Shown here: positions 1 through 64,000 of the stretch, in pieces | Position numbering within the stretch: position 1 is the stretch's first letter | How the letters are laid out: the number at the start of each line of letters is the position of its first letter | Translations under genes and position numbers: made by a program | Assembly: GCA_963205105.1 (NCBI GenBank) | Contig: CAUJJW010000322.1 | Location: forward strand, 1 to 64,000 | Length of the DNA: 64,000 nucleotides | Source of the DNA: Verrucomicrobiota bacterium | GTDB lineage: Bacteria > Verrucomicrobiota > Verrucomicrobiia > Limisphaerales > CAIMTB01 | Direction of reading: 5' to 3' | The notes under the pieces: generated by a model | The model's input: the letters and a program-made list of their open reading frames with translations, nothing else | Told to the model about the DNA's origin: nothing | Database searches by the model: none

Positions 1-324
1 GCCGGTCGAGCCGAGGTCGTCGGCCGCCCCGTGACCTACGTCACCACACCGCTTTTTCTCGAGTACTTCGGCATCCGGGCCCTCGAAGACCTGCCGGCTG
101 CCGACGAACTCCGACGGCTGCCAGTCCAAAAACCCGATTCATTGCTCACCCTCGACCCTGCGGCCGCCCCGGATGGCGCCCCTCCGCCCCAGGCCGAGTT
201 GCCCATCACCGAATCCCCGGCCGAACCCGCACCCTCCACGGAAACTCCGCCACAGCCACAGCCAGAGCAACCACCCGAGTCCGCCAGTACCGACTCCACC
301 CCGGAACCCCCTCAAAACCCATGA
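1..324 (+). CDS. scpB: Segregation and condensation protein B (ScpB), C-terminal part; 5' end outside window
   Basis: The reading frame is open from base 1 and ends with TGA at 322-324, so the gene begins upstream of the window. The visible start ([16 protein letters not shown], then LFLEYFGI and LEDLP) matches the conserved last part of the winged-helix region of ScpB, the kleisin-associated subunit of the SMC-ScpA-ScpB condensin that organises and segregates the chromosome in the cytoplasm. About the last 55 residues are a Pro/Glu/Ser-rich tail with no recognisable domain, as is common in ScpB. A GTG at 31 is internal and is not the start. The stop overlaps the next start (ATGA), which suggests translational coupling to the FAH-family gene, although no functional link is known. 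Confidence 0.85.
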
Positions 325-1175
325 ATCTCTGCCGCTTTCACACCGGGGATCAGCAGCCGCGCGTCGGTCTGCTCGTCGAATCGTCCGTCGTGGATCTTTC
401 CCAAGGCGGCATCGACTCCATGGGCGCGTTGCTGGATGGCCCCTCCCCCATTGCCCGCTTATCGGAACTTGGCCGACGCGCCCTGCCCCGCCTGCCCCGA
501 GCTGAGGTGCAGCTGTTGCCGCCGGTCGAACGTCAGGAAGTCTGGGCCGCCGGCGTCACCTACCTGCGCAGCAAATCCGCCCGGATGGAGGAAAGCGATT
601 TCAGCGCCAAAGCCTACAACCACGTCTATGACGCCCCGCGCCCCGAGATCTTTTTCAAATCCCTCGCCGAGAAAGTCTCCGGCCCCGGCGATCCCGTGGG
701 CATTCGCCAGGACGCACGCTGGAATGTTCCGGAACCCGAACTCGCCCTCGTCCTGAACAGCCGCGGAGAATTGGTCGGGTACACCATCGGGAATGACATG
801 AGTTCCCGGGATATTGAGGGCGAAAACCTCCTCTACCTGCCTCAGGCCAAAATGTACGAGCGCTCCTGCGCGCTCGGCCCCTGCATCGTCGTGGGAGCCA
901 CCGAGGCCGATGCCCGCACCTGGAATATCCAGATCGAAATCTTCCGCGACAACTCCGCCGTCTTCTCCGGCGAAACCTCCGTCGGCCGAATCAAACGCAC
1001 CTTCGGCGAACTCGCCTCCTGGCTGTTCCGCAGTCAGCGCTTCCCGCACGGCGCCATCCTCCTCACCGGCACCGGCGTCGTTCCGCCCAACGAATTCACC
1101 CTGGAAGCCGGTGACCGCGTCCGCATCGCCATCGGCCCCATCGGCACCCTCGAAAACCACGTCGTCCGCGTCTAA
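321..1175 (+). CDS. Fumarylacetoacetate hydrolase (FAH) family protein
   Basis: This 284-residue cytoplasmic protein has the FAH fold. The C-terminal two thirds carry the family signature: [10 protein letters not shown] (metal-binding acidic residues), [17 protein letters not shown], and a later glycine-rich stretch ending in a beta-rich tail ([18 protein letters not shown]). Family members hydrolyse or decarboxylate beta-diketo acids and related 2-oxo acids (fumarylpyruvate, acylpyruvates, 2-keto-3-deoxy sugar acid derivatives) using Mg2+. The substrate cannot be read from the sequence. The ATG at 321 overlaps the scpB stop and gltX begins 13 bases after this stop, so the three genes are probably co-transcribed. 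The N-terminal 100 residues are a less conserved domain typical of longer FAH proteins. Confidence 0.85.
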
Positions 1176-1188
1176 TCCTCTCATTCTC

Positions 1189-2556
1189 ATGTCGTCCACC
1201 CCCGCCCGCGTTCGCTTCGCCCCCTCCCCCACCGGTTACCTGCATATCGGCGGCGCGCGCACCGCCCTCTTCAACTGGCTCTATGCCCGCCATATCGGCG
1301 CCATCTTCGTCCTTCGAATCGAAGACACCGACGCCGCCCGCAACACCCAGGAGGCCACCGACGTCATCCTGCGTGGACTCCGTTGGCTCGGCCTCGACTG
1401 GGATGAAGGCCCCGTCACCGGCGATCCCACCGGGCCCAGCCGCGGCGATCGCGGCCCCTACTTCCAATCCCAGCGCGGCACCATCTACAAACGCCGCATC
1501 CAGGAACTGAAGGATCGGGGACTGGCCTACGACGACGCCGGCGCCGTCCGCTTCCGCATGCGACGCGATCCCGTCGTCATCCACGACCAGATCATCGGCG
1601 ATATCTCCCGTGCCCTCACCGACCGCGAACAGGAAGACCCCGATTTCGTCATCGTGCGCAGCGACGGCCTCCCGGTGTTCCATTTCGTGAATGTCGTGGA
1701 CGACATCGAAATGGGCATCACCCACGTGGTCCGGGGTGAAGACCACGTCAGCAACACCGCCAAACACATCGCCCTCTTCGAAGCTTTCGGCGTCCAACCG
1801 CCCGCCTACGCCCACATCCCACTCATCCTGAACCCGGACGGTTCGAAGATGAGCAAGCGCGACCAGGGCGCCAGCATCCAGACGTACATCGACGACGGCT
1901 ACCTTCCTGACGCCGTCACCAACTACCTCAGCCTGCTCGGGTGGACGCCCAAGGAAGGCGGCGAACTGTTCACCAAGGAGGAAGCGGCGCAACGATTCGA
2001 ACTGGGCGACGTCCATCGCAGCAATGCCCGCTTCGACATGAAGAAGCTGGAGCATTTCCATTTCGAACACGTTCGGCGCATCGCTCCGGCGCGCTTCGTC
2101 GAACTTGGCGTCGACACGCTTCGACGTCTGGGCGTCAACGTCGATGCATTCCCTCCCGCCTACACCGCGGCGGCGCTCACCAGCGTTCAGGAAAAGGGCA
2201 AGCTCTTCCGCGAACTGCCCACCTGGGTGGACTTCTTTTTCCTGCCCGACGACGCCCTTAACTTCGACCCCGAAGCCAAGGCCAAGGCACTCGTTCCCAC
2301 CGCCCGCCCACTGTTGGAAAAACTCCGCGAACGCTACGCTTCTCTGGCGGACTTCACGGCAACCGCGCTGGAAGCCGCCCTCAAGCAACTCGCCACCGAT
2401 CTCGCAGTCAAAGCCGGCCCCCTGGTGCAGCCCTGCCGCGTCGCCTGCACCGGTCGGACAGTCGGCCCCAGCCTGTACCACCTGCTCGAGATCCTGGGCC
2501 GCGAGCGGGTCCTGGCTCGCCTCGACCACGCCATCGCGGCCATTCCCGCCACCTGA
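1189..2556 (+). CDS. gltX: Glutamate--tRNA ligase (GluRS)
   Basis: The gene encodes 455 residues of a class I aminoacyl-tRNA synthetase that charges tRNA-Glu in the cytoplasm. The HIGH-type signature lies in PSPTGYLHIGGARTALFN (residues 13-29), the KMSKS-type loop is KMSKR (220-224), and RIEDTD and THVVRGEDHVSNT are further GluRS hallmarks. The ATG at 1189 was chosen because it places the HIGH motif about 19 residues in, as is usual; longer readings upstream run through the preceding gene. The protein is shorter than the usual 470-490 residues. After GLAY (about residue 114) the chain passes directly to GAVRFRM, missing the stretch that normally carries the CxC...CxH zinc-binding insert. It is the last gene before a bidirectional hairpin terminator. 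Confidence 0.96.
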   Translation: MSSTPARVRFAPSPTGYLHIGGARTALFNWLYARHIGAIFVLRIEDTDAARNTQEATDVILRGLRWLGLDWDEGPVTGDPTGPSRGDRGPYFQSQRGTIYKRRIQELKDRGLAYDDAGAVRFRMRRDPVVIHDQIIGDISRALTDREQEDPDFVIVRSDGLPVFHFVNVVDDIEMGITHVVRGEDHVSNTAKHIALFEAFGVQPPAYAHIPLILNPDGSKMSKRDQGASIQTYIDDGYLPDAVTNYLSLLGWTPKEGGELFTKEEAAQRFELGDVHRSNARFDMKKLEHFHFEHVRRIAPARFVELGVDTLRRLGVNVDAFPPAYTAAALTSVQEKGKLFRELPTWVDFFFLPDDALNFDPEAKAKALVPTARPLLEKLRERYASLADFTATALEAALKQLATDLAVKAGPLVQPCRVACTGRTVGPSLYHLLEILGRERVLARLDHAIAAIPAT

Positions 2557-2593
2557 GGAGGAGACTTTCCATCCGAGCGTGGGCCAGGCAAAA

Positions 2594-2630
2594 CCCCTGA
2601 AACACTCCGCTACACGGAGCATTTCAGGGG
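2594..2630. terminator. Bidirectional hairpin terminator between convergent genes
   Basis: A near-perfect inverted repeat: CCCCTGAAA (2594-2602) pairs with TTTCAGGGG (2622-2630), and inside it CTCCG (2605-2609) pairs with CGGAG (2615-2619). It lies 37 bases after the gltX stop and 23 bases beyond the end of the convergent gene on the minus strand, where a shared terminator is expected. There is no long U tract on either side. Confidence 0.75.
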
Positions 2631-2652
2631 TGACTGGGTGGGGTTCGAAAAA

Positions 2653-3027
2653 TCAGCGACTGGCGGCGACGGGAACACCGCCCGCGTTTGGGACAGGACG
2701 ATTCCAAGCATCCAGGACCGCGAAGCGGGCCCTCGCCCACGGCAAGGCCGCGCTGCCCTTCAACCGGTCGTAATCCCGCTGAAGGTCCTTCTCGACCTCT
2801 TCGAAGGTCTTTCCAGGATATCGATTGCGACCGACGAAACCGGCACGGAAAGCGGGCTGATAGGTGGCATAGGCCGCCTCCCGTTCTCCGTACTTCTCGC
2901 CTGAAAAGTGAGTCCTCCAATAGGCCTCCTCAACAGCCGCATCCACGCGTTGGGCCTCTTCCCAGAGAGCGGTCCTGATCCCCGGCGCAAGGTTCGGAGC
3001 CACAGGCCCCACATCCGTTTGCGTCAT
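2653..3027 (-). CDS. Conserved hypothetical protein of a stress-associated cluster
   Basis: A 124-residue soluble protein without signal peptide or membrane segment. The pattern (AFRAGFVGRNRYPGKTFEEVE, with acidic and aromatic residues, then a Trp-containing amphipathic helix ending in AVLDAWNR) resembles a family of small uncharacterised proteins commonly found beside CsbD, PRC-barrel and YciE/F genes, but no biochemical function is known to me. The ATG at 3027 overlaps the stop of the ferritin-like gene upstream (ATGA), so the two are translationally coupled. The neighbours suggest a role in osmotic, oxidative or stationary-phase stress; this is inference from context only. Confidence 0.7.
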   Translation of the reverse strand: MTQTDVGPVAPNLAPGIRTALWEEAQRVDAAVEEAYWRTHFSGEKYGEREAAYATYQPAFRAGFVGRNRYPGKTFEEVEKDLQRDYDRLKGSAALPWARARFAVLDAWNRPVPNAGGVPVAASR

Positions 3028-3617
3028 AGCAGGATCCTCGCACTAGGGCCGACATGGGTCGGAGCTCGGACGAGTCGACGAGGGCTCATCACAGGACGGA
3101 CCGGGCGTTTGCCGGTTCGGGGCTTCTCGGCTACCCCCAGCGCCTCCTGGTTGCTCTTGGCCCGGGCCAACTTCGTGAAGGCCTCGTTCGAGGCGCTTTC
3201 CTCATCGAGTATCCCCTGAAGCAACTCGGCGGCTTTCGGATTTCCCAGCGCGGCGGCCCACTCCCGCAGGCATCCGTACGACGCCATTTCGTAGTGCTCC
3301 ACCTTTTGCGCCACCGAAATCAGGGCGGCGTTGATCGCCGGTGACCCCTGGAAATTCACCGCCAATTCGTCTCCTTCTTCAAGCAACCCCTTGGTCGCTT
3401 CGCAGGTCTTGCCCCTCGCTGTTCCACCAAAGCACTTGAACACTTGCTCGACGGACTTCACATGGCCGGCGGTCGAGGCGAGATGAGTCTGAAACACCTT
3501 CTTCAGCTCGTTGCAGGTCGCCGTCTTGGCCATCTTCGGCAGCGCCTTCACCAGACGACGTTCGGCGTCATAAATGTCCGCCAATTCGTCCAGAAACAGG
3601 TCTTTGAGTGTCTTCAT
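3024..3617 (-). CDS. Ferritin-like YciE/YciF-type protein (DUF892)
   Basis: A 197-residue protein. MKTLKDLFLDELADIYDAE opens the DUF892 domain, followed by helices containing HLASTAGHVKSVEQVF and KVEHYEMASYGCLREWA, a four-helix ferritin-like bundle with Glu/His residues placed to bind a di-metal centre (about residues 1-160). Family members (E. coli YciE, YciF) are induced by osmotic and general stress; their catalytic role is not established. The ATG at 3617 was chosen because the domain starts exactly there; an upstream in-frame start would add 34 residues unlike the family. The C-terminal 35 residues are basic and Pro-rich and probably disordered. It is coupled to the following small gene by an ATGA overlap. 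Confidence 0.9.
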   Translation of the reverse strand: MKTLKDLFLDELADIYDAERRLVKALPKMAKTATCNELKKVFQTHLASTAGHVKSVEQVFKCFGGTARGKTCEATKGLLEEGDELAVNFQGSPAINAALISVAQKVEHYEMASYGCLREWAAALGNPKAAELLQGILDEESASNEAFTKLARAKSNQEALGVAEKPRTGKRPVRPVMSPRRLVRAPTHVGPSARILL

Positions 3618-3671
3618 AAGTTCGCAGGGAAATGAGTCAGTGAGTGTTGTTGCATGGAGGCCCGGTGGAAT

Positions 3672-3706
3672 GACCCTGCCATCCAGATTCCTCCAGATGC
3701 AGGGTC
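3672..3706 (-). terminator. Possible hairpin between stress genes
   Basis: GACCCTGC (3672-3679) pairs with GCAGGGTC (3699-3706) around a 19-base loop, just after the stop of the glycine-zipper stress gene and before the ferritin-like gene on the minus strand. The stem is only 8 bp and no U tract follows, so it may instead be an mRNA-stability element or chance. Confidence 0.3.
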
Positions 3707-3718
3707 GTTCCGATGGCA

Positions 3719-4306
3719 TCAGACCCGGGCTTCGTTGAGCACGGGTTCAGTCGGATGCGAAGGCCGGTGGCCCGCCGGCTTCGCTTCAGGAGTCGAAGCC
3801 TCGCCGGTCACACAGACATCCTGCGCACCGGATCGGGTGAAGATGTCCTTCGCCTTCGCGACTTCATCCGAGTCCTCGGTATGCACCGAGATCAGGATGT
3901 TTCCCTTCTTAACCTTGCCTTCGAAGCGCTTGGCCTCGATCTCGGGAATACCCATTCCAATCAGCCCCCCGGCGATGCCTCCCATGGTGGCACCCAGGGC
4001 GACTCCGCCCAATGCCGCCATGATCGGGCCCGCCGCGATGAACGGCCCGACGCCTGGAATGGCGAGGGCTCCAATGCCCACGATCCACCCCAGCGCCCCG
4101 CCGATGGCGCCACCCGTGGAAGCACCCGTCAAAGCGCCTTCCGGAGCCTTGGTGTTCTTCTCGTGGGCAAAATCGCGGGTCGTCGACTTGTCTGGAAACA
4201 ACAGCGAAATGTCGTTGTTGGAGAAATTCGCCACCTTGAGCTGACCCACAATTCGGTCGGCCTGTTCGCGTGAGTTCGAAATACAGAATACGGCTTTTTT
4301 GGACAT
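3719..4306 (-). CDS. General stress protein with glycine-zipper hydrophobic core
   Basis: A 195-residue protein in three parts. An N-terminal ferredoxin-like domain of the general stress protein 17M/YflT type (FCISNSREQADRIVGQL, about 1-45) is followed by a Gly/Ala-rich hydrophobic segment with repeated GxxxG spacing (GALTGASTGGAIGGALGW to GLIGMGIPE, about 57-120), then a second alpha/beta half (GNILISVHTEDSDEVAKAK, 135-170). Such proteins are widespread in stress clusters with PRC-barrel and CsbD genes. The glycine zipper suggests membrane association or oligomerisation, but no activity is known. ATG at 4306; a purine-rich stretch lies about 14 bases upstream. A terminator separates it from the PRC/BON gene before it. 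Confidence 0.75.
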   Translation of the reverse strand: MSKKAVFCISNSREQADRIVGQLKVANFSNNDISLLFPDKSTTRDFAHEKNTKAPEGALTGASTGGAIGGALGWIVGIGALAIPGVGPFIAAGPIMAALGGVALGATMGGIAGGLIGMGIPEIEAKRFEGKVKKGNILISVHTEDSDEVAKAKDIFTRSGAQDVCVTGEASTPEAKPAGHRPSHPTEPVLNEARV

Positions 4307-4348
4307 AATGGTTCTACTTTTCCTTGAAGAGGTTCTGAGACTAGGAAA

Positions 4349-4370
4349 GTCGCTGGATCCAACCAGCGAC
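4349..4370 (-). terminator. Hairpin terminator of the PRC/BON gene
   Basis: GTCGCTGG (4349-4356) and CCAGCGAC (4363-4370) form a perfect 8-bp stem with a 6-base loop. Read on the minus strand it begins 13 bases after the PRC/BON stop and is followed by TTTCCT, consistent with a weak intrinsic terminator. Confidence 0.6.
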
Positions 4371-4383
4371 CGGGCGCAATACC

Positions 4384-5676
4384 CTACTTCACTTCGATTT
4401 CGTTCCTGACATTCCCCAGGACGGCGGCCCTGGTCGCAATCTCACCGATCATCCGCTTTTCTTCGGCCGTGTTGACCGGGCCGCGCAAGGTGACCTGGCC
4501 GTCCCGGGTGATCACCTTCACATTACGGGCGTTCAGCGACATATCCTTGTTGTCGACGATTCCCTGGCGAATCCGCGCGGTGATATCCACGTCTCCTGCG
4601 CTGTTGCCCTGGTCGAACGCCGTCGGATTGCGGTCATTCCTGTCGCGCGCATTCAGGGCCGTATTGTCCGGCTCCGTAACCGAGTTCGTCGTGAAATACG
4701 GCTGAACCCGGTAGGCACGATACACGCCTTCGGTATAGACGGGCTCACTGAAATTAGGCCACCGGTCCGAACTGAAGTGCGGCGCCTGCGTCAGCAGTTC
4801 CTTGGAGGCATCGAGCACGAGCGAGTGCCGGTCCGAGGCAAAACGCAACGCGGTAGGCGGCACGGCGCTCAACTCGTCGCCAATGCCAATGAAGCCGCCG
4901 GAGGACACCACCACCGCCACCAGCCGGCCCGAGGGAAGATCCAAAAGGAGATTCTCAACCTTCCCAAGACTCTCATTTTGCAGGTTGTTGACCGGCATAC
5001 CCATCAGCCGGCTGACCTTCTGGGCTTGCCCCAGACGCGAGGCCGGAATGGTCGATTGCTCAATCCCGGCAACCCGCACCGCATCCTTGTTCAGCGCTTC
5101 GTCGCGGTCACGGGCGGCGCTTGAATTCGAGTCCCGATCCGTGCTCGTTGCACGTGCCGCCGACTTCCCGTCGCGGTCCACAAACCAGAGCGACGGCTCC
5201 GCATCGTAATGACGATACACCTCGGTCAGATGCGCGTGATCGCCGCTTTCCTCCCACTTCGTCATGTCGAACTTCGGCGCAGCCTTGATCCGCTCCCGAG
5301 TGGCATCCAGGTGCAAAACACCTGCTGCGACATCATGATGCAAGGCCCCCGGCGGCAAACCCGTGAGCGTGTCGCCAACTCCAAGGAACCCACCCGTTGA
5401 CAGGATGACCTGCACAATCCGGCCGGATTCCACATCCAACGCCAATTCCTCCACCCGACCCAGTTTCTCGTTCTGATAGTTGTTCACCGTCATTCCAATG
5501 ACGTCGCTGGATTTGACCGCGGAGTTCAACCGGTCCTGACGCGCCCGATTCGCCTTCCCCGCCTGATGCTGCCCCGCCTGGACGGCATTGGGTTGGAGGG
5601 AGTCCTGCGCCACAGCCGTGAATGCAAGGATGGACGCCGCAAAGGTACTGGAAATGATCTGAAGCTTTTGTTTCAT
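4384..5676 (-). CDS. Exported double PRC-barrel and BON-domain protein
   Basis: A 430-residue protein with an N-terminal signal peptide (hydrophobic core ASILAFTAVA, cleavage near AQD at about residue 24). Two PRC-barrel domains follow (about 57-130, GMTVNNYQNEKLGRVEELAL; and 225-300, GMPVNNLQNESLGKVENLLL), clearly duplicates of each other, each ending in GGF(L/I)G(V/I)GD. The last 70 residues form a BON domain (IRQGIVDNKDMSLNARNVKV, then GQVTLRGPV), which binds phospholipid membranes in OsmY-like proteins. PRC-barrels act as protein- or RNA-binding modules. Location and neighbours point to a periplasmic envelope-stress role; this is inference. ATG at 5676, preceded by an A/G-rich but poor ribosome-binding site. 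The 217 bases upstream hold no gene. Confidence 0.85.
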   Translation of the reverse strand: MKQKLQIISSTFAASILAFTAVAQDSLQPNAVQAGQHQAGKANRARQDRLNSAVKSSDVIGMTVNNYQNEKLGRVEELALDVESGRIVQVILSTGGFLGVGDTLTGLPPGALHHDVAAGVLHLDATRERIKAAPKFDMTKWEESGDHAHLTEVYRHYDAEPSLWFVDRDGKSAARATSTDRDSNSSAARDRDEALNKDAVRVAGIEQSTIPASRLGQAQKVSRLMGMPVNNLQNESLGKVENLLLDLPSGRLVAVVVSSGGFIGIGDELSAVPPTALRFASDRHSLVLDASKELLTQAPHFSSDRWPNFSEPVYTEGVYRAYRVQPYFTTNSVTEPDNTALNARDRNDRNPTAFDQGNSAGDVDITARIRQGIVDNKDMSLNARNVKVITRDGQVTLRGPVNTAEEKRMIGEIATRAAVLGNVRNEIEVK

Positions 5677-5893
5677 AGTGTATTCGATTTCTTTTTCCTG
5701 GGGTGAGGGTTGTGACTCTCACACAGGATGCACGGTAAGTGCGAAGACGCCTGGACACTATGGGGTCTAACCCTACCTAAACTAACCAGCCGTCGCTCCC
5801 CTTCAGAAGCTGGGCACTGTAGAAGGAACCGGAAGGAAGCAATTCGAGAGTTCGAACGGAACAGCGACTTCGCCCAGGGAGACGAAGGAAAAG

Positions 5894-6127
5894 TCAGTCA
5901 CCGCCTCCGCCACCGTCACCACCCCCTCCGTCACCGCCCGCGGAATCGCCCGAACCATCCCCGTCGGCATCGCCGCTCCCGGAAGCAGACCCCGATCCAC
6001 AGGCTCCGCCGCCATCGCCACCGTCACGGCCGCGTCTTGAGGGTTTTCCCGCAACTCGCGACACAACGTAGAGCATCGTCAGCACACCCACCACGACCGG
6101 CAGCCCCACGATGAACAAGGTGCTCAC
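5894..6127 (-). CDS. Small membrane protein with Gly/Asp/Ser-rich tail
   Basis: A 77-residue candidate that starts with GTG at 6127, 5 bases after the hpnD stop on the same strand. Residues 4-26 form one transmembrane helix (FIVGLPVVVGVLTMLYVV), followed by a short basic stop-transfer patch (KPSRRGR) and a 40-residue low-complexity tail of Gly, Asp and Ser ending in a Gly-rich run. Similar single-span proteins with Gly/Asp tails occur in many bacteria without assigned function. The positive-inside rule puts the tail in the cytoplasm. No clear ribosome-binding site is seen, so this may be coupled to hpnD or may not be a gene. Confidence 0.45.
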   Translation of the reverse strand: MSTLFIVGLPVVVGVLTMLYVVSRVAGKPSRRGRDGGDGGGACGSGSASGSGDADGDGSGDSAGGDGGGGDGGGGGD

Positions 6128-6132
6128 GGTGT

Positions 6133-7002
6133 TCAGGGCGTCCCGTAGTTCGGCGCCATGGCCCCGAAATGGATGCGAAACCAGGTCCGGAGAATCAGGG
6201 CAATCTTCTGAGGCTTGGAAATCCGGGTTGGCTCGGGTCCGAAAACGTGGAACCGGGTGGCCTCCAGTTTCTGAAAGAGCCGCCAGTAAACCGAGCCCAT
6301 CAATTCGGCAGCCACCATCGAGCGACGGTCGGCATGGGGAAGCGTCCTTCGCGCGGCCCGGTAGAATTCATGGGCCCGCTCTGCCACCGCCTCGGCCGCC
6401 CGCTGGTAGCGCTCCGAATACACCCCGCGCAAAATCTCCTCGTCGGTCACCCCGTGCCGGCGAAGTTCCTCGGCCGGCAGATAGATTCTTCCCCGTTCGG
6501 CATCCCGACGCACGTCCCGCAGGATGTTGGTGAATTGGAGGGCCTTGCCCAGATGAACGGCGTACTCGCGGCAACCGGGGTCCGTGTAGCCGAAGACTTC
6601 AATGCTCAACAACCCCACCACCGAAGCCACCCGATAGCAGTACTGCTCCAGCTCGGCGTAGGTCTCGTACCGGTGCCGGACCAGGTCCATCTCACACCCA
6701 CGGATCAGTTCGTCGAAGAGCTCGAACTTCAGGCCATACGCCTGGATCACCAACTGCAGTTCGCGATTCACGGGAAACGACGGGGAACCACCCGCGCAGG
6801 CTTTGCGCACATCCACCCGCCATTCCTCCAACATCCGCGCCCGCTCCTCCACGGGACGGGAATCCTCATCCGCGACATCATCCACTTCGCGACAGAAGGC
6901 ATACAGTGCCGCCATGCCCTGGCGGCGCTCCTTGGGCAGGAGAATGAACGCCAGCGCCAGGTTGGAACCGCTCCGCTGCGTGATGGCGGCCGTCGTCTCC
7001 AT
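6133..7002 (-). CDS. hpnD: Presqualene diphosphate synthase / squalene-phytoene synthase family
   Basis: A 289-residue all-alpha prenyl-condensing enzyme. The first Asp-rich substrate motif is in FCREVDDVADE and the second is NILRDVRRDAERGRIYLP, the two Mg2+-diphosphate binding sites. The motif set fits HpnD, which condenses two farnesyl diphosphates to presqualene diphosphate on the way to squalene and hopanoids; phytoene synthase is the alternative, since the family cannot be fully resolved by eye. It would act at the cytoplasmic face of the membrane. ATG at 7002 was chosen; a GTG at 7008 directly after the upstream stop is equally in frame. No hpnC or hpnE neighbour is present, so the rest of the pathway must lie elsewhere. 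Confidence 0.85.
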   Translation of the reverse strand: METTAAITQRSGSNLALAFILLPKERRQGMAALYAFCREVDDVADEDSRPVEERARMLEEWRVDVRKACAGGSPSFPVNRELQLVIQAYGLKFELFDELIRGCEMDLVRHRYETYAELEQYCYRVASVVGLLSIEVFGYTDPGCREYAVHLGKALQFTNILRDVRRDAERGRIYLPAEELRRHGVTDEEILRGVYSERYQRAAEAVAERAHEFYRAARRTLPHADRRSMVAAELMGSVYWRLFQKLEATRFHVFGPEPTRISKPQKIALILRTWFRIHFGAMAPNYGTP

Positions 7003-7008
7003 GCCCAC

Positions 7009-7416
7009 TCACTTCGGCGAGTCGAGCGGACCAATCATGGTCGGAGGCGGCACACCTTCAGGCCGCTCCGGCGGCAACCCACCCATTTCAGCCAAAGTCG
7101 GGTTCCGTGGCCGGTGGTCGCGTCGACGTCGCCGAACCCGACGCTTGCGCCGCTCACCCTGCCCCTCCCCATCGGAATCTTCATCACCGTCGGAAGACCC
7201 CGACGACGAAGAAGAAGAAGAGCGGGACGAAGCCCGAGCGCTCCGGCGTTCCTGTTCGCGCCGTTGGTCCTTGCGTCGTCGCGACATGACACCCAGGGCG
7301 ATGCCCAGGCCAAGAACCGCCACCAGGGCGACCAAAACGGCCAGCACGACCATCATGTCGTTGGCCAGAAACCCGCCCAACTTTCCTGTCGGAGTTGCAC
7401 CTACCGTCGTTTCCAT
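7009..7416 (-). CDS. Hypothetical single-span membrane protein with Ser/Arg-rich linker
   Basis: A 135-residue protein with no recognised family. Residues 17-44 contain one transmembrane helix (MMVVLAVLVALVAVLGLGIA). It is followed by a strongly charged, low-complexity region of Arg, Ser, Asp and Glu (about 46-100) and a Pro-rich end (LPPERPEGVPPPTMIGPLD). The basic residues after the helix place the tail in the cytoplasm. ATG at 7416, 3 bases after the stop of the NtrC-type regulator; its own stop abuts hpnD, so regulator, this gene and hpnD appear to be one transcript. The tail may be a nucleic-acid or protein-binding platform; this is inference. Confidence 0.6.
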   Translation of the reverse strand: METTVGATPTGKLGGFLANDMMVVLAVLVALVAVLGLGIALGVMSRRRKDQRREQERRSARASSRSSSSSSSGSSDGDEDSDGEGQGERRKRRVRRRRRDHRPRNPTLAEMGGLPPERPEGVPPPTMIGPLDSPK

Positions 7417-7419
7417 GGC

Positions 7420-8838
7420 TTAAGTGTGTCCGCGTTCCAAATCCGTCGTTGGGTCGTCCTCGTTGACGCCCTCCGACTGCAAATTCAACCGTCGCATCCG
7501 ATAGCGCAGTGCGTGCCGACTGATGCCCAGGCACTCAGCGGTCCGCCCCACACTCCGGCACTTGTCCAAAGCGTTGATGATCAGTTTCTTTTCGTAATCG
7601 ATCAACGCCTCTTCCAAGGAACGAATCACAGCAGGCTCCGCCGTCGGCACGGTCAACCGGGCCTCCAGCGCGAAATCCGGCAGACTCTCCAGCCGAACCT
7701 CCCCCGCTGTTTCCAGAATCACAGCGCGCTCAATCGCGTTGCGCAACTCGCGGACATTACCCGGCCACGAGTGCCGGAGCAACGCCTGTTGGGCCAACCG
7801 CCCGATGCGCAGGTTCGGCTTGTTCAGCGACGGCCCGTACACCCGCAAAAAATGATCCGCAAGGTGCAGCACGTCGTCGCCTCGCTCCCGGAGCGGCGGC
7901 GGCCGAAACTGCACCACATTCAACCGATGGAACAGGTCCTCCCGAAAATCACCCTTCCGAATCAGTTCCACCACATCCCGATTGGTCGCCGCCACCAAAC
8001 GAACATCCACCCGCAGTTCGTCGTTGCCACCCACCCGGGTGAACGACCCATCTTCCAAAAAGCGTAACAGCTTGGCCTGCAAGGCCCGGCTCATGTCGCC
8101 GATTTCATCCAAAAAGACCGTCCCCCCGTCCGCCTCTTCCACCCGCCCCGCCTTCTGCCGCTGGGCCCCCGTAAATGCCCCCTTCTCATGGCCAAACAAC
8201 TCGCTCTCCAACAGGGCCTCTGGAATCGCCGCACAATTGATCCGGAGGTACGGCTCGGTCGCCCGCCGACTCAAACTGTGTAAACATCCGGCAATCAATT
8301 CCTTACCCGTCCCGCTCTCCCCAAGAATCAACACGGTGGCATTCGTCGGTGCCACGGTCTGGATCAACCCGCGCAGCTCCCGCATCCGCGGCGAGTCCCC
8401 GATCAACTGGTCCAACTGAAACCGCTGATGCTCCCTCGAGCGCAGCACGGTGTTCTCCCGCATCAGCCGATGCCGCTCCACACAGCGCCCCACCACGTGC
8501 AGCAGTTCCTCCGGCGCAAAGGGTTTGGCCAGATAGTCAAACGCCCCCGACTGAATCGCTTCCACCGCCAACCTCGGCGTCGCGAACGCCGTGATCATGA
8601 TCACCGGGAGACCGGCCCACCGTCGCCGCATTTCCCGCAGAAGCTCATAGCCGCTCATCCCTCCCAATCGCGCATCCGAAATCACCAGAAGCACTTCCTG
8701 CTCCCCAAGAAACCGCAGCGCATCCTCCGCCGACCCCACCGACGCCACCCCGTGGCCCTCCGACCTCAGGATCTGCTCCAACGAGGTCCGCATGTTGGGC
8801 TCGTCGTCGACGATTAAAATGGGTGGAAGGGTGGCCAT
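7420..8838 (-). CDS. Sigma-54-dependent response regulator, NtrC family
   Basis: 472 residues in the classic order. A receiver domain occupies 1-125 with acidic pocket DD (11-12), phosphorylation Asp55 (VISDARLGGMSGYE) and Lys106 (LAKPFAPEE). An AAA+ domain follows (about 145-375), with Walker A GESGTGKE (173-180), the sigma-54 contact loop GAFTGA (220-225), Walker B around VFLDEIGDM and the arginine-finger region. A Fis-type helix-turn-helix closes the chain (about 405-455, SVGRTAECLGISRHALRYRM). It should activate RpoN promoters when phosphorylated by the kinase encoded just upstream; the ATG overlaps the kinase stop. The downstream genes, a membrane protein and hpnD, may belong to the transcript, but no -24/-12 promoter was recognised, so the targets are unknown. 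Confidence 0.95.
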   Translation of the reverse strand: MATLPPILIVDDEPNMRTSLEQILRSEGHGVASVGSAEDALRFLGEQEVLLVISDARLGGMSGYELLREMRRRWAGLPVIMITAFATPRLAVEAIQSGAFDYLAKPFAPEELLHVVGRCVERHRLMRENTVLRSREHQRFQLDQLIGDSPRMRELRGLIQTVAPTNATVLILGESGTGKELIAGCLHSLSRRATEPYLRINCAAIPEALLESELFGHEKGAFTGAQRQKAGRVEEADGGTVFLDEIGDMSRALQAKLLRFLEDGSFTRVGGNDELRVDVRLVAATNRDVVELIRKGDFREDLFHRLNVVQFRPPPLRERGDDVLHLADHFLRVYGPSLNKPNLRIGRLAQQALLRHSWPGNVRELRNAIERAVILETAGEVRLESLPDFALEARLTVPTAEPAVIRSLEEALIDYEKKLIINALDKCRSVGRTAECLGISRHALRYRMRRLNLQSEGVNEDDPTTDLERGHT

Positions 8839-10211
8839 CAGCGTCCCAATTGCAGCCGGGTCCGTCCGGGAAAATGCAGCAGGAAACGGGTGCCCCGGCC
8901 CACCACGGATTCCACCTCAACCCGCCCCCCAAACATCTCGACGTTTTGTTTCACGATGGCCAGACCGAGACCCGTTCCGCCTGATTTCGTGGTGAAATAC
9001 GCCTCGAACACACGCTCCAAATGCGCCGCCGCTATCCCCGGCCCGTCATCCTGAACCTCGACTTCCACTCCAAAATCGCCCCCGTACCGGGCTCTTAGCC
9101 AGATCGTGCCCCGCCCGGCCATCGCATCCCGGGCATTCTTCAGCAGGTTGTCGAAGATCTCCCCCAACCCCCGCCGGCTGAACATCAGCACGGGCAACGG
9201 CGGTATAAACTCGCGTCGGATGCTTGTCGAAAAGGGCGCGCCACTCGGAAACACCCGGGCAATCGAAGCCTCCAACTCCTCCACCACATCCAGACGTTCC
9301 ACCCTTCCCTCCGCCAATTCCGCAAAGCCGATCAGTTCGGTGATGATACGGTCCGATCGGTGCACTTCCTCCCGGATCACCTGCAATTGTCGGATCGCTT
9401 CCGGATCGCCCAGTCCCTGGACCGCCCGCTGCAGCGAAAACGCCGAGTTGTTGATGATACCCAAGGGATTCTTGATCTGGTGCGCCACCTCCGCCGCCAG
9501 CCTCCCCGCCGTCCGCATCTGCCCCTGCCTCAACGCGAATTCCTCCGCTTCCGTCAACCGTTGCCGCTCGCGGTCCAACAACACTTGCAGCCCGTAGCAG
9601 ATCGCCCCAAGCAACAGCAGCAGGCAAATCCGCAACAGAAACGGCTCCGCCGCCCGCAGAATCTCCGTCTGGTCGTCCAGTTGCAGGATGTAGAGGTCCA
9701 AAACGCCCGCCGACACGTAACTCAGCACCAGAAGCAGGTTCAGCGCGATCTGCAATGGAGCCACCGGCATGCTCAGCGCGTTGCGCACCACCAGCACCGG
9801 AAAAACCCAGAACAGAATGCTGTCGAAGCCCTCCGACAACAGCGTCAGCGCCGCAAAAAACATCGCGTCCAACAACGCCGCGGTGAACACCACCCACTGC
9901 AGCACCTTCAGCGGGATTGAGCGGAACACCCAGATCGGCACCGCCAGAAACGCACTCGCCATGGCATACGCCACATACACCTGCTGCAAGGACCGAAACC
10001 CTTCCAGCATGACTTCGCTCGTGTTCGCCAACGCCTCGACGTTCAGCGAATAAAACAGGAAGACCCCCACGATGCCGAGCACCGCACCCTTCACCGCCAA
10101 CGCCACATCCCGCTCCACCGCCCGGATCCGGCCCAGCGCCTGAGCAAGGTCCGGCTCCGGCGCCGCCAACACCCGCCAGATCCATTTCAGACGCTCAAGC
10201 AATGTCCGCAT
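8838..10211 (-). CDS. Membrane sensor histidine kinase (NtrB/ZraS-like)
   Basis: 457 residues. The N-terminal half holds about six transmembrane helices (between residues 35 and 212) with no large periplasmic sensor loop, which suggests sensing in or at the membrane. A short linker leads to the dimerisation domain, with phospho-acceptor His244 in EVAHQIKNPLGIINN. The catalytic HATPase domain (about 330-455) has the N box (FDNLLKNARDAM), G1 (VQDDGPGI) and G2 (GGTGLGLAIV). It would phosphorylate the NtrC-type regulator that it overlaps by one base. ATG at 10211 (MRTLLERLKW) was preferred over an upstream TTG at 10253, which adds 14 residues of no recognisable character. The signal is unknown. 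Confidence 0.93.
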   Translation of the reverse strand: MRTLLERLKWIWRVLAAPEPDLAQALGRIRAVERDVALAVKGAVLGIVGVFLFYSLNVEALANTSEVMLEGFRSLQQVYVAYAMASAFLAVPIWVFRSIPLKVLQWVVFTAALLDAMFFAALTLLSEGFDSILFWVFPVLVVRNALSMPVAPLQIALNLLLVLSYVSAGVLDLYILQLDDQTEILRAAEPFLLRICLLLLLGAICYGLQVLLDRERQRLTEAEEFALRQGQMRTAGRLAAEVAHQIKNPLGIINNSAFSLQRAVQGLGDPEAIRQLQVIREEVHRSDRIITELIGFAELAEGRVERLDVVEELEASIARVFPSGAPFSTSIRREFIPPLPVLMFSRRGLGEIFDNLLKNARDAMAGRGTIWLRARYGGDFGVEVEVQDDGPGIAAAHLERVFEAYFTTKSGGTGLGLAIVKQNVEMFGGRVEVESVVGRGTRFLLHFPGRTRLQLGR

Positions 10212-10271
10212 GGCCTCGCACTCCACCCTGACAGCCCGCGCGGCTCCGGGCAAATCCCGCGTTCCTCCATC

Positions 10272-10835
10272 TCAACCCTGCGCACCCGTCCCCCGCGCCC
10301 GCATGAGGTCCGTGACTCCCGCCACGATCGCCTCGACATCCAGAAGTCGCCCCACCCCCTCGTACCCACACGAAAGCAATCCCTCCGCAGGCCCCAAAAT
10401 CATCACACCGCGCGATTTCAGCACTTCCACATTCGCCTGGGTCGCCGCATGCCCCCACATCTTCCCGTTCATCGCCGGCGCCACCACCGTCCGCGCCGAC
10501 GGGTTCAACGCCAACGCCACACAGCTCAGCGCATCGTCCGCCAGTCCATGGGCCATCTTCGCCAGCGTGTTGGCCGTCGCCGGAGCCACCAGCAGAAGAT
10601 CGGCCTCATCGGCCAGGGTGATGTGCGTCGGTTTCCAACCCTCCTCCTCGTCGTAGAGATCCGTCACCACCGGCCTCCGTGACAGCGTCTTGAACGGGAG
10701 CGGCGTCACAAAACGTTGCGCATCCGCGGTCAACACCACGTTGACCACGTGTCCCAGCTTCACCAACTGACTCGCCAGGTCGATCGCCTTGTGCGCCGCG
10801 ATCGAACCCGTCACCCCCAGCACAATGTTTGCCAT
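10272..10835 (-). CDS. coaC: Phosphopantothenoylcysteine decarboxylase (flavoprotein)
   Basis: 187 residues of an FMN-dependent HFCD-family flavoprotein. The N-terminal Rossmann-like start is VLGVTGSIAAHKAIDL, the substrate motif is PAMNGKMW (canonical PAMN), and the clamp motif is SCGYEGVGRL (canonical xCGYEGxGRL, whose Cys protonates the product). It converts phosphopantothenoylcysteine to 4'-phosphopantetheine in CoA synthesis. Most bacteria fuse this domain to CoaB; here the protein ends after the CoaC domain, so CoaB must be separate. ATG at 10835 was chosen because the family begins there and GAGGAC lies about 7 bases upstream; in-frame sequence further upstream reads through a repeat and is not protein-like. 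gmk and yicC precede it on the same strand, a common grouping. Confidence 0.9.
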   Translation of the reverse strand: MANIVLGVTGSIAAHKAIDLASQLVKLGHVVNVVLTADAQRFVTPLPFKTLSRRPVVTDLYDEEEGWKPTHITLADEADLLLVAPATANTLAKMAHGLADDALSCVALALNPSARTVVAPAMNGKMWGHAATQANVEVLKSRGVMILGPAEGLLSCGYEGVGRLLDVEAIVAGVTDLMRARGTGAQG

Positions 10836-10876
10836 AGCCTCGTCCTCAGCACTTCCCATGCACAATGCCCGGTAGC

Positions 10877-10920
10877 GGCGGGCGTCCCGCCTGCCGTAGA
10901 GAGGGGGCGTCCCGCCCCCC
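10877..10920. repeat. Pair of GC-rich palindromic repeats between gmk and coaC
   Basis: Two adjacent, partly self-complementary units share the core GGCGTCCCGCC. The first is at 10877-10891, the second at 10903-10920, with 11 bases between them. Each can form a short hairpin of complementary G and C runs around a 3-4 base loop. They sit in the 115-base gap between gmk and coaC. I see no further copies in intergenic DNA of this window. They may be a dispersed genomic repeat unit or act on transcript stability. Confidence 0.55.
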
Positions 10921-10950
10921 GGAATCCCCGGGTCATGAATCGTGACCCGT

Positions 10951-11589
10951 TCATCGCTGAACAGGAAGCTCTCCAACAGCCAGCATCCGATGGGTCCGCA
11001 TCCGTTCCACCGACAAAATCCGCTGCATCGACGCCAGATCCTCCTCCCGCGTCCCGCTGAGCAGCAGGTACTGAAACTGCCGCCAGTGCCCCATCTCTTC
11101 GCGGGAGAAGGCCAATCGCCGTGCCACCACCGCATCCGAATCCTCGTTCCTTCCCCGCAGACGACGTTCCAGTTCCTCCACCGACGCCGGCATGATGAAC
11201 ACCGACACCAGAGCCCGCCCAAGCACCTCATCCTTCATCGCCACGGACCGGATCGTGTCCGCCCCTTGGACGTCCACGCTCAGCACGACATCCACACCCG
11301 CCCCCAGACGGTCCAGAACCGACGACTTCAACGTGCCGTACCGGTTGCCGTACACTTCTGCGTGCTCCAGAAAATCACCCGCCGACACCCGCCGTTCGAA
11401 CTCGCTGCGCTCGAAGAAATGATAGTCCACCCCGTCCTGTTCCCCGCCCCGCGGCGGCCTGGTCGTGCAGGTCACGACCCGCTCCATGCCGGGCGTCGAC
11501 GCCAGCAACCCGCAAGCAAGCGTCGTCTTGCCAGCTCCCGAAGGGGCGCTGATCAACACCAACAGCGGTGAGGTTCGGAAAGTGTCCAT
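10951..11589 (-). CDS. gmk: Guanylate kinase
   Basis: 212 residues. The P-loop is SAPSGAGKTT (about 14-23), followed by the GMP-binding region (TCTTRPPRGGEQDGVDYHF with catalytic Arg and Tyr), EVYGNRYGT, and the lid and C-terminal features of the family (SVDVQGADTIR, VFIMPASVEELERRL). It phosphorylates GMP or dGMP to the diphosphate with ATP in the cytoplasm. The ATG at 11589 is 5 bases after the yicC stop. The length matches the usual 200-210 residues. Order yicC-gmk-coaC is frequently conserved in bacteria, often with rpoZ, which is not seen here. Confidence 0.96.
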   Translation of the reverse strand: MDTFRTSPLLVLISAPSGAGKTTLACGLLASTPGMERVVTCTTRPPRGGEQDGVDYHFFERSEFERRVSAGDFLEHAEVYGNRYGTLKSSVLDRLGAGVDVVLSVDVQGADTIRSVAMKDEVLGRALVSVFIMPASVEELERRLRGRNEDSDAVVARRLAFSREEMGHWRQFQYLLLSGTREEDLASMQRILSVERMRTHRMLAVGELPVQR

Positions 11590-11594
11590 GCCGC

Positions 11595-12476
11595 CTACTC
11601 CAGGTTCTGAGATTGTTCACGAATCCGCTCCAATTCCGCCTTCAGCGTCACCACCTCCCGGGCAATCGCCGCATCGTTGGCCTTGGAACCAATCGTGTTG
11701 ATCTCCCGGTTCAGTTCCTGAGCCAGGAAATCCAGCGTCCGCCCCACCGGTTCGGTGCTGACCAGGCATTGTTCGAATTGAACAAAGTGGCTCTCCAAAC
11801 GGGTGAGTTCCTCGGTGATGTCGGATCGATCCGCGAACAGCGCAACCTCCTTCAGCAATCGCTCACCGTCCTCCGCGTTCCAGACGATGCCCGTCGCCGC
11901 GATCCTGTCCTGCAATTGCCGTCGATAGTGCTCCGCCACCAGCGGGGCCCGTTCCCGCACCGCCACCGCCGCCCGCCGCATCACGCCCAGGCGCATCGAC
12001 AAATCCTCCGCCAAATGGGCGCCTTCCTTCTCGCGCATCTGAATCAACTGCTTCAACGCCGTCGCCAATGCCTCCGACAGCGCCGGCCAGTACGCTTCGG
12101 CATCCGGCACGTCCTCCTCGGACTCCAAAACCCCGGGAGCTCGCAGCACCACTTCCAGGGTCGGGCGCCCTTCCAAACCCAGTTCCGCACCGATCAGGGC
12201 AAACTCCCGGGCGTAGGCCGCCGCCAACACGCGGTTCACCCGCACCGCCTGAGCCCGCCGGTCGTCCCCCGCGTGCAACGTCACCCGCACACTCACCCGA
12301 CCCCGCGACAACCGCCGGTTCAGCTCATCCCGGATGCGCGCTTCCAGGACATCCAGATCCCGGGGTAAATTCACCGAAATCTCGCTCTGACGCCGATTCA
12401 CCGAGCTCAGTTCCACCGTGATCTTGCATCCGTCGTGCGACATCTCACCGCACCCGTATCCGGTCATGGACCTCAT
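11595..12476 (-). CDS. yicC: YicC-family endoribonuclease
   Basis: 293 residues, the normal family length. It starts with the diagnostic MRSMTGYG, then NRRQSEISVNLPRDL and ISRGRV-like SRGRVSVRVTLHAG, and ends with the conserved C-terminal domain (LDFLAQELNREINTIGSKAND, then VTLKAELERIREQ). E. coli YicC has been described as an endoribonuclease involved in degrading the small RNA RyhB; the physiological role elsewhere is open. ATG at 12476 was chosen because the family invariably begins MxxMTG(Y/F)G; an in-frame start at 12506 adds 10 residues. The gene diverges from the lipoprotein gene at 12600, so the 123 bases between them must hold both promoters. Confidence 0.92.
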   Translation of the reverse strand: MRSMTGYGCGEMSHDGCKITVELSSVNRRQSEISVNLPRDLDVLEARIRDELNRRLSRGRVSVRVTLHAGDDRRAQAVRVNRVLAAAYAREFALIGAELGLEGRPTLEVVLRAPGVLESEEDVPDAEAYWPALSEALATALKQLIQMREKEGAHLAEDLSMRLGVMRRAAVAVRERAPLVAEHYRRQLQDRIAATGIVWNAEDGERLLKEVALFADRSDITEELTRLESHFVQFEQCLVSTEPVGRTLDFLAQELNREINTIGSKANDAAIAREVVTLKAELERIREQSQNLE

Positions 12477-12599
12477 TCGTCGGGCCGGGATATCGGGAAG
12501 ACCCACGCGAAGCCAACCCTTTTTGCGACTCGTTTTCAGCCGCCCCCTCCCCGCATCGGTCCGCTTGGCACCCAGCCGCCCCTTCCCTACCTTCTCCGC

Positions 12600-15500
12600 A
12601 TGTCTCCATGGGTCCGACCGCCAGCACGCCGGCTAGGCGCCTCGATCATCGCTCGATTCACGGCCGCCTTCATGGCTTTCGGCCTCGTCCTGCCCTGGCT
12701 CACGGGCTGCGGACCCAAGAATCCCCCGTCGTCCCCCACCGCAGCCGAGAGCACGGAGGACACCTTCCAGCGGTTGTCCGTCCAGGGCCGAAGTTTCTAC
12801 GACTCCAACGAGGCCGCCAAAGCCGCCGAGGTGTTCCGTCAGGCCTCGGCCCTCCAACCCACCCACCCCGACGCCCTCCAAAACCTGGCCAACGCCCTCC
12901 TGCGCGCCAACGACCCGGTGGGTGCCGCCGAAAAAGCCCAGGAACTGCTCCGCCTCAACCAAACCCTCGGCGCCGCACATTTCATCCTCGGCGCCGCCTT
13001 CCTCCGCCAAGGCAAGGCCGAAGAGGCCATTCAGATGCTCCAAATCGCCAAGGACTTCGACCGCACGATCAATGCCGTCAGTTACCTGCTCGGACGCGCT
13101 CATCTCGACACCGGCCACTTCGAGGAAGCCGCCGCCCTGTTCGAAGAGGTCACCCAGTTCGAAACCAACCACCCCTCCGCGTTTTACAACCTGAGCCAAA
13201 CCCTCACCCGGCTCGGCCGCTCCGAGGAAGCCACCACCGCTCTCAACACCCATCGCACCCTGCTCAACCAACGCGGCGGCGCCTCCGTCGACCAGGGCGT
13301 CGTCGAACGCTGCATCTACACTGAAATCCAGGTTCCCTTCCGCCTCGAACAGCCCACACCTCAAGGCATCGCCGTCACCTTCACCGATGCCACCGCCACC
13401 TTCCTGGGAGCTGATGCCACCCGCTTCGCCGGCCCACTCGCGGTCATCGATATCCATCACAACGGTTCCAACGACCTCTTCGTCCGTGACGGCACCAACC
13501 AATTCCGACTCCTTCTCAACGACGGCGGCCAGCTCAAGCCCGGCCCCAACCCCGTCACCGTTTCGCCCACCAACCGCTTCACCAAGGTGCTCGTCGGGGA
13601 TCTGAATCGGGACCGGTACGAGGACATCGTCCTGCTGGGTGATCGAGGTCTTCACGCCTTCCGCCTGGCCACCAACGGCGTCATGACCGACTCCACCGCG
13701 TTCTCCAATCTGAGGAACCAACCGGCAGAGGACGGACTGCTCATCGATGTCGATTTTGCCGGCAACCTGGATCTCGTGCTCGTCACGCCCTCCAACCGAG
13801 TGCTCCGGCTCCTCCGCAATCTCGGCAACATGTACTTCACCAACGCCACCGACGTTTCCGGGTTCACCCCCGATCTCGCCGGCGTCCAAGCGATCGTTGC
13901 CGACGACTGGAATGGCGATGAGTTGAATGATTTTCTCGTCGCCCGCCCCTCCCAGCCTCCCCTCCTGCTGGCGAAACAGCGCGGAGGCCCGGTGACCAAC
14001 GCCCCACCCGCCGTCCCCTGGCCCGCATCCAGCGTCTTCGCCATCGGCGATCTCAACAACGATCTGCGCAACGATCTGCTGCTTGCGGATGCGCAACAAA
14101 TCACCGTCGTGCTCAGCGGCTTCGCTCAGCGCCCCACCATCCCCCTCAACGGAACCGAGGTTAAGGCTCTGTCACTGGTCGACTACGACAACGATGGTTG
14201 GCTCGACATCCTGGCCACCACCGCCTCCGGTCTCAGGTCCTGGCGCAACGCAGGCCAGGCCGGCTTCCTCGATACCACCTCCTCACTCGGTCTCGACAAG
14301 CTCCCCACCGGCGTCGTGTCGTCATTGGCCTGCGCCGACTTCGACAACGACGGCGACACCGACCTCGCGGCGTCCATCGAGGGCCAGGGCCTTCGCATCT
14401 TTCGCAACGAGGGAGGCGACCGACACCAGCAGCTCAAACTCCGACTGCTCGGCACCCGCTCCAACGCCAGCGGACTCGGATTGCGCATCGAAATTGTCGC
14501 CGGCAACTGGCGGGCCCTTCGAACCGTTCACCAACTGCCCATCGAAATCGGCGTCGGCAACCGCACGAAGATCGACACCCTCAATGTGCGCTGGTTCGAC
14601 ACCATGAGCACCGACGTCGACACCCCCGTCCAACCCCGGCAACAGATCGCCATGGTCGAACTGGTCCGCCCCACCGGATCGTGCCCCTACTTGTACCGGT
14701 GGAACGGCAAGGAGTTCACCTTCGTCACCGACCTCCTCGGCGCCGCTCCCATCGGCCTGCCCGTCGCCGAAGGCCATTATATCGAGGCCGACCCCGACGA
14801 AATCGTTCGGATTGGCGGCGAGGCGGACTTCCCCCCCCGCGACGGCCGTTTCGTTCTCCAGATCACCGAGGAATTGCGCGAGGTGCTCTACCTCGACCAG
14901 GCCGAACTGCTGATCGTGGATCATCCACCCGGCACGGAAGTCGTTTCCACCGACAAACTTGTCCCCGGACGCCCCTTCCCTCCCACGGGTTGGATCACCC
15001 TCCGCCATTCCCGGCCCGCCTCGCACGCCGTCAACCTCGCGGGAACCGACGTCACCGAGGCCCTGCGGTCCACCGACCAGTCCATGGTTTCCCCCACCGA
15101 ACTGCGTTCCCCACAACAACGCGGCCACGCCTTCCAGCATGGCGTCGTGCTGGATTTTGGCCCGATCTCCACCAAGGCGCCCAACGTTCTCATCCTCGAG
15201 GGCTGGCTTCGTTTCGGCGGCGGAATGGCCAACATCGCCGCGAGTCGCGACCCTGATATCCCGTTCCCCTTCCCCACCCTGGAAGCTGAAGTCGAGGGCG
15301 CATGGCTGTCGATCGACGTCACCGTTGGCGCACCCTGCGGCAAGACCAAGACCATCCTCGTGGACCTCGAAAACAAATTGCCCGAGGGCACGCGCCGGCT
15401 TCGTCTGAAAGCCGGCTTCGAGATTCATTGGGACCGAATCGCCCTCGCCGAGAAGGCCGGCGAATCGGAAACCCTCGTTCAGCGGCTGTCACCGTCGTCC

Positions 15501-15980
15501 ACCGACCTCCACTGGCGGGGTTACTCGGAATTCAAGGACCTTCCCTGGAGCCAGCCGCTGACCCCCGACTACGCTCGGGTCCAATCGTGGCCGGATTGGC
15601 GGATTACCCCCAGCGGTTGGTGCACCCGCTATGGGCCGATCGATCAACTGGTCGCAGCCCGGGATGGCGGGCTGGCTCTGTTGAATGGCGGCGATGAACT
15701 CACCCTGGAGTTTGCCGCGGACGGCATCCGCCCAAAACAGTCGTCCTCCACCCGGACCTTCTTCCTCTTCTCTGTGGGTTGGGACAAGGACGCCGATTTC
15801 CACGTCGTACAGGGCAACCGGGTTGAGCCGCTGCCCTGGGAAGGAATGGACGATCAACGCTACGGCCGGGAACCCCGCCCCCATCACCCAGGCGACATCC
15901 TGCACTCGCGCTTCAACACCCGCTGGGTCGGCCCCATGGCCCAGATTCGGAAGCCAACCGCCTCGGAAACCTTGCGCTAA
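12600..15980 (+). CDS. Large TPR and FG-GAP/VCBS-repeat lipoprotein (CRTAC1/ASPIC-like)
   Basis: 1126 residues. The N-terminus is a lipoprotein signal ending in LTGC (Cys37). Residues about 55-245 are tetratricopeptide repeats (for example ALQPTHPDALQNLANALLRA). Residues about 265-600 are FG-GAP/VCBS beta-propeller units with Ca-binding type DxNxDG motifs (DLNRDRYEDIV, DDWNGDELNDFLV, DYDNDGWLDIL, DFDNDGDTDLA), followed by an ASPIC/UnbV-like region. The last 430 residues are a large exported region starting PYLYRWNGKEFTFVTDLLG that I recognise only as typical of similar proteins. It should sit on an outer-membrane or periplasmic face and bind proteins or polysaccharide. ATG at 12600 was chosen because it gives the lipobox; earlier in-frame ATGs lack a signal. 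Function unknown. Confidence 0.85.
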   Translation: MSPWVRPPARRLGASIIARFTAAFMAFGLVLPWLTGCGPKNPPSSPTAAESTEDTFQRLSVQGRSFYDSNEAAKAAEVFRQASALQPTHPDALQNLANALLRANDPVGAAEKAQELLRLNQTLGAAHFILGAAFLRQGKAEEAIQMLQIAKDFDRTINAVSYLLGRAHLDTGHFEEAAALFEEVTQFETNHPSAFYNLSQTLTRLGRSEEATTALNTHRTLLNQRGGASVDQGVVERCIYTEIQVPFRLEQPTPQGIAVTFTDATATFLGADATRFAGPLAVIDIHHNGSNDLFVRDGTNQFRLLLNDGGQLKPGPNPVTVSPTNRFTKVLVGDLNRDRYEDIVLLGDRGLHAFRLATNGVMTDSTAFSNLRNQPAEDGLLIDVDFAGNLDLVLVTPSNRVLRLLRNLGNMYFTNATDVSGFTPDLAGVQAIVADDWNGDELNDFLVARPSQPPLLLAKQRGGPVTNAPPAVPWPASSVFAIGDLNNDLRNDLLLADAQQITVVLSGFAQRPTIPLNGTEVKALSLVDYDNDGWLDILATTASGLRSWRNAGQAGFLDTTSSLGLDKLPTGVVSSLACADFDNDGDTDLAASIEGQGLRIFRNEGGDRHQQLKLRLLGTRSNASGLGLRIEIVAGNWRALRTVHQLPIEIGVGNRTKIDTLNVRWFDTMSTDVDTPVQPRQQIAMVELVRPTGSCPYLYRWNGKEFTFVTDLLGAAPIGLPVAEGHYIEADPDEIVRIGGEADFPPRDGRFVLQITEELREVLYLDQAELLIVDHPPGTEVVSTDKLVPGRPFPPTGWITLRHSRPASHAVNLAGTDVTEALRSTDQSMVSPTELRSPQQRGHAFQHGVVLDFGPISTKAPNVLILEGWLRFGGGMANIAASRDPDIPFPFPTLEAEVEGAWLSIDVTVGAPCGKTKTILVDLENKLPEGTRRLRLKAGFEIHWDRIALAEKAGESETLVQRLSPSSTDLHWRGYSEFKDLPWSQPLTPDYARVQSWPDWRITPSGWCTRYGPIDQLVAARDGGLALLNGGDELTLEFAADGIRPKQSSSTRTFFLFSVGWDKDADFHVVQGNRVEPLPWEGMDDQRYGREPRPHHPGDILHSRFNTRWVGPMAQIRKPTASETLR

Positions 15981-16016
15981 GCCGATCTCGCCGGGCTTCG
16001 ATCCGCGGCACCCGCC

Positions 16017-16721
16017 TCACCACCATTTGAAGTTGGGATCGGGCGCCGGCGACCAGATCCAGGGCTCCATGATCTTTCGCTCGGGGAACAGGTAGTATTC
16101 CACGTGCCCATCGCCAAACAGCATGTTGAACCGGCTCTTGCCTTTGTCGTTGTGCCAGATGCTACGGCGGTCGGTGTTGCCGCGGTTCGCATGCCACGGC
16201 CAGTCGCCCTGAATGATCTTGTTGGCCGGGCTTCGCCCGATTTCCGTCGTCTTGATCGGCGTCGCCTCAGGGGTCCCACGCGCGGCGCGGCTGTCACCGG
16301 TCACGTGCTTGACTCGAAACGCATCCACCGCCCAGTTCACCAGATAGCTGTTGCCATACTGATAGTAGCAGTTCGTGCGGGCCACGGTGTTCCGGAAAAT
16401 GTCGCCCTTGTCCGCCGGACAGTGAAAAACCTCCATGGCCAGCGTGTAGCGGTTGAGCGGACGGTTCGTCGCAGCCACGAACACGTCGTACGTCCCGTTC
16501 TTCCCCCCGGTCGAGGCCCAGTCCGGATGCACGGGAAAGGTTTCGTTGTTGTCATCGGCGTACATCGCGAACGCCAATCCGATCTGGCGCTCGTTGCTCG
16601 CACACTTCACCTGGTTCGCCTTGATCTTGGCCCGGGCCAGGGCCGGAAGGAGCATGCTGGCCAAAATCGCGATGATCGCGATAACCACAAGCAATTCGAT
16701 CAACGTGAAGGCACGCTTCAT
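16017..16721 (-). CDS. Type II secretion/type IV prepilin-like protein
   Basis: 234 residues. [20 protein letters not shown] is a class III prepilin signal: a short basic leader, cleavage before Phe by a prepilin peptidase, Glu at position 5 of the mature protein, and a hydrophobic helix. The remainder ([29 protein letters not shown]) is the soluble head typical of the very abundant prepilin-like proteins of Verrucomicrobiota, Planctomycetota and Lentisphaerota. The product would be a pseudopilin-like subunit in the inner membrane or a fibre. An alternative start at 16742 adds 7 residues to the leader; the shorter start matches the usual form. It diverges from the MFS gene with only short intergenic space. 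No assembly genes lie next to it. Confidence 0.85.
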
Positions 16722-16789
16722 CGGCCGAGTCGCGGGATTCATGGAGTGTCGCTACCGACACCTGAGACCAACGTCAAGCCGCCACTCGA

Positions 16790-18076
16790 ATGCCAGCATT
16801 CCCGCGACCATTGCCCGGCGCCCCACCGCGCCCTAACGTCATCGCGGTGACCGCCGCGGCACGCACAGAAACGACGTTTCGCATCGAGCGGTGGCGCGCC
16901 CTCACCAGCGGCATTCTCGAAACCGCTGGCACCACGTTCCTGCTGCTCGTCGCCGTCCGCTGGTTTCACGCCGGCGCCTTCGCCAAGGCCCTCGTCGCCG
17001 CCGGCAGCAGTGTCGGATTGCTGATCACCCCACTCGTCGTCACCTACGTCACCCGCCGAGTACTCTCCCCGTCCCTCGCCGCCTGCCGCATCATGCTCGT
17101 CGGCGCCGCCGCCTTCGTCGTTCCCGCTCTCTTCCCCTGGCAACCCATCTACGTCGCCGGCGCCGTCCTCGGCATGACCATGGTCTCCGCCGTCATTCCG
17201 CTGCTCACCCAGATGTATCAGGAGAATTACCCCGCCGATCAGCGCGGTCGCCTGTTCTCCCGAACCGTCGTCATCCGAATCCTCGCCGCCGCCCTCTTCG
17301 CCAAAGCCGCCGGCATGATCCTCGCCAACGACCTGGCACACTTCCGCTGGCTGCTCTTGATCTTCGCCGCCTGCGCCGCAGCAGCTGCTGCCCTCCTGCG
17401 CCGATGCCCCACCACCCCGCTCCACGACTCCGGCGGCGCCCATCCGCTCCGCGCTCTCCGCTTCGTCCGCGAGGATGCCGTCTTCCGCCGCACCCTCATC
17501 GCCTGGATGCTCATGGGCTTCGCCAATCTCATGATGCTCCCTCTCCGCGTCGAATACCTGGCCCACGAACGCTACGGCCTCAGGCTGCCCGCCGACCAAA
17601 TCGCCCTCTACACCAGCGTCGTTCCCAACCTCGCCCGACTCGTCATGAGCCCCGTCTGGGGCTGGCTCTTCGACCGGATGAATTTCTTCACGTTGAGAGT
17701 CACCCTCAACGTCGGTTTCATGATCGGGATCCTCTCCTTCTTCACCACCGGAAGCACCTCCGGCCTCATCGCCGGTGCCATCATCTACGGCATCTCCAAC
17801 GCCGGCGGCGATGTGGCCTGGAGTCTGTGGGTCACCAAATTCGCCCCCGCCGGCCGGGTCGCGGATTACATGTCCGTCCACACCTTCTTCACCGGGGTTC
17901 GTGGTGTGTTCGCCCCACTCGTCGCCTTCCAACTCGCCGCCGTCGCCTCGCTGCCTACCCTCGGCTGGATCTCCGCCAGCCTCATCGGCGCCGCCTGTTT
18001 GGTTCTCCTTCCGGATACCCGCTCCAAAAACGGGGTCCAAAACGCCAAGGCTCTCGTCGAAGAGGTCTCCGAATGA
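16790..18076 (+). CDS. Major facilitator superfamily transporter
   Basis: 428 residues with about 12 hydrophobic helices distributed in two halves, joined by a cytoplasmic loop near RRCPTTPLHDSGGAHP. The QENYPADQRGRLFSR loop between helices corresponds to the loop 2-3/8-9 signature region of MFS proteins. The direction and substrate are not evident; it resembles uncharacterised MFS proteins of drug or sugar type. ATG at 16790. Its stop overlaps the start of the multiheme cytochrome gene (ATGA at 18073-18076), so the two are translationally coupled, an unusual pairing that may mean a transported substrate or metal linked to an extracytoplasmic redox reaction. Confidence 0.85.
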   Translation: MPAFPRPLPGAPPRPNVIAVTAAARTETTFRIERWRALTSGILETAGTTFLLLVAVRWFHAGAFAKALVAAGSSVGLLITPLVVTYVTRRVLSPSLAACRIMLVGAAAFVVPALFPWQPIYVAGAVLGMTMVSAVIPLLTQMYQENYPADQRGRLFSRTVVIRILAAALFAKAAGMILANDLAHFRWLLLIFAACAAAAAALLRRCPTTPLHDSGGAHPLRALRFVREDAVFRRTLIAWMLMGFANLMMLPLRVEYLAHERYGLRLPADQIALYTSVVPNLARLVMSPVWGWLFDRMNFFTLRVTLNVGFMIGILSFFTTGSTSGLIAGAIIYGISNAGGDVAWSLWVTKFAPAGRVADYMSVHTFFTGVRGVFAPLVAFQLAAVASLPTLGWISASLIGAACLVLLPDTRSKNGVQNAKALVEEVSE

Positions 18077-20082
18077 AGGCACCCTCCCTCCCCCTCGCCC
18101 ACTCCGGCATCACCCGCCGGATCACCGCCACCGCAGTCCTCGCCACTCTTCAATTCCACCCAACCACCGCGCAGGCCCAACTGGCCCTGCGCCTCCAGGC
18201 CGATGGGGTTTCTCTGGAGCGTCAGGCTTCCACTATCGTTCTCCACGTTCCCAACGGCGGCACACCTTCGCCCTTCATCCCAACCGGGCCCTTCACCGCC
18301 GAGTGGAACGGCTGCCTGAATCTCGACCTCCGAGCCGATTACCAATTCCAAGCCCAGCACGCCGGGGCTTTCTCCCTCGAAATCAACGGCACATCCCTCT
18401 TCAACACTTCTCAGTCCGCCAGCCTCACCGACTGGTCCCGCGCGGTTCGATTGAAGAAGGGCACCAATTCCATCCGCGTCCTCCTCAGCCGGACGAACGA
18501 TTCCAAGGCGAGCCTGCAACTCTCCTGGCGCGCCCGGGGAATTCCCCCGTCCCCCATCCCCCTCAGCGCGTTCGGCCCCGGCATTCCTCCCGTCGACAAC
18601 CAAGACGCCACAGCCCCCAACGCCCAACGCGGACGCGACACTTTCCTGCTCCATCGCTGCGGCAAATGCCACGCCCCAGAGGTTTCTTCCCCGGTGCCTG
18701 ATCTCAGTGCCGACTCCCCATCATTCGCCGGAATCGGCTCCCGCCGCAGCCCTGCCTGGATGGCGCGTTGGATCCTTAACCCCGCCTCGCTTCGGTCGGT
18801 GGCCACCATGCCAGCACTCCTTCATGGCCCGTCGGCCCAATCGGAAGCCGCCGACATCGCCGCCTGGCTTGGCTCGCTCACCAGCCCGGATGCCCCCAAA
18901 CCATCCACCACCCCACCCGTGCCAGCGATCGGCGGAGCCCTCGTGGAGTCGCTCCTCTGCCGTTCCTGCCACACCTTTTACAACGACATCGAAACTCGCG
19001 AGAAGGTGTCCCTCCGTTTGGTCCCGGAAAAATTTGTCTCCACGGTCAATCTGGCCGCGTATCTCCTGGCCCCCGAGCGACATTACGCGTGGAGCCGGAT
19101 GCCTAATTTCCAGCTTTCAGCAGACGAGGCAGGCCATATCGCGTCGTTCATCATGCAGGATACGCCTGCCCAGCAACCCCGCCTGACGGACGTCGACCCG
19201 CAACAGATCCGGCGCGGACGCGATCTCGCCCAGGAACGTGGCTGCTTTCGATGCCACAGCGATCCCGAGAAACCGTCCCCACAACCGGGGTCTCCCATGG
19301 GCCCTCCCGTCAGTGCCCTCGCACGAAACGATGGTGTCGCCGGCTGCCTCGCTGAACCCCGCGGCACCTCCGTGAACCCAGCTCCGGGATTCCCCCAGTA
19401 CTCGTTTTCCTCCGCCCAGAAAGGAGATCTCGCAGCGTTCCTGCGTTCCGGAAACGCCTCGCTCGGACGTCATGAGTCCACTGACTTCGCTGCCCGTTGG
19501 ACCCGCGAACTTCGCTGCGGGGACTGCCATTCCAAGGCCGAAGGCCTGCCGCGCCTGGAGGGTGCAGGGGACAAATTCCGACCCGAATGGGTCTCCCGCT
19601 TGATCAGCGGACAAGTGCCTTACAAGCCGCGTCCCTGGCTGGCGAGTCGGATGCCTGCTTTCCCAGCGTTTGCCAGTCGACTCGCCGAGGGCTTCGCCGC
19701 CATGGAAGGCCTGCCAGCTCAATCCGAACCACTCCCTCCACCACACCCGGAGGCAGCAGCGATCGGCCGAAAACTGGTTTCCGCATCGGCGGGCTTCGCC
19801 TGCGTGACGTGCCATGCCATTGGATCGTTCGCCGGGTCGGCGATTTTTGAAGCCCCTGGCGTCAATCTCGCCCATGCCGTCGATCGCTTGCGGCCTGAAT
19901 TCTTCATGCGCTGGGTTCGCAACCCCCAGTCGTTCGATCCCGCCACCAAAATGCCGCTGTACTTCGACGACGACGGGAACAGCGCCCTGGCGGACTACTT
20001 TGGCGGCGACGGCCCAAAAACGCTTCATGCGCTTTGGGAGTACCTGAGGCCAGGCCTCCAGACCCCGCCTCCGGAACCATAA
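18073..20082 (+). CDS. Exported five-heme cytochrome c with N-terminal beta domain
   Basis: 669 residues with a Sec signal peptide (cleavage near AQAQ at about 36). Residues 38-155 form a beta-rich domain resembling PA14-like domains (AEWNGCLNLDLRADYQFQ, then FSLEINGTSLFN). Five CxxCH heme-binding sites follow: 196-200, 296-300, 391-395, 482-486 and 577-581, arranged as successive class I cytochrome c modules with candidate axial Met in TMPALL, RMPNF, RMPAF and KMPLY. It should transfer electrons in the periplasm, probably to a terminal oxidase or an oxidoreductase. ATG at 18073 was chosen because it gives the signal peptide and overlaps the MFS stop; in-frame upstream sequence is antisense-like and Arg/Pro-rich. 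Confidence 0.9.
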   Translation: MKAPSLPLAHSGITRRITATAVLATLQFHPTTAQAQLALRLQADGVSLERQASTIVLHVPNGGTPSPFIPTGPFTAEWNGCLNLDLRADYQFQAQHAGAFSLEINGTSLFNTSQSASLTDWSRAVRLKKGTNSIRVLLSRTNDSKASLQLSWRARGIPPSPIPLSAFGPGIPPVDNQDATAPNAQRGRDTFLLHRCGKCHAPEVSSPVPDLSADSPSFAGIGSRRSPAWMARWILNPASLRSVATMPALLHGPSAQSEAADIAAWLGSLTSPDAPKPSTTPPVPAIGGALVESLLCRSCHTFYNDIETREKVSLRLVPEKFVSTVNLAAYLLAPERHYAWSRMPNFQLSADEAGHIASFIMQDTPAQQPRLTDVDPQQIRRGRDLAQERGCFRCHSDPEKPSPQPGSPMGPPVSALARNDGVAGCLAEPRGTSVNPAPGFPQYSFSSAQKGDLAAFLRSGNASLGRHESTDFAARWTRELRCGDCHSKAEGLPRLEGAGDKFRPEWVSRLISGQVPYKPRPWLASRMPAFPAFASRLAEGFAAMEGLPAQSEPLPPPHPEAAAIGRKLVSASAGFACVTCHAIGSFAGSAIFEAPGVNLAHAVDRLRPEFFMRWVRNPQSFDPATKMPLYFDDDGNSALADYFGGDGPKTLHALWEYLRPGLQTPPPEP

Positions 20083-20093
20083 ACCAAAAAAAA

Positions 20094-20117
20094 GGGGCCG
20101 ACCTTTCGGTCGGCCCC
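20094..20117 (-). terminator. Intrinsic terminator of the OmcB-like gene
   Basis: GGGGCCGACC (20094-20103) and GGTCGGCCCC (20108-20117) form a perfect 10-bp stem with a 4-base loop. On the minus strand it is followed directly by a run of eight or more T, the layout of a rho-independent terminator. It lies 28 bases past the stop of the minus-strand gene. The convergent cytochrome gene ends 11 bases away and may also use the hairpin. Confidence 0.9.
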
Positions 20118-20144
20118 CTGGCGAAACTCTTTCGAGCGTTGGGA

Positions 20145-21818
20145 TCAGTACACCGTGGTGGACTCGATCTCGACGATCGGGTTCGTGCGAACCCGGGTGG
20201 TCACGTCGACTTGGAACCGGGCGTCCGCCGCCTTCAAGCCCTTGCCCTTCACCGTGTAGGTGACGGCCTGCTTGACGGCCAGGCTGGAAACAACCGGCCA
20301 GGTCACCGTCTTGCCCGCGACCACGCCGCCATTGGAGGCAACGCCGGGGTCAATCTCGTCGGGGAAGGTCGCCTTGATCGCGAGGCCTTCGATGGCGAGA
20401 CCGCCACCCTGGTTGGTCACGCGGATCGTGTAGGTCGTCTCTTCGCCGACTTGGATCGGATCAGGATCATCAACCACTTCCACGAGGATCGCGTTGATGC
20501 CTTGGATGAACACGTTGCAGCTGGTGTTCGCGGGTTCGGCGCACACGCCCTTGGCGGAAGCCTTGAACGCGTAGTCGCCACCGTTGGCTCCGGAGAACGT
20601 CGCGCAGACCTTCTTGCTGGCGCCAGGAGCGAGCGAACCCACGTTCCAGACCAGGTTGCCGCCCGTCGCCGTGCCGCCATCCGTCGCGGAACGGAAGGTG
20701 AGACCGGCCGGAACCGGGAGTTCGATGACCGTGTTCGCGGCCGCCGCGTCACCGGTGTTCTTGACTTCCCAGCACACTTCAAACGGACGACCGATCATCT
20801 CGGTGAACTTCAGCCCGAGCGGGCCATCCTTCATGGAGGGTGTCAGGCAGGCGATTTCGAGCGCCGGCTTCACAACTTTGACGGACGCCTGCGCGGTCGC
20901 ATCCACGCCTTGGGCGCTGGTCGCCTGAGCGGGGTTCGTGAACGAACCCGTGCGGCTGGCCTTCGCATTGAAGGTGAATTCCTTGCTCTGGCCAGGAGCC
21001 AGCGTACCGGCATCAAACGTGGTCGGAACATCGCTGGTCAGTCCGGACGGCAGCGTGTCGGTCACCTTGACGTTGGTCAGCGGGCTGGTGCCCGAGTTCT
21101 TGACCACCAGCTTGACCGGGATCGGATCGCACTGGGTCACTTGCGCCGGCATCGTCTTCACCAGCTCGATGGCCGGCTTCACGACTTTGATCGGCTCGCA
21201 GAGGATCGGCAGGTAGGTCGCCCATCCGCAGGTGGTCACGGTGCCTTCGGTCGAAGCCGAACCCGTCACCACGATCGTCTTGGTTTCGCGAGGAGCCAGA
21301 TGGTCAATCTTCCAGGTGGCAACGCCGCCGGAGACCGAATCCGCCCGAGGGGTCGCATCGCCCGGCGCGAAGTTGTCGGTGACCTTGTCGGTCACCATGA
21401 CCTGCGACAGGTGATAGTCCGTCAGGTTGATCACGCGGTATTCATAGCTGAACGGCTTGCCCACCATCACTTCAGCAGGAACCACCTTCTCAAGAAGGAG
21501 ACCGCTGCTGTCGCGAAGGCCCGTCGGGAACGCCATCGAACCGCGCACCTTCTTCAGCCCACCTTCCTCGAAGGTGGTGTGGGAAGGACCATAACCGCCG
21601 GAAGAACGTACAGCGGGGGCCGGCGCGGGAGCCGGAGTAACGCGCGCTTGCGCAGAAGGAGGAGTCTCCTTAGCGGGCTTCGCAGCCTTGGTGGAGGTTC
21701 CGGAGCCGTAGCTTGAACGAGTTGAAGATTTCGCCGTCGTGGTGGAGCAGCAGCCTGTGATGAGCAGTGCCGCACTCAACGCCGCCAGCAGCGAGAACGC
21801 CTTGCTGTGAATTCGCAT
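20145..21818 (-). CDS. Cysteine-containing outer-membrane lipoprotein resembling chlamydial OmcB
   Basis: 557 residues. The lipoprotein signal ends LLITGC (Cys23), then a Ser/Thr/Pro/Ala linker (about 25-75). The rest is four to five DUF11-type Ig-like repeats with the recurrent pattern ...NVKVTDTLPSGL...FDAGTLAPGQSKEF. Scattered Cys residues occur in short contexts such as TQCDPIPVKLVV and WATYLPILCEPIKVV. The repeat layout, the TWKIDHLAP and VGEETTYTIRVTNQG motifs and the ending VEIESTTVY match by eye the chlamydial large cysteine-rich protein OmcB (ending NTHIY), though with far fewer Cys. OmcB cross-links the chlamydial envelope. A structural outer-membrane role is therefore likely. ATG at 21818 was chosen because it gives the lipobox. 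The gene has its own promoter and terminator. Confidence 0.8.
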   Translation of the reverse strand: MRIHSKAFSLLAALSAALLITGCCSTTTAKSSTRSSYGSGTSTKAAKPAKETPPSAQARVTPAPAPAPAVRSSGGYGPSHTTFEEGGLKKVRGSMAFPTGLRDSSGLLLEKVVPAEVMVGKPFSYEYRVINLTDYHLSQVMVTDKVTDNFAPGDATPRADSVSGGVATWKIDHLAPRETKTIVVTGSASTEGTVTTCGWATYLPILCEPIKVVKPAIELVKTMPAQVTQCDPIPVKLVVKNSGTSPLTNVKVTDTLPSGLTSDVPTTFDAGTLAPGQSKEFTFNAKASRTGSFTNPAQATSAQGVDATAQASVKVVKPALEIACLTPSMKDGPLGLKFTEMIGRPFEVCWEVKNTGDAAAANTVIELPVPAGLTFRSATDGGTATGGNLVWNVGSLAPGASKKVCATFSGANGGDYAFKASAKGVCAEPANTSCNVFIQGINAILVEVVDDPDPIQVGEETTYTIRVTNQGGGLAIEGLAIKATFPDEIDPGVASNGGVVAGKTVTWPVVSSLAVKQAVTYTVKGKGLKAADARFQVDVTTRVRTNPIVEIESTTVY

Positions 21819-21889
21819 AGTGAGTTGTTTGCTTTCGAATGTCGTACCGTACACTCCCTTGCCGTGCGGCCCAGGCGTGTCGGGTGCCC

Positions 21890-21917
21890 ACTATGAAAGG
21901 GGGGATCAGTCTGTCAA
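21890..21917 (-). promoter_or_regulatory. Sigma-70-type promoter for the OmcB-like gene
   Basis: On the minus strand, TTGACA (21912-21917, a perfect -35) is followed after 16 bases by CATAGT (21890-21895, four of six -10 positions). The predicted start of transcription near 21883 leaves a leader of about 65 bases to the ATG at 21818. It lies between thiD and this gene, giving it independent expression. Confidence 0.6.
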
Positions 21918-21993
21918 GGGGTGCGATTCATGATCCCAGCTCATGCTTTCCAGCCCGTTTCCACCCGCCTAGTGAACGTGGCCCGAAGTCAAA

Positions 21994-22791
21994 TCAGGCT
22001 CTCCAGAGGTGCTCCAGAACGTCCCTTCCGTCAACCCGCACGCTTTGCCCGATCGCCTGAGTGATGTAGGCCTTTCCCAACTGCACGGCATGGGACAGCC
22101 CGCACCCCAACCCCAGATAGCCGGCGATTGCCGCCGAATACGTGCACCCCGTCCCATGACTCGACACCCGACGCACCCGAGGCGCACTCAGAAGAAGTTC
22201 CTCCGTTCCATCCCAAAAAACATCCACCGCCTCCGGCCCGGCCAGGTGTCCCCCTTTGATCAAGGCCGCGCAACCATAACGCTCCCGAAGGCGCCTCGCC
22301 GCCTTCCGAAGGTCCTCCACGTCGTGGATTTCCAGATCCGTCAGCACCTTGGCCTCGTCCAGATTCGGGGTGGCAAGGTTGGCCAGGGGCAGCAGACGGT
22401 CCCGCATCGCCGCCATCGCCCTCGGCTTCAACAACCGAGCACCACTCGTTGCGATCATCACCGGATCCACCACCAGCGGCGGACATTTCAACGCCCCCAG
22501 GCTCTTCACCACTTGTTCGATCAGCGCTAGGGAATAGAGCATGCCCGTCTTGATCGCCGCCGGCTTGAACCCCTCGAAAACCGCCTGCATTTGAAGTCGC
22601 AACATCTCCGCCGTCATCGGTTGAACCCCCAGCACCCCCTCCGGGTTCTGAGCCGTCACACAAGTCAGGACACTCGTTCCATGCACCCCAATTGACGCCA
22701 ACGTCTTGAGATCGGCCTGAACGCCCGCCCCACCCCCGCTGTCGGATCCGGCTATCGTCAAAACACAAGGTCGGGATGGTCGCGGCGGCAT
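21994..22791 (-). CDS. thiD: Hydroxymethylpyrimidine/phosphomethylpyrimidine kinase
   Basis: 265 residues of the ribokinase fold. The N-terminal GSDSGGGAGVQADLKT (about 15-30) is the HMP-binding signature, DPVMIATSG the phosphate and Mg region, and SSHGTGCTYSAAIAGYL the anion hole with the catalytic Asp replaced in the usual GTGCT context. It phosphorylates HMP and then HMP-P to HMP-PP for thiamine synthesis in the cytoplasm. The length is normal. No other thi gene and no TPP riboswitch is seen; the 91 bases before the divergent beta-propeller gene are too short to hold one. ATG at 22791. Confidence 0.93.
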   Translation of the reverse strand: MPPRPSRPCVLTIAGSDSGGGAGVQADLKTLASIGVHGTSVLTCVTAQNPEGVLGVQPMTAEMLRLQMQAVFEGFKPAAIKTGMLYSLALIEQVVKSLGALKCPPLVVDPVMIATSGARLLKPRAMAAMRDRLLPLANLATPNLDEAKVLTDLEIHDVEDLRKAARRLRERYGCAALIKGGHLAGPEAVDVFWDGTEELLLSAPRVRRVSSHGTGCTYSAAIAGYLGLGCGLSHAVQLGKAYITQAIGQSVRVDGRDVLEHLWRA

Positions 22792-22882
22792 GCAGCAAAG
22801 CCTGCCAGATTTGTTTCGCCCGGTGAATTAGAGTTCGCCGATCTCCGTTTCGTGCCGCAATTTGAAGTCAGGATTGCCTTCG

Positions 22883-24190
22883 ATGATCGGCCTGCCCCTC
22901 ATTCGCATCCATGCCCTCAGCACCACCCTGCTGCTGCTGATTGGCTCCAACACGGGGCGCTCAGCGCCCTGGCCGGCTTGGCGGGGCCCCACCCACGACG
23001 GCATCAGTCCGGAAACAAACGCCCCCCTGCGCTGGAGCCGATCGCAAAATGTCCGCTGGGTTCACCGGCTGCCTGAACCTGGCAATTCCACCCCCATCGT
23101 CTGGAGCAACTCCATCTTCGTCACCCAAGGCACTCGAAACCAACGTGGCCTCATCGCCATCGATCGTCGTACCGGACGCGCCCGATGGAACGTCGCCGAA
23201 GAGGCCCCCACCCTCGAACGCACCGAGCGAGGTCATCCTTTTTGTTCGCCATCACCCGTCACCGACGGCAATAGAGTTATCGCTTGGTTCGGTTCGGTCG
23301 GAGTGGTGGCCTACGACTTCGAAGGGAAAAAACTCTGGCACACGGAACTAGGGCCCCAGGATCACCAGTTCGGCTACGGCTCGTCACCTGTTCTTCACAA
23401 CCAACAGGTCTTTCTCAATTTCGGCCCCGGCACCCGCGAGTTCGTCGTCGCACTCGACAAGTCCAGCGGAAGGGAGCTCTGGAGAGTCAGCGGCCCCAAC
23501 GCCGGAAGCGACGACACCTACGGAACGTGGAGCACACCGTTCGTGACGCACGTCGACCAACAACCCCAACTCCTGGTCGCCCTCCGCGACTATTTCGCCG
23601 GCCTGGACCCAGCCACCGGAAAGGAAGTTTGGCACGCTCGCGGACTCGGCTTGCAGGCCAAAGCCTCCCCCATCGCCAATGGTAAGGTCGCTGTGATCTC
23701 CGGCGATCTCCGAGGTGCCGAGATCGCCGTCCAGCTCGGCGGCACCGGTGATGTCACCGAAACCCGCCGTCTCTGGAAGGAAAGCCCGCCCCGCCGTCGC
23801 GTAGCCTCCGGCATCATCCTTGGCGACCATATCTACGGAGCCCAGTCCAGCGGCCTCATGGATTGCGTCCACCTCGAAACCGGCGATGTGGTCTGGGCCG
23901 AGCGCATGTCAGGCTCCGGGGCAAACAGCGCCATTTGGTCCTCCCCCATTCTGGTCGGCAGCCGCATCTACTTTCATAATCAGGGAGGCGATACCGCAAT
24001 CGTCGAGGCTTCCCCTCGATTCAGGCAACTGGCCATCAATTCCATCGGCGAGCCTGGCAATGCCTCACCCGTCGTCGCGGATGGCGAGTTGTACTTGCGC
24101 ACCTACGCCGCCCTCTGGTGCATCCGTGAAGGCACACCTCCCACCGCAGCCGCCTCGCCCTCCCCGCTGACCTCCAACCGCACGCGTTAA
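22883..24190 (+). CDS. Exported PQQ-type beta-propeller protein
   Basis: 435 residues with a signal peptide (hydrophobic ALSTTLLLLIGSNTGRSA, cleavage near SAPWPAW). The mature part begins PAWRGPTHDGISPE, typical of secreted WD40-like/PQQ-like propellers of Verrucomicrobiota and Planctomycetota, and then has repeated blades of the type LIAIDRRTGRARWNV, VVALDKSSGRELWRV, GLDPATGKEVWHA and CVHLETGDVVWAE. No quinoprotein catalytic residues or heme sites are evident, so it is probably a binding or scaffold protein. ATG at 22883 was preferred to a TTG at 22862 because it fits the signal peptide. The small membrane protein gene follows after 16 bases. Confidence 0.82.
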   Translation: MIGLPLIRIHALSTTLLLLIGSNTGRSAPWPAWRGPTHDGISPETNAPLRWSRSQNVRWVHRLPEPGNSTPIVWSNSIFVTQGTRNQRGLIAIDRRTGRARWNVAEEAPTLERTERGHPFCSPSPVTDGNRVIAWFGSVGVVAYDFEGKKLWHTELGPQDHQFGYGSSPVLHNQQVFLNFGPGTREFVVALDKSSGRELWRVSGPNAGSDDTYGTWSTPFVTHVDQQPQLLVALRDYFAGLDPATGKEVWHARGLGLQAKASPIANGKVAVISGDLRGAEIAVQLGGTGDVTETRRLWKESPPRRRVASGIILGDHIYGAQSSGLMDCVHLETGDVVWAERMSGSGANSAIWSSPILVGSRIYFHNQGGDTAIVEASPRFRQLAINSIGEPGNASPVVADGELYLRTYAALWCIREGTPPTAAASPSPLTSNRTR

Positions 24191-24206
24191 ACGCCGCCAA
24201 GACCGC

Positions 24207-24578
24207 ATGTCACGATTCTTCGGCATTCTCCTCATGCTCATCACCGGGTCCGTCCTGGTGGAACTGATCGCCGCCGGAAGCCTGGACCCCATCGCCACCG
24301 GCACGGCTCTGGGCATCGCCTTCCTCTTCATCGGCTTCCTGCTCGGGGTCTTGGCCACCGCCCGCCAGTGGCTTTGGGCGATCCTGGGCGCCGCCGGATC
24401 CATCCTCGCCCAGTCGTTTTCAGGTCGTTTGAAACTCCCCTTCCCCGCCAGCGACGACCCGCGTTCCTGGATCCTCCTGACGGTGCCTCCCATCGCTTTG
24501 CTGCTTGGAGCATTCATCGGCGCCCGCACCTTGGAACGACGCGCCGAGGCTCGGATCAAACCCGAGCATGACGACTAG
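24207..24578 (+). CDS. Hypothetical small membrane protein
   Basis: 123 residues with four hydrophobic segments (FGILLMLITGSVLVELIA, ATGTALGIAFLFIGFLLGVL, WLWAILGAAGSILA, ILLTVPPIALLLGAFIGA) and a charged C-terminal tail. It resembles no family I recognise. ATG at 24207, 16 bases after the beta-propeller gene, so the two are probably co-transcribed. Its 3' end overlaps the 3' end of the convergent symporter gene by 23 bases; the overlap is compatible with both being real because both frames remain well supported. Confidence 0.6.
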   Translation: MSRFFGILLMLITGSVLVELIAAGSLDPIATGTALGIAFLFIGFLLGVLATARQWLWAILGAAGSILAQSFSGRLKLPFPASDDPRSWILLTVPPIALLLGAFIGARTLERRAEARIKPEHDD

Positions 24579-26064
24579 GATCCTCCTCCAGCCCGCCACG
24601 CTCAGCCGAGACCGCCCAAAGCCCGAGAAACGTTAACGCCCCGTTCAGAATCAACAGCTCGTTGCCCATCCGGTAGCCTTCCCACCACACCGGCGCCCTG
24701 TTCTCGAAAACTGCGCACAGAATTGGTGCCAGGACTGCCACCACCGGGACCCACCGCCCCCGTACCGACCGGCGCGTGAGAATGCCAAACGCGAAAAGCC
24801 CCAGGAGCGGCCCATAGGTGTAGTTGGCGATCTTCAACACCAAGGCAATTACGGCACTGCTGGCACGGGCTTCGAAGACCAGAATGGCCGCGAGCAGTAA
24901 CAGGGCGAAGACCAGATGGAACACATGCCGCAGACGCGTCCGAACCGCGTCAGTCATCTCCGGACGCCGTTCCGTGCCCAAAATATCGATGCAGAAGGAC
25001 GTGGTCAGCGTCGTCAGCACCGAGTCCGCACTCGAGAACGTCGCAGCGGTGAGTCCCAAAAGAAACACCACAGCGGCAAAGCCGCCCAGGTGTTGCAACG
25101 CGAGGGTGGGAAACACGTAGTCCGTCCGTTCCGGCAGCTGAATGCCCCGCGCCGCCGCATACCGGTACAGCAAGGCACCCAGGGCGAGAAACAGCAGGTT
25201 CACCAGGATCACGATCACCGAAAACCAGTGAATATTGCGTTGTGCCTCGGCTAGGGAGCGGCAACTCAAGTTCTTCTGCATCATGTTCTGATCCAAACCC
25301 GTCATGCAGATCGCAATGAATGCGCCGCCTATGACCTCCTTCCACACGCTGTTCGCCGGCGCCCATTCCCAAACAAACACCCGGCTGTACTCGCTCGCGC
25401 GAACCGCCGTCACCCATTCCCACGGCCCCAGGCCCAGGGCCTTCACAATTCCCACCACCGACAGAACCAAACCCAACAGGAGGAACGTCGACTGAAACGT
25501 GTCCGTCCAAACCAGGGTCTTGATCCCGCCCCGATACGTGTAAACCAAAATCAACCCGATGATGACCGTCACACTCAGCCAGAATGGAATCCGCCACTCC
25601 CCCAACGCCACCCTGTCGAACACGAAGCGCTGGATGATGCCCGCCGCGAGGTACAGCCGAGCCGCCGCCCCCAGCAACCGCGAAACCAGGAAGAACACGG
25701 ACCCAGTCCTCTGCGCCGACAAACCCAGACGCCGCTCCAGGTAGGTGTAAATCGAGGTCAACCCAAGCCGGTAATACAGCGGCAGAAGCACATGAGCGAT
25801 CACGAGGTAGCCCAGCGCATAGCCAAACACCACCTGCAGATAGGAAAAATTTCCGGTCCGGACCACGCCCGGAACCGAGATGAAGGTGACCCCCGACAGG
25901 GAATCCCCGATCAAACCAAAGGCAACCACATACCAGGGAGACGATCGGTTCCCCAAAAAATACGCCGAGTTCCCAGCGTTGCGGCCGGTGAACCAGGCGA
26001 TTCCCAGGAGAAACACGAAGTACCCGCCAACACACGTCAGAATGACCGCAGGGGACATCGCCAT
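24556..26064 (-). CDS. Sodium:solute symporter (SSS family)
   Basis: 502 residues with more than a dozen transmembrane helices. Helix 1 is VILTCVGGYFVFLLGIAWF, the unwound-helix region GLIGDSLSGVTFISVPG follows, and a later segment is GLTAATFSSADSVLTTL, where conserved Ser residues form the Na2 site (SSADS). Such transporters use the sodium gradient to import sugars, amino acids or carboxylates. The gene lies 22 bases after a xylose-isomerase-like protein gene on the same strand, which points to a sugar or polyol substrate; this is inference. ATG at 26064 (MAMSP) was chosen over a TTG at 26085. Confidence 0.9.
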   Translation of the reverse strand: MAMSPAVILTCVGGYFVFLLGIAWFTGRNAGNSAYFLGNRSSPWYVVAFGLIGDSLSGVTFISVPGVVRTGNFSYLQVVFGYALGYLVIAHVLLPLYYRLGLTSIYTYLERRLGLSAQRTGSVFFLVSRLLGAAARLYLAAGIIQRFVFDRVALGEWRIPFWLSVTVIIGLILVYTYRGGIKTLVWTDTFQSTFLLLGLVLSVVGIVKALGLGPWEWVTAVRASEYSRVFVWEWAPANSVWKEVIGGAFIAICMTGLDQNMMQKNLSCRSLAEAQRNIHWFSVIVILVNLLFLALGALLYRYAAARGIQLPERTDYVFPTLALQHLGGFAAVVFLLGLTAATFSSADSVLTTLTTSFCIDILGTERRPEMTDAVRTRLRHVFHLVFALLLLAAILVFEARASSAVIALVLKIANYTYGPLLGLFAFGILTRRSVRGRWVPVVAVLAPILCAVFENRAPVWWEGYRMGNELLILNGALTFLGLWAVSAERGGLEEDPSRHARV

Positions 26065-26086
26065 ACCGGAGGAGAACCCGGACAAC

Positions 26087-27016
26087 CTAGGCCGGGGCGC
26101 GCATCAGCGATCCCAATGCACCCAGGTAACGAGGAACCGCCACGTGGGGATCCTCCGCGGCCTCATACTCCAAAGCCACCCAGCCCTGATATCCCGCGTC
26201 ATTCAGCATGCGGACCAGCAACCCCAGATCCGATGCCTCAGCCTTGGCGTTCTTGCGGCGGATCTCCACCTTGACCTGAACATTCACCGCGAACGGAACG
26301 CACTTCCGCAGGTCCGCATAGGGGTCGGAGGAATGGAAATTACCAGAGTCCAGATTGATCCCAACCCATGGCGAGCGCACGGACCGCACGATGTCCAGAA
26401 GCTCATCGGCCTCGGCCACAATGCCACCGTGATTCTCGATCCCCAAAAAAACCCCAGCCCGCCCGGCGGCATCCCCGCACTCTTCCAGCGCCTCAATGCA
26501 ATGACGTTTGGCATCGGCGGGCGATTGACCTTCCAGGTTGCCCGCAAAGACCCGGATGTGCGGCGCGCCCATGACCTGGGCAAACCGAATCCATTCTTTG
26601 ACCGATGCGATCTCACGGTCCCGTCGTTCACCCCTAGGAAGCGTGAACGTGTTGCCCACCGCGGTCCCGCTCACCTCAACGCCCCTGAGAAAAGCATGCC
26701 GTTTCAGGTTCAACAGATAGTCCTCCGTCACCGGCGTCGGGACGTAGTAGCTCGTGATCTCGGCACCTTCACATCCGTGGCTCGCACAGAAATCAAGGAA
26801 ACCAGGCATGTCCATCTCGCGCCCGACCGGAGGCTTGCCCTCTTTGCCTCCTGGTTGGGCTTTGAAGAATTCACGGAACGAATAAGCAGCCAGGCTCAGC
26901 TTCAGCCGCGGAGGCCCCACCCGACGAAGCTCGTCGATGGCGCGACACAGCGGCGCGGAAACTGCCAGCGCTGCGCAACCCAGAAAGGCACGTCGACCGA
27001 TGGATGGTTTATTCAT
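26087..27016 (-). CDS. Exported sugar phosphate isomerase/epimerase-like TIM barrel protein
   Basis: 309 residues. The N-terminus carries a twin-arginine-like signal (GRRAFLGCAALAVSAPLC). The body is an AP endonuclease 2/xylose-isomerase-like barrel with metal-ligand candidates in GIENHGG (Glu, His), INLDSGNF (Asp) and ALEYEAAED (Glu), and the early motif LAAYSFREFF. Family members isomerise or epimerise sugars and inositol derivatives with a divalent metal; the substrate is unknown. ATG at 27016 has GGAG five bases upstream. It is followed closely by a sodium symporter, so both probably serve uptake and processing of one carbohydrate. Confidence 0.88.
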   Translation of the reverse strand: MNKPSIGRRAFLGCAALAVSAPLCRAIDELRRVGPPRLKLSLAAYSFREFFKAQPGGKEGKPPVGREMDMPGFLDFCASHGCEGAEITSYYVPTPVTEDYLLNLKRHAFLRGVEVSGTAVGNTFTLPRGERRDREIASVKEWIRFAQVMGAPHIRVFAGNLEGQSPADAKRHCIEALEECGDAAGRAGVFLGIENHGGIVAEADELLDIVRSVRSPWVGINLDSGNFHSSDPYADLRKCVPFAVNVQVKVEIRRKNAKAEASDLGLLVRMLNDAGYQGWVALEYEAAEDPHVAVPRYLGALGSLMRAPA

Positions 27017-27369
27017 GGTGCTCCGAAATCATTGCCCCGACCGTCACGCCATGCCACGTGTAAAAACCCGCTTGACCGACTTTCAGCAAGGTCCTCCGAC
27101 CCGTTGCCAAGGAACCGAGAAGAGACATCCCGCGAACAACCCTTCCGAAAAGTCTCTTGCCAACGCGCTGGGAAGGTCGCTAATTGAAGTCGTTCCACGG
27201 ACACCTTTCGCGCAGGCAGCTTCATGCCGCCACGCTCAGGGGCCGATGTGTCACCGCGGTGGCCACGCCGGATGGCGAGGAACACGTCAGTTTCCTTCCT
27301 CGGGGAAGGAAGGCGGGCTTTGGGTTGAATTTGTTCCGTGTGTAGCCCAAGGCCCGCCTCTTTTCTTGA
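27017..27369. other. Intergenic region of 353 bases, no supported gene
   Basis: Short open frames here lack a ribosome-binding site and protein-like composition. The right part holds the hairpin described at 27312. The left part must contain the promoter of the TIM-barrel gene, for which no convincing -35/-10 pair was seen. Confidence 0.6.
27312..27358. terminator. Long-stem terminator after gnd
   Basis: GGCGGGCTTTGGGT (27312-27325) pairs with GCCCAAGGCCCGCC (27345-27358), a 14-bp stem with G-T pairs and a 19-base loop. On the + strand it is followed by TCTTTTCTT; on the minus strand by TTCCTTCC. It lies 11 bases past the gnd stop, so it probably ends the gnd transcript. Confidence 0.7.
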
Positions 27370-28833
27370 TTAGACGGTGTAGGTGGAACTGGAGACACGC
27401 CCACCCGTCCCCGTCCAGTTCGTGTGGAAGAATTCCCCACGCGGTTTGTCCAACCGCTCGTAGGTGTGGGCACCAAAATAGTCCCGCTGCGCTTGCAGGA
27501 GATTCGCCGGCAGGCGGGCGCTGCGGTATCCGTCAAAAAACGCCAGCGCTGTGCTGAACGCGGGCACTGGAATGCCTCGCTTCACTGCCTGACTCACCAC
27601 GTTGCGCCAACCCTTTTGACACCGTTTGATCTCCCCTCGGAAGTAGTCGTCCAGCAACACGTTGGTCAGTTTGGGGTTGGATTCGTAGGCATCCTTGATC
27701 TTCCCCAAAAACCTCGATCGGATGATGCATCCCCCGCGCCACATCAGCGCAATCCCACCGTAATTCAGATTCCAGCCGTATTCCTTGGCCGCCGAACGCA
27801 TCAGCATGTACCCCTGCGCATAGCTGACGATCTTCGAGGCGTACAAGGCATACCGGATATCCTCGACCATCGCGGCCTTGGTCTCAGGCTTTTTCCCCTG
27901 CGGCATCACCGGCCGAGGACCCTTGAGTTTGCGCGCCGCCTTAACCCGCTCGTCCTTCAAGGCGCTGACACATCGTGAATACACCGCCTCCGAAATCAAC
28001 GTGATCGGCACCCCCAGATCCGCCGAATTTTGCACCGTCCATTTCCCAGTCCCCTTCTGCCCCGCGGTATCGAGGATTTTCTCAACCAATGGAGTCCCGT
28101 CCTCGTCCAATTTCCCCAGAATATCCCGGGTGATCTCGATCAGGTAGCTCTCGAGATCGCCTTCATTCCATGACTTGAACACCTGATGCATCTCGTCGGC
28201 GGTCATGCCGAGACCTTCCTTCATCAGGTGGTAAGCCTCGCAAATCAACTGCATGTCCCCGTACTCGATGCCGTTGTGAACCATCTTCACATAGTGTCCA
28301 GCACCCGCCTCCCCTACCCAGTCGCAGCACGGAACCCCTCCGTCCACTTTCGCTGCGATGGCTTGAAATATCGGTTTCACATGTGGCCAGGCTGCCGAAC
28401 TGCCACCCGGCATGATGCTAGGCCCGTGGCGCGCCCCTTCCTCACCACCGGAAACCCCGGTCCCAACATAGAGCAACCCTTTGCTTTCCAACATTTTAAC
28501 ACGCCGATTCGTGTCCTCAAACAGAGAGTTTCCTCCATCAATGATGATGTCACCCGCTTCAAGAAGGGGAACCAGAAGCTCAATGAACTCATCCACCGGC
28601 TTCCCAGCCTTAACCATCAACATGACCCGCCGGGGCCGCTTGAGTTTACCCACCAACTCTTCCAGGGAATGAGCTCCCAGGATATTTGTCCCTTTGGCCT
28701 CGTTAGCCAAAAAATCGTCCACCTTGGAGGTGGTCCGATTGTACGCAACAACCGTAAAGCCACGGTCGTTCATGTTGAGGATAAGATTCTGGCCCATAAC
28801 GGCCAGACCAATGACTGCGATGTCGCCTTGCAT
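27370..28833 (-). CDS. gnd: 6-phosphogluconate dehydrogenase, decarboxylating
   Basis: 487 residues. The NADP-binding start is DIAVIGLAVMGQNLILNM, the substrate signature GGEEGARHGPSIMPGG (about 128-143), and KMVHNGIEYGDMQ holds the catalytic Lys. The C-terminal helical domain ends FHTNWTGTGG, as in long-chain (about 480-residue) enzymes. It oxidatively decarboxylates 6-phosphogluconate to ribulose 5-phosphate in the pentose phosphate pathway. ATG at 28833 was chosen because the family starts at M-x-x-x-IAVIG and GGGGAG lies 7 bases upstream; in-frame sequence before it is not homologous. The gene appears to be single, with a terminator behind it. Confidence 0.96.
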   Translation of the reverse strand: MQGDIAVIGLAVMGQNLILNMNDRGFTVVAYNRTTSKVDDFLANEAKGTNILGAHSLEELVGKLKRPRRVMLMVKAGKPVDEFIELLVPLLEAGDIIIDGGNSLFEDTNRRVKMLESKGLLYVGTGVSGGEEGARHGPSIMPGGSSAAWPHVKPIFQAIAAKVDGGVPCCDWVGEAGAGHYVKMVHNGIEYGDMQLICEAYHLMKEGLGMTADEMHQVFKSWNEGDLESYLIEITRDILGKLDEDGTPLVEKILDTAGQKGTGKWTVQNSADLGVPITLISEAVYSRCVSALKDERVKAARKLKGPRPVMPQGKKPETKAAMVEDIRYALYASKIVSYAQGYMLMRSAAKEYGWNLNYGGIALMWRGGCIIRSRFLGKIKDAYESNPKLTNVLLDDYFRGEIKRCQKGWRNVVSQAVKRGIPVPAFSTALAFFDGYRSARLPANLLQAQRDYFGAHTYERLDKPRGEFFHTNWTGTGGRVSSSTYTV

Positions 28834-28968
28834 GTCGAAACTCCCCATCGGGGAACCTGATATTACCGCAGTTCTCGGGCTATCTCCGAGACTTTTCTCC
28901 TCGCAACCCAGTTGCCCAAAACCTCCCAAGCGCACACCGCCGAATCGGATCAACTCAGCACAAAACGC

Positions 28969-29433
28969 TTATGGCGCGTTGGTTACAGAAGCTCTCTGCA
29001 GCTCAATTCGCCCGTGGTTCGACCCCACCCAGAAGCCAGCGTCCATGCGCGCTGTGTCCACACGGCCGGTGACTGTGTACCCACCAAAACCCCACAGCTG
29101 TTTCTCCCCCAAAATCATGAACTCCCCGGCGCGTACCGGTGTGACCACCAAAGGCGTGTCATAGGAGGAACGAAAGAGCCCCCACCAATGACTTCGTGTC
29201 GAGGCGCGATACAAGGTGTCTCCGGTCTTGGTCAGCACCATCTCCATCTTTCCACCATGAGAAGGCTTCTGACTGCTGTACCATCGCCCCACCCACAGTC
29301 CCTCGATACTCCCAGCCACAGGATGCGCTTGGGCCGCTGACTTCTTATCCCGCCGAAAACTGGAACAACCAGTCCCCAGAGGCAACAAAGCGATCAAGAC
29401 CAAGGCCAAGAGTATCACGCGCGCAGACTTCAC
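28969..29433 (-). CDS. Small hypothetical lipoprotein
   Basis: 154 residues starting with GTG at 29433. The signal peptide has a hydrophobic core (VILLALVLIALLPLG) and a lipobox LGTGC (Cys23). The mature part is beta-rich with many aromatics (LWVGRWYSSQKPSHGGKMEM, WWGLFRSSYDT, FWVGSNHGRIELQR), suggestive of a lipocalin- or heme-like small beta-barrel, but I recognise no family. It would be anchored to the inner or outer membrane. Alternative ATG starts would remove the signal. Confidence 0.65.
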   Translation of the reverse strand: MKSARVILLALVLIALLPLGTGCSSFRRDKKSAAQAHPVAGSIEGLWVGRWYSSQKPSHGGKMEMVLTKTGDTLYRASTRSHWWGLFRSSYDTPLVVTPVRAGEFMILGEKQLWGFGGYTVTGRVDTARMDAGFWVGSNHGRIELQRASVTNAP

Positions 29434-29485
29434 CCCCGCACTCTAGCCTCGTGAAGCCAAGCCTCAAGCAAGGAGAACGCCTCTT

Positions 29486-30004
29486 CTAGCCCAACGAAGA
29501 ACTTGATTCGATCCCGGTGTCAAATTGGGGAACCCACTCCTTGGAAATCGCCGTCAAAACTTCCTCAACACCGAACTCCCGCAACACGTCCGACAGCATC
29601 TCAGCCTTGGCCCCGGTGGTGAAGCCTGGCGGTCCTCCGAGAACCAATTCCAATCGCCGACGAAGAGTCGCCATGTCGCCACCGATCGGAAGCCGGTCCA
29701 CACCCTTGGCGTCCTGCCCTGCGGACGAACCAGCGTCAGAGCGCTCCTTCGCTGACACGCTTGGGGGAGCTCTCATCTCCAGCTCCAACGTGACCCAGGA
29801 CCGAACAGAACCTGCGGCCAGCGGTTCCGTACACGCCTCAGGAACTACCCGCACAACTTCCATCTCACCCCCTTGACCCACGACACAATCCAACCCCAGT
29901 CGAACGGTGACCCGCCGCAGCGCGACACCAGACACTGCGGCCAAACCTTCAGCCACCTCCTTCTGGATCAAACGGAAATAATCTCGGACGCGCGTGCCAT
30001 GCAT
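29486..30004 (-). CDS. Hypothetical protein, no recognised family
   Basis: 172 residues, soluble. The start at 30004 is well supported by AAGGAG seven bases upstream; longer in-frame readings have no such site and antisense-like composition. The sequence has an N-terminal alpha/beta part (DYFRLIQKEVAEGLAAVSG, RRVTVRLGLD), a Ser/Ala-rich linker, and a C-terminal helix pair (LRRRLELVLGG, LSDVLREFGVEEVLTAISKE). No signal or membrane segment. The middle may bind another protein, but nothing in the sequence tells its job. It lies between a lipoprotein gene and a PIG-L deacetylase gene on the same strand, with gaps of 52 and 88 bases. Confidence 0.6.
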   Translation of the reverse strand: MHGTRVRDYFRLIQKEVAEGLAAVSGVALRRVTVRLGLDCVVGQGGEMEVVRVVPEACTEPLAAGSVRSWVTLELEMRAPPSVSAKERSDAGSSAGQDAKGVDRLPIGGDMATLRRRLELVLGGPPGFTTGAKAEMLSDVLREFGVEEVLTAISKEWVPQFDTGIESSSSLG

Positions 30005-30092
30005 TTGCTGACTCCTTTCCTCCCCGATACAACCTGTGATCCACCCACACCAACCAACCAACCTCCTGCTCACCGATTCCACCCATGATATG

Positions 30093-30983
30093 TCATTCGC
30101 CGCTTGCAGCGCGCCATTCATCCAAACGTGACGCCAAACAATCGAGGTGCGATGCGTCCGCACAAACAGCAGGGAAATCACGCAGCAGTTGATCCATGCT
30201 CGGCACCACGCCCCAAGCGGTGACAGAGAACACTTCAAACAATCCATCGACGCGAATCCCCAGAGCCCCTTTTCGCCGAACCATAATTTCTCGGAACTGT
30301 GACCGCCAAGCAAGCGGGTCGGCAGGCACTGTCAGATTGTGCCGATCCACCCAAGGAAGCCATTCCTGAAGCTGGGAGGCATGGCACCACGCCAAGTCAG
30401 CAGCAAGATCCGCCGATTCTGATATATCCACTGCAATATCATGACCATGCTTTCCACCCATGTAGCCATCATAGGTGTTGAGAATCACCGGCGTGCGAAC
30501 CGGCTTGGCCTCCAAATCTCCCTCCGGGTATTCAGGAGTGAAAGCATGCGGAACATTGATCATATAGGCCACCGCTCGAACGGCTTGAGCCACATCAAGG
30601 TGATCAACATGCACGCCAACAAGATTGTTCCCGGGAATTGGAGGACAAAAGAGGTAATCAGGCTCGAATTCCCGGATCTCCCGCCAAAGGGCGGGAAGAA
30701 AATCCGCCGACACTCCCAGCCGTGCCTCGCGAAAAGGTCTTCCCAGAGAATCTTGCAGCAGTGCGAATTCAAAACCACCCAGCCGAGCCGCTGCCGCCTG
30801 CTCAACAAGCCGCCTCTGCGCCGTTTCTTCCCGAGTGAGCCGATGGTGCCCCGCGCCACCGTCGGTGCAGACAATCACACGACGGTGGATATCCTTCATC
30901 GCCCGGCGACGCCACAATTCAAATGTACCCGCTGCGGTGAACTCATAATCATCGAAATGGGCATGAACAAATAGAAGCTTCAT
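30093..30983 (-). CDS. PIG-L/LmbE family N-acetylglucosaminyl deacetylase-like protein
   Basis: 296 residues. The zinc site is HAHFDDYEF at the N-terminus (family AHPDDE, here with Phe for Pro) together with HVDHLD (about 142-147). Members remove N-acetyl groups from GlcNAc-containing lipids or small thiols (MshB, BshB) with Zn2+. The region between (TDGGAGHHRLTREETAQRR, then GFEFALLQDSLGRPF) fits the fold. The substrate is unknown; the chain is longer than BshB-type enzymes. ATG at 30983 was chosen to start the beta strand KLLFVHAHF. A terminator of the next gene lies directly upstream, so it likely has its own promoter. Confidence 0.88.
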   Translation of the reverse strand: MKLLFVHAHFDDYEFTAAGTFELWRRRAMKDIHRRVIVCTDGGAGHHRLTREETAQRRLVEQAAAARLGGFEFALLQDSLGRPFREARLGVSADFLPALWREIREFEPDYLFCPPIPGNNLVGVHVDHLDVAQAVRAVAYMINVPHAFTPEYPEGDLEAKPVRTPVILNTYDGYMGGKHGHDIAVDISESADLAADLAWCHASQLQEWLPWVDRHNLTVPADPLAWRSQFREIMVRRKGALGIRVDGLFEVFSVTAWGVVPSMDQLLRDFPAVCADASHLDCLASRLDEWRAASGE

Positions 30984-30999
30984 GTCGCGGTGCCTTGAG

Positions 31000-31031
31000 A
31001 AAAAACCCCGATGGCGCTGTGGCCATCGGGG
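31000..31031 (-). terminator. Intrinsic terminator at the end of the secreted-protein cluster
   Basis: CCCCGATGGC (31006-31015) and GCCATCGGGG (31022-31031) make a perfect 10-bp stem with a 6-base loop. On the minus strand the stem is followed by a run of five to six T. It lies 34 bases past the stop of the 988-residue secreted protein gene and would end the transcript of the pilus-like and secreted-protein genes. Confidence 0.88.
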
Positions 31032-31064
31032 CAACGAAAACCATGCTGGAATTACTTCAACGTC

Positions 31065-34031
31065 TTACCGGAGCTCAACGACCCGATAAAACCGCTGTTC
31101 ACCGGAAGCATTCAGCCGATCACAAGCCTTAACCAAGCCGGGTGTGCCGGCATTGCTCTCACAAGTTGTCAAAAGGTTCCACTCCCCACCTTGCAATCGA
31201 TTGGAGTACTCCACCCGATACCGAGCACCCGGCGCACCACCCCAGGAAAGCTCCACCTGATCAGGGGACTCAGCCAGAAACGCCACTCTGACGCGCAACG
31301 CCAAGGCCTCGAAAGGATTCGAATCTTCCGCGTTGGGAACCCCGTCCAAATCAGAATCAATCGTGGACGAGTTCAGCAAGTGTCGATTCACCCGAATCAT
31401 CCTTCCATTCGCAAGAGCGACGGAAGTGCCGCTTAGTGCCCCCGCCGCATCCTGAACCCAACGTACACGCCCGTCGAACAAGCCGTCCAAAAGGGTCGGA
31501 TCCACATTCGAAGTCCCGAAGTACAATGTGAAATTGGGATCAATGCTGAGGGAACCAACAACATCGTCGACACTAGAATCCGCGAATTCCAACGAATCCA
31601 CATACAAGGCAGCCGGATTGGTGCTCGCAGAACGAAACGAATACAGACTGAACAACCGACCGGCGAGAACGAGACGTCCCAAGGCTGCGTTATTCACGAA
31701 TCCCTCGGCGGTCGCGCCGCGGTCCTCACCAGCCCAAACGTGATTCACATCTGCAAAACGAGCCCCTTTCGAAATAATGGTTGTGCCGAGCAAATCCCCC
31801 TCGGAAGGCTTTCGAACCAATTGCACACCATCGTAGACCGTCCACACGTTGGAGGAACTGGTGCCTCCATCAGTAAGGCGTGTCGACACATCCAAGATCA
31901 GGGAGCCCAGAAAGTAGTTCGTATTGCCGGAGTTTCGGTTCAGGGATTCATACCCGGCACTCAACGTGGAGGACGTGGCCTTGAAATCGTCGACGACGAA
32001 GGAAAGATTCGCCGCTGCAGCGAAAGTGCCCAACTCAACCTTCAAATGATTCGCCTGTACCACCAAGTCACCCACGAAACTTGAGACAGACCCAGAATTG
32101 GAGAAATCAGACGCATCAATCTGGAGCGTGGAGGCAGAAACAAAACCTTGGTTGACAAAGTTGCTGATAGGTCGCGCGTCCGAACCGAAGGTCCCTCCAG
32201 CAGCCGTGAAAATCCCACCAGCGTTGGTCAGATTATTCACCCTAGGGAAAGTGTCCTGCGAAATTGGATTCGCTTGAAGGTTGATGGTGGATTGAATGGA
32301 AACATCAGGAGCATCCGCCACAAACGACTCTTCCAGGGTCAGATCATCTCCAAGCACCAAATGATCGGCCCTCGCTGCGAATCGATACGTCTGCACGGTC
32401 TGCCGCGTGATAAACTGATGATCGACGATCAAAGCGTGAAACCGAACATCAACGGTATTGGTGACTTGCAGAGTCGGATCCGCAGGATCAGGTCCAACCG
32501 AAGTCGTTTGGTTCGTCCATGCAGCACTCCAGATGGAAACGATCCCATTAAATCGACGGACCGTCGGCTGAATGAGGTTCGACACGGTCAACGAACCAGA
32601 GGACAGCCCGACGTCAGCGTTCACAACCGCAGCGTCCAGTTTGTAAGGCGCCTGCCCGACAAGTTCTTTTGCGGAAATACTAAGCAATCCGTCTGTGCGA
32701 AAACGACTCAGCCCGAGGTCCAATCGATCCGCTTTAATCTCCACGCGGCCGGGCAGGTTTGTCGGATGAGTCAACTCAGGGATTGACCCAAAGAAACCAC
32801 CACCTCCTCCACCACCAAAACTGGAAGTCACATCACCGACCATGCACTGATAAGCGGCGTACACGTTGGTAACGACATCGGAGAGGTAGCCGGGATTGTA
32901 CAATAGCTCAGGAGTAAACGGGAGACTGTTGGTGGATGCCCTGGCCCATTCTGGAGGCGTGACCCGTGTGACAACCAAACTGGTCGGTCTCTGATCGGCA
33001 CGCGTTGCTATGTTGGTCGCCAGGACTGCGTTGGTCATCGCGCCCAAACTATCCAAAACGTAAACGTAGTTGGTGTAAGGCTCCGTGGTAATGGTATCGA
33101 TGTCTTCGAAAGTAAACTGGATGATAGGCATCCTCGCACCATCCACATTATTGATTCGCGGCGCAGTGCTCCATCGCACAGCCACTTTGAATTCAGGGTC
33201 CGCTGAATTGGTGTTCACGAATACAGCCTGCACCACCCAGTTGGTCGGGCTTACCGCGTTCGTGACCGCATAGGCATTGGTAGCACTCAGAGAAACCAAG
33301 TTTGTGAAAGTGGTGCTGTCGAGAACCTCATGAAACCCCGATTCAGGTTCTGCACCCGTCAACACCGCGAGGTCAAAGGGCCCGGGGGCAGCAGGATCCA
33401 GCAGGTTGTTCATCCCTGCGCCCCAATAGAGATCTGTGATTCCCGCATCGTTGCGGAACGTCAATCCCCGAACAAATCCCTGTCGGACAGGCTCGAATGG
33501 GTCCTCACCGGCGCGAATCCCCCCACGCGAGAGGTTCACATTGTTGCCCTCCAGACGAATCAGACCGTCGGAGCCCACGGTAAGACCGCCTCGGTTGACC
33601 ACATTCGAGGCGTTTACCAAAATCCATGAACTGTTGTAAGAGATTGGGAAGAATCCGAAACCTCCCCCAACGTCCCCATCAGGAAGGAAGAAATCAGAGA
33701 ACAGGTCCCCCCCAAAATTCACAATACCTTGATTCAGGAAGCTTGTTGCGCGGCCCCTTGCTCCGCTCTCTGCGACATAATCAAACTGAAATCCGCCACT
33801 TCCTCCGATGGTTGCTCCAGGGAAATTGGTATAGAATCTAGTGTTTTGAGTGTCATAGGGTTGCAGGCCCGAGGCCACATTGAAGGTGCCTCGATTCAGG
33901 AGCACTTCGGCATCAATGACCGGCATGGTCACCTCGGCTCGATTCTCGTAAACGGGTGCTGAAGCGGCAAACCCTGCCAACCCGCCCACGATAAGCGCGG
34001 CCAACACGGCCCATCGATCACTCAATTTCAT
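31065..34031 (-). CDS. Large exported repeat-like beta protein, unknown function
   Basis: 988 residues with a signal peptide (AVLAALIVGGLAGFAASA). The body is rich in Asn, Thr, Gly and Ser with strand-turn patterns (LNRGTFNVASGL, LNQGIVNFGG, LVNASNVVNRGGLTVGSDGLI, SNFVNQGFVSASTLQIDASD) that look like right-handed beta-helix or adhesin-type coils, and a Gly-rich turn near residue 420. The last 80 residues (LSWGGAPGARYRVEYS, then RFYRVVELR) form a beta-domain also seen at the end of the 496-residue protein at 35483. ATG at 34031 was chosen for its signal peptide; another in-frame ATG lies at 34052. GC content is lower than in the flanks. It is last in the transcript and probably works with the secretin-type machine upstream; this is inference. 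Confidence 0.75.
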   Translation of the reverse strand: MKLSDRWAVLAALIVGGLAGFAASAPVYENRAEVTMPVIDAEVLLNRGTFNVASGLQPYDTQNTRFYTNFPGATIGGSGGFQFDYVAESGARGRATSFLNQGIVNFGGDLFSDFFLPDGDVGGGFGFFPISYNSSWILVNASNVVNRGGLTVGSDGLIRLEGNNVNLSRGGIRAGEDPFEPVRQGFVRGLTFRNDAGITDLYWGAGMNNLLDPAAPGPFDLAVLTGAEPESGFHEVLDSTTFTNLVSLSATNAYAVTNAVSPTNWVVQAVFVNTNSADPEFKVAVRWSTAPRINNVDGARMPIIQFTFEDIDTITTEPYTNYVYVLDSLGAMTNAVLATNIATRADQRPTSLVVTRVTPPEWARASTNSLPFTPELLYNPGYLSDVVTNVYAAYQCMVGDVTSSFGGGGGGGFFGSIPELTHPTNLPGRVEIKADRLDLGLSRFRTDGLLSISAKELVGQAPYKLDAAVVNADVGLSSGSLTVSNLIQPTVRRFNGIVSIWSAAWTNQTTSVGPDPADPTLQVTNTVDVRFHALIVDHQFITRQTVQTYRFAARADHLVLGDDLTLEESFVADAPDVSIQSTINLQANPISQDTFPRVNNLTNAGGIFTAAGGTFGSDARPISNFVNQGFVSASTLQIDASDFSNSGSVSSFVGDLVVQANHLKVELGTFAAAANLSFVVDDFKATSSTLSAGYESLNRNSGNTNYFLGSLILDVSTRLTDGGTSSSNVWTVYDGVQLVRKPSEGDLLGTTIISKGARFADVNHVWAGEDRGATAEGFVNNAALGRLVLAGRLFSLYSFRSASTNPAALYVDSLEFADSSVDDVVGSLSIDPNFTLYFGTSNVDPTLLDGLFDGRVRWVQDAAGALSGTSVALANGRMIRVNRHLLNSSTIDSDLDGVPNAEDSNPFEALALRVRVAFLAESPDQVELSWGGAPGARYRVEYSNRLQGGEWNLLTTCESNAGTPGLVKACDRLNASGEQRFYRVVELR

Positions 34032-34064
34032 GCCACGTACAATGGTAAGCATTTTGATTTTCGA

Positions 34065-35474
34065 CTAGCGGCTTCCAAAGATCCTCAGTTCGACATCCCG
34101 AATCGATGTCCCCGTGGGATAGACGATAGGATCATTGGTGCTGCCGTCGAACGAACCCCAGATGAAGTCAGAACTAAAGGCAGGCTGAGCGAGGAAGGTT
34201 GGAGCCGTGTTCAACAAAACCGGTCCCGTCTTCGCAAAACTGATGTTCACAGTTCCAGAGAACTGACCGGGTCCGTCCAAAGTGGCCTGCCCATTGATTG
34301 CGTCATTACTGGTTGCAACCGAATTGCGATCCAGAATCGCCACTACGGGATCAGGGTCCTCAGTCAGGTCTTCCGCCGAGAAAACAAAATCCGGAGCCGT
34401 CAGGAAACGAGTTACCCTTTGGTTGAACGTCCGCTGAACACCATTGGTTATTACTGCGGTGATCGTCTCCGAAAAGCGGTTGGTGATTTGGTAGGCGTTT
34501 GGCTGAAACAATCCGGGAGTGCGCAAGAACGTTATTTTGTCCACGCCCCCTCGCAGTGCTTGCGGGAAGAACACTCCATTCGTGGTCACGACGCCCCCGC
34601 CCCCAGCCGTATTGGTAGAAGGCGCCGGTATCGGGGTCCACTCACCACTCCCTCCAAGACCGCCTCCAGCACCAGCCTGACCAATGGCGTCCGCAGGCAG
34701 AACATCAACATTAACGTTGTCGGGACGATAAATATATCGGAGTCCACCGACATCATCCCGAGTAAGCCCGGTAAAGAATGACCCGTATCCGAAAACAGAG
34801 AAACCCAAACCAGACACCAAGGAAGCTACAGGTTCAGCCAAAATCAGCGGGTCCACGGGCTCAGTGATGGTTGAGGACTTCACTGAGGCGGAATCCTGAT
34901 TGTCGAAGATGTCATTATAGGTCCACAATTGTCCGTTAATATACGGAGTTGGAGCCCATGTCTCAGGATCGAAGTTCCTCTGAATAATCAGGTAGTTGGT
35001 AATGGGCGGAGTGCTCTCTGGTGCCCGAATGCGGCTCTGAAACACGAACCGGGAGGGAGATCCCAGCCCGAGTTGTTCGGTGATCGCCTTCAGCGCGTAA
35101 GATTTCAAGTCGAACATCAGGAGGTCGCTCGCCCTGCGATTCACCCGCTGCGAATGCAGTGGGTAGTCAGAAAGATTGATCTCCGACATCGGAGGAAGGT
35201 CGTTAATAATCTGAATGGCCTGCTCGACCGCATCAACACCATCCTGCCCAAAGTAATTCAGAAACGACTCGTCAAAAGCATAATGCAAGACGGGAACGTT
35301 CCACCGGTATTCTTCCCCAAGATTCACTGGGCCATAAATATCCCCTCCAGGAAATTGCCCTGTTTGGTCGGTGAACCAAGCGGGTATTTCCCCAAGCAGC
35401 GAGAAGGACATGGCCCGGCGATGGATCCCCGCCAAGCCCGACAACAAAAGAAGAGCCAAAAAGATTCGCCTCAT
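34065..35474 (-). CDS. Exported protein with metzincin-like fold but no zinc motif
   Basis: 469 residues, signal peptide at 1-22 (IFLALLLLSGLAGI). Residues about 45-260 carry features reminiscent of matrixin-type metallopeptidases: YRWNVPVLHYAFDESFL, AVEQAIQIINDLP, and later LTRDDVGGLRYIYRPDN like the region after the matrixin catalytic helix. The helix that would carry HExxHxxGxxH instead reads ALKAITEQLGLGSPSR, so catalytic ligands are absent and proteolysis is unlikely. I recall similar non-catalytic proteins in Verrucomicrobiota, but their function is unknown to me. The C-terminal half is Gly/Thr-rich and beta-like. ATG at 35474, 8 bases after the 496-residue protein's stop. Confidence 0.7.
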   Translation of the reverse strand: MRRIFLALLLLSGLAGIHRRAMSFSLLGEIPAWFTDQTGQFPGGDIYGPVNLGEEYRWNVPVLHYAFDESFLNYFGQDGVDAVEQAIQIINDLPPMSEINLSDYPLHSQRVNRRASDLLMFDLKSYALKAITEQLGLGSPSRFVFQSRIRAPESTPPITNYLIIQRNFDPETWAPTPYINGQLWTYNDIFDNQDSASVKSSTITEPVDPLILAEPVASLVSGLGFSVFGYGSFFTGLTRDDVGGLRYIYRPDNVNVDVLPADAIGQAGAGGGLGGSGEWTPIPAPSTNTAGGGGVVTTNGVFFPQALRGGVDKITFLRTPGLFQPNAYQITNRFSETITAVITNGVQRTFNQRVTRFLTAPDFVFSAEDLTEDPDPVVAILDRNSVATSNDAINGQATLDGPGQFSGTVNISFAKTGPVLLNTAPTFLAQPAFSSDFIWGSFDGSTNDPIVYPTGTSIRDVELRIFGSR

Positions 35475-35482
35475 AACTTCTC

Positions 35483-36973
35483 TCACCGAACGCGGACAAT
35501 ACGGTAAAGGACCATGTGCCCTGGCGCAGAAACTGCCAGTTCGTCGCTCTCGCCGGAAGCAGTCCGAGTGCTCCCGATGTTCTTCCACCCTCTGGCATCC
35601 ACGGAGGATTGGAGTTGATAAACACCGCCGGCGACGGTTTGCCACTGCAACCTCAGCAGTCCGGGCCCTCCGGATCGAACTCGCAGAAGCAAAGGCGACA
35701 ATCTCTGTGCAAATAGCTCATAACCAGTTCTTGGCTGGTTGCTGGAGTAGGCAACCAATAGACTTGAATCCTCGCCTCGGGCAATGGCGGGAAAGATCTG
35801 CCCTCCACCAGATTGAGTGTTGATGGCGATTTCATCGCCAGAAGGTTCTCCAGCGGCATCCACCCACCGACCGAAAACGCCTTCCCAAGATCCATCTTGC
35901 CCCATGCTTGTCCACACGGCCATAACCCCGTAGGAGGTGACGGCTACCCTGGGTCGAAACTGATCGCCCATGACTTGAACGTTCAGCAAGCGCTCTCCGT
36001 TGGCGGGCAGCCCGAAAGAATTCAGCATCCGTCCGTAGACGTCATAACGTGCCTGCCGATCGCCCGGACTCCGCCGCGTCCATGCGGCAAACACACTTCC
36101 GTCGCCGAGCGTGGCAAGTACTGGATTCGCGGCCATGCCGCTCTCCGAAATCGCAAACTCATTGCCAAGTGGTGAACCTGCTCCGTCAAACGAGCGTGCC
36201 ACCACTTGCACCGAGAAGACGGGAGCTCCATATCCGGCAAGCGATCTGCCCCTGGCATCGGCATTGTCACGGACCCCCACCTGACGTTCTTGCACCCAGA
36301 TCCCAAGGAAACCTCCCGAACCCAATGCAGCCAACGCAGGGCTCCTGCGGTTCATTCCCTGGCTCGCATTGAGACGGAACTCATCTCCCAGCAGCTCTCC
36401 AGCCGAAGAAACTCGACGCGCGAAGACATCGTACGAAGAGCTTTCCTCTTGTCGGTAGCTCGCCCATGCCACCACCGCAGACCCATCCGTCAGGACCGCC
36501 GCGACCGGGTCAACCTGGTGTTCACCGTCACCCGTTGAAAGGGCGAAATCCGGCCCAATCGGAGTTCCATCGGCTGCCAGGACACGTCCCACGATACGTT
36601 GAAATCCGACACGCCCTCCCTGCCAGACACACAGACTTCGACCGTCTGCGAAGGATGTTACGTGGGGATTCTCCTGCTCACCCAAGCCATCCTGGTTAAC
36701 ACGTCGTGGCGATCCAACACCCTTCCCATCGGGTCCGAGTCGAAGCGCGGCAATCCCCAACCCTTGACCGTCAATGGCGGCATCCTGCCACAGCACCCAC
36801 CCGCCTTCGTTTCCAAAGACCATCGAAGGATTCACCTGATCACCCGGGATTCCCCGGGTCAATGGGTATTCCAGCCCAAGCGGCTGCAATCCACCAGCCG
36901 TGGCTTGAAGAACCGTCCAGCCGAGCGCCACGCTGCCAAGCAACCCAGTCACTGCATGGGAACAAACTTTCAT
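35483..36973 (-). CDS. Exported beta-propeller-like repeat protein
   Basis: 496 residues with a signal peptide (HAVTGLLGSVALGWTVLQATA). The mature protein consists of seven or so repeats of about 55 residues of the form ...DGSAVVAWASYRQEESSSYDVFARRVSSAGELLGDEFRLN, each with a W and a V(A/F)xRxxxxxGxxxGxE core, which implies a beta-propeller. The last 75 residues (LLRLQWQTVAGGVYQLQSS, then MVLYRIVRVR) form a C-terminal beta-domain shared with the large protein at 31065. ATG at 36973, 70 bases after the secretin stop on the same strand. Function unknown; it may be displayed on the surface. Confidence 0.72.
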   Translation of the reverse strand: MKVCSHAVTGLLGSVALGWTVLQATAGGLQPLGLEYPLTRGIPGDQVNPSMVFGNEGGWVLWQDAAIDGQGLGIAALRLGPDGKGVGSPRRVNQDGLGEQENPHVTSFADGRSLCVWQGGRVGFQRIVGRVLAADGTPIGPDFALSTGDGEHQVDPVAAVLTDGSAVVAWASYRQEESSSYDVFARRVSSAGELLGDEFRLNASQGMNRRSPALAALGSGGFLGIWVQERQVGVRDNADARGRSLAGYGAPVFSVQVVARSFDGAGSPLGNEFAISESGMAANPVLATLGDGSVFAAWTRRSPGDRQARYDVYGRMLNSFGLPANGERLLNVQVMGDQFRPRVAVTSYGVMAVWTSMGQDGSWEGVFGRWVDAAGEPSGDEIAINTQSGGGQIFPAIARGEDSSLLVAYSSNQPRTGYELFAQRLSPLLLRVRSGGPGLLRLQWQTVAGGVYQLQSSVDARGWKNIGSTRTASGESDELAVSAPGHMVLYRIVRVR

Positions 36974-37043
36974 TCGGGGTAACCCAGAAGTCCGAGTTAA
37001 GAATTGCACGTGTAGTCAGTTACGGCAAGGCACCCATTCGGCG

Positions 37044-39824
37044 TCATTGCACCTTCTTTTGTTGATCCGGCAAAACGCTGGGGTCGAACGGCAGATTGTC
37101 CGGCGTATGGACCGGGTTGCCTGCAGGATCGATGATCGTCGGGGTGATGAAGATGACGAGATTCCGTTTGGAAGCCGATGTGGACTCGGTTCGGAACAGG
37201 CGGCCGATCCAAGGAATATCACCAAGGAACGGAACCTTGTCCCTTTGCTTCCGGATGTCCTCGGAAATCAGGCCACCCAAAACAACCGTCTGACCATCCC
37301 AAACAATCGCCGAAGTGACCACCTGGCGGACACGCAGACGGGGCAGAGGAAGCTGAGCTGTGAGTGGTAGGCCGATCGCATTCCCCGCAGCACCTTGGAC
37401 CTGCGGAATGAAAAGTCCCGGGTCATCGTAGCCCAGAAACTCGCTAAAGGTGGGGATCAGTGTCAGTTCGATCGTGTACCCATCCGCGGCGACATACGGC
37501 ACGACATCCAAAACCGGTCCGAACGGGGTGATCTGGGTGATGTAGCCCACTTGGCTGCCAATGGCGCCAGCACCGCCGCCGATTCCTGCGCCACCACCCA
37601 CCTGCCCGCCGCCGCCACCAGCTGTCGCTTGCTGCAAGTCGACGCCCGTCACGATGGTTCGCAGGTCGTTGATTTGAACTTGCGCTTGCCGACCGGACAG
37701 GGTGGTCACGCGAGGAGCCGCCATCAGTTCAAGAGCGCCACGCTGTTCCAATGCACGGATCACCACTCGGAACTGAGGGTCGGTCATTAAGCCTGTGATG
37801 GTGCCCAAGGCAGGAATGCTGCCACCCTGGCTTCCAACGGTTTGACGAAGGCCGCCGGTCAGGACGTTGTCCGAGGCTTGAGAAGGAGTCGCCCCAGGTC
37901 CTGGAACGCCATTGGCGTCCGCAGGCCCGGGAAAGATTCCGCTAGGATTGGCAGCCGAGGAGCGCCCTTGGTAGGACGGAGCCGTGCCGGGCTGGACCCC
38001 GACTGCACCATTACCCAGCAACCAGTTACCAACCATCCAGTCGAAGCCAAGAGCCTTCAGGTCATCCTGACCTACTTCAGCGAATTTCGCCTCGATTTGG
38101 ATCATCGGCGGTGCCGCGTTAAGCACCTCGATCGCTTGCTCGACGATTTCAATCTCCTCCGTGGTGGCGCGCACCATGAGCAGACCCAAACGGTCGTTGA
38201 AAAACACAGCGTTAGGAGGGAGCAGGTTCACGCCGGCTGCGGCGAAGAACGTACGAACAACCTCCTGAACGGATTGAGCCGGCGTCGGGATGGTTACACC
38301 ACGCAGGCCGTTGCTACCTCCTCCTCCGCCGCCACCACCAATCCCACCACCGCCGCCACCGCCGCCACCGCCGCCAGCTCCACCGCCACCCTGTGCAACA
38401 CCGCTAACGAACACGCGTGGGATGATGGTGCCAATCGAGCCACCGCCTTGACCACCACCGCCTTGGCCGCCGCCACCACCGCCACCGCCACCGCCGGCAC
38501 CACCACCACCGGAGGTTCCGGTCTGGAAGTCACCAAATGTGATGCCAAGAACGCTCTCCAAACCCGACTCGAACGTGTTAGGATTCACGCGGAACACGCG
38601 AGTGATCAACTGGGCCCGTTCAGGCGCTTTGTGCAAGAATACGACGGCGTAGTCTTCAATGGTTATTTTGATCGGGCTTGAGGCTGACTTGGATACAGCA
38701 TCGATAACGTCGAGTAGTCGAACGTTGTTCAATGCTGGATCAATTCGAACGGTAACATCGTTCAAATTGATCTGTTCGGCCGCAGGAACAGCAATGGTTG
38801 CTCCCGTATTGGGGTCCGTTTGGAAGCCGGATGCCGATTGAACGTTGTCCTGATAGGGATTGATGAAGAAATTAATGCCCTGTTTGTCAGGGTCGCGAGC
38901 TTTCGCCTCATCCTTCAGATAGCGAACCACCTCGCTTAGTGGCAGTTCTTCAAACTTAACTTCGTCCAATTTGATTCGCTCCAGCTTGGACTTGATGACC
39001 TGTCTGCCCTTGCTTGTGTGAACGAGATTCGTTGTGGCGAACGGGTTTGCTGCCGGAAGATTATCTTTCGTGAGAGGCTTGTTCCAAACCTCGTCAATCA
39101 TCAGCAGACCGGAGCGGCTGAGGATGCCACGCCGCTTGTTCTCCAAGCGCATCTTGGCATCCAACAACTGCTTCATGTAGTAGTTGGCAGGCTCGTTGCC
39201 TGGATCGGCATCCAGAGCTTCCTTCAGCTTTGCCTCGGCTTTCGCGAGCTCCCCCGCGTCCAGAAAGACTCGAGCGTCCTGAACCAGAGTGCTGACCTGG
39301 ATTTTCTTTTCGTGAATCTCCGGGAGCTGGCCGAGCGCATCAGCGCTGGGAGTGAGCCCGCGTTTTTGGGCGATGGCCTTGTCGAGCTCCTGCTTGAGTT
39401 TCGCTGCCTCCTGATGAAGTGGGTCTACCTTCAGGACCCGGTCAACATGGGCAACAGCTTCATTGAGGTAGCCCCGTTTTTGTGCGCTTGCCGCCAGTTG
39501 CATTCGGGTGGCAGATACGCCGGCAGCGGCCCGGCCTCGTTCCGGATCGGCTTTGGCCCCTACGCGCAGAGCTAGTGCGTAGGCTTCCTCATATCGTCGC
39601 GCAGCATCGGAGATGCGGTTGGCGGCGACGTCTCGGTCAGCCTGCTGGAGCTTGCCTGCAAGGAGCTGATAAGCCTCCTCTCGGCGCGCACCTTCTTCAA
39701 TCGTTCCAGGCGGCGACGTTTGCGCCGAGGCATGGAGTGGAGCGCCCAGACTGAGAATCAGGGCCAACAGGGATACAGCAGCGTGGCGGGTCATGGAGCC
39801 GGGTTCAATGCGGGACAGAGACAT
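37044..39824 (-). CDS. Type IV pilus/type II secretion secretin (PilQ/GspD-like)
   Basis: 926 residues with a signal peptide (HAAVSLLALILSLGAPLHASA). Residues about 35-200 are helical TPR-like repeats (EAYQLLAGKLQQADRDVAAN, AEAKLKEALDADPGNEPAN). Next come N-domain modules (VRIDPALNNVRLLDVIDAVS), then a Gly-rich low-complexity insert at about 433-515, a further N-domain (EIEIVEQAIEVLNAAPPMIQ), and the secretin channel domain to the C-terminus with diagnostic VPFLGDIPWIGRLFR and KRNLVIFITPTIID. It would form the outer-membrane pore of a pilus or secretion system. ATG at 39824 has GAGAGG about 9 bases upstream and lies 13 bases after the preceding stop. The order fits pilMNOPQ. Confidence 0.92.
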   Translation of the reverse strand: MSLSRIEPGSMTRHAAVSLLALILSLGAPLHASAQTSPPGTIEEGARREEAYQLLAGKLQQADRDVAANRISDAARRYEEAYALALRVGAKADPERGRAAAGVSATRMQLAASAQKRGYLNEAVAHVDRVLKVDPLHQEAAKLKQELDKAIAQKRGLTPSADALGQLPEIHEKKIQVSTLVQDARVFLDAGELAKAEAKLKEALDADPGNEPANYYMKQLLDAKMRLENKRRGILSRSGLLMIDEVWNKPLTKDNLPAANPFATTNLVHTSKGRQVIKSKLERIKLDEVKFEELPLSEVVRYLKDEAKARDPDKQGINFFINPYQDNVQSASGFQTDPNTGATIAVPAAEQINLNDVTVRIDPALNNVRLLDVIDAVSKSASSPIKITIEDYAVVFLHKAPERAQLITRVFRVNPNTFESGLESVLGITFGDFQTGTSGGGGAGGGGGGGGGGQGGGGQGGGSIGTIIPRVFVSGVAQGGGGAGGGGGGGGGGGIGGGGGGGGSNGLRGVTIPTPAQSVQEVVRTFFAAAGVNLLPPNAVFFNDRLGLLMVRATTEEIEIVEQAIEVLNAAPPMIQIEAKFAEVGQDDLKALGFDWMVGNWLLGNGAVGVQPGTAPSYQGRSSAANPSGIFPGPADANGVPGPGATPSQASDNVLTGGLRQTVGSQGGSIPALGTITGLMTDPQFRVVIRALEQRGALELMAAPRVTTLSGRQAQVQINDLRTIVTGVDLQQATAGGGGGQVGGGAGIGGGAGAIGSQVGYITQITPFGPVLDVVPYVAADGYTIELTLIPTFSEFLGYDDPGLFIPQVQGAAGNAIGLPLTAQLPLPRLRVRQVVTSAIVWDGQTVVLGGLISEDIRKQRDKVPFLGDIPWIGRLFRTESTSASKRNLVIFITPTIIDPAGNPVHTPDNLPFDPSVLPDQQKKVQ
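38283..38525. repeat. GC-rich low-complexity tract (CCNCCN) encoding poly-Gly
   Basis: Inside the secretin gene, the + strand shows long runs of CCACC/CCGCC/CCTCC triplets, in two blocks separated by a short normal stretch (around VFVSGVAQ). On the coding strand they are Gly codons. Tracts like this are prone to replication slippage and length variation. Confidence 0.85.
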
Positions 39825-39837
39825 AAAAACGTACCTC

Positions 39838-40662
39838 TCAAGAAATACCCTTACGGCGGACGATCCAGCGCTTGGAGGTGCTGGACTGGACAGTAACTTC
39901 GTCCTTATTGATGGCAACGATATTGTAAGTTTGGGAGCCCAAACGGATTCCGCCGGGCTGCTTGGTGCGCACGTTATTGAATTTCGTTCCGAGCTTCTCG
40001 TGCACCATGTCCGCTTCATATCCGGCAACGCGCTTAAAGGCTTGCTCCCGGGTCACAGTTGCGGTTTCGGTGGAGTCGGCGAAACGAAATTCAACACCGG
40101 TCGGGTTGTCCGCTGGCCCCATGATCTTGGTAACCACGAACGGATCCGATTTCGATGAGGATCCCAATGCCAAGTACATTTGTCGCGGGCGTGCGGACCG
40201 CCCGCCTTTGGCTTCGTCCAGCACGTTGAACTTGTATCGGGTGCTTTCCCCGCTGGCCTGCACCCCGTCGAACTCAATCACAAGATGCAGCGGACGAATC
40301 GCCGTGGCGATCAGACCGCCTGGTCCGTCCTCGTCGCCGCGGACAACCTTGAACAGCGCCCCGTCCCGACCTCGCTTCCAAAGGACCGGGTTGAACAAAT
40401 TGTGTTCGCCGGAGAGGTTGAGTTTCGGCTGCGTCTTGAGACGCTTCATCATCGACTCGTAACCGGTCGTGTCGACGGGCTGGCTTTCCTTCTTTCGGGC
40501 TCGTTCGCCCAGTTCCAGGGCTTGCCGGATGGTTTCTCGGTTCTGAGCCACCCGAAAGGGGAGAAAACCCGCAGCTCCGAGCAAGGCCAAGAGAATCACG
40601 CTCAGGATGATCTTCTCGTAGTGGGCGCCAAACACGACGCCGAGTTTCTTGAGCTGGTCCAT
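39838..40662 (-). CDS. PilP-like inner-membrane accessory protein
   Basis: 274 residues with one N-terminal transmembrane helix (KIILSVILLALLGAAGFLPF, about 15-35) and a large periplasmic part with several beta-strand stretches (LHLVIEFDGVQASGESTRYK, ending IRLGSQTYNIVAINKDEVTV). The ending resembles the small beta-domain of PilP/GspC, which docks onto the secretin. Sequence similarity to PilP is weak by eye, so the call rests mainly on position between the PilO-like gene and the secretin. ATG at 40662, 13 bases after the preceding stop. It would sit at the position of Amuc_1099 of Akkermansia. Confidence 0.7.
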   Translation of the reverse strand: MDQLKKLGVVFGAHYEKIILSVILLALLGAAGFLPFRVAQNRETIRQALELGERARKKESQPVDTTGYESMMKRLKTQPKLNLSGEHNLFNPVLWKRGRDGALFKVVRGDEDGPGGLIATAIRPLHLVIEFDGVQASGESTRYKFNVLDEAKGGRSARPRQMYLALGSSSKSDPFVVTKIMGPADNPTGVEFRFADSTETATVTREQAFKRVAGYEADMVHEKLGTKFNNVRTKQPGGIRLGSQTYNIVAINKDEVTVQSSTSKRWIVRRKGIS

Positions 40663-40675
40663 GACGTCTTTCGCC

Positions 40676-41890
40676 TTATTCGGATGCAGGAGTCGAACTG
40701 TCGGCTCCTTGGGTTGCAGCATCCTCCGCCAGGGCCGAACGGGCGCCGCGCCGTGCGGTTTCCGGCTCAGGTTTTGGTTTGATGAAGTCGAGTTGAATGA
40801 TCACGCGGAGTGGCTTCTCGTCGAGGACCACGGAAGGCCCGGTAGGAGCCGCAGGGGCCGGAGTTCCGCTCATCATGGGCGTCGACAAGGATGGAGGTGG
40901 AGCTCCGGCCGTTCCGCCACCGATACCGTAGCGCGAACGCATGGCGGCCTCTCCCGAGCCTCCCCCAGGCCCCAAGCCGTAACGGGAGCGAAGGGCTGGA
41001 TCCATGCCCATGGCTCCACCGCCACTCTCGGCTGCAGAGCGAGAGCTTGGCCCGAGACCGTACCGCGACCGAAGGGCAGCATCCATTCCTCCGCCAGGGC
41101 CACCCGGAATAGGCGAGGTCTGGGTCGGCATGAACATGGTGGGCTGGCCTTGACCCGGGCCTTGGGAGGGCAGCGTTGTGGGCTCGATGTTGACGGTTTT
41201 GATCGCCACCACCTCTTGGAGCGACGCAAAGCCTCGAAGGACCCCGGCCAACTCGCTGCTGAACGCACGAAAGCTGAGGTCGTAAGGCGCCCGAACAATT
41301 AGATTTCGGTTGGTGACCGCCTTTTTGGTCAGATAATCGGTGCTACCGCCTTCATCCTTGAGAATGGCGGGACGACGAAGCTGATCCAATGAATGAACTT
41401 TGGCGTCGAACAACACACGGCAGAGAAGCGAGATCTGAGCCACCTGCTCAGCCAGTTTGGGGATCCCATTGGATTCAAACTGCGGCATTTCACGAAGCTT
41501 CTGAAAGGTAAAGGCATACCTGTCAGGCACATTCACTCCTGCTGCTTCCGCCTCCTTCTTTAGGTCGGATATCGTGGTCTCGATCAAAAGCTTGAGAGAG
41601 AAGGTGTCCGTCACCGGCTGAACGCTGGGCGATTTGATGCTTTCTCGAAGGGCAACCGTCAGCTTCTCCACTTTTGCGGCCTCATCCCGGACTGCCTTGA
41701 TGTTTTTTTCATCTGGATAGGGGTTGAGGCTGTTCAACCGGTTCCATTCCGTACGCTTCTCCTCAAGCTCCGCGTTGACGGTGGATTCTCGCGTGGATTG
41801 GGCGAAGAGGAAGAAGGCGCTCCCTCCAAGAAGCACCAATCCCACCAACCCGCCGAGAACGAGCGTCAGGTTCTTTTTGATCCACGGCAT
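40676..41890 (-). CDS. PilO-like protein with triple RYGL motif (Amuc_1100 position)
   Basis: 404 residues. One transmembrane helix near the N-terminus (LTLVLGGLVGLVLLGGSAFFLFA, 8-30) is followed by coiled-coil segments (about 35-115) and an alpha/beta periplasmic domain (to about 235) of PilO type. Residues 240-355 are a Gly/Pro/Met-rich linker with three copies of a 12-residue motif: DAALRSRYGLGP (270-281), DPALRSRYGLGP (297-308) and EAAMRSRYGIGG (314-325). The chain ends with a strand (LRVIIQLDFIKP) and an acidic tail. The layout resembles Akkermansia Amuc_1100. ATG at 41890, one base after the stop of the PilM/N fusion, so translation is coupled. Confidence 0.8.
   Translation of the reverse strand: MPWIKKNLTLVLGGLVGLVLLGGSAFFLFAQSTRESTVNAELEEKRTEWNRLNSLNPYPDEKNIKAVRDEAAKVEKLTVALRESIKSPSVQPVTDTFSLKLLIETTISDLKKEAEAAGVNVPDRYAFTFQKLREMPQFESNGIPKLAEQVAQISLLCRVLFDAKVHSLDQLRRPAILKDEGGSTDYLTKKAVTNRNLIVRAPYDLSFRAFSSELAGVLRGFASLQEVVAIKTVNIEPTTLPSQGPGQGQPTMFMPTQTSPIPGGPGGGMDAALRSRYGLGPSSRSAAESGGGAMGMDPALRSRYGLGPGGGSGEAAMRSRYGIGGGTAGAPPPSLSTPMMSGTPAPAAPTGPSVVLDEKPLRVIIQLDFIKPKPEPETARRGARSALAEDAATQGADSSTPASE
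40916..41083 (-). repeat. Triple 12-residue coding repeat (ALRSRYGLG)
   Basis: Three direct repeats of 36 bases within the PilO-like gene, at 41048-41083, 40967-41002 and 40916-40951. They keep the Arg-Ser-Arg-Tyr-Gly core and are separated by Gly/Ser-rich spacers of 15 and 5 residues. A related unit is found in the PilM/N gene at 42216-42251. Confidence 0.85.
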
Positions 41891-41891
41891 A

Positions 41892-43784
41892 CTAAAGCTG
41901 GATGGGGTTCTTCAGTCCGAGAGTCATCTCGAACGTAAAGGTGGGGGCGCCCTCCTCCGGAGTCGGCTGTTTGCCGAGGCGCGTGTTCTCCGGGTCGAAA
42001 AGTGGACTTGACCGCAATTCTTGCTCCACGGAAGCCGTGATGTGCAGATTGTTGGTCGGTGAGAGATTGGCCAAGTTCACGGCCCTAAACACCAGACTGA
42101 TTTCAGACACCTCGTTTGTGGAGCCGGACTTCTTTTTCTTCGCGGACGCCGCGGCGGGAGCCGTGTCGCCTCCGCCCCCATCGCCTCCATCACCCTCAGC
42201 AGCTACCGGCGTTGTTGGAATGAGCCCGTACCGCTTCATCAACTCCGGCGACATCCCGAAGGAAGCAGGCTTCGCCTCCTCTTCGGCGGGTGCTTCCTGG
42301 CTATCAGCAAATTCCTTCACGACATCGCCCATGCGCATCGATTCGATCCAGATTCCGACATCCACGCCAGGTGGCTTTGCCTTTTCTTCGGCCGCGAGCA
42401 GGGCATTGCGGAGCTCGCCAAAGAGATCGACCCACCGAAACTTCGCCTGGAGCCAATCTCGGTAATAGGTTGCCTCTTCCTCGGCCTTCTTCAGCGTCGA
42501 ATTGGCCGAGTTAAGTTGTTGCTCCTTCGATTGCAGTGGCTCGACCTTTTCAGCGATTTGGTTGAGCGCGGCTTCCTTGTCGTTGCCCACGGACCGCGCG
42601 AAGAATCCGAGAGCGGCCACCACACCCACGAGGCTGAACAACGAAGCCAACAGGTAAGGCTTCTTCTGATCGAACTGCTGCCTCTTGAGGGAGCTTTTGG
42701 GCAGCAGGTTCAATTCGATGGGACACTGGGCAAGATTCCGAAGAGCGAGCCCCACCAACTCCCCCATCCCGTGAGCCACGCCAGAAAGCTCGTCCACGTT
42801 GACGGCTGGTCCAATCTGGACGTTGCGGAGGGGGTTGAAGTACTCAACCGGCACGTTCAGTTTCTCGTTAAAGAACTGAGCAGTGTAAGGCATAATGGAA
42901 GCACCGCCCGACAGCACCAATCGCTGGGGTGCCCCCCCGCCCTGCTGGCCGCGATAGAACTGAATCGTCTGGTTGACCTGAATGTGGAGGCGGGTCATGA
43001 CCTGCCGGGCAACCTTCGCGATAGCGGCCTGCTTGGGATCCTCAGGCTCCTCATACGCGCCACCAAGACTGACGAGACCGTGCTGCAGCTTGAAGGATTC
43101 AGCCTCATTGAACCGAATTTTGGATTCGGTCGCAAAATCCTGGGTGATCGAATTGGCTCCAATGCTGATGCTGCGCGCGTAGATCTTGCCCTTCTCGAAG
43201 AACAGCACGGTGCTGGTCTTGGCGCCGATGTCCAAGAGCATCGTGCATCCATCCTGGTCGCTGTAATTGAAGCGAAAGGCGTTGGCGAGAGCAGCGGGAG
43301 AAACATCCACGTGCTGCAGGCGAACACCTTTGGATTCGGCGACTCGGAAAAGTCCTTCAACAATGTCGGTCTTGATCGCGACGAGCAGGACCTCCATCTC
43401 CCCACCGGCTGCGGTGCCTAGGATTTGATAGTCCCAGACAACTTCGGCCAGCGGGAACGGCACGTTCTGCTGGGCCTCATATTGGATGATCTGCGAGACC
43501 TTGGCAGAATCGACCGGAGGCAGTTTGACGAACTTCGAGAAGACGTGGAACCCAGGAGCGCAGACGCTGGCGGTGCGAGCGCTAAACCCGCGTTCTGAGA
43601 TCAACTCCTGAAGCCCCTTGGTCACCACGCGTTCCCGGGCCGTCTCCTGGGATCCTTCGAGGCCTAGTGAGCGGGTCCCAAATTGGCGCAGCACTAGATT
43701 CCCGGCGTCGTTGATCTCGAACTCGGCCAGCTTCAGCGTGCCGGCGCCGAAATCGATCGTGAGGAATGGCTTGGCTTTAAGCAT
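41892..43784 (-). CDS. PilM-PilN fusion protein
   Basis: 630 residues in two parts. Residues 1-350 are an actin/FtsA-like PilM ATPase domain: phosphate 1 DFGAGTLKLAEF, phosphate 2 LLDIGAKTSTVLFF, adenosine-like LVLSGGASIMPYTAQFF. Residues from about 355 are PilN-like: the characteristic cytoplasmic INLLP-type motif LNLLPKSSLKRQQ (358-370) that normally binds PilM, a transmembrane helix (YLLASLFSLVGVVAALGFFA), a coiled coil and a periplasmic alpha/beta domain. A linker contains SPELMKRYGLIP (512-523), related to the repeats in the PilO-like protein. The fusion keeps the PilM-PilN contact within one chain. ATG at 43784 was chosen as the start of the ATPase fold. It is the first gene of the pil-type operon. 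Confidence 0.88.
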   Translation of the reverse strand: MLKAKPFLTIDFGAGTLKLAEFEINDAGNLVLRQFGTRSLGLEGSQETARERVVTKGLQELISERGFSARTASVCAPGFHVFSKFVKLPPVDSAKVSQIIQYEAQQNVPFPLAEVVWDYQILGTAAGGEMEVLLVAIKTDIVEGLFRVAESKGVRLQHVDVSPAALANAFRFNYSDQDGCTMLLDIGAKTSTVLFFEKGKIYARSISIGANSITQDFATESKIRFNEAESFKLQHGLVSLGGAYEEPEDPKQAAIAKVARQVMTRLHIQVNQTIQFYRGQQGGGAPQRLVLSGGASIMPYTAQFFNEKLNVPVEYFNPLRNVQIGPAVNVDELSGVAHGMGELVGLALRNLAQCPIELNLLPKSSLKRQQFDQKKPYLLASLFSLVGVVAALGFFARSVGNDKEAALNQIAEKVEPLQSKEQQLNSANSTLKKAEEEATYYRDWLQAKFRWVDLFGELRNALLAAEEKAKPPGVDVGIWIESMRMGDVVKEFADSQEAPAEEEAKPASFGMSPELMKRYGLIPTTPVAAEGDGGDGGGGDTAPAAASAKKKKSGSTNEVSEISLVFRAVNLANLSPTNNLHITASVEQELRSSPLFDPENTRLGKQPTPEEGAPTFTFEMTLGLKNPIQL

Positions 43785-43921
43785 GGTGCCAGGAACGTTG
43801 CGTTGGCGCAGGCGACGCGACAACCGATCGCGCGTGAACGCCGAACGGGAGCAGGCGACGGGTGGTTAAAGGAAAGCAGTTCACAGGGCAAACTCAAAAA
43901 TCCCGCGTGGCTGTCGGGCCT

Positions 43922-44914
43922 TCATACGGGCTGACCCTTCATTTGACCACAAAAATAATCTATCGTGAGCTGAAGACCTTGAGCCAACCCGACTTCAGGA
44001 CTCCACTTGAGGAGCTTCTGTGCCCGTGAAATATCAGGCCGACGCTGCTTGGGATCATCCTCCGGCGCGGGTTTGGTGACCAATCGGCTTCGGGATCCGG
44101 TGAGCCTCAGGATCTCCTGAGCGAACTCACGGATGGTCATTTCCCGGGGATTGCCGATGTTCGTGGGCGACCATGCGCTCCGATCGGTGCACATCATCAG
44201 GCGGTAAATGCCCTCCACGAGGTCTGAGACGTAGCAAAAGCTGCGCGTCTGAGCACCATCGCCATGGATGGCAAGTGGTGTTCCAGCCAGGGCCGAACCT
44301 ATGAACGAGGGCACAACGCGTCCATCTCGAAGGCGCATTCTTGGCCCGAACGTGTTGAAGATCCTCACGATGCGGGTCTGCAGCCCGTGTTCCGCCCGGT
44401 ACGCCATGGTGAGAGCTTCCGCAAAGCGCTTCGCCTCGTCATAACAGCCACGAGGCCCCACGGGGTTCACATTGCCCCAGTAATCTTCCGTTTGCGGATG
44501 GACCAGGGGGTCCCCATAGACCTCGGAAGTGGATGCCAGCAGGAAACGGGCGCCCTTGTTCTTGGCCAGGCCGAGGGCCTTGTGGGTGCCCAGCGACCCA
44601 ACCTTCAGGGTCTGGATGGGCAACTCCAAATAATCCACCGGACTTGCCGGTGAGGCGAAGTGCCAGACAAAATCGACCGGTCCTTCCAGAAACAGGAACT
44701 CCGTCACATCCTGCTTCACGAAGCGAAAAGCCGGATTTCCCGCCAAGTGCTGGATATTTTGGAGCGAGCCAGTGACGAGGTTGTCCAGCACCGTCACCCG
44801 ATGGCCCCGCGACAGCAGCAAGTCGGTGAGGTGCGACCCCAAAAAACCTGCACCGCCCGTCACCACGGAGTGTGGCGAGGCTGAGCGCGACGTTTTTCGG
44901 GTGGGCAGTGCCAT
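43922..44914 (-). CDS. NAD-dependent epimerase, UDP-glucuronate decarboxylase (UXS)-like
   Basis: 330 residues of an extended SDR. The NAD site is [53 protein letters not shown] and [16 protein letters not shown] are the UXS signature, with the catalytic Tyr and Lys in YDEAK. UXS enzymes convert UDP-glucuronate to UDP-xylose. dTDP-glucose dehydratase is unlikely because of the PIQTLK and WGNVNP motifs. It would supply sugars for envelope polysaccharide. ATG at 44914 was chosen as the start close to the Rossmann strand; in-frame sequence upstream is not homologous. It lies between nuoN and the pilus genes and probably has its own promoter. Confidence 0.88.
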
Positions 44915-45012
44915 GGGTTTTGCTGTCGGGAACGAAACTCTGCCCGAAGCCCGTAGCACTTGTGAAGCCCCTTGATGCTGACGAACGCGGATTCGCGATT
45001 CTTCAAACCCGT

Positions 45013-46464
45013 TCAGAACTTCAGCAGGGCCACGGCCGCCACTGCCGCATCCCAAACAGAACCAGGGAAAAGCCCCAAAAAGAGGATTCCGAGTACCCCG
45101 CCAACCAGAGCCATTCGGATGACGGGGGGCACCACCACCGGGCTTGTCTCCTCAGGCCCCTGATTCCAATAAATGGCTCGAACGACTCCAAAATAGTACC
45201 AGAAGGAGATCACCACGCCGATGATCGCGATCCCGCCCAAAACGAAGTAGGAGGGCAACGCGGTGCCCTGTTCCACAAGCGCTTTCAACACCAGGAACTT
45301 GCCAAAGAAGCCAACTAACGGTGGAACACCTGCCAACGAGACCATGGAAATCGCCAGGGCGCCTGCCAGGAGCGGCGAACGTTGATGCAGACCTGCAAGC
45401 GCTGAAAAATCATCCGTTCCCAACCGCTCCACGACCACGGCAACCACCAGGAAGGCCGTCAGCACGGTGAAGAGGTAGCCAGCGAGGTAAAACAACACCG
45501 CCGCAGAGCCCGCTTTCGACATCGCGGCCAGGCCCAGCACCACAAATCCACCGTTGGCGATGCTGGAGTAACCCATGAGCCGCTTGAGACTCCTTTGGGG
45601 AATCGCACTGAGACTTCCAAAAAGGATCGAAACCGCCGCCACCACCATCAGGAGCATCTCCCACTTCAATCCAAGTTCCGGAATAACGCCGCCCAAGAGG
45701 CGAACCAGAAGAACCACCCCAGCAGCCTTGGAACCAATCGCGAGGAAAGCCGTCGTAGGTGCCGGGGAACCTTCGTAGACGTCGGGTGCCCAAATCTGGA
45801 ACGGAAAAACCGCCACCTTGAATGCAAGGCCGCCGAGAACCAGAAGCATTCCCACCTGAAACAGCCTGTTCTCGGCAAGTTCCGCGGATTTCGCCGCCAG
45901 TTCGTCGAACTGCATGGTTCCAGAAGCACCAAAGCACAGGGCGATTCCGTAAACCATGAAAGCCGAGGACAGCGCCCCCAGGATCAGGTACTTCACGCCG
46001 GCCTCCAGTGAGGCCACTCGGGATCGCTGGTAGCTGGTCAGCACGTAAAACGCGACGGTGATCAACTCCAATGCCACGTACATCACGGCGAAATTGTTGG
46101 CCGACGCCGCCAGAAGCATTCCAGCCAGCGCGAAGAGGGTGAGCACGAAGTATTCCGTCACACCCGATCCCAGTCGGTCCCCCATGTCCGCGGCCAATAG
46201 GAGAACGAACACACCGGCACAGAGGAACAGCGCCTTAAAGAACACCGCCAACCCATCCAGGACGAACATCCTCCCGAACGCATAGCCGGGTTCGGGCAGC
46301 CCTGCATGGCCGGAGAGCGCGTAAAGGCAAAGGACCGCTACGACGGCGGCGGAGGCATGGCCCAGCAGGCGTCGTCGCGCAGTCGGGACCACCCCGTCCA
46401 TCATCAGGAGCGACAAGCCAAGCAACACCAGCACGACTTCAGGTCCGAGCAGCCAGAGATTCAT
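45013..46464 (-). CDS. nuoN: NADH-quinone oxidoreductase subunit N
   Basis: 483 residues of an antiporter-like proton-pumping subunit of respiratory complex I. Fourteen or so helices are visible. Diagnostic stretches are [16 protein letters not shown] (TM5 with key Glu), the lysine-bearing [22 protein letters not shown], and [13 protein letters not shown]. It is the last gene of the nuo operon; its ATG overlaps the nuoM stop (ATGA). It pumps protons at the distal part of the membrane arm together with NuoL and NuoM. Length is normal. Confidence 0.95.
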
Positions 46465-48026
46465 GGGATTGGATGACCAGGTGCCGTTGCCAAATGAGGA
46501 GCAGGACGCGAACGTTCCACCGCGTCCACGATGAGTTTTGCACTCGGCTCAATGTGATCGGTCAGCAAACGAGGAGCCACTCCCAGTGCCAACAGGCTGA
46601 CCAGGAGCACGACATAAGGGAGTCGGCGCCACGCGCCGGTCGGGTCGTTCGATTTCCTCCACGTCTCGCCGATCGGGCCGTGGAACATTTCCCGCACGGC
46701 ACGCAGCATGTACACGGCAGCAACGATCAAAGCCCCCCACGCTGCCGCCGCGACGAACCAGCGGAACGAGATCCATCCGCCGCAGATCAGCAGGTCGCTT
46801 TTCCAACCGCCGAACAGGACGAGCATCTCGCCGACGAAATTGCCGAAACCCGGGAGACCGCAGCCTGCCATCATGGCCATAACCATCACCGTTCCGGTGA
46901 ACGGCAACTGCTTGAGCAATCCCCCCATCCGGCCCATGTCGAGCGATCCCGTTTGGCGGTACAAAAACCCGCTGAGGGCAAAGCTGAGCGCGGCGAGAAA
47001 ACCATGGGCCACCATGACCATCACGGCACCCGTGACGCCCACGGTGGTCAGGCTGGCTACCCCAAGAAAAACAAATCCGACGTGCGCCACGCTCGAATTA
47101 CCGATGAGCTGATTCAGGTCCCGCTGACGCATCGCCACCCAACCGCAATAGAGGATGTTGCCAAGGCACATCCAGGCCAGGAGCGGCAGCCACTCCTTCG
47201 CGCCTTCGGGCAGGAGCGGCACGGCGACCTTGAGCAGAACGTACAAACCGAATTTCTTGAGCACACCCGCATGAAGCATTGCGGTTGCGGTGGGCGCCGC
47301 CCCGTAACCCAGGGGAGCCCACGTGTGAAACGGCCAAAGCGAAACCAGGATGCCCAGCCCGAACATCAGCCACGGGAAGATGAAATACTGACGTGCCGCA
47401 GGCATCGGGTTGGCCGCCAAGGTGTCGGTGAGCGTTACCAGGTCGAAGGTTCGGACCCCAGACTGCAGGTAGAGCGCGATCAAGCCGATCAGCGCCACAA
47501 GCGCGCCCAGGGTCAGGTAGAGCGTGATCTGGAAGGCCGCCGACTGGCGTCGTTCACCGCGCCCCCAGACCCCGATCATGATGAAGGTCGGAACCAGCGC
47601 CAGCTCGTGAAAGAAATAGAGGAAGAACACATCCAGCGAGGCGAAGGCCCCCAAGATGCCCCCGGTCATCAGCATCAGGAGCACGTAGTACTCCTTGGTT
47701 CGGTCTTCGATCTCCCACGAGACACAGGCGGCCGCGAACGCCACAATGGCACCCATCACGATCAGACCGAGATTGATGCCGTCCACACCCACGAAGAACG
47801 AGATCCCCAGCGATTCCACCCAGGGGATCTGTTGAACAAACCGATACCCCCCCCGCCCCACTGGTGCAGTGGCAAAGCCCAAGAGAAGATCGATGGCCAT
47901 CCACGCCACAACGGCGGTCACCGCCACAGCCACGGTGCGCAGGACGCCTTTCGAAGTCCGCGGGACCAAGCAAAGCCCCGCCGCGGCCAATAACGGGAGC
48001 CCAAGAATCCAGGTCAGTGGTGACAT
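46461..48026 (-). CDS. nuoM: NADH-quinone oxidoreductase subunit M
   Basis: 521 residues, about 14 transmembrane helices. Conserved elements are FFHELALVPTFIMIGVWG (Glu in TM5), SLWPFHTWAPLGYGAAPTAT and LNQLIGNSSVAHVGFVFLG, all normal for NuoM. It is the second antiporter-like pump of complex I. The ATG at 48026 starts MSPLTWIL; an in-frame TTG at 48041 adds five residues. The intergenic gap to nuoL is 27 bases, and its stop overlaps nuoN. Confidence 0.95.
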   Translation of the reverse strand: MSPLTWILGLPLLAAAGLCLVPRTSKGVLRTVAVAVTAVVAWMAIDLLLGFATAPVGRGGYRFVQQIPWVESLGISFFVGVDGINLGLIVMGAIVAFAAACVSWEIEDRTKEYYVLLMLMTGGILGAFASLDVFFLYFFHELALVPTFIMIGVWGRGERRQSAAFQITLYLTLGALVALIGLIALYLQSGVRTFDLVTLTDTLAANPMPAARQYFIFPWLMFGLGILVSLWPFHTWAPLGYGAAPTATAMLHAGVLKKFGLYVLLKVAVPLLPEGAKEWLPLLAWMCLGNILYCGWVAMRQRDLNQLIGNSSVAHVGFVFLGVASLTTVGVTGAVMVMVAHGFLAALSFALSGFLYRQTGSLDMGRMGGLLKQLPFTGTVMVMAMMAGCGLPGFGNFVGEMLVLFGGWKSDLLICGGWISFRWFVAAAAWGALIVAAVYMLRAVREMFHGPIGETWRKSNDPTGAWRRLPYVVLLVSLLALGVAPRLLTDHIEPSAKLIVDAVERSRPAPHLATAPGHPIP

Positions 48027-48053
48027 GTCAGTGGCGATCAATATTTCCAGGGC

Positions 48054-49985
48054 TCATAGCACCACGATCCAAAGCGCGACGACCATGCCAGCTGCCGCCA
48101 GAAAAGCGTAGGTCTGCAAATTACCAGTCAGGACCAGCCGAAGCGCACGCCCGGCGACGTCTGTCGCGCCCGCCAGGCCGCGCACGAACATTCCGGCCAC
48201 GATCCAGCGGTCGACCCAGTCCGCCACCGCGGCCAGGGCGTCGTGGGTGCAGCGGATGAGCCACGCGTAGGCTTCATCGAAGTAAAACTTGTCGCGCATC
48301 CAGCGTGCGAGAGGGCCCAGGCGCTCCGGCAGCGGATCGCGCACCGGGTGGGAGCCGTAAAGGGTCCAGGCCACCGCAAAACCGATCCCCGTCGCAAACA
48401 GACCCAGGAACGCAGCCAGGGGTGCGTGACCAAACGGCTCGAAGACCCCGGCGAGGAAGCCGCCGTGATCCTCGTGACCGGACGCGCCAGCCATGCCCAA
48501 CCCTCGTTTCAAGGCGGTGTCGATTCCCCAGAAACCAGCGAACACCGAAGCTATGGCCAGGAACCGCAGTGGCCAGAGCATGACCGAGGGGGACTCGTGC
48601 GCGTGGGAAGCCGCGGCATCCCGGGGTTCGCCGCGGAGCGCGACCAAGACGAGTCGGAACATATAAAACGTGGTGAGCGCAGCCACCACGAGGGCCAGGC
48701 CGAAGAGAACCGGCCGGGTCTCCGCCGCAGCCAGGATTCCGTCCTTCGAGTAGAAGCCGCTGAAAGGCGGCACTCCGCACAAAGCCAGCGTGCCGACCAG
48801 AAACGTCCAATACGTCACCGGCAAGCGAGAGCGCAGTCCTCCCATCTTCCAAATGTCCTGCTCGTGGTGGAGGGCGTGAATCACGGAACCGGCCCCGAGG
48901 AACAGCAACGCCTTGAAGAACGCGTGCGTCACCAAGTGGTACATGCCGGCCTCGGGTCTGGCACACCCCACCGCCATGACCATGTAACCGAGTTGAGACA
49001 GCGTGGAGTACGCGAGGATGCGCTTGATGTCGCTTTGCTGAACCGCCATCAGGGCCGCCATGAGCGACGTGATGCCTCCCGTCCAGGCGATCACGTCGAG
49101 AGCGGAAATGCCGGAGAGAAAACCAAGGGACTCCGGCCAGGCCGGGGCCAGTTCGAAAAGGAAGAATGAGCGCGCCAGCATGTAGACACCGGCCGCCACC
49201 ATCGTCGCCGCGTGAATCAGGGCGCTGACGGGTGTCGGTCCCTCCATGGCGTCCGGCAACCACACGTGCAGCGGGAACTGGGCGCTCTTGCCCATGGCTC
49301 CCATGAAAACCAGCACCCCCGCCAGGCTTGCGAAGGCGCCCAGCGCCTGGGGGTCCGCAGCCAAGGCGCGCTGGAGATCGAGGAAGTCGACGGTGCCGAG
49401 CGATGCCCACACGGCGATGATGCCGAGCAGGAATCCGAAGTCACCGATGCGGTTGGTCAGGAAGGCTTTCTTGGCCGCGTCGGCGGCGGCGGGGCGTTCG
49501 AACCAGAATCCGATAAGCAAATAGCTGGAGACGCCAACCAACTCCCAGAACACGAACATCATCACAAAATTCGAGGCCAGGACGATTCCTAGCATCGAGA
49601 ACATGAACAGGCTCAGGGACGCGAAGAAGCGGGCGTAGGAAGGGTCCCCCGCCATGTAGCCGCAGGAATAGATATGGATCATCAATCCCACGCCGGTAAC
49701 GCCGAGCAGCATCACGTTCGACAAGGAATCCAACCGGAGCCCGAGCTCCACCGACAGCCCCCCCACGTTCAGCCAGTTTACCGACGCTATGAGGCATTCC
49801 CCGGCAGGGATATGGAGACCGCGGTAGGAGAGCACCAGCAGCACGGATGCGACGAACGCGGCGGCCACCGCGGTCACCGACACCGCCGCACTCAGACCGG
49901 CGTTGCGTCGGGTGAAAAGCGTGATCCCCGCCGCCGACAGAAGCGGCAATGCCAGGATGATCCACGCAAGCGTTTCGGGTTGCAT
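48054..49985 (-). CDS. nuoL: NADH-quinone oxidoreductase subunit L
   Basis: 643 residues. It contains the NuoL signatures FVFWELVGVSSYLLIGFWF, TNRIGDFGFLLG, GKSAQFPLHVWLPDAMEGPT, PVSALIHAATMVAAGVYM, and TLSQLGYMVMA. The C-terminus has the long lateral-helix region and a final helix. It is the distal antiporter subunit of complex I. ATG at 49985 has GGAAGA about 5 bases upstream. Length is at the usual range of 600-650. Confidence 0.95.
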   Translation of the reverse strand: MQPETLAWIILALPLLSAAGITLFTRRNAGLSAAVSVTAVAAAFVASVLLVLSYRGLHIPAGECLIASVNWLNVGGLSVELGLRLDSLSNVMLLGVTGVGLMIHIYSCGYMAGDPSYARFFASLSLFMFSMLGIVLASNFVMMFVFWELVGVSSYLLIGFWFERPAAADAAKKAFLTNRIGDFGFLLGIIAVWASLGTVDFLDLQRALAADPQALGAFASLAGVLVFMGAMGKSAQFPLHVWLPDAMEGPTPVSALIHAATMVAAGVYMLARSFFLFELAPAWPESLGFLSGISALDVIAWTGGITSLMAALMAVQQSDIKRILAYSTLSQLGYMVMAVGCARPEAGMYHLVTHAFFKALLFLGAGSVIHALHHEQDIWKMGGLRSRLPVTYWTFLVGTLALCGVPPFSGFYSKDGILAAAETRPVLFGLALVVAALTTFYMFRLVLVALRGEPRDAAASHAHESPSVMLWPLRFLAIASVFAGFWGIDTALKRGLGMAGASGHEDHGGFLAGVFEPFGHAPLAAFLGLFATGIGFAVAWTLYGSHPVRDPLPERLGPLARWMRDKFYFDEAYAWLIRCTHDALAAVADWVDRWIVAGMFVRGLAGATDVAGRALRLVLTGNLQTYAFLAAAGMVVALWIVVL

Positions 49986-50013
49986 CGTATTCTTCCGGTT
50001 CCTTCCCCTTGAA

Positions 50014-50319
50014 TCAGAATTTGAGCGACGTGAGGTCCTCGACGTGAGCCGATTGCCGGCGTCGGTACAGGGCGACGATCAGTGCGAGACCGACGGAGAC
50101 CTCGGCAGCGGCCACGGTGATGATGAAGAACACCATCAACTGGCCATCCAAGTTCTTGTTGTACCGGGAGAACGCGACAAGGGCCAGGTTGGCGGCGTTG
50201 AGCATGAGCTCGAGGCCCATGTACATCACCAGCAGGTTGCGTCGCAGGATGACTCCCAGCAGGCCGAGGCTGAAGAGCCCGGCGCTGATCAAAAGATAAT
50301 GTTCGAGCCCCACCTTCAC
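50014..50319 (-). CDS. nuoK: NADH-quinone oxidoreductase subunit K
   Basis: 101 residues with three transmembrane helices. It carries the conserved Glu residues in VMYMGLELMLNAANLALVAF and a second in AAAEVSVGLALIVALYR. These glutamates connect the quinone site to the pumps. It begins with GTG at 50319 that overlaps the nuoJ stop, so it is translationally coupled. Length is normal. Confidence 0.95.
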   Translation of the reverse strand: MKVGLEHYLLISAGLFSLGLLGVILRRNLLVMYMGLELMLNAANLALVAFSRYNKNLDGQLMVFFIITVAAAEVSVGLALIVALYRRRQSAHVEDLTSLKF

Positions 50320-50816
50320 TTGAGATCCCTCCGGCTCAGCAGAATGACGCCGAGCATTCCGACCAGCAGCAGCACCGAAACCGCCTCAAAAGGCAGCAAG
50401 TAACGTTGGAAGAGCGCCAACCCAAGAGCGTGCGTGGTGCCCTCCAGTTCCGGAGTCAGGCCGGCGCCTGCGTGCGACCGAACAATCGTCGTGGCCAAAA
50501 CCGCTAACAGGCCCCCGACGGTGATGAAGCCTGCTCCTACCCCAAACCGGTTCCAGTGCCGGCGCTCCTCCTCCTTGAGATCCAGCAGCATGATCACGAA
50601 GAGGAACAGGACCATTACCGCGCCCGCATAAACCAGGATTTGAACCGCGGCGATGAAGAACGCATGGAGGAGAACAAACAGACCGGCAAGCCACACCATG
50701 GTCAAAACCAGGAACAGCGCGCTCGCGACGGGGCTGCGCGAGAACGGGTTGGCCACGGTCATGAAGGCGCATGCGAGCGCGAGGCCGCCGAACACGTAGA
50801 AGAGCACGTCGGTCAT
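50316..50816 (-). CDS. nuoJ: NADH-quinone oxidoreductase subunit J
   Basis: 166 residues, five helices. VLFYVFGGLALACAFMTVANP opens as in family members, and the conserved TM3 is LVYAGAVMVLFLFVIMLLDL-like (QILVYAGAVMVLFLF), with the pi-bulge region. It forms part of the connection between the quinone module and the proton pumps. ATG at 50816. The gap to nuoI is 29 bases. Confidence 0.94.
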   Translation of the reverse strand: MTDVLFYVFGGLALACAFMTVANPFSRSPVASALFLVLTMVWLAGLFVLLHAFFIAAVQILVYAGAVMVLFLFVIMLLDLKEEERRHWNRFGVGAGFITVGGLLAVLATTIVRSHAGAGLTPELEGTTHALGLALFQRYLLPFEAVSVLLLVGMLGVILLSRRDLK

Positions 50817-50845
50817 GAGAATAGCGGTGCGGTGCTCACGGTGGG

Positions 50846-51433
50846 CTAGTGGGCGGCGGGACGGTTCTCAATCGGAAAGGCCTCCTGGGCCCTGGCCTCG
50901 TCGAGCTTGTGCCGCCATTTCTGGGTTCCGGCATGCGTGCCGCCCAGGGAGAGCAGTTTCTCCTTGTTGTAAATCATCTCCGCCCGGCTCAGGCCGGTGA
51001 GGGAATAATCTTTTTGCAGAAAGATGGCCTCCTCGGGACACACTTCCTGGCAGAGGCCGCAGAAGATGCACCGGAGCATGTTGATCTCGAACTCCTTGGG
51101 CATCTTCTCCGCATTGTCGCGGTCGGCCGGAGGCCCATCCGGTCCCGGCGGGGTGATTCGAATCGCCTTGGGCGGGCAGACAAATTCGCACAGCTGGCAA
51201 CTGACGCACTTCGTGCTGCCTTCCTGGTCGCGCACCAGGTAGGGGGCTCCGCGGTAACCACGTTCCACCTTCCATGGCACCTCGGGATAATACCCGTCGG
51301 AGGTTTCCTTCGCGGCGTTGCGCCCTTCGAACACCGTGCGTTTGAAGTGCCTCCAAGTGACGCTGAAGCCGTTGACCACGGCCGGCAGGTAGAGGCGCTC
51401 CGCGAGGCTGAGTTCTTTGCGTTCGACAATCAT
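50846..51433 (-). CDS. nuoI: NADH-quinone oxidoreductase subunit I
   Basis: 195 residues of the iron-sulphur subunit that passes electrons to NuoB and quinone. Two complete 4Fe-4S motifs are present: CVSCQLCEFVCP (Cys76, 79, 82, 86) and CIFCGLCQEVCP (Cys122, 125, 128, 132). The loop between them is longer than usual, with a Pro/Asp-rich stretch. ATG at 51433, 6 bases after the nuoH stop. Cytoplasmic face of the membrane arm. Confidence 0.95.
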   Translation of the reverse strand: MIVERKELSLAERLYLPAVVNGFSVTWRHFKRTVFEGRNAAKETSDGYYPEVPWKVERGYRGAPYLVRDQEGSTKCVSCQLCEFVCPPKAIRITPPGPDGPPADRDNAEKMPKEFEINMLRCIFCGLCQEVCPEEAIFLQKDYSLTGLSRAEMIYNKEKLLSLGGTHAGTQKWRHKLDEARAQEAFPIENRPAAH

Positions 51434-51439
51434 GGCAGT

Positions 51440-52510
51440 TCAGGACTTCGCAAACAGCAGCACCGCTGCCGTCACCACGATGTTCGCCAGCGCGACGGGA
51501 ATGAACCGGCGCCAGCCCAGATCCATCAGTTGATCGTACCGAAAACGTGGGAGCATCCAGCGCACCCAGATGATCAGCACTAAAAAGCAGCAGAGTTTCG
51601 CCAGGAAGATCAGGATGTGAAGCAGTCCCATGCCCAGCGAGGTCGCCGGCTGATCCAGGCCGAAAAACGGCAGCGTCCAACCGCCCAGGAACAACGTCAC
51701 CATCATGGCTGACACCGAGATCATCGCGGCATATTCGCCGAGGAAGAACAGCGCGAACTTCATCGAGCTGTATTCCGTGTGGTAGCCGCCGACCAGTTCG
51801 GTCTCCGCCTCGGGAAGATCGAAGGGCAACCGGTTCGTCTCCGCGAAGGCAGCAATCAGAAAGATGAAGAAGGCGATGGGCTGTTGGAAAATGTGCCAGT
51901 GGAACAGGTTTCCGGACTGGTGGGAAATCACGTCACTGAGATTCAGGCTCCCCACCATCAGAAAGATCGGGATGACGCTGAGACCCATCGAGATTTCGTA
52001 GGAAATCATCTGGGCGCTCGAACGCAGGCCACCGAGGAATGGGTACTTCGAGTTCGCCGCGTACCCGGCAAGCACGATGCCGTAGACGCCCAGGGAAACG
52101 ATTCCGAACGTGTACAGAATGCCCACGTCCAGGTCGGCGATCACCATCTTCTGCGCCCCAAGCTGCGAGCCGAAGGGAATCACCGCGAGTGTCAGCAGCG
52201 CGGGAACCATCGCGATCGCCGGCGCGAGCCAGAAATAAATCTTCCGCACGTGCCCCGGCGTGTAGTCCTCCTTGAGGATCGCCTTCAAGGCATCAGCCAT
52301 GGGCTGGAAGATGCCCCAGCGAGTCAACAAGGGGCCCAGCACGGGAATGAACTTGGCAAAGAAGGGCGTCGTCCGGTTCGGCCCGACCCGATCCTGGATG
52401 AAGGCGCTGACCTTGCGTTCCACGAGCACCGCGTAGGCCACCATGGTCATCACCACGGAGAAGACCACGAAGATCTTCACCACACTGAAGAGGAGAAAGG
52501 ACCAGTCCAT
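51440..52510 (-). CDS. nuoH: NADH-quinone oxidoreductase subunit H
   Basis: 356 residues with eight or more helices. The N-terminal quinone-chamber motif is IQDRVGPNRTTPFF, and the charged loop FDLPEAETELVGGYHTEYS is the most conserved NuoH segment, shaping the quinone entry with acidic residues. Anchors the peripheral arm to the membrane. ATG at 52510, 21 bases after nuoG. Length is normal (325-360). Confidence 0.96.
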   Translation of the reverse strand: MDWSFLLFSVVKIFVVFSVVMTMVAYAVLVERKVSAFIQDRVGPNRTTPFFAKFIPVLGPLLTRWGIFQPMADALKAILKEDYTPGHVRKIYFWLAPAIAMVPALLTLAVIPFGSQLGAQKMVIADLDVGILYTFGIVSLGVYGIVLAGYAANSKYPFLGGLRSSAQMISYEISMGLSVIPIFLMVGSLNLSDVISHQSGNLFHWHIFQQPIAFFIFLIAAFAETNRLPFDLPEAETELVGGYHTEYSSMKFALFFLGEYAAMISVSAMMVTLFLGGWTLPFFGLDQPATSLGMGLLHILIFLAKLCCFLVLIIWVRWMLPRFRYDQLMDLGWRRFIPVALANIVVTAAVLLFAKS

Positions 52511-52531
52511 GCAGTTTCTTGGTTGCCGGCC

Positions 52532-54256
52532 TTAGACGGCCGCAGGCGCCCCTCCATCGCCCAGCTTGGCCCATTCGATCCCCGACAAGCCCGGGAGTTC
52601 CCGCGCCATCCGGTTGAAGAGAGATTCCATCGAAAAAGCCCTGATGTGGCCCGCCTCGGCCCCTGCGTGGAGCGCCAGGAGTTCCTCCAGAAACTCGGCC
52701 TCTGGTCGGGCGTTCCCGGGAGGTTCCACCGCCTTGAGAAAACGCTGCACGCGGCCCTTGGCGTTGATGAACGTCCCCCGCTTCTCGGCATGGGCACAAC
52801 CCGGCAGCAGGACATGAGCCATTTTCGTGGTGGCGTTGGGCAGAATGTCGCTGACCACCAGCGTCTCCAGTTTCCCGAGGAGTTCCGCGCCTATGCCGAC
52901 GCGGGTCACGTCCTCGCCGAACACGATCAACGTCCGGATCGTTCCGTTGGCGATCCCAGACGCGATCTCCTTCAAACGCGCGCCCGGGGTCTCACCGGCA
53001 ATGCCTGTGATCCGAGCACCAGTCATGTTCGGATTGCGATCGGCGTTCACCAGCAGCCCGTCCGCCTCCCCTTGCCGCGGCACGGAATCAGTCACCGCGT
53101 TCAGACGGGCCGCGAGTTGGGACAGGAGGAACAATTCCTCGGTGGTCTGGCGTGCGGACGCGACCAACGCCACGGAGCCAGGTTTCGCCGCAGCCAGTGA
53201 AGTCGCCACAGCCTTCAGCGCGCCATTCCAGGTGCGTCCTCCCGGCCGTTGGCTGACCACTTCGCGCAGGCGATCCTCGCGACCGATCCATCGATAATTG
53301 AGCCGGCCCTGATCGCACATCCAGGATGCATTGACGGCGTCGTTGTCGCGCGGGGTGTATCGGTGAATTCGCCCCTCCCTCGACCACAGGGTGATGTTGC
53401 AGCCGGTGGCGCAACTCGTGCAGACGCTCGAGGTTTCCTTGAGGAACCAGACCCGCATCTGGAAGCGGAAATCCTTTGAAGTCAGCGCCCCCACCGGGCA
53501 GAGGTCGACGGTGTTGAGCGTGTAGTTGTTGTCAAAACGGGTGCCAGGGAAGGCGGCGATCGTGTTGTACGAACCACGGTTCACGATTCCCAGCTTGTCG
53601 TCGCCGACGAGGTCCTTGGTGAAACGGATGCACCGCGTGCATAGGATGCAGCGCTCGTCATCGAGCATGATGCGGGGCCCGAGATCCACCGCCTTCGGTT
53701 TGTGAACCTTTGGTTCAACGAACTGGCTGGAGGACTGCCCATGTTCCACCGAGTATTCCTGAAGCTTGCACTCGCCGGCCTGGTCGCAGATCGGGCAATC
53801 CAGGGGGTGATTGATCAGCAACGACTCCAGCACCGCCTCGCGCATCTGCTTGGTCGCGGGAGAGCTGGGATAGATCTCCATGCCAGGCGAGATCGGAGTG
53901 GCGCAGGCAATCGCCCCACGGGGAGTTCCCGGCTCGTAGGGAAGGACGGACCGCGCGATCTTCGGGGTTCCGTCCGCTTCCACGACGGGTTTGCGGTCAG
54001 GACCCATCATCGGGGTGCCAAACTCGACCAGGCACATGCGGCAGTTGCCGGCGACCGGGAGCTTCGAGTGGTAGCAATAGTGGGGGACCTCGACGCCGGC
54101 CGCCTGGCACGCCTGGAGCATCGTGGTCGGCTGCAGGCGTCCCTGCCAGTCGGGCATCATCTTCGGCACGGCGATGGAGCGACCATCGACCTTGATGCTC
54201 AGCGTTTCCGCGGAGGGCGCGGCTGGAACCGGGGGGAAGGAAGGCGGATTGGCCAT
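52532..54256 (-). CDS. nuoG: NADH-quinone oxidoreductase subunit G (short form)
   Basis: 574 residues. An N-terminal 2Fe-2S ferredoxin domain has Cys50, 61, 72 and 75. It is followed by the His/Cys-ligated cluster region (CPICDQAGECKLQ), a 4Fe-4S domain (CILCTRCIRF), and the molybdopterin-oxidoreductase-type cluster motif CTSCATGCNITLW. The remaining C-terminal part (about 270-574) is a degenerate, non-catalytic molybdopterin domain, much shorter than in E. coli (908 residues) but similar to short NuoG types. It conducts electrons from NuoF. ATG at 54256, 5 bases after the nuoF stop. The N-terminus has a Pro/Ala extension before the ferredoxin domain. Confidence 0.94.
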   Translation of the reverse strand: MANPPSFPPVPAAPSAETLSIKVDGRSIAVPKMMPDWQGRLQPTTMLQACQAAGVEVPHYCYHSKLPVAGNCRMCLVEFGTPMMGPDRKPVVEADGTPKIARSVLPYEPGTPRGAIACATPISPGMEIYPSSPATKQMREAVLESLLINHPLDCPICDQAGECKLQEYSVEHGQSSSQFVEPKVHKPKAVDLGPRIMLDDERCILCTRCIRFTKDLVGDDKLGIVNRGSYNTIAAFPGTRFDNNYTLNTVDLCPVGALTSKDFRFQMRVWFLKETSSVCTSCATGCNITLWSREGRIHRYTPRDNDAVNASWMCDQGRLNYRWIGREDRLREVVSQRPGGRTWNGALKAVATSLAAAKPGSVALVASARQTTEELFLLSQLAARLNAVTDSVPRQGEADGLLVNADRNPNMTGARITGIAGETPGARLKEIASGIANGTIRTLIVFGEDVTRVGIGAELLGKLETLVVSDILPNATTKMAHVLLPGCAHAEKRGTFINAKGRVQRFLKAVEPPGNARPEAEFLEELLALHAGAEAGHIRAFSMESLFNRMARELPGLSGIEWAKLGDGGAPAAV

Positions 54257-54261
54257 GGCTT

Positions 54262-55707
54262 CTAGCTTCGCGGACTTGCCGCCAGTTTCCGTTCAACGGT
54301 CGGGCCGGCACCTCCGGAATGAGGAACCGTGGCCGAGCGGGCTTCGTCGGCAGCCCCCCGTGCTTCGAATTCTTCGCGGAATTTCTTCACGAAACTCAAC
54401 ACCGGCCAGGCTGCAGCCTCGCCGAAGGCGCAGATCGTCCGTCCCTGGATGTTCTGGGCGATGTGCAGCAGGTAGGCGGGATCCTGCTTTCGGGCATGGC
54501 CATGGGTCATGCGGTGAAGAGCCTTGCTCAGCCACAACGCTCCTTCACGGCATGGGGTGCATTGCCCGCAACTCTCATGGGCGTAAAACTCGCTGAGGTT
54601 CGCCAGCGCGCCGACGATGTCCGTCGAGTCATCCATGACGATGATGGCCCCGGAGCCGGACATGCTCCCGGCCTGCTGGAGGGAATCGAAGTCGTATGGA
54701 AGATCGAGGAGATCCACCTCCACTGGTACCATCTGGCCATCGGCGCCCTTGCGCCGGAGTTTAAATTTTTCCCCTGCCTTGAACACTTTGGCGGAGGAGC
54801 CCCCTGGAATGACGGCCTTCAACTGGCGTCCGTCGCGCAAGCCGCCGCCGAAGTTTTCGTGGAAAATGAGTTCTCCCAAGGTCGCCTTGCCAACTTCGAT
54901 CTCGTAGTAACCGGGGCGCTTGACGTGTCCGCTGACGCTGACGATGCGGGTGCCGGTGTTGTTGGGGGTGCCTAGTTTGGCATACTCGGCCGCCCCCATG
55001 GCCATGATGTGGCGAACGGCGGCCAGTGTCTCGACGTTGTTGACGATGGTGGGGCACTGGTAGAGCCCCAGGACGGCCGGAAAATAAGGCGGCTTGATCC
55101 GCGGGTAGGCGCGTTTGCCTTCGAGCGATTCGATCAAGCCGGTTTCTTCGCCGCAGATATAGGCCCCGGCGCCACGGTGGACATGGATTTCCAGATCGTA
55201 CCCCGAGCCCAGGATGTTACGTCCCAGGAATCCTTTCGCCCGGGCGTCGCGCAAGGATCGGTTGAGGATCCGAGCCCCCTCCGGCATCTCCCCGCGGATG
55301 TAGATGTAGGCCAGCTTCACGTCGTTGGCGAAGCAGGCGATGATCATGCCCTCGATCAGCTGGTGCGGGTCCTTGTGCAGGATCTGGCGGTCCTTGAAGG
55401 TGCCGGGTTCGGATTCGTCGGCGTTGCAGATGAGGTAAATCGGCTTGCCGGACTTGCGATCAACGAATGACCACTTGAGGCCGGCGGAAAAGCCCGCGCC
55501 CCCACGACCGCGCAAACCGGATTTCAGCACTTCGTCGCGAATCTGCTCCTGGGGCGACTGCTTTTTGCCGTCGGGAAGCTCGCGGGAAGTGAGGGCCAGG
55601 CAGCGCTGGAGCGTCTCGTAGCCCCCGTGCCGAATGTAGCAATCGATGTCGGGGGTGTACCCCGGTTCATCGGCGCGTTTCAAAATGAGTCGATATTCCT
55701 GCGGCAT
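54262..55707 (-). CDS. nuoF: NADH-quinone oxidoreductase subunit F
   Basis: 481 residues. It has the NADH-binding GLRGRGGAGFSAGLKWSF, the FMN region CNADESEPGTFKDR and HRGAGAYICGEETGLIESLEG, and the 4Fe-4S motif ESCGQCTPCREG with the distal Cys in GRTICAFGEAAAWPV. This is the NADH dehydrogenase entry site of complex I in the cytoplasm. ATG at 55707. A 273-base gap carrying a tRNA on the opposite strand separates it from nuoE, so an additional promoter for nuoF-N is possible. Confidence 0.96.
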   Translation of the reverse strand: MPQEYRLILKRADEPGYTPDIDCYIRHGGYETLQRCLALTSRELPDGKKQSPQEQIRDEVLKSGLRGRGGAGFSAGLKWSFVDRKSGKPIYLICNADESEPGTFKDRQILHKDPHQLIEGMIIACFANDVKLAYIYIRGEMPEGARILNRSLRDARAKGFLGRNILGSGYDLEIHVHRGAGAYICGEETGLIESLEGKRAYPRIKPPYFPAVLGLYQCPTIVNNVETLAAVRHIMAMGAAEYAKLGTPNNTGTRIVSVSGHVKRPGYYEIEVGKATLGELIFHENFGGGLRDGRQLKAVIPGGSSAKVFKAGEKFKLRRKGADGQMVPVEVDLLDLPYDFDSLQQAGSMSGSGAIIVMDDSTDIVGALANLSEFYAHESCGQCTPCREGALWLSKALHRMTHGHARKQDPAYLLHIAQNIQGRTICAFGEAAAWPVLSFVKKFREEFEARGAADEARSATVPHSGGAGPTVERKLAASPRS

Positions 55708-55757
55708 GGTGTCTTGACGCTCAGCCCCGAATGCCTAACCGTAGCCGCTGCACCGAC

Positions 55758-55831
55758 TGCCCGATGGTGTAACGGTAGCACAGCAGACTCTGGATCTGTT
55801 TGTCATGGTTCAAATCCATGTCGGGCAGCCA
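55758..55831 (+). tRNA. tRNA-Gln (anticodon CTG)
   Basis: A 74-base cloverleaf including an encoded CCA end. The acceptor stem is TGCCCGA (55758-55764) with TCGGGCA (55821-55827), discriminator G at 55828 and CCA at 55829-55831. The anticodon loop reads CTCTGGA, giving anticodon CTG that decodes CAG. The T loop has GGTTCAAATCC. It lies on the + strand in the 273-base gap between nuoF and nuoE, which are on the minus strand. The rest of that gap shows no gene. No strong promoter or terminator was identified for it. Confidence 0.93.
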
Positions 55832-55980
55832 ATGCCTTCCGGATTCAAAACCTGGTTGGCTTTGGCTGGGGCAGCCGTCCAACCCTGAATTCGTGCTGGA
55901 TTTCATTGGAATTCCAGCGGGACCGGCTCCGGTGCAGGACCGCGAGTGCGTTCCCAGGGGGAATGTCAACCTGCGCGGAA

Positions 55981-56469
55981 TCATCGGCAGCCCCCCACGA
56001 TCTCGTCGGCCTTTGCTGGGGACACTCCCTGGTGAAACTCTTCATTCACCATCATCACGGGCGCGGTTCCGCAACTCGCCAGGCATTCGACGAATTCCAC
56101 TGAAAATCTTCCGTCCGGCGTGGTCTGAATGCCGTGCTTGGAGGCATCGAGCCCAAATTTCTCACACAGTTGCCGATGCAAAGCGTGCCCCCCGCCGAGC
56201 GCGCAACTGAGGGTCCGACAGACCTTGAATTGGAACCTGCCGGCCGCCGTCTGGCGGAACATCGGATAAAACGTGACCAGTTCCTGGATGTTGATCGGCT
56301 GCAGATCGAGCTTCCGCGCCGTCCATTCAACCGCCTCTTTCGAAACCCAGCCGAAGTGCTCCTGCAGCGCATGCAGCAGCATCAGCGACGCACTCCGCTT
56401 CTGGGGGTAGTGCGAAATCAACTCGTCGATTTCCGCTTCCAATGCGGGTGGGACAGCCAGCGTGTTCAT
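55981..56469 (-). CDS. nuoE: NADH-quinone oxidoreductase subunit E
   Basis: 162 residues, thioredoxin-like 2Fe-2S subunit. Ligands are two Cys in KVCRTLSCALGGG and two in VECLASCGTAPVMMVN. The N-terminal helical half (LHALQEHFGWVSKEAVEWTA, then NIQELVTFYPMF) is as usual. It works with NuoF in NADH oxidation. ATG at 56469 overlaps the nuoD stop; another in-frame ATG is at 56478. Length is normal. Confidence 0.95.
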   Translation of the reverse strand: MNTLAVPPALEAEIDELISHYPQKRSASLMLLHALQEHFGWVSKEAVEWTARKLDLQPINIQELVTFYPMFRQTAAGRFQFKVCRTLSCALGGGHALHRQLCEKFGLDASKHGIQTTPDGRFSVEFVECLASCGTAPVMMVNEEFHQGVSPAKADEIVGGCR

Positions 56470-57773
56470 CGGTCGCATTCGCCCATCACAAAATCAAAGG
56501 AGCCCAGGATGGCGGTCACATCGGAGATCATGTGCCCGGGCAGGCAGTGGGCCATGATGCTTAGATTGCAGAAGGATGGCGCCCGGATCTTCAGTCGGTA
56601 CGGCGTCCCGCCGCCCCGGCTTTGAATGTAGAATCCCAGCTCGCCCTTGGGGTTTTCAGCTCCGAAGTACACCTCGCCGGACGGAGCATTCACGCCCTGG
56701 GTCACCAGCATGAACTGGTGGATCAATTCCTCCATCTTGGTGAGGACCTTCTCCTTCGGCGGCAGGAACACCTTGCCATCCGCCACATTGATGGGTTCCT
56801 GATGGGGATTGTCTCCACCGCCCGGAATTCGTTCCGCACACTGCCGCAGAAGTCGCACACTCTGCCGCATTTCCTCCATGCGGACGAGGTAGCGGTCGTA
56901 ACAGTCGCCGACCGATCCCACCGGCACCTCGAAATCCAACTGATTATAGAGCAGGTAGGGGGTGGCTTTGCGCACGTCGTAATTCACCCCGCTGCCCCGC
57001 AGATTCGGACCGGTCAGCCCAAAATCCAGCGCGTCCGCCGCCGAGATCACCCCGACGCCGCGGGTCCGGTCCATCCAAATACGGTTCCGCGTCAGAAGCT
57101 TGTCCGCTTCTTCAATGGTGACGGAGACTTCGTCACAAAATTTCCGCACGCCATCAAGCCAGCCCAGCGGCAGGTCGCGGGTCTGACCGCCCACCCGGGT
57201 GTAACTGGTGGTGAACCGTGCCCCGGTCAGGCGTTCGGCCAGGTTGTACACCTTCTCGCGCTCGGTGAAGGTGTGCATGAAGACCGTGAGGGCCCCGACG
57301 TCCATCGCGAACGCCCCCAATCCCAGTAGGTGCGCCGAGACACGCGCCAATTCGCAGCAAATCGTGCGGATGTACTGGCCGCGAAGGGGAAGCTCCAAGC
57401 CCATCAACTTCTCCACCGCCATCGCATAGGCAACGTTGTTGGCCAGTGGTGCCAGGTAATCCAACCGGTCCGTGTACGGCACGAACTGGTTGTAGGTCAT
57501 GTTCTCCGCGATCTTTTCGTCCCCACGATGGAGAAAACCGATGTCCGGGTCCGCGCGGGTGATGGTCTCCCCATCCAACTCCAAAATCACCCTCAGCACT
57601 CCATGGGTGGAGGGATGGGAGGGGCCCATGTTCAGGACCATCTTCTCACCGACCACCTGGTCGGCGCTCTCCGCGTCGCCACCCGCGCCGAAACTCGACT
57701 CCGTCAATCCGCCCGCTGCCACGCCAGGGCGCGAGGCCGAATCGAGGAAATGAATGTCCTTAACCGTTGCCAT
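56466..57773 (-). CDS. nuoD: NADH-quinone oxidoreductase subunit D
   Basis: 435 residues related to the hydrogenase large subunit. Diagnostic motifs are MGPSHPSTHGVLR (quinone-binding His residues), IGFLHRGDEKIAE, RLDYLAPLANNVAYA and the C-terminal DPVMGECDR-type ending SFDFVMGECDR. The first 40 residues are an extension of variable Gly/Ser/Ala. It forms the quinone site with NuoB. ATG at 57773, 15 bases after the nuoC stop. Confidence 0.96.
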   Translation of the reverse strand: MATVKDIHFLDSASRPGVAAGGLTESSFGAGGDAESADQVVGEKMVLNMGPSHPSTHGVLRVILELDGETITRADPDIGFLHRGDEKIAENMTYNQFVPYTDRLDYLAPLANNVAYAMAVEKLMGLELPLRGQYIRTICCELARVSAHLLGLGAFAMDVGALTVFMHTFTEREKVYNLAERLTGARFTTSYTRVGGQTRDLPLGWLDGVRKFCDEVSVTIEEADKLLTRNRIWMDRTRGVGVISAADALDFGLTGPNLRGSGVNYDVRKATPYLLYNQLDFEVPVGSVGDCYDRYLVRMEEMRQSVRLLRQCAERIPGGGDNPHQEPINVADGKVFLPPKEKVLTKMEELIHQFMLVTQGVNAPSGEVYFGAENPKGELGFYIQSRGGGTPYRLKIRAPSFCNLSIMAHCLPGHMISDVTAILGSFDFVMGECDR

Positions 57774-57788
57774 GGTCGGTGTGTTGCG

Positions 57789-58376
57789 TCAGTCCTGGCT
57801 TTCCGGGGTCCGCACACGAGGCTCGCGCACGATCGAATCGGCTCCGCCAGCCACCGTCACGAAAGGGCCACCCTCCAGCGGCGCCGGCTTGGTGAACGCC
57901 ACGTCGGGAACCTCGCTTGGCTTTCCGGCCAGCGGGAAATCCTTCCGCAAAGGAAAGTACGGGTACCCTTCCCACATCAGGATACGGCGCAGATCGGGAT
58001 GCCCCTGAAATCGAATGCCCAGCATGTCGTACGCCTCGCGCTCATGCCACTCGGCACCGCGCCAGACCTTGCAGACCGTGGGAATCTCCGAGATCTCCTC
58101 ACTCACCGAGGTCTTCAGCCGCAGGTGGCAGCCGTGCGCGATCCCAAAAAGCTCATACACCACCGTCCAACGCGGGTCCTCGCCGTAATTGTCCACTCCG
58201 GTCAGATCGACCAGCAGGTCAAACCCACACCCTGACTTCGCCTCCTGACAGACCTGCACAATCCTTGAAGGATCCAGCACCACGAGGGTCACTTCGCCAC
58301 GGAATTCGAAGGGCGCCGATAAGGCGTCCCCAAATGATTCCCTCAGCCGATGGGCAAGTTCCAGGGCGGTAGGCAT
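57789..58376 (-). CDS. nuoC: NADH-quinone oxidoreductase subunit C
   Basis: 195 residues. The family signature is WHEREAYDMLGIRFQGHPDLRR followed by ILMWEGYPYFPLRKDFP, as in the 30-kDa subunit. The C-terminal 35 residues are a variable tail. ATG at 58376 (MPTALELAHRL) lies 5 bases after the nuoB stop; in-frame sequence upstream overlaps nuoB and is not homologous. Separate nuoC and nuoD genes, not fused as in E. coli. Confidence 0.94.
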   Translation of the reverse strand: MPTALELAHRLRESFGDALSAPFEFRGEVTLVVLDPSRIVQVCQEAKSGCGFDLLVDLTGVDNYGEDPRWTVVYELFGIAHGCHLRLKTSVSEEISEIPTVCKVWRGAEWHEREAYDMLGIRFQGHPDLRRILMWEGYPYFPLRKDFPLAGKPSEVPDVAFTKPAPLEGGPFVTVAGGADSIVREPRVRTPESQD

Positions 58377-58381
58377 GGCGC

Positions 58382-58957
58382 TCAAGCGTGCGTCACGGCT
58401 GGTGCCTGCCCGACCACGACGCCGGTCGGTGTTTTGGGGGCCCCGCGAAGGGCCGAGGTGATCATGAGGTCCTTTACGACCGGTTGTCGGGAGACCTTCT
58501 TCTGAAGCTTCATCAAGCCGTCCAGCAACGCCTCCGGTCGCGGAGGGCATCCAGCAATGTACACATCCACAGGCACAATCGAATCCACCCCCTGAAGCAC
58601 GGCGTAACTGCGGTACATGCCGCCCGTGGACGCGCAGGCTCCCATGGCGATCACCCACTTGGGCTCCGCCATCTGGTCGTAAATGCGTTTCAGCGCCCCC
58701 GCCATTTTGTAGGTCACCGTACCCGCCACAATCATCACGTCCGACTGACGCGGCGAGAACCGCATCACTTCGGAACCGAATCGTGCGATGTCGAAGCGAC
58801 TCGCACCCGAAGCCATCAATTCAATCGCGCAACACGCCAACCCCATGGGCATCGGCCAGAGAGAGTTTTCACGAAACCATGCGAGAGCCGCGTCCAACTG
58901 CGTGAAGACCACATCACCTTCGATCTTCGAATTGTATCCGAACTCCGTGGTTGTCAT
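58382..58957 (-). CDS. nuoB: NADH-quinone oxidoreductase subunit B
   Basis: 191 residues. It has the tandem-Cys N2 cluster motif [11 protein letters not shown] with further Cys in [10 protein letters not shown] and [14 protein letters not shown], all four present, plus [17 protein letters not shown]2 is the last cluster before quinone. ATG at 58957 ([10 protein letters not shown]) was chosen from the family start; an in-frame start at 59023 would add 22 residues. It is the first gene of the operon here; no nuoA precedes it. Confidence 0.95.
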
Positions 58958-59334
58958 GGGTGGAACCTGCCAGCGGGGGAATTGCCGGCCGGCGAAAGCT
59001 AGCAACGACGAAAAGTCGGACAAGGTGAATTTGTGATTTTTTTCACAAGCCCCCCCTAAAAAACCCGAAAAAAACCGCCCAACCTGCCATATAAGTAATT
59101 CCTTAAGAACATTTTACACACAACTTCGCCCGGTGTTTACCTGAATTCGCTACGCCTTCCATGGTGGCTTGAGCCGAAGCCTGCCCGATTCCATTTCCCC
59201 AGCCCCGCCCACCGATCCATTCAGCTCATACATGGCGTTGCAAACACCCGCTCCATCGACTGCGCCAACGCTTCTTGGGACACAACGAGGAGACCGGACA
59301 CAACGCCTTCGCGGTCGCAGGCCTGCGAGCGCCC
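58958..59334. other. Regulatory/intergenic region of 377 bases upstream of nuoB
   Basis: No supported gene. The part at 59030-59130 is strongly AT-rich for this genome, with homopolymer A/T runs, and must contain the nuoB promoter. The CRP/FNR-type palindrome at 59031 lies in it. The part next to the SCO-family gene end contains a 12-base palindrome CGCAGGCCTGCG (59316-59327) with no terminator-like tail. No nuoA-like coding sequence was found on either strand. Confidence 0.6.
59031..59048. promoter_or_regulatory. Perfect CRP/FNR-type palindrome upstream of nuoB
   Basis: TTGTGA (59031-59036), six T (59037-59042), TCACAA (59043-59048): a perfect 6-N6-6 inverted repeat that matches the CRP consensus (TGTGA-N6-TCACA) exactly. 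Its centre is about 80 bases upstream of the nuoB ATG, in the AT-rich promoter region. A cAMP- or redox-sensing CRP/FNR-family regulator could bind here; the alternative is a small hairpin. No regulator gene is seen in the window. Confidence 0.55.
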
Positions 59335-60306
59335 TCAGCGCTCAGGAATCTCGGCAGCTTTCTCTCCTTCGCTCCGACTCGCCTGAACCATGGCCTCCGC
59401 CAATTCCTCGGGAGTCCATCGGTTTCCGTTGAATTGTCGGAACACCCGTCCCTCGGGATTCACCACCACCGTACGGAGGTTGTGGGAAAAGCTGCCCCCT
59501 TCCCGACCCACGATCAGGTCGAACGCGGGCTTCACCACCTTCACTCCCTCCGGGGACAAAGCCGCAAACCACCACCCCCGCGCGTCAGCTCCCCGGTAGA
59601 TCGACGCGTGCGTCTGCAAAACCTTGGGCTGGTCAAAATCGCTGTCGAAGGAGAGCGACAGAAACACCCAGTTCGTTGGACCCGCACCGCTCTGCATCAG
59701 CAAGGAACGGGCTTTCTCGAAGTTCTTGTTCATGCGCGGACAGAAATCCGGCAGCGGGCAACGGGTGAAGAAAAAGGTCATGGCCACCGCGCTCCCGCGC
59801 CAGTGCGACAGCGTCACTCCTTCCCCTGTCTCCAATCGCAGGTTGAGATCCGGCACGGCATCTCCCGGTTCCAGCATGACTTCCTCCTCCTCGACCTCAT
59901 CCGCGGCGGGTGTCGTCTCCGGTGAAACCGCAACCGTCCCGGCCTCCGCGGAGGCAACACCACGGATGCGATCGATGAAGTGATCCTCGGATCGTGCCAC
60001 CAAACGGAACTCGATGGCGTCACCGGCTTTCAACCCGGCGAGTTCATTCGTGTTCAGAACGGTCAGTTCCATGGTCATTTTCGGCATGTATCCCGGAATT
60101 TCCTCATGCCGCACCACCAGAGTGCCGCCCGCTGCCGGCACGTCGCGAACCACCCCCTTCACTTGGAAGGCGCGGTCGCCAGGCTGAAGGCCGGCAGTGT
60201 CGGCAGACGTCGATTCCAGCCTTCCCCCAGGTCCACACCCCGTCAGAAGGGCCAGGCACAGCACCCACCCCAGTTCCATCCATCGGCGCCAGACGCGTGT
60301 TGTCAT
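59335..60306 (-). CDS. CusF-like and SCO1/SenC-domain copper lipoprotein
   Basis: 323 residues. A lipoprotein signal ends LLTGC (Cys24). Residues 45-112 are a CusF-like copper-binding domain (HEEIPGYMPKMTMEL, with His67, Met74, Met77, Met79). Residues 145-310 are an SCO1/SenC thioredoxin-like domain with Cys183 and Cys189 in TRCPLPDFCPRM and His275 in FSHNLRTVVV. The Cys pair has five residues between, not three as in classic SCO. Such proteins load copper into the CuA or CuB site of cytochrome oxidase or act as thiol reductants. ATG at 60306 overlaps the stop of the second SCO gene. No oxidase gene lies in the window. Confidence 0.87.
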   Translation of the reverse strand: MTTRVWRRWMELGWVLCLALLTGCGPGGRLESTSADTAGLQPGDRAFQVKGVVRDVPAAGGTLVVRHEEIPGYMPKMTMELTVLNTNELAGLKAGDAIEFRLVARSEDHFIDRIRGVASAEAGTVAVSPETTPAADEVEEEEVMLEPGDAVPDLNLRLETGEGVTLSHWRGSAVAMTFFFTRCPLPDFCPRMNKNFEKARSLLMQSGAGPTNWVFLSLSFDSDFDQPKVLQTHASIYRGADARGWWFAALSPEGVKVVKPAFDLIVGREGGSFSHNLRTVVVNPEGRVFRQFNGNRWTPEELAEAMVQASRSEGEKAAEIPER

Positions 60307-61004
60307 CGTTTCCGCTCCCTTTCCGCGTCGGCGATCTCATCGAGCACCTGCCCCACCACGGAGGAACTCATCCCGTCGAAATACCGACGTACTCTCCCTT
60401 CCCCATCCACCACGACGATGCGTTCCGCCCGATCGAAATTGCCCGGGATCAGACTTGGGGCGTCCAAAGGCGCCTTCGGCAGGAAGCTTGTTTCGATGAC
60501 CCGATACACATCGGACTTTTCCCCGGTCAGAAAGAGCCAGCGCTTCGGGTCCGCCTTCAGGCGGTCGGCAAAGGCGGCGAGAACCTCAGGGGTGTCGGTG
60601 CGCGGATCGACCGAGAACGAGACCAACTGCACGTCAGGTTTGGCGGCGACGTATCCCTGGATTTCCGTCATGCGCCGGCTCACTTCGTAGCAGGCCAGCG
60701 AGCAGCCGGTGAACACGAAGTTCACCACCAGGATTTTCCCCTCGAATTCGGCACGTTCGACCGGTCGTCCTGAACGTTCGGTCAGGCGGAAATCGGTCAA
60801 CTGGCGCGCCTGGCGGGGCGGTCCAAGTCGCGCGGTTTCCCGCTGCTTTTTCCAATACAGACCACCGGCCACCAGCGCGCCGAGCAGCAGGACCACCCCG
60901 AGCATCGCCCCGACCGACAGCGCGGCGCTGTGGGTTGGAACAGGAGGCGTTCCCTGCGGCTCGGGAGCAGTCCCCATCTCCGGCGAAAGCCTCGGCTGAT
61001 TCAT
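60303..61004 (-). CDS. SCO1/SenC-family protein with altered copper site
   Basis: 233 residues. One transmembrane helix (VGAMLGVVLLLGALVAGGLYW, 31-51) anchors a periplasmic thioredoxin-like domain with the SCO Cys pair CSLAC (Cys101, Cys105). The conserved third copper ligand His, present in the neighbouring protein, aligns by eye with Arg192 (FDRAERIVVVDGEG), so a normal copper site is not expected. The protein may work as a thiol-disulphide reductant for assembly of the CuA site. ATG at 61004 overlaps the stop of the HMA-domain gene (ATGA), and its own stop overlaps the CusF-SCO gene, so three genes are coupled. Confidence 0.85.
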   Translation of the reverse strand: MNQPRLSPEMGTAPEPQGTPPVPTHSAALSVGAMLGVVLLLGALVAGGLYWKKQRETARLGPPRQARQLTDFRLTERSGRPVERAEFEGKILVVNFVFTGCSLACYEVSRRMTEIQGYVAAKPDVQLVSFSVDPRTDTPEVLAAFADRLKADPKRWLFLTGEKSDVYRVIETSFLPKAPLDAPSLIPGNFDRAERIVVVDGEGRVRRYFDGMSSSVVGQVLDEIADAERERKR

Positions 61005-61438
61005 GGGGAAGGAGGTTCTGCGGCCACCTTGCCCTCCGGCGTGCTCCCCACCTTCGGCTTCGCGGCCGCGCTTCTTGCCGGAACATTGGTCATCAAAGTT
61101 CCCCGAAATCCGGCCTCCTGAATGGCCTTCAGCAGCCCCGAGCATTCCACCCGCTTGGAGTCATACACCACCGTGGCCATGGTGTCCGTGAAGGACACTA
61201 CCGCCTTGACCACCCCCGGCGTGAGTTTCAACTCCGCCGTCAGGCCTTTGGCGCAGTCCTTACAATGCATCCCGGTGATGGAGAAACGGTTCGTCAACCA
61301 ATCTCCCCTGCCGACCCGCTCCGTTCGGGCGTTTGAGTCCGCGCCCTCCGCCAACCTCACGGAGCACAACAGCACAACAGCACCCACGACCACCCATCCC
61401 GCACAACTCATCAGCCATCCGTCCCGACCTCGTTTCAT
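61001..61438 (-). CDS. Exported heavy-metal-associated (HMA) domain protein
   Basis: 145 residues. A signal peptide or anchor (WVVVGAVVLLCSVRLAEGA) precedes a ferredoxin-like HMA domain (about 50-115) with the copper motif GMHCKDC (Cys59, Cys62). The C-terminal tail is Ala/Pro/Lys-rich. Unlike cytoplasmic CopZ it is exported. It may bind Cu(I) in the periplasm and hand it to the SCO proteins encoded next. ATG at 61438 was chosen over an upstream start because it gives a proper signal peptide. Coupled to the following gene by ATGA. Confidence 0.85.
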   Translation of the reverse strand: MKRGRDGWLMSCAGWVVVGAVVLLCSVRLAEGADSNARTERVGRGDWLTNRFSITGMHCKDCAKGLTAELKLTPGVVKAVVSFTDTMATVVYDSKRVECSGLLKAIQEAGFRGTLMTNVPARSAAAKPKVGSTPEGKVAAEPPSP

Positions 61439-61484
61439 GCGAGAAACTTTGCGCCGACTTCCATTCCCCCGCCATGGCAATTGT

Positions 61485-61694
61485 TTATTCCTCCACTGCG
61501 AATCCGACTTTGATCGTCACCTGCCAGCGGTGAACCTTTCCATCCTCGATGCTCCCTCGAGTCTCGGTCACTTCGAACCAACTCAGGTTCTTGATCGTCT
61601 TGCGCGCCCGCTTGAGCGCCGAGCCCACGGCTTCCTCAATCGAGTTGGTCGACGTTCCTGTGAGTTCGATCAGTTTGTAGACTGGATCTTTCAT
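61485..61694 (-). CDS. Dodecin family flavin-binding protein
   Basis: 69 residues, standard dodecin size. [17 protein letters not shown] is the family start, and the conserved Trp in [11 protein letters not shown] is the flavin-stacking residue; QVTIKVGF completes the three-stranded sheet. Dodecins form dodecamers that sequester riboflavin or FMN in the cytoplasm and limit photochemical damage. ATG at 61694 begins MKDPVYKL; a much longer in-frame reading upstream overlaps the NDH-2 gene and is not real. No ribosome-binding site was clear. Confidence 0.93.
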
Positions 61695-61837
61695 GCTTGA
61701 TAAGTGTGAACCGCATTCGAAACACGTTCCGACGCTACGGGGACGCCCACCACGAGCTTCACAAGCCCTCGGTTCACGTGCCATGGGGTAAAACCCTACC
61801 CTTTTGGTCGCGCCCCTGATCGGCCGAGCAGCGGGCT

Positions 61838-63115
61838 TCAACTCTCGCTGGTGTTCCCAAAAATGATCCGCGCCCCGCGCTTGTAGGCGAAGTAGGAGTA
61901 CATCCACTGCAACAGGACCGCCGCCCGGTTGCGGAACCCGATCAGGAACACCAGGTGCACGCCCAACCAGGCCAACCAAGCCGGAAATCCGGTCAGTTCG
62001 AGAGCCCCCACCTTCGCGACCGCCGCCGATCGCCCGATCGTGGCCATCGTCCCCTTGTCCCAGTACTTGAAGGCAGTTCGCGCCGCATGACGCCCTCCGG
62101 GTGAGCCCAGTTCCTCCGAAATCGTCGATGCCACATGGCGGGCCATCTGCATGGCGGCCGGCGAAACCCCGGGTACCGGCCGCCCATCCAGCCCCGTCAC
62201 CAGCGCCATGTCGCCAATCGCAAACACCTCGGGCCTCCCCGAAAGACTGAGATCGCTCAACACTTTCACACGACCGGCCCGGTCCAGTTCGGCACCCAAT
62301 TGTCGCGCAAGCGGAGATCCCCCCACGCCAGCCGCCCACAGGATGTTCGCCGCCCGCAGGACACGGCCATTCTCGAATTCCACCTCGCGCTCCCGCAGAT
62401 CCCGCACCTTGGTGTTCACCAGGACTTCCACCCCCAGCGCCTCCAATTGCCGACGGGCACTTTCGCTCAGGCTTTCCGGCAGATGCCCCAGAATCCTTGG
62501 CCCCGCTTCGACCAGCACCACATGGGCCTGGGTCGGGTCCATGCGCCGAAAATCCCGGGCCAAGACCGTGCGCGACAATTCGGCGAAGGCCCCGGCCAAC
62601 TCGACTCCCGTCGGCCCGCCACCCACCACCACCATGGAGGTCAGTTCCCGCCTCAGCTCGGGATCGGTAGAATTTTCGGCCTGTTCAAACGCCAGCAACA
62701 CTTCCCGACGAATCCGCACCGCGTCATCCAGCGACTTCAAACCGGGTGCGTGGCGCTCCCATTCCGGGTGCCCGAAGTAACTCGTCACTCCGCCCAACGC
62801 CATCACCAGGTAGTCATACGGCAGCGTCGCATGCCCCAGTTTCACCGTGCGACCGTCCAGATCAATCGACTGCACGTCATCCATCAGCACAGTCACATCC
62901 GGGCGATCCGAAAAAATCGACCGGATCGGCGCGGCAATCTCCGGCGCCGACAATCCCGCCGTGGCCACCTGGTACAGCAGCGGCTGAAACAGGTGATGGT
63001 TGGTCCGATCCACCAGCGTGATGGTCGCCGAGGGATGCCGAAATGCCTGACAGAACGTCAGCCCGCCAAAACCCGCTCCCAACACCACCACCCGAACGCC
63101 ATGGGCTTCTTTCAC
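61838..63115 (-). CDS. Type II NADH dehydrogenase-like FAD oxidoreductase
   Basis: 425 residues. The FAD-binding start is [17 protein letters not shown], the NAD-binding motif [19 protein letters not shown] (about 165-183), and [11 protein letters not shown] holds the FAD ribityl contact. [18 protein letters not shown] is the NDH-2 signature. The C-terminal hydrophobic segment ([15 protein letters not shown] and beyond) is the membrane anchor. It transfers electrons from NADH to quinone without pumping protons, as an alternative to complex I encoded nearby. It starts with GTG at 63115, diverging from the FAD oxidoreductase gene at 63238. Confidence 0.92.
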
Positions 63116-63237
63116 CGGCTCAGAATGCCCCAGAACCCGCCCAAATCCAGTCGCCGCGCCCGTGTCCGCTGTCCGCAGGTCGTCAACCCGGGGTTTTTTC
63201 TGCCCTTCACCGGCCCCGTTCCGTATAGCTCGCCGCG

Positions 63238-64000
63238 ATGATTGCGACCGTCCCCACCCGGCACGACCTCGTGCTTGTGGGAGGTGGCCACGCGCATGTC
63301 GCCGTCCTGAAGCGCTTCGGCATGCATCCCCTGCCCGGCGCTCGCATCACTCTCGTCTCCAACACCTCCGCGGCACCGTACTCCGGCATGCTGCCCGGCC
63401 TGATCGCCGGCCATTACCAAAGCGGCGAGGCGCACGTCGAGCTCCGACCTTTGTGCCGCTTCGCCAACGCCCAGTTCATCCAAGCTCCCATCACTGGTCT
63501 CGATCTGAACCACCGACAACTCCGATTCCGCGACCGACCGCCCATCGGGTTCGACACACTTTCGATCAACACCGGCTCCACGCCCTCGCTGCAGAGCATC
63601 CCAGGCGCGGTCGACCACGGACTGGCCGTCAAACCCGTGGACCGTTTTCTCGAGGGTTGGGCTGCGCTGCGCGACCGACTCGCCCACCGTCCCGCTCCCG
63701 GAGTTCGCTGGCGCGTGGTGGTAGTCGGCGGCGGCGCCGGCAGCGTGGAGCTGATCTTCGCCATCCGCCACCGTTGGCTCGCCGACCTCGCCCACAGCCC
63801 TGGGCCGGGTGCACCACGCCCGGAGTTCCACCTGGTGACCGCCGCCAAGAACCCGCTTCCGACCCACAGCCGCGCCGTCCAGCGCCTCACCGAACGCGCA
63901 CTCCTTCGACAAGACATCCAGGTGCATACCGGACGCCGGGTCATGGAGGCCCTCCCCGACGCACTGGTGTGCACCGACGGTTCGCGCATCCCCTTCGACG
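63238..64000 (+). CDS. SelD-associated pyridine nucleotide-disulphide oxidoreductase family protein, truncated by window end
   Basis: The open frame from ATG at 63238 runs to the last base without a stop, about 254 residues. It begins HDLVLVGGGHAHVAVLKRFG, then PYSGMLPGLIAGHYQSGEAH, and has a second Rossmann motif VVVVGGGAGSVELIFAI. These features fit the FAD oxidoreductase family that is found either alone or fused to selenide, water dikinase (SelD). Reaction and partner are not established; a link to selenium or quinone reduction is suggested for the fusion forms. Whether a SelD domain follows cannot be seen. The neighbouring NDH-2 gene is transcribed away from it, with 122 bases in between. 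Confidence 0.85.
   Translation, partial: MIATVPTRHDLVLVGGGHAHVAVLKRFGMHPLPGARITLVSNTSAAPYSGMLPGLIAGHYQSGEAHVELRPLCRFANAQFIQAPITGLDLNHRQLRFRDRPPIGFDTLSINTGSTPSLQSIPGAVDHGLAVKPVDRFLEGWAALRDRLAHRPAPGVRWRVVVVGGGAGSVELIFAIRHRWLADLAHSPGPGAPRPEFHLVTAAKNPLPTHSRAVQRLTERALLRQDIQVHTGRRVMEALPDALVCTDGSRIPFD

Follow-up and report, generated by a model that had tools for sequence, protein, structure and literature searches.

A PilMN-PilO-PilP-secretin operon of Limisphaerales as the probable frame of a PilT-equipped type IVa pilus, with an order-specific extension

Does a compact PilM/N/O/P/Q-like operon in a Verrucomicrobiota bacterium of the order Limisphaerales serve a pilus, a secretion system or something else? 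A first-pass annotation of a 64,000-nucleotide stretch of contig CAUJJW010000322.1 (the whole stretch is called the window below) had left this undecided. It had described four minus-strand genes, for a PilM/PilN fusion, a PilO-like protein, a PilP-like protein and a secretin, with gaps of 1 to 13 nucleotides, in the same order as Amuc_1101, Amuc_1100, Amuc_1099 and Amuc_1098 of Akkermansia muciniphila. The open reading frames, their strand and their order are as described, and the gaps are 1, 13 and 13 nucleotides in window coordinates (Table 1). The window's genome (G000) is a draft assembly of 8.18 Mb in 412 contigs, 93% complete. The operons nearest to this one are from metagenome-assembled genomes (MAGs) that bear the titles Limisphaerales, Pedosphaera or Verrucomicrobia subdivision 3. 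With a probability of roughly 0.84, we read the four genes as encoding two parts of a type IVa pilus equipped with PilT, its alignment complex and its channel through the outer membrane.

Table 1. Features of the operon and its downstream extension in window coordinates
Feature	Position	Strand	Remarks
PilM-PilN fusion (PilMN)	43784-41892	minus	ATG start, 630 aa
PilO / Amuc_1100-like inner-membrane protein	41890-40676	minus	404 aa, single N-terminal TM helix
PilP / Amuc_1099-like protein	40662-39838	minus	274 aa, TM anchor, GspC-HR/PilP-type beta domain at the C-terminus
Secretin, Amuc_1098/PilQ-like	39824-37044	minus	ATG start, 926 aa
c5, putative secreted seven-repeat beta-propeller-like protein	35483-37009	minus	508 aa; start GTG 37009 or ATG 36973
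c12, secreted protein of unknown family	34065-35474	minus	469 aa
Large secreted protein, Asn/Gly-rich repeats	31065-34052	minus	995 aa
Intrinsic-terminator-like hairpin	31005-31032	minus	11 pairs then TTTTTT, ~33 nt after 995-aa gene

Identity and conservation of the four core proteins

The first gene encodes the genome's sole PilM_2 match (PF11104, Pfam, E 2e-32), and its product matches NCBIfam family Amuc_1101_fam with 489 bits (E 2e-146). In profile searches against the PDB, residues 1-349 matched Myxococcus PilM (3jc8_Ma, E 4e-64) and residues 355-483 matched Myxococcus PilN (3jc8_Na, E 3.5e-8). The protein thus consists of a PilM part (residues 1-350), a PilN-type cytoplasmic motif, IELNLLP (356-362), a single transmembrane segment directly after it (about 378-396) and a PilN-like periplasmic part. 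The cytoplasmic peptide of PilN normally docks on PilM in trans. Since the motif is retained just ahead of the sole transmembrane segment, this docking peptide is here fused to its partner in cis.

The PilO-like protein matched Amuc_1100_fam (NCBIfam) with 78 bits (E 8e-22), and hhalign of its profile A2 against Amuc_1100 gave a probability of 92% (E 7e-7). A PDB relative was found neither by single-sequence phmmer nor with profile A2, and there was no Pfam PilO match. The PilP-like protein likewise had no PDB relative by phmmer or profile A3 and no Pfam PilP match. With these searches empty for both proteins, predicted structures were needed.

For the PilO-like protein, an AlphaFold model (59-sequence alignment, pLDDT 79) gave ten Foldseek matches below 1e-3, all of them to Amuc_1100 (6lad, 6laf, 6kny; E 2e-9 to 4e-8). 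In VIA, the same crystal structures were again closest, with Z 18.7, 17.6 and 17.6 (6lad_D, 182 aligned residues at 6.5 A; 6laf_A with Z 17.6, 166 at 2.8 A), followed by PilO of P. aeruginosa (2rjz_B, Z 10.2; 5uvr, Z 8.7) above an unrelated background of about 5.7. The model has a long N-terminal helix, further helices, an alpha/beta domain, a strand at 361-372 and a C-terminal helix at 377-397. Of the layout that had been proposed as shared with Amuc_1100, the helix, alpha/beta domain, linker and strand are all present, but the linker (about 241-355, of low confidence in the model) is Gly-rich in addition to Pro/Ala-rich, and the C-terminal helix had not been foreseen.

For the PilP-like protein, the match to Amuc_1099_fam (NCBIfam) was marginal (13 bits, E 0.05), and 15 of 54 relatives matched this family, the best with 7.9e-5. 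Its predicted model (pLDDT 89) gave no Foldseek match below 1e-3. In VIA, the only strong match was the E. coli GspC HR domain from the GspC-GspD complex (3oss_C; Z 8.6, 2.0 A, 64 of 65 residues); the second row reached only Z 4.7, and PilP itself was not among the matches listed. A comparison by hhalign of profile A3 with a single Akkermansia-type PilP was weak (probability 9%, E 0.0035). PilP is an established structural counterpart of the GspC HR domain, and it binds the N0 domain of the secretin (PMC4471445). Through the GspC HR match, a PilP/HR-type domain is present beside the secretin, although the protein differs from classical PilP in having a GspC-like transmembrane anchor and not a lipoprotein anchor. 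The Akkermansia comparison had depended on the 404-residue protein resembling Amuc_1100/PilO and the 274-residue protein resembling Amuc_1099/PilP, and it withstood the search, with Amuc_1100 and PilO folds for the first protein and the HR match for the second.

The fourth protein is a secretin (PF00263, E 1.8e-33; Amuc_1098_fam, 345 bits, E 8e-103) with a signal peptide-like start, an N-terminal TPR region, Gly-rich loops and a C-terminal secretin domain. TPR_2 was found in 16 of the 25 family members scanned, and a TPR region ahead of the channel domain has likewise been described for Akkermansia PilQ (PMC4960237). Some families elsewhere in the phylum have two Amuc_1098-type secretin genes in tandem after PilP (L125:6658-11708, L133:6710-12568, L136:7911-13418, L137:1363-6351); it would be unusual for one machine to use two secretins.

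All four proteins therefore match the Amuc_1101, 1100, 1099 and 1098 families in the annotated order, 1099 marginally. The NCBIfam equivalog cut-offs for these families are 650, 180, 50 and 750 bits, and as no score reaches its curated cut-off, we regard the operon as a homologous system and not as an Amuc_110x equivalog. In an Akkermansia-type locus that we also analyzed (L120), all four genes exceed the NCBI cut-offs and Amuc_1102 lies upstream. A search of the window's genome for Amuc_1102 gave no match, but as the control genomes gave none either, the empty result is no sign of absence.

The operon is nearly universal in the phylum. Amuc_1101 matches were found at E<=1e-3 in 188 of 195 phylum-sample genomes, of which weak ones may represent FtsA or GspL relatives, and at E<1e-20 in about 173. 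The same gene order was seen at 20 locations in different genomes of the phylum, several recognised in part only: the PilO slot was unrecognised by profile at L136 and L137 and the PilP slot at several loci including Akkermansia-type ones, and the contig stops early at L130 and L134. Limisphaerales-type operons with 58% PilMN identity are also present in two public MAGs whose record titles are Akkermansia muciniphila and Candidatus Omnitrophota (L042, L104); these records look mislabelled or mixed.

Compared with the Akkermansia Amuc_1102-1098 cluster (NF042424, NF045709, NF038287, NF042425, NF042912), the window has the same one-strand order, a fused PilMN, the Amuc_1100 fold and a TPR-plus-secretin protein; it differs in its scores below cut-off, in the absence of an upstream Amuc_1102 and in three additional downstream genes for secreted proteins. 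Compared with type IVa PilMNOPQ of Pseudomonas and Myxococcus, PilM, PilN, PilO and secretin are recognisable by profile or fold and an INLLP-type PilN motif is retained, but PilM and PilN are fused, the PilP-like protein is membrane-anchored with an enlarged domain, the secretin carries a fused TPR region, and motor genes are not adjacent. We judge the core to be a known machine which, with its order-specific extension, makes up a lineage-specific variant.

Motor genes and the choice between pilus and secretion system

The first-pass annotation had pointed out that pilin, assembly ATPase and PilC are missing. This holds within the cluster of four, but assembly ATPase, PilC and prepilin-like genes are encoded elsewhere in the genome: the genome-wide search that had been suggested for PilB, PilC and PilD found all three, the PilD-type peptidase on contig C96, and in addition PilT, split across two contig ends. 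As the draft has 412 contigs and the motor genes do not share one with the operon, their link to it rests on orthology with relatives.

In one relative (G157, locus L156), the genes PilB-PilT-PilB-PilC, an Amuc_1102-like gene, and PilMN-PilO-PilP-secretin follow each other on one strand. A second relative (G015, L157) has the same series, also on one strand and with prepilin-like genes interspersed, up to the point where the stretch analyzed ends before the secretin; PilC is unlisted there because a longer opposite-strand reading frame masked the stretch. PilT of the relatives' linked cluster scores above its cut-off (461 versus 319 bits). Within the window's genome, the first PilB of the relatives is closest to contig C187 (57%), and contig C357 provides the best matches to their PilT (71-74%), second PilB (54%) and PilC (53%). 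C187 breaks off in the N-terminal portion of a PilT gene and C357 starts in its C-terminal portion, consistent with a single PilB-PilT-PilB-PilC cluster split by an assembly break, although we infer the join itself. It is the gene neighbourhood in these relatives that narrows the choice to a type IVa pilus. A further candidate for a motor-linked locus, in genome G114, was rejected, as PilT lies there among unrelated genes.

Prepilin-like genes follow PilC on C357 (L140:6381-12723). They show weak N-terminal matches, in sequence along the contig, to Verru_Chthon cassette proteins D, B, C and A (models TIGR02600, 02598, 02599 and 02596 for A-D), which are far under the cut-offs and could be produced by N-terminal prepilin segments alone. 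The uncharacterised D-B-C-A cassette may represent the minor-pilin set of the candidate pilus.

Across 195 genomes, PilT and PilMN were associated (Fisher p 3e-6), but we give this co-occurrence no weight, as losses are concentrated in two lineages. Two genomes (G116, G136) have a PilMN match and no PilT above cut-off. Other clusters of ATPase, PilC and secretin genes also exist in the window's genome; given these, and with the sole PilM_2 match located in the window operon, the operon is most plausibly the frame of the pilus that has PilT.

A different assignment is in our estimate very unlikely, namely that the operon is the GspL-GspM-GspC-GspD equivalent of a type II-like secretion system whose cargo would be the three secreted proteins encoded directly downstream. 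The fused PilM-PilN has the two-in-one layout of GspL, the PilP-like protein is transmembrane-anchored with GspC as its best structural match, the secretin scores higher with the GspD than with the PilQ model (138 versus 108 bits), and genes for signal-peptide proteins lie directly downstream. Sequence and fold matches nevertheless favour PilM, PilN and PilO: the halves of the fusion match type IVa PilM and PilN in the PDB profile search, and PilO follows Amuc_1100 among the matches of the PilO-like model. GspL and GspM were not among the matches listed for the PilMN and PilO-like proteins, an absence that does not by itself exclude them. The retraction ATPase PilT is absent from type II secretion systems, but is part of the same gene series in the two relatives. 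Moreover, the genome has other secretins with an ATPase of their own or with GspL/GspM-like genes, for example on C263. As a pilus machine can also export proteins, the two readings are not fully exclusive.

A type IVa pilus serving mainly for DNA uptake would be a special case of our reading, and an unlikely one. It is suggested by a 5_3_exonuc protein (PF02739, 2.7e-47) whose gene directly follows that of the secretin at about 30 loci of Limisphaerales, as well as in several other classes, but this gene is missing from the window operon and from many other loci, and 5'-3' exonucleases of the PolA type are ordinary enzymes of replication and repair. Where present, the exonuclease gene (PF02739/PF01367) is located for example at L058:15539-16420 and L126:2798-3673, with about 30 further loci.

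Returning to the PilT-equipped pilus, the established roles of PilMNOPQ suggest how the parts would work together. The PilM part would be cytoplasmic, with its PilN tail carried in cis and not bound in trans, and the PilN part would span the inner membrane and pair with the Amuc_1100-like PilO protein, so that PilMN would couple the cytoplasmic motor to PilO. The PilP-like protein would connect the frame with the secretin, at the base of this channel with its built-in N-terminal TPR region, and prepilins as well as the extension, retraction and platform components (PilB, PilT, second PilB, PilC) would be supplied from elsewhere in the genome.

Upstream of pilMN, a gene for a sugar-nucleotide epimerase/dehydratase (43922-45055) has homologues in 34 related loci and possibly functions in glycosylation of pilin or the cell surface.

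Secreted proteins encoded downstream of the secretin

The cluster had been delimited as four genes, but the series continues to position 31065 with three more. Gaps between secretin, c5, c12 and the 995-aa gene are 34, 8 and 12 nucleotides, and a strong terminator-like hairpin follows. Terminator-like sites are present at chance level in total; the one at 31005-31032 stands out by its stem, the longest of all, by a clean T run and by lying where a terminator would be expected. We therefore propose, as a new feature of this locus, that the operon probably extends past the secretin through three genes for secreted proteins.

The layout is conserved in the order. Among the same-contig pairs listed from 146 genomes of the order, all keep order and strand: in 86 of 86 pairs the c5 family follows PilMN (median gap 5.9 kb), in 83 of 83 the 995-aa family follows the c5 family (1.8 kb), and in 69 of 69 the 995-aa family follows PilMN (9.6 kb). 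Homologues of c12 occupy the same place in 14 other loci, or 15 loci including the window in which the flank reaches c12.

Tryptophan is invariant about every 55 residues in c5 (74, 129, 182, 238, 310, 366), with a seventh in relatives, some of which match GH43 and Fn3 models. We read c5 as a putative seven-repeat beta-propeller-like secreted protein that also carries a C-terminal domain typical of the order. For c12, the profile search found no PDB relative; it may resemble matrixin metalloproteases (C-terminal LTRDDVGGLRYIYR), but lacks HExxH. A C-terminal segment of about 85 residues, YxLQSSxD...W...YYRV, is shared by c5 (35483-35670) and the 995-aa protein (31065-31400), and weak matches to it end many other large secreted proteins of the order. 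It is possibly a sorting or anchoring domain.

The three genes could instead be unrelated passengers or separate transcription units, since they were not seen beside the operon outside the order (20-location comparison) and c5 had no match at E<=1e-40 in 194 other phylum-sample genomes. We consider this quite unlikely, as strand, order and spacing are kept in all of the above same-contig pairs across many genomes and families of the order, the gaps are short and the strong terminator-like site comes only after the third gene. Most likely, the three proteins would be used together with the pilus, whether as partners at its surface or tip or as cargo that it exports, although any of these roles is speculative. 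We tentatively suggest, as a possibility somewhat short of even odds, that the Limisphaerales operon has gained a dedicated surface module, placed at the pilus tip in a PilY1-like role that would have arisen independently, or exported through the secretin, so that the machine would be pilus and secretion system in one.

Implications for Amuc_1100 and for Limisphaerales

Research on Amuc_1100 has treated it as an 'outer membrane pili-like' protein that acts on the host (PMC5332112). As its relatives take the place of PilO in a pilus machine found across the phylum, its native site is predicted to be the inner membrane, facing the periplasm, and its native job is predicted to be pilus assembly, also in bacteria other than gut symbionts. 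Relatives in which motor genes and frame genes form a single series identify the motor that studies of Akkermansia should seek, and the order-specific secreted proteins are testable candidates for pilus display or export.

Follow-up and report, generated by a model that had tools for sequence, protein, structure and literature searches.

A recurrent RYGL motif in the linkers of a pilus-like operon and of unrelated envelope proteins in the Limisphaerales

The pilus-like operon and its motif copies

The window analyzed here is a stretch of 64,000 nucleotides from a Verrucomicrobiota bacterium of the order Limisphaerales. It contained an operon on the minus strand that encodes a PilM/N fusion, a PilO-like protein, a protein in the Amuc_1099 position, and a secretin, and that is the counterpart of the Akkermansia Amuc_1098-1101 cluster (Table 1). 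The assignment was based on NCBIfam matches and on the Pfam models PilM_2 and Secretin, and the gene order (PilM-like, PilO-like, 1099-position gene, secretin) is that of Amuc_1098-1101; it was also retained in most of the loci fetched across the phylum. The PilM/N fusion, with a likely start Met at 43784, scored 489 bits against NF045709 (the Amuc_1101 family), under the curated cut-off of 650 bits, and on this comparison the protein is homologous to and syntenic with Amuc_1101, yet below the equivalog level. The PilO-like protein reached 78 bits over residues 1-259 against NF038287 (the Amuc_1100 family; curated cut-off 180 bits), which leaves it outside the curated family; judged from this match, it is a remote Amuc_1100 homologue at the same operon position. 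A comparison of the PilO-like protein with the PDB gave no relevant match. The PilO-like gene overlaps the next gene of the operon by 47 bases (40676-40722) in different frames, and in the secretin protein, long stretches rich in Gly precede the secretin domain (38300-38500, minus strand).

Table 1. Genes, linkers, and motif copies of the pilus-like operon in the window.
Feature	Position	Strand	Evidence or remark
PilM/N fusion protein, Amuc_1101 homologue	41892..43823	-	NF045709 E=2e-146, PilM_2 E=2e-32
PilM/N low-complexity linker holding the motif, after the TM	42099..42311	-	periplasmic side by inference
Motif copy MSPELMKRYGLIP, PilM/N linker aa 524-536	42216..42254	-	profile match E=9.6e-10
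PilO-like protein, remote Amuc_1100 homologue	40676..41890	-	NF038287 E=8e-22
PilO-like Gly/Pro/Ala-rich linker holding three motif copies	40814..41188	-	
Motif copy 1 MDAALRSRYGLGP, PilO-like linker aa 269-281	41048..41086	-	profile match
Motif copy 2 MDPALRSRYGLGP, PilO-like linker aa 296-308	40967..41005	-	profile match; AF2 helix 298-303
Degenerate motif copy 3 GEAAMRSRYGIGG, PilO-like linker aa 313-325	40916..40954	-	sequence
Amuc_1099-position protein of the operon	39838..40722	-	no motif copy seen
Secretin (Amuc_1098-like) of the operon	37044..39947	-	no motif copy seen

A preliminary description of this DNA had reported three RYG[LI] copies in the PilO-like linker and one in the PilM/N linker, and all four were confirmed at the same positions on the minus strand. 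The motif is more widespread than these four copies indicate, since many other proteins of this genome also contain it.

Motif anatomy and conservation

The motif has the consensus [MLI]-[DS]-P-x-[LM]-x-x-R-Y-G-L-x-P, with MSPELMRRYGLVP as a representative peptide. Among 114 distinct instances, R0 and G2 were invariant, whereas the other columns were more variable (Y1 96%, L3 94%, L/M at -3 98%, P at -5 84%, D/S at -6 91%, M at -7 82%), and these column percentages are biased by the scoring that was used to collect the instances. When PilM/N linkers were picked by [RA]YG alone, the same columns were mostly prominent, and position -2 was also largely Met. The [D/S]-P pair would serve as a helix N-cap and G-L as a helix C-cap. 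On a helical wheel, M-7, L-3, R0, and Y1 span no more than 100 degrees, a sector that excludes the most variable positions (-4 and -1); this side-chain arrangement is as expected of a binding face. AF2 models built from two and four sequences, which were poor overall (mean pLDDT 52 and 39), showed both pilus linkers as coil save for one short helix each, coinciding with a motif copy. The flanks of the motif consisted of 75% disorder-promoting residues, compared with 57% across the whole carrier proteins.

The motif was also conserved in the orthologous pilus proteins of the order. The PilM/N linker carried it in all four genomes of the same genus, and one or both pilus linkers contained the motif or a degenerate form of it in many genomes of other families. 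When scored with a PSSM that was built from non-pilus proteins only, the PilM/N linker reached at least 12 bits in 13 of 35 genomes of the order (8 of 30 outside the genus) and the C-terminal half of PilO in 7 of 35, whereas the remainder of the PilM/N protein reached this score in none of the 35, and shuffled linkers in 0.03% of cases. The motif in the pilus linkers therefore exceeds chance. Within the genus, identity in PilM/N was 94.5% for the motif, 41% for the rest of the linker, and 85% for the folded part, such that the motif is more conserved than the disordered region around it, as is characteristic of short linear motifs. Two observations that the preliminary description had named as counter-evidence, absence of the motif from orthologous linkers and a motif that evolves as fast as its linker, were thus not borne out, the former by its presence in other families of the order and the latter by these identities. 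In the fetched loci from outside the order, Akkermansia-like genomes included, the pilus orthologues lacked the motif. This distinguishes the present operon from the Akkermansia Amuc_1098-1102 pilus-like cluster, which is abundant in the cell envelope (PMC5332112) and is otherwise the same operon, with proteins related to the two pilus carriers. In Pseudomonas PilO, conserved residues in an unstructured region affect pilus function (PMC5805733); these regions differ from the present motif in sequence and place, and belong to one protein family only.

Carriers beyond the pilus and their distribution

DNA patterns for the motif matched further contigs, both in this genome and in its congeners, and the matches lay in the linkers or tails of unrelated proteins. 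A 19-column profile with a cut-off of E<=0.01 detected 12 copies in the genome itself (best E 9.6e-10), a census made with a genome search whose first-look screen limits the candidates that are scored in the larger searches. The carriers, with family identities taken from Pfam, included a TPR-like protein with a signal peptide and two copies, a YfbK/vWA anti-sigma-like protein with several copies, a second YfbK-like protein, two ABC-2 permease-like proteins with the motif in their C-tails, and a 445-aa protein; a 2501-aa protein contained a weaker copy. The TPR-like and the first YfbK/vWA carrier both lie on contig 29, with a sensor kinase and a response regulator between them (locus L223, 5709-12848). 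A congener has a comparable row of a TPR-like carrier, a sensor histidine kinase, and a response regulator (L233, 3065-7225), and elsewhere a VIT/vWA protein adjoins a kinase, both with the motif (L289, 432-5656). Proteins of approximately 2500 aa with a pseudopilin/DUF1559-like stretch and one copy each were found at L227:3594-11096 and L315:2832-10304, both on the minus strand.

Carriers in other genomes of the order were CvpA-like proteins, M56/BlaR1 proteins, sensor kinases, bacterial alpha-2-macroglobulins, acetylxylan-esterase-like proteins, DUF1559-like proteins with a single TM, and VIT/vWA proteins. Two alpha-2-macroglobulins carried the motif (L317:2549-9175, plus strand, and L316), in L317 about 90 residues ahead of the A2M domain. 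In four esterase-like proteins (L283, L286, L288, and L290) it forms a loop insert between conserved stretches (LLLxP ... VIAIPDADQTPEQ). The one clearly cytoplasmic carrier is a threonyl-tRNA synthetase (L309:775-3177, minus strand), with SPELVNRYGLVP in a disordered N-terminal extension. Clustering of 105 carrier sequences with the motif masked gave 20 groups, approximately three of which were chance matches. About 15 unrelated protein families carry the motif in their linkers and tails. Matches left out as chance or as helices of ordinary folds comprised DUF1501 'DPKLVERYGKGDP' helices, a GT4-like glycosyltransferase (L313), a sugar-kinase-like protein (L271), an Opitutaceae oxidoreductase-like protein (L186), and a Cypionkella protein (L183).

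Most carriers are predicted from their sequences to be extracytoplasmic at the motif. By positive-inside analysis, the motif was predicted to lie outside in the ABC-2 carriers and in most CvpA-like carriers; the simple topology script that was used assigned an inside location to two carriers, one M56 and one CvpA-like. In most of the other carriers, the motif followed a signal peptide or one N-terminal TM, as judged by eye and by hydropathy rather than by a trained predictor.

Matches to the profile were found in 40 of 191 genomes of the order outside the genus, with E down to 2.7e-8 and up to eight matches per genome, and the motif went undetected in about 80% of the sampled genomes of the order. 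Of 287 other genomes of the phylum, 6 had matches, all with E of 0.003-0.009, where about 3 are expected, and a reversed profile matched 1 of 192 genomes of the order, in a 25-aa frame. These two controls rule out a chance or low-complexity effect, and within the phylum sample the motif is confined to this order. Its recurrence in unrelated proteins beyond chance is a further property of short linear motifs. A strict DNA pattern that was searched in 84,980 bacterial and archaeal species returned 12 stretches, 10 of them in Verrucomicrobiota MAGs with real carriers and 2 by chance. The presence of the motif in PilM/N coincided with motifs elsewhere in the genome (4/8 versus 0/21 genomes; Fisher p=0.003 with no phylogenetic correction and with one genome excluded for a glycosyltransferase false positive, p=0.013 if that genome is counted), consistent with a trait at the level of the genome, for example the presence of a partner. 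Comparison of the motif profile with the PDB gave chance matches only, and nothing relevant was found in open-licence papers on RYGL and Verrucomicrobia, periplasmic motifs, or coding repeats.

Possible function of the motif

The motif is almost certainly functional. That one motif is scattered through the linkers of over a dozen envelope families with no relation to each other suggests a common docking tag and an extracytoplasmic partner, and we give about even odds to a clade-specific short linear motif that folds as a capped mini-helix and docks its carriers to a shared periplasmic partner. Each copy would form a capped two-turn helix, with [D/S]-P as the N-cap and Gly as the C-cap, and the side chains of the conserved M, L, R, and Y, all on one face, would fit a groove of this common periplasmic partner. 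Disordered linkers would present this helix, and avidity could arise from the one to four copies that each protein contains. In this way, a single putative hub might tether or recruit pilus subunits, vWA/anti-sigma proteins, transporters, sensors, and inhibitors. The motif resembles short linear motifs and molecular recognition features in its shortness and conservation, in its setting within disordered and rapidly evolving linkers of proteins that are unrelated, and in its variable copy number and position; it differs in being longer than usual, extracytoplasmic, and limited to one bacterial order. Docking is weakened by the eight or nine preferred positions, which are many for a motif that arises repeatedly, by the cytoplasmic threonyl-tRNA synthetase, and by the large share of sampled genomes in which the motif went undetected. 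The idea of a short linear motif, as put forward in the preliminary description, stands insofar as the motif is conserved, helix-like, and located in disordered linkers, but its framing within the pilus does not, since most copies occur in unrelated envelope proteins.

The same description had named the secretin or another pilus subunit among the possible partners. The sharing of the motif by two neighboring pilus proteins in several families of the order is what would be expected if it bound such a subunit, with the other occurrences incidental. However, most copies lie in non-pilus proteins, with E down to 3e-10, the pilus machine is found throughout the phylum without the motif, and no RYGL copy was seen in the secretin or the Amuc_1099-position protein of the window. 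A pilus subunit is therefore less likely as the specific partner than a general extracytoplasmic one, and a pilus-specific motif is very improbable. Recognition by an extracytoplasmic enzyme, a protease or modifier acting at the invariant Arg-Tyr-Gly, is the main rival to docking, although we regard it as unlikely; cleavage or modification of the linkers would then control the pilus machine, sensors, and anti-sigma proteins. In favor of this reading, variation is lowest at R, Y, and G, the sites lie in exposed linkers, and some carriers are regulated proteins, such as the anti-sigma-like, BlaR1-like, and alpha-2-macroglobulin proteins. Nevertheless, 11 residues are conserved, including the helix caps and M-7/L-3, where cleavage sites usually need less, and transporters, pilus subunits, and enzymes are no obvious targets. 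A C-terminal sorting signal was rejected, since just 24 of 120 copies lie in the last 60 aa of their protein. LPXTG and PEP-CTERM type sorting signals are likewise one recurring peptide in many envelope proteins; by comparison, the present motif is internal, and no TM with a basic tail followed it in the carriers inspected.

Less probable than enzyme recognition is a structural element of the linkers, a self-capped mini-helix that would provide spacing or protease resistance in long disordered periplasmic linkers without any partner. The N-cap and C-cap signature, the short helices placed there by AF2, and the restriction of the motif to linkers agree with this, but R, Y, and L are conserved in a sequence-specific manner, more than capping requires, and the motif is present or absent at the level of whole genomes and occurs in one order only, although such linkers exist elsewhere. 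In Rickettsia, palindromic elements place one peptide inside many unrelated proteins. The present motif is similar in this respect and even occurs as a loop insert in an esterase family, as an element that copies itself in frame by insertion or by recurrent gene conversion, with no common function, would do. In contrast to the Rickettsia elements, the copies have no similarity at the DNA level, neither at synonymous sites nor in the flanks: codons at matched residues of the own-genome copies were identical in 32.7% of comparisons, against 30.7% expected from codon usage, and the flanking DNA between them was approximately 30% identical. Because the copies use independent codons, no DNA element was copied, and a mobile DNA element is largely refuted. 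The matches also lie almost all in one frame of long ORFs, and the motif is more conserved than its surroundings, so that a spreading element is highly doubtful. An internal translation start was rejected as well, since a Shine-Dalgarno-like sequence preceded the conserved Met in 10% of copies, with no excess over the background of 8%.

A broader form of the docking proposal is that the motif is an order-wide extracytoplasmic “address” peptide, read by a single putative receptor, that organizes the pilus, stress and anti-sigma sensing, transporters, and protease inhibitors; we hold this only tentatively, as somewhat less probable than docking as such. Linear-motif networks are a hallmark of eukaryotic signaling, and to our knowledge little is known of them in bacterial envelopes. 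If true, the address peptide would be a bacterial periplasmic analogue of the eukaryotic docking-motif networks. A motif common to more than a dozen unrelated envelope families implies a previously unrecognized hub or enzyme in a large and mostly uncultivated group. The motif peptide would serve as a bait that makes the hub directly findable, and many unannotated proteins of the order would be functionally linked.
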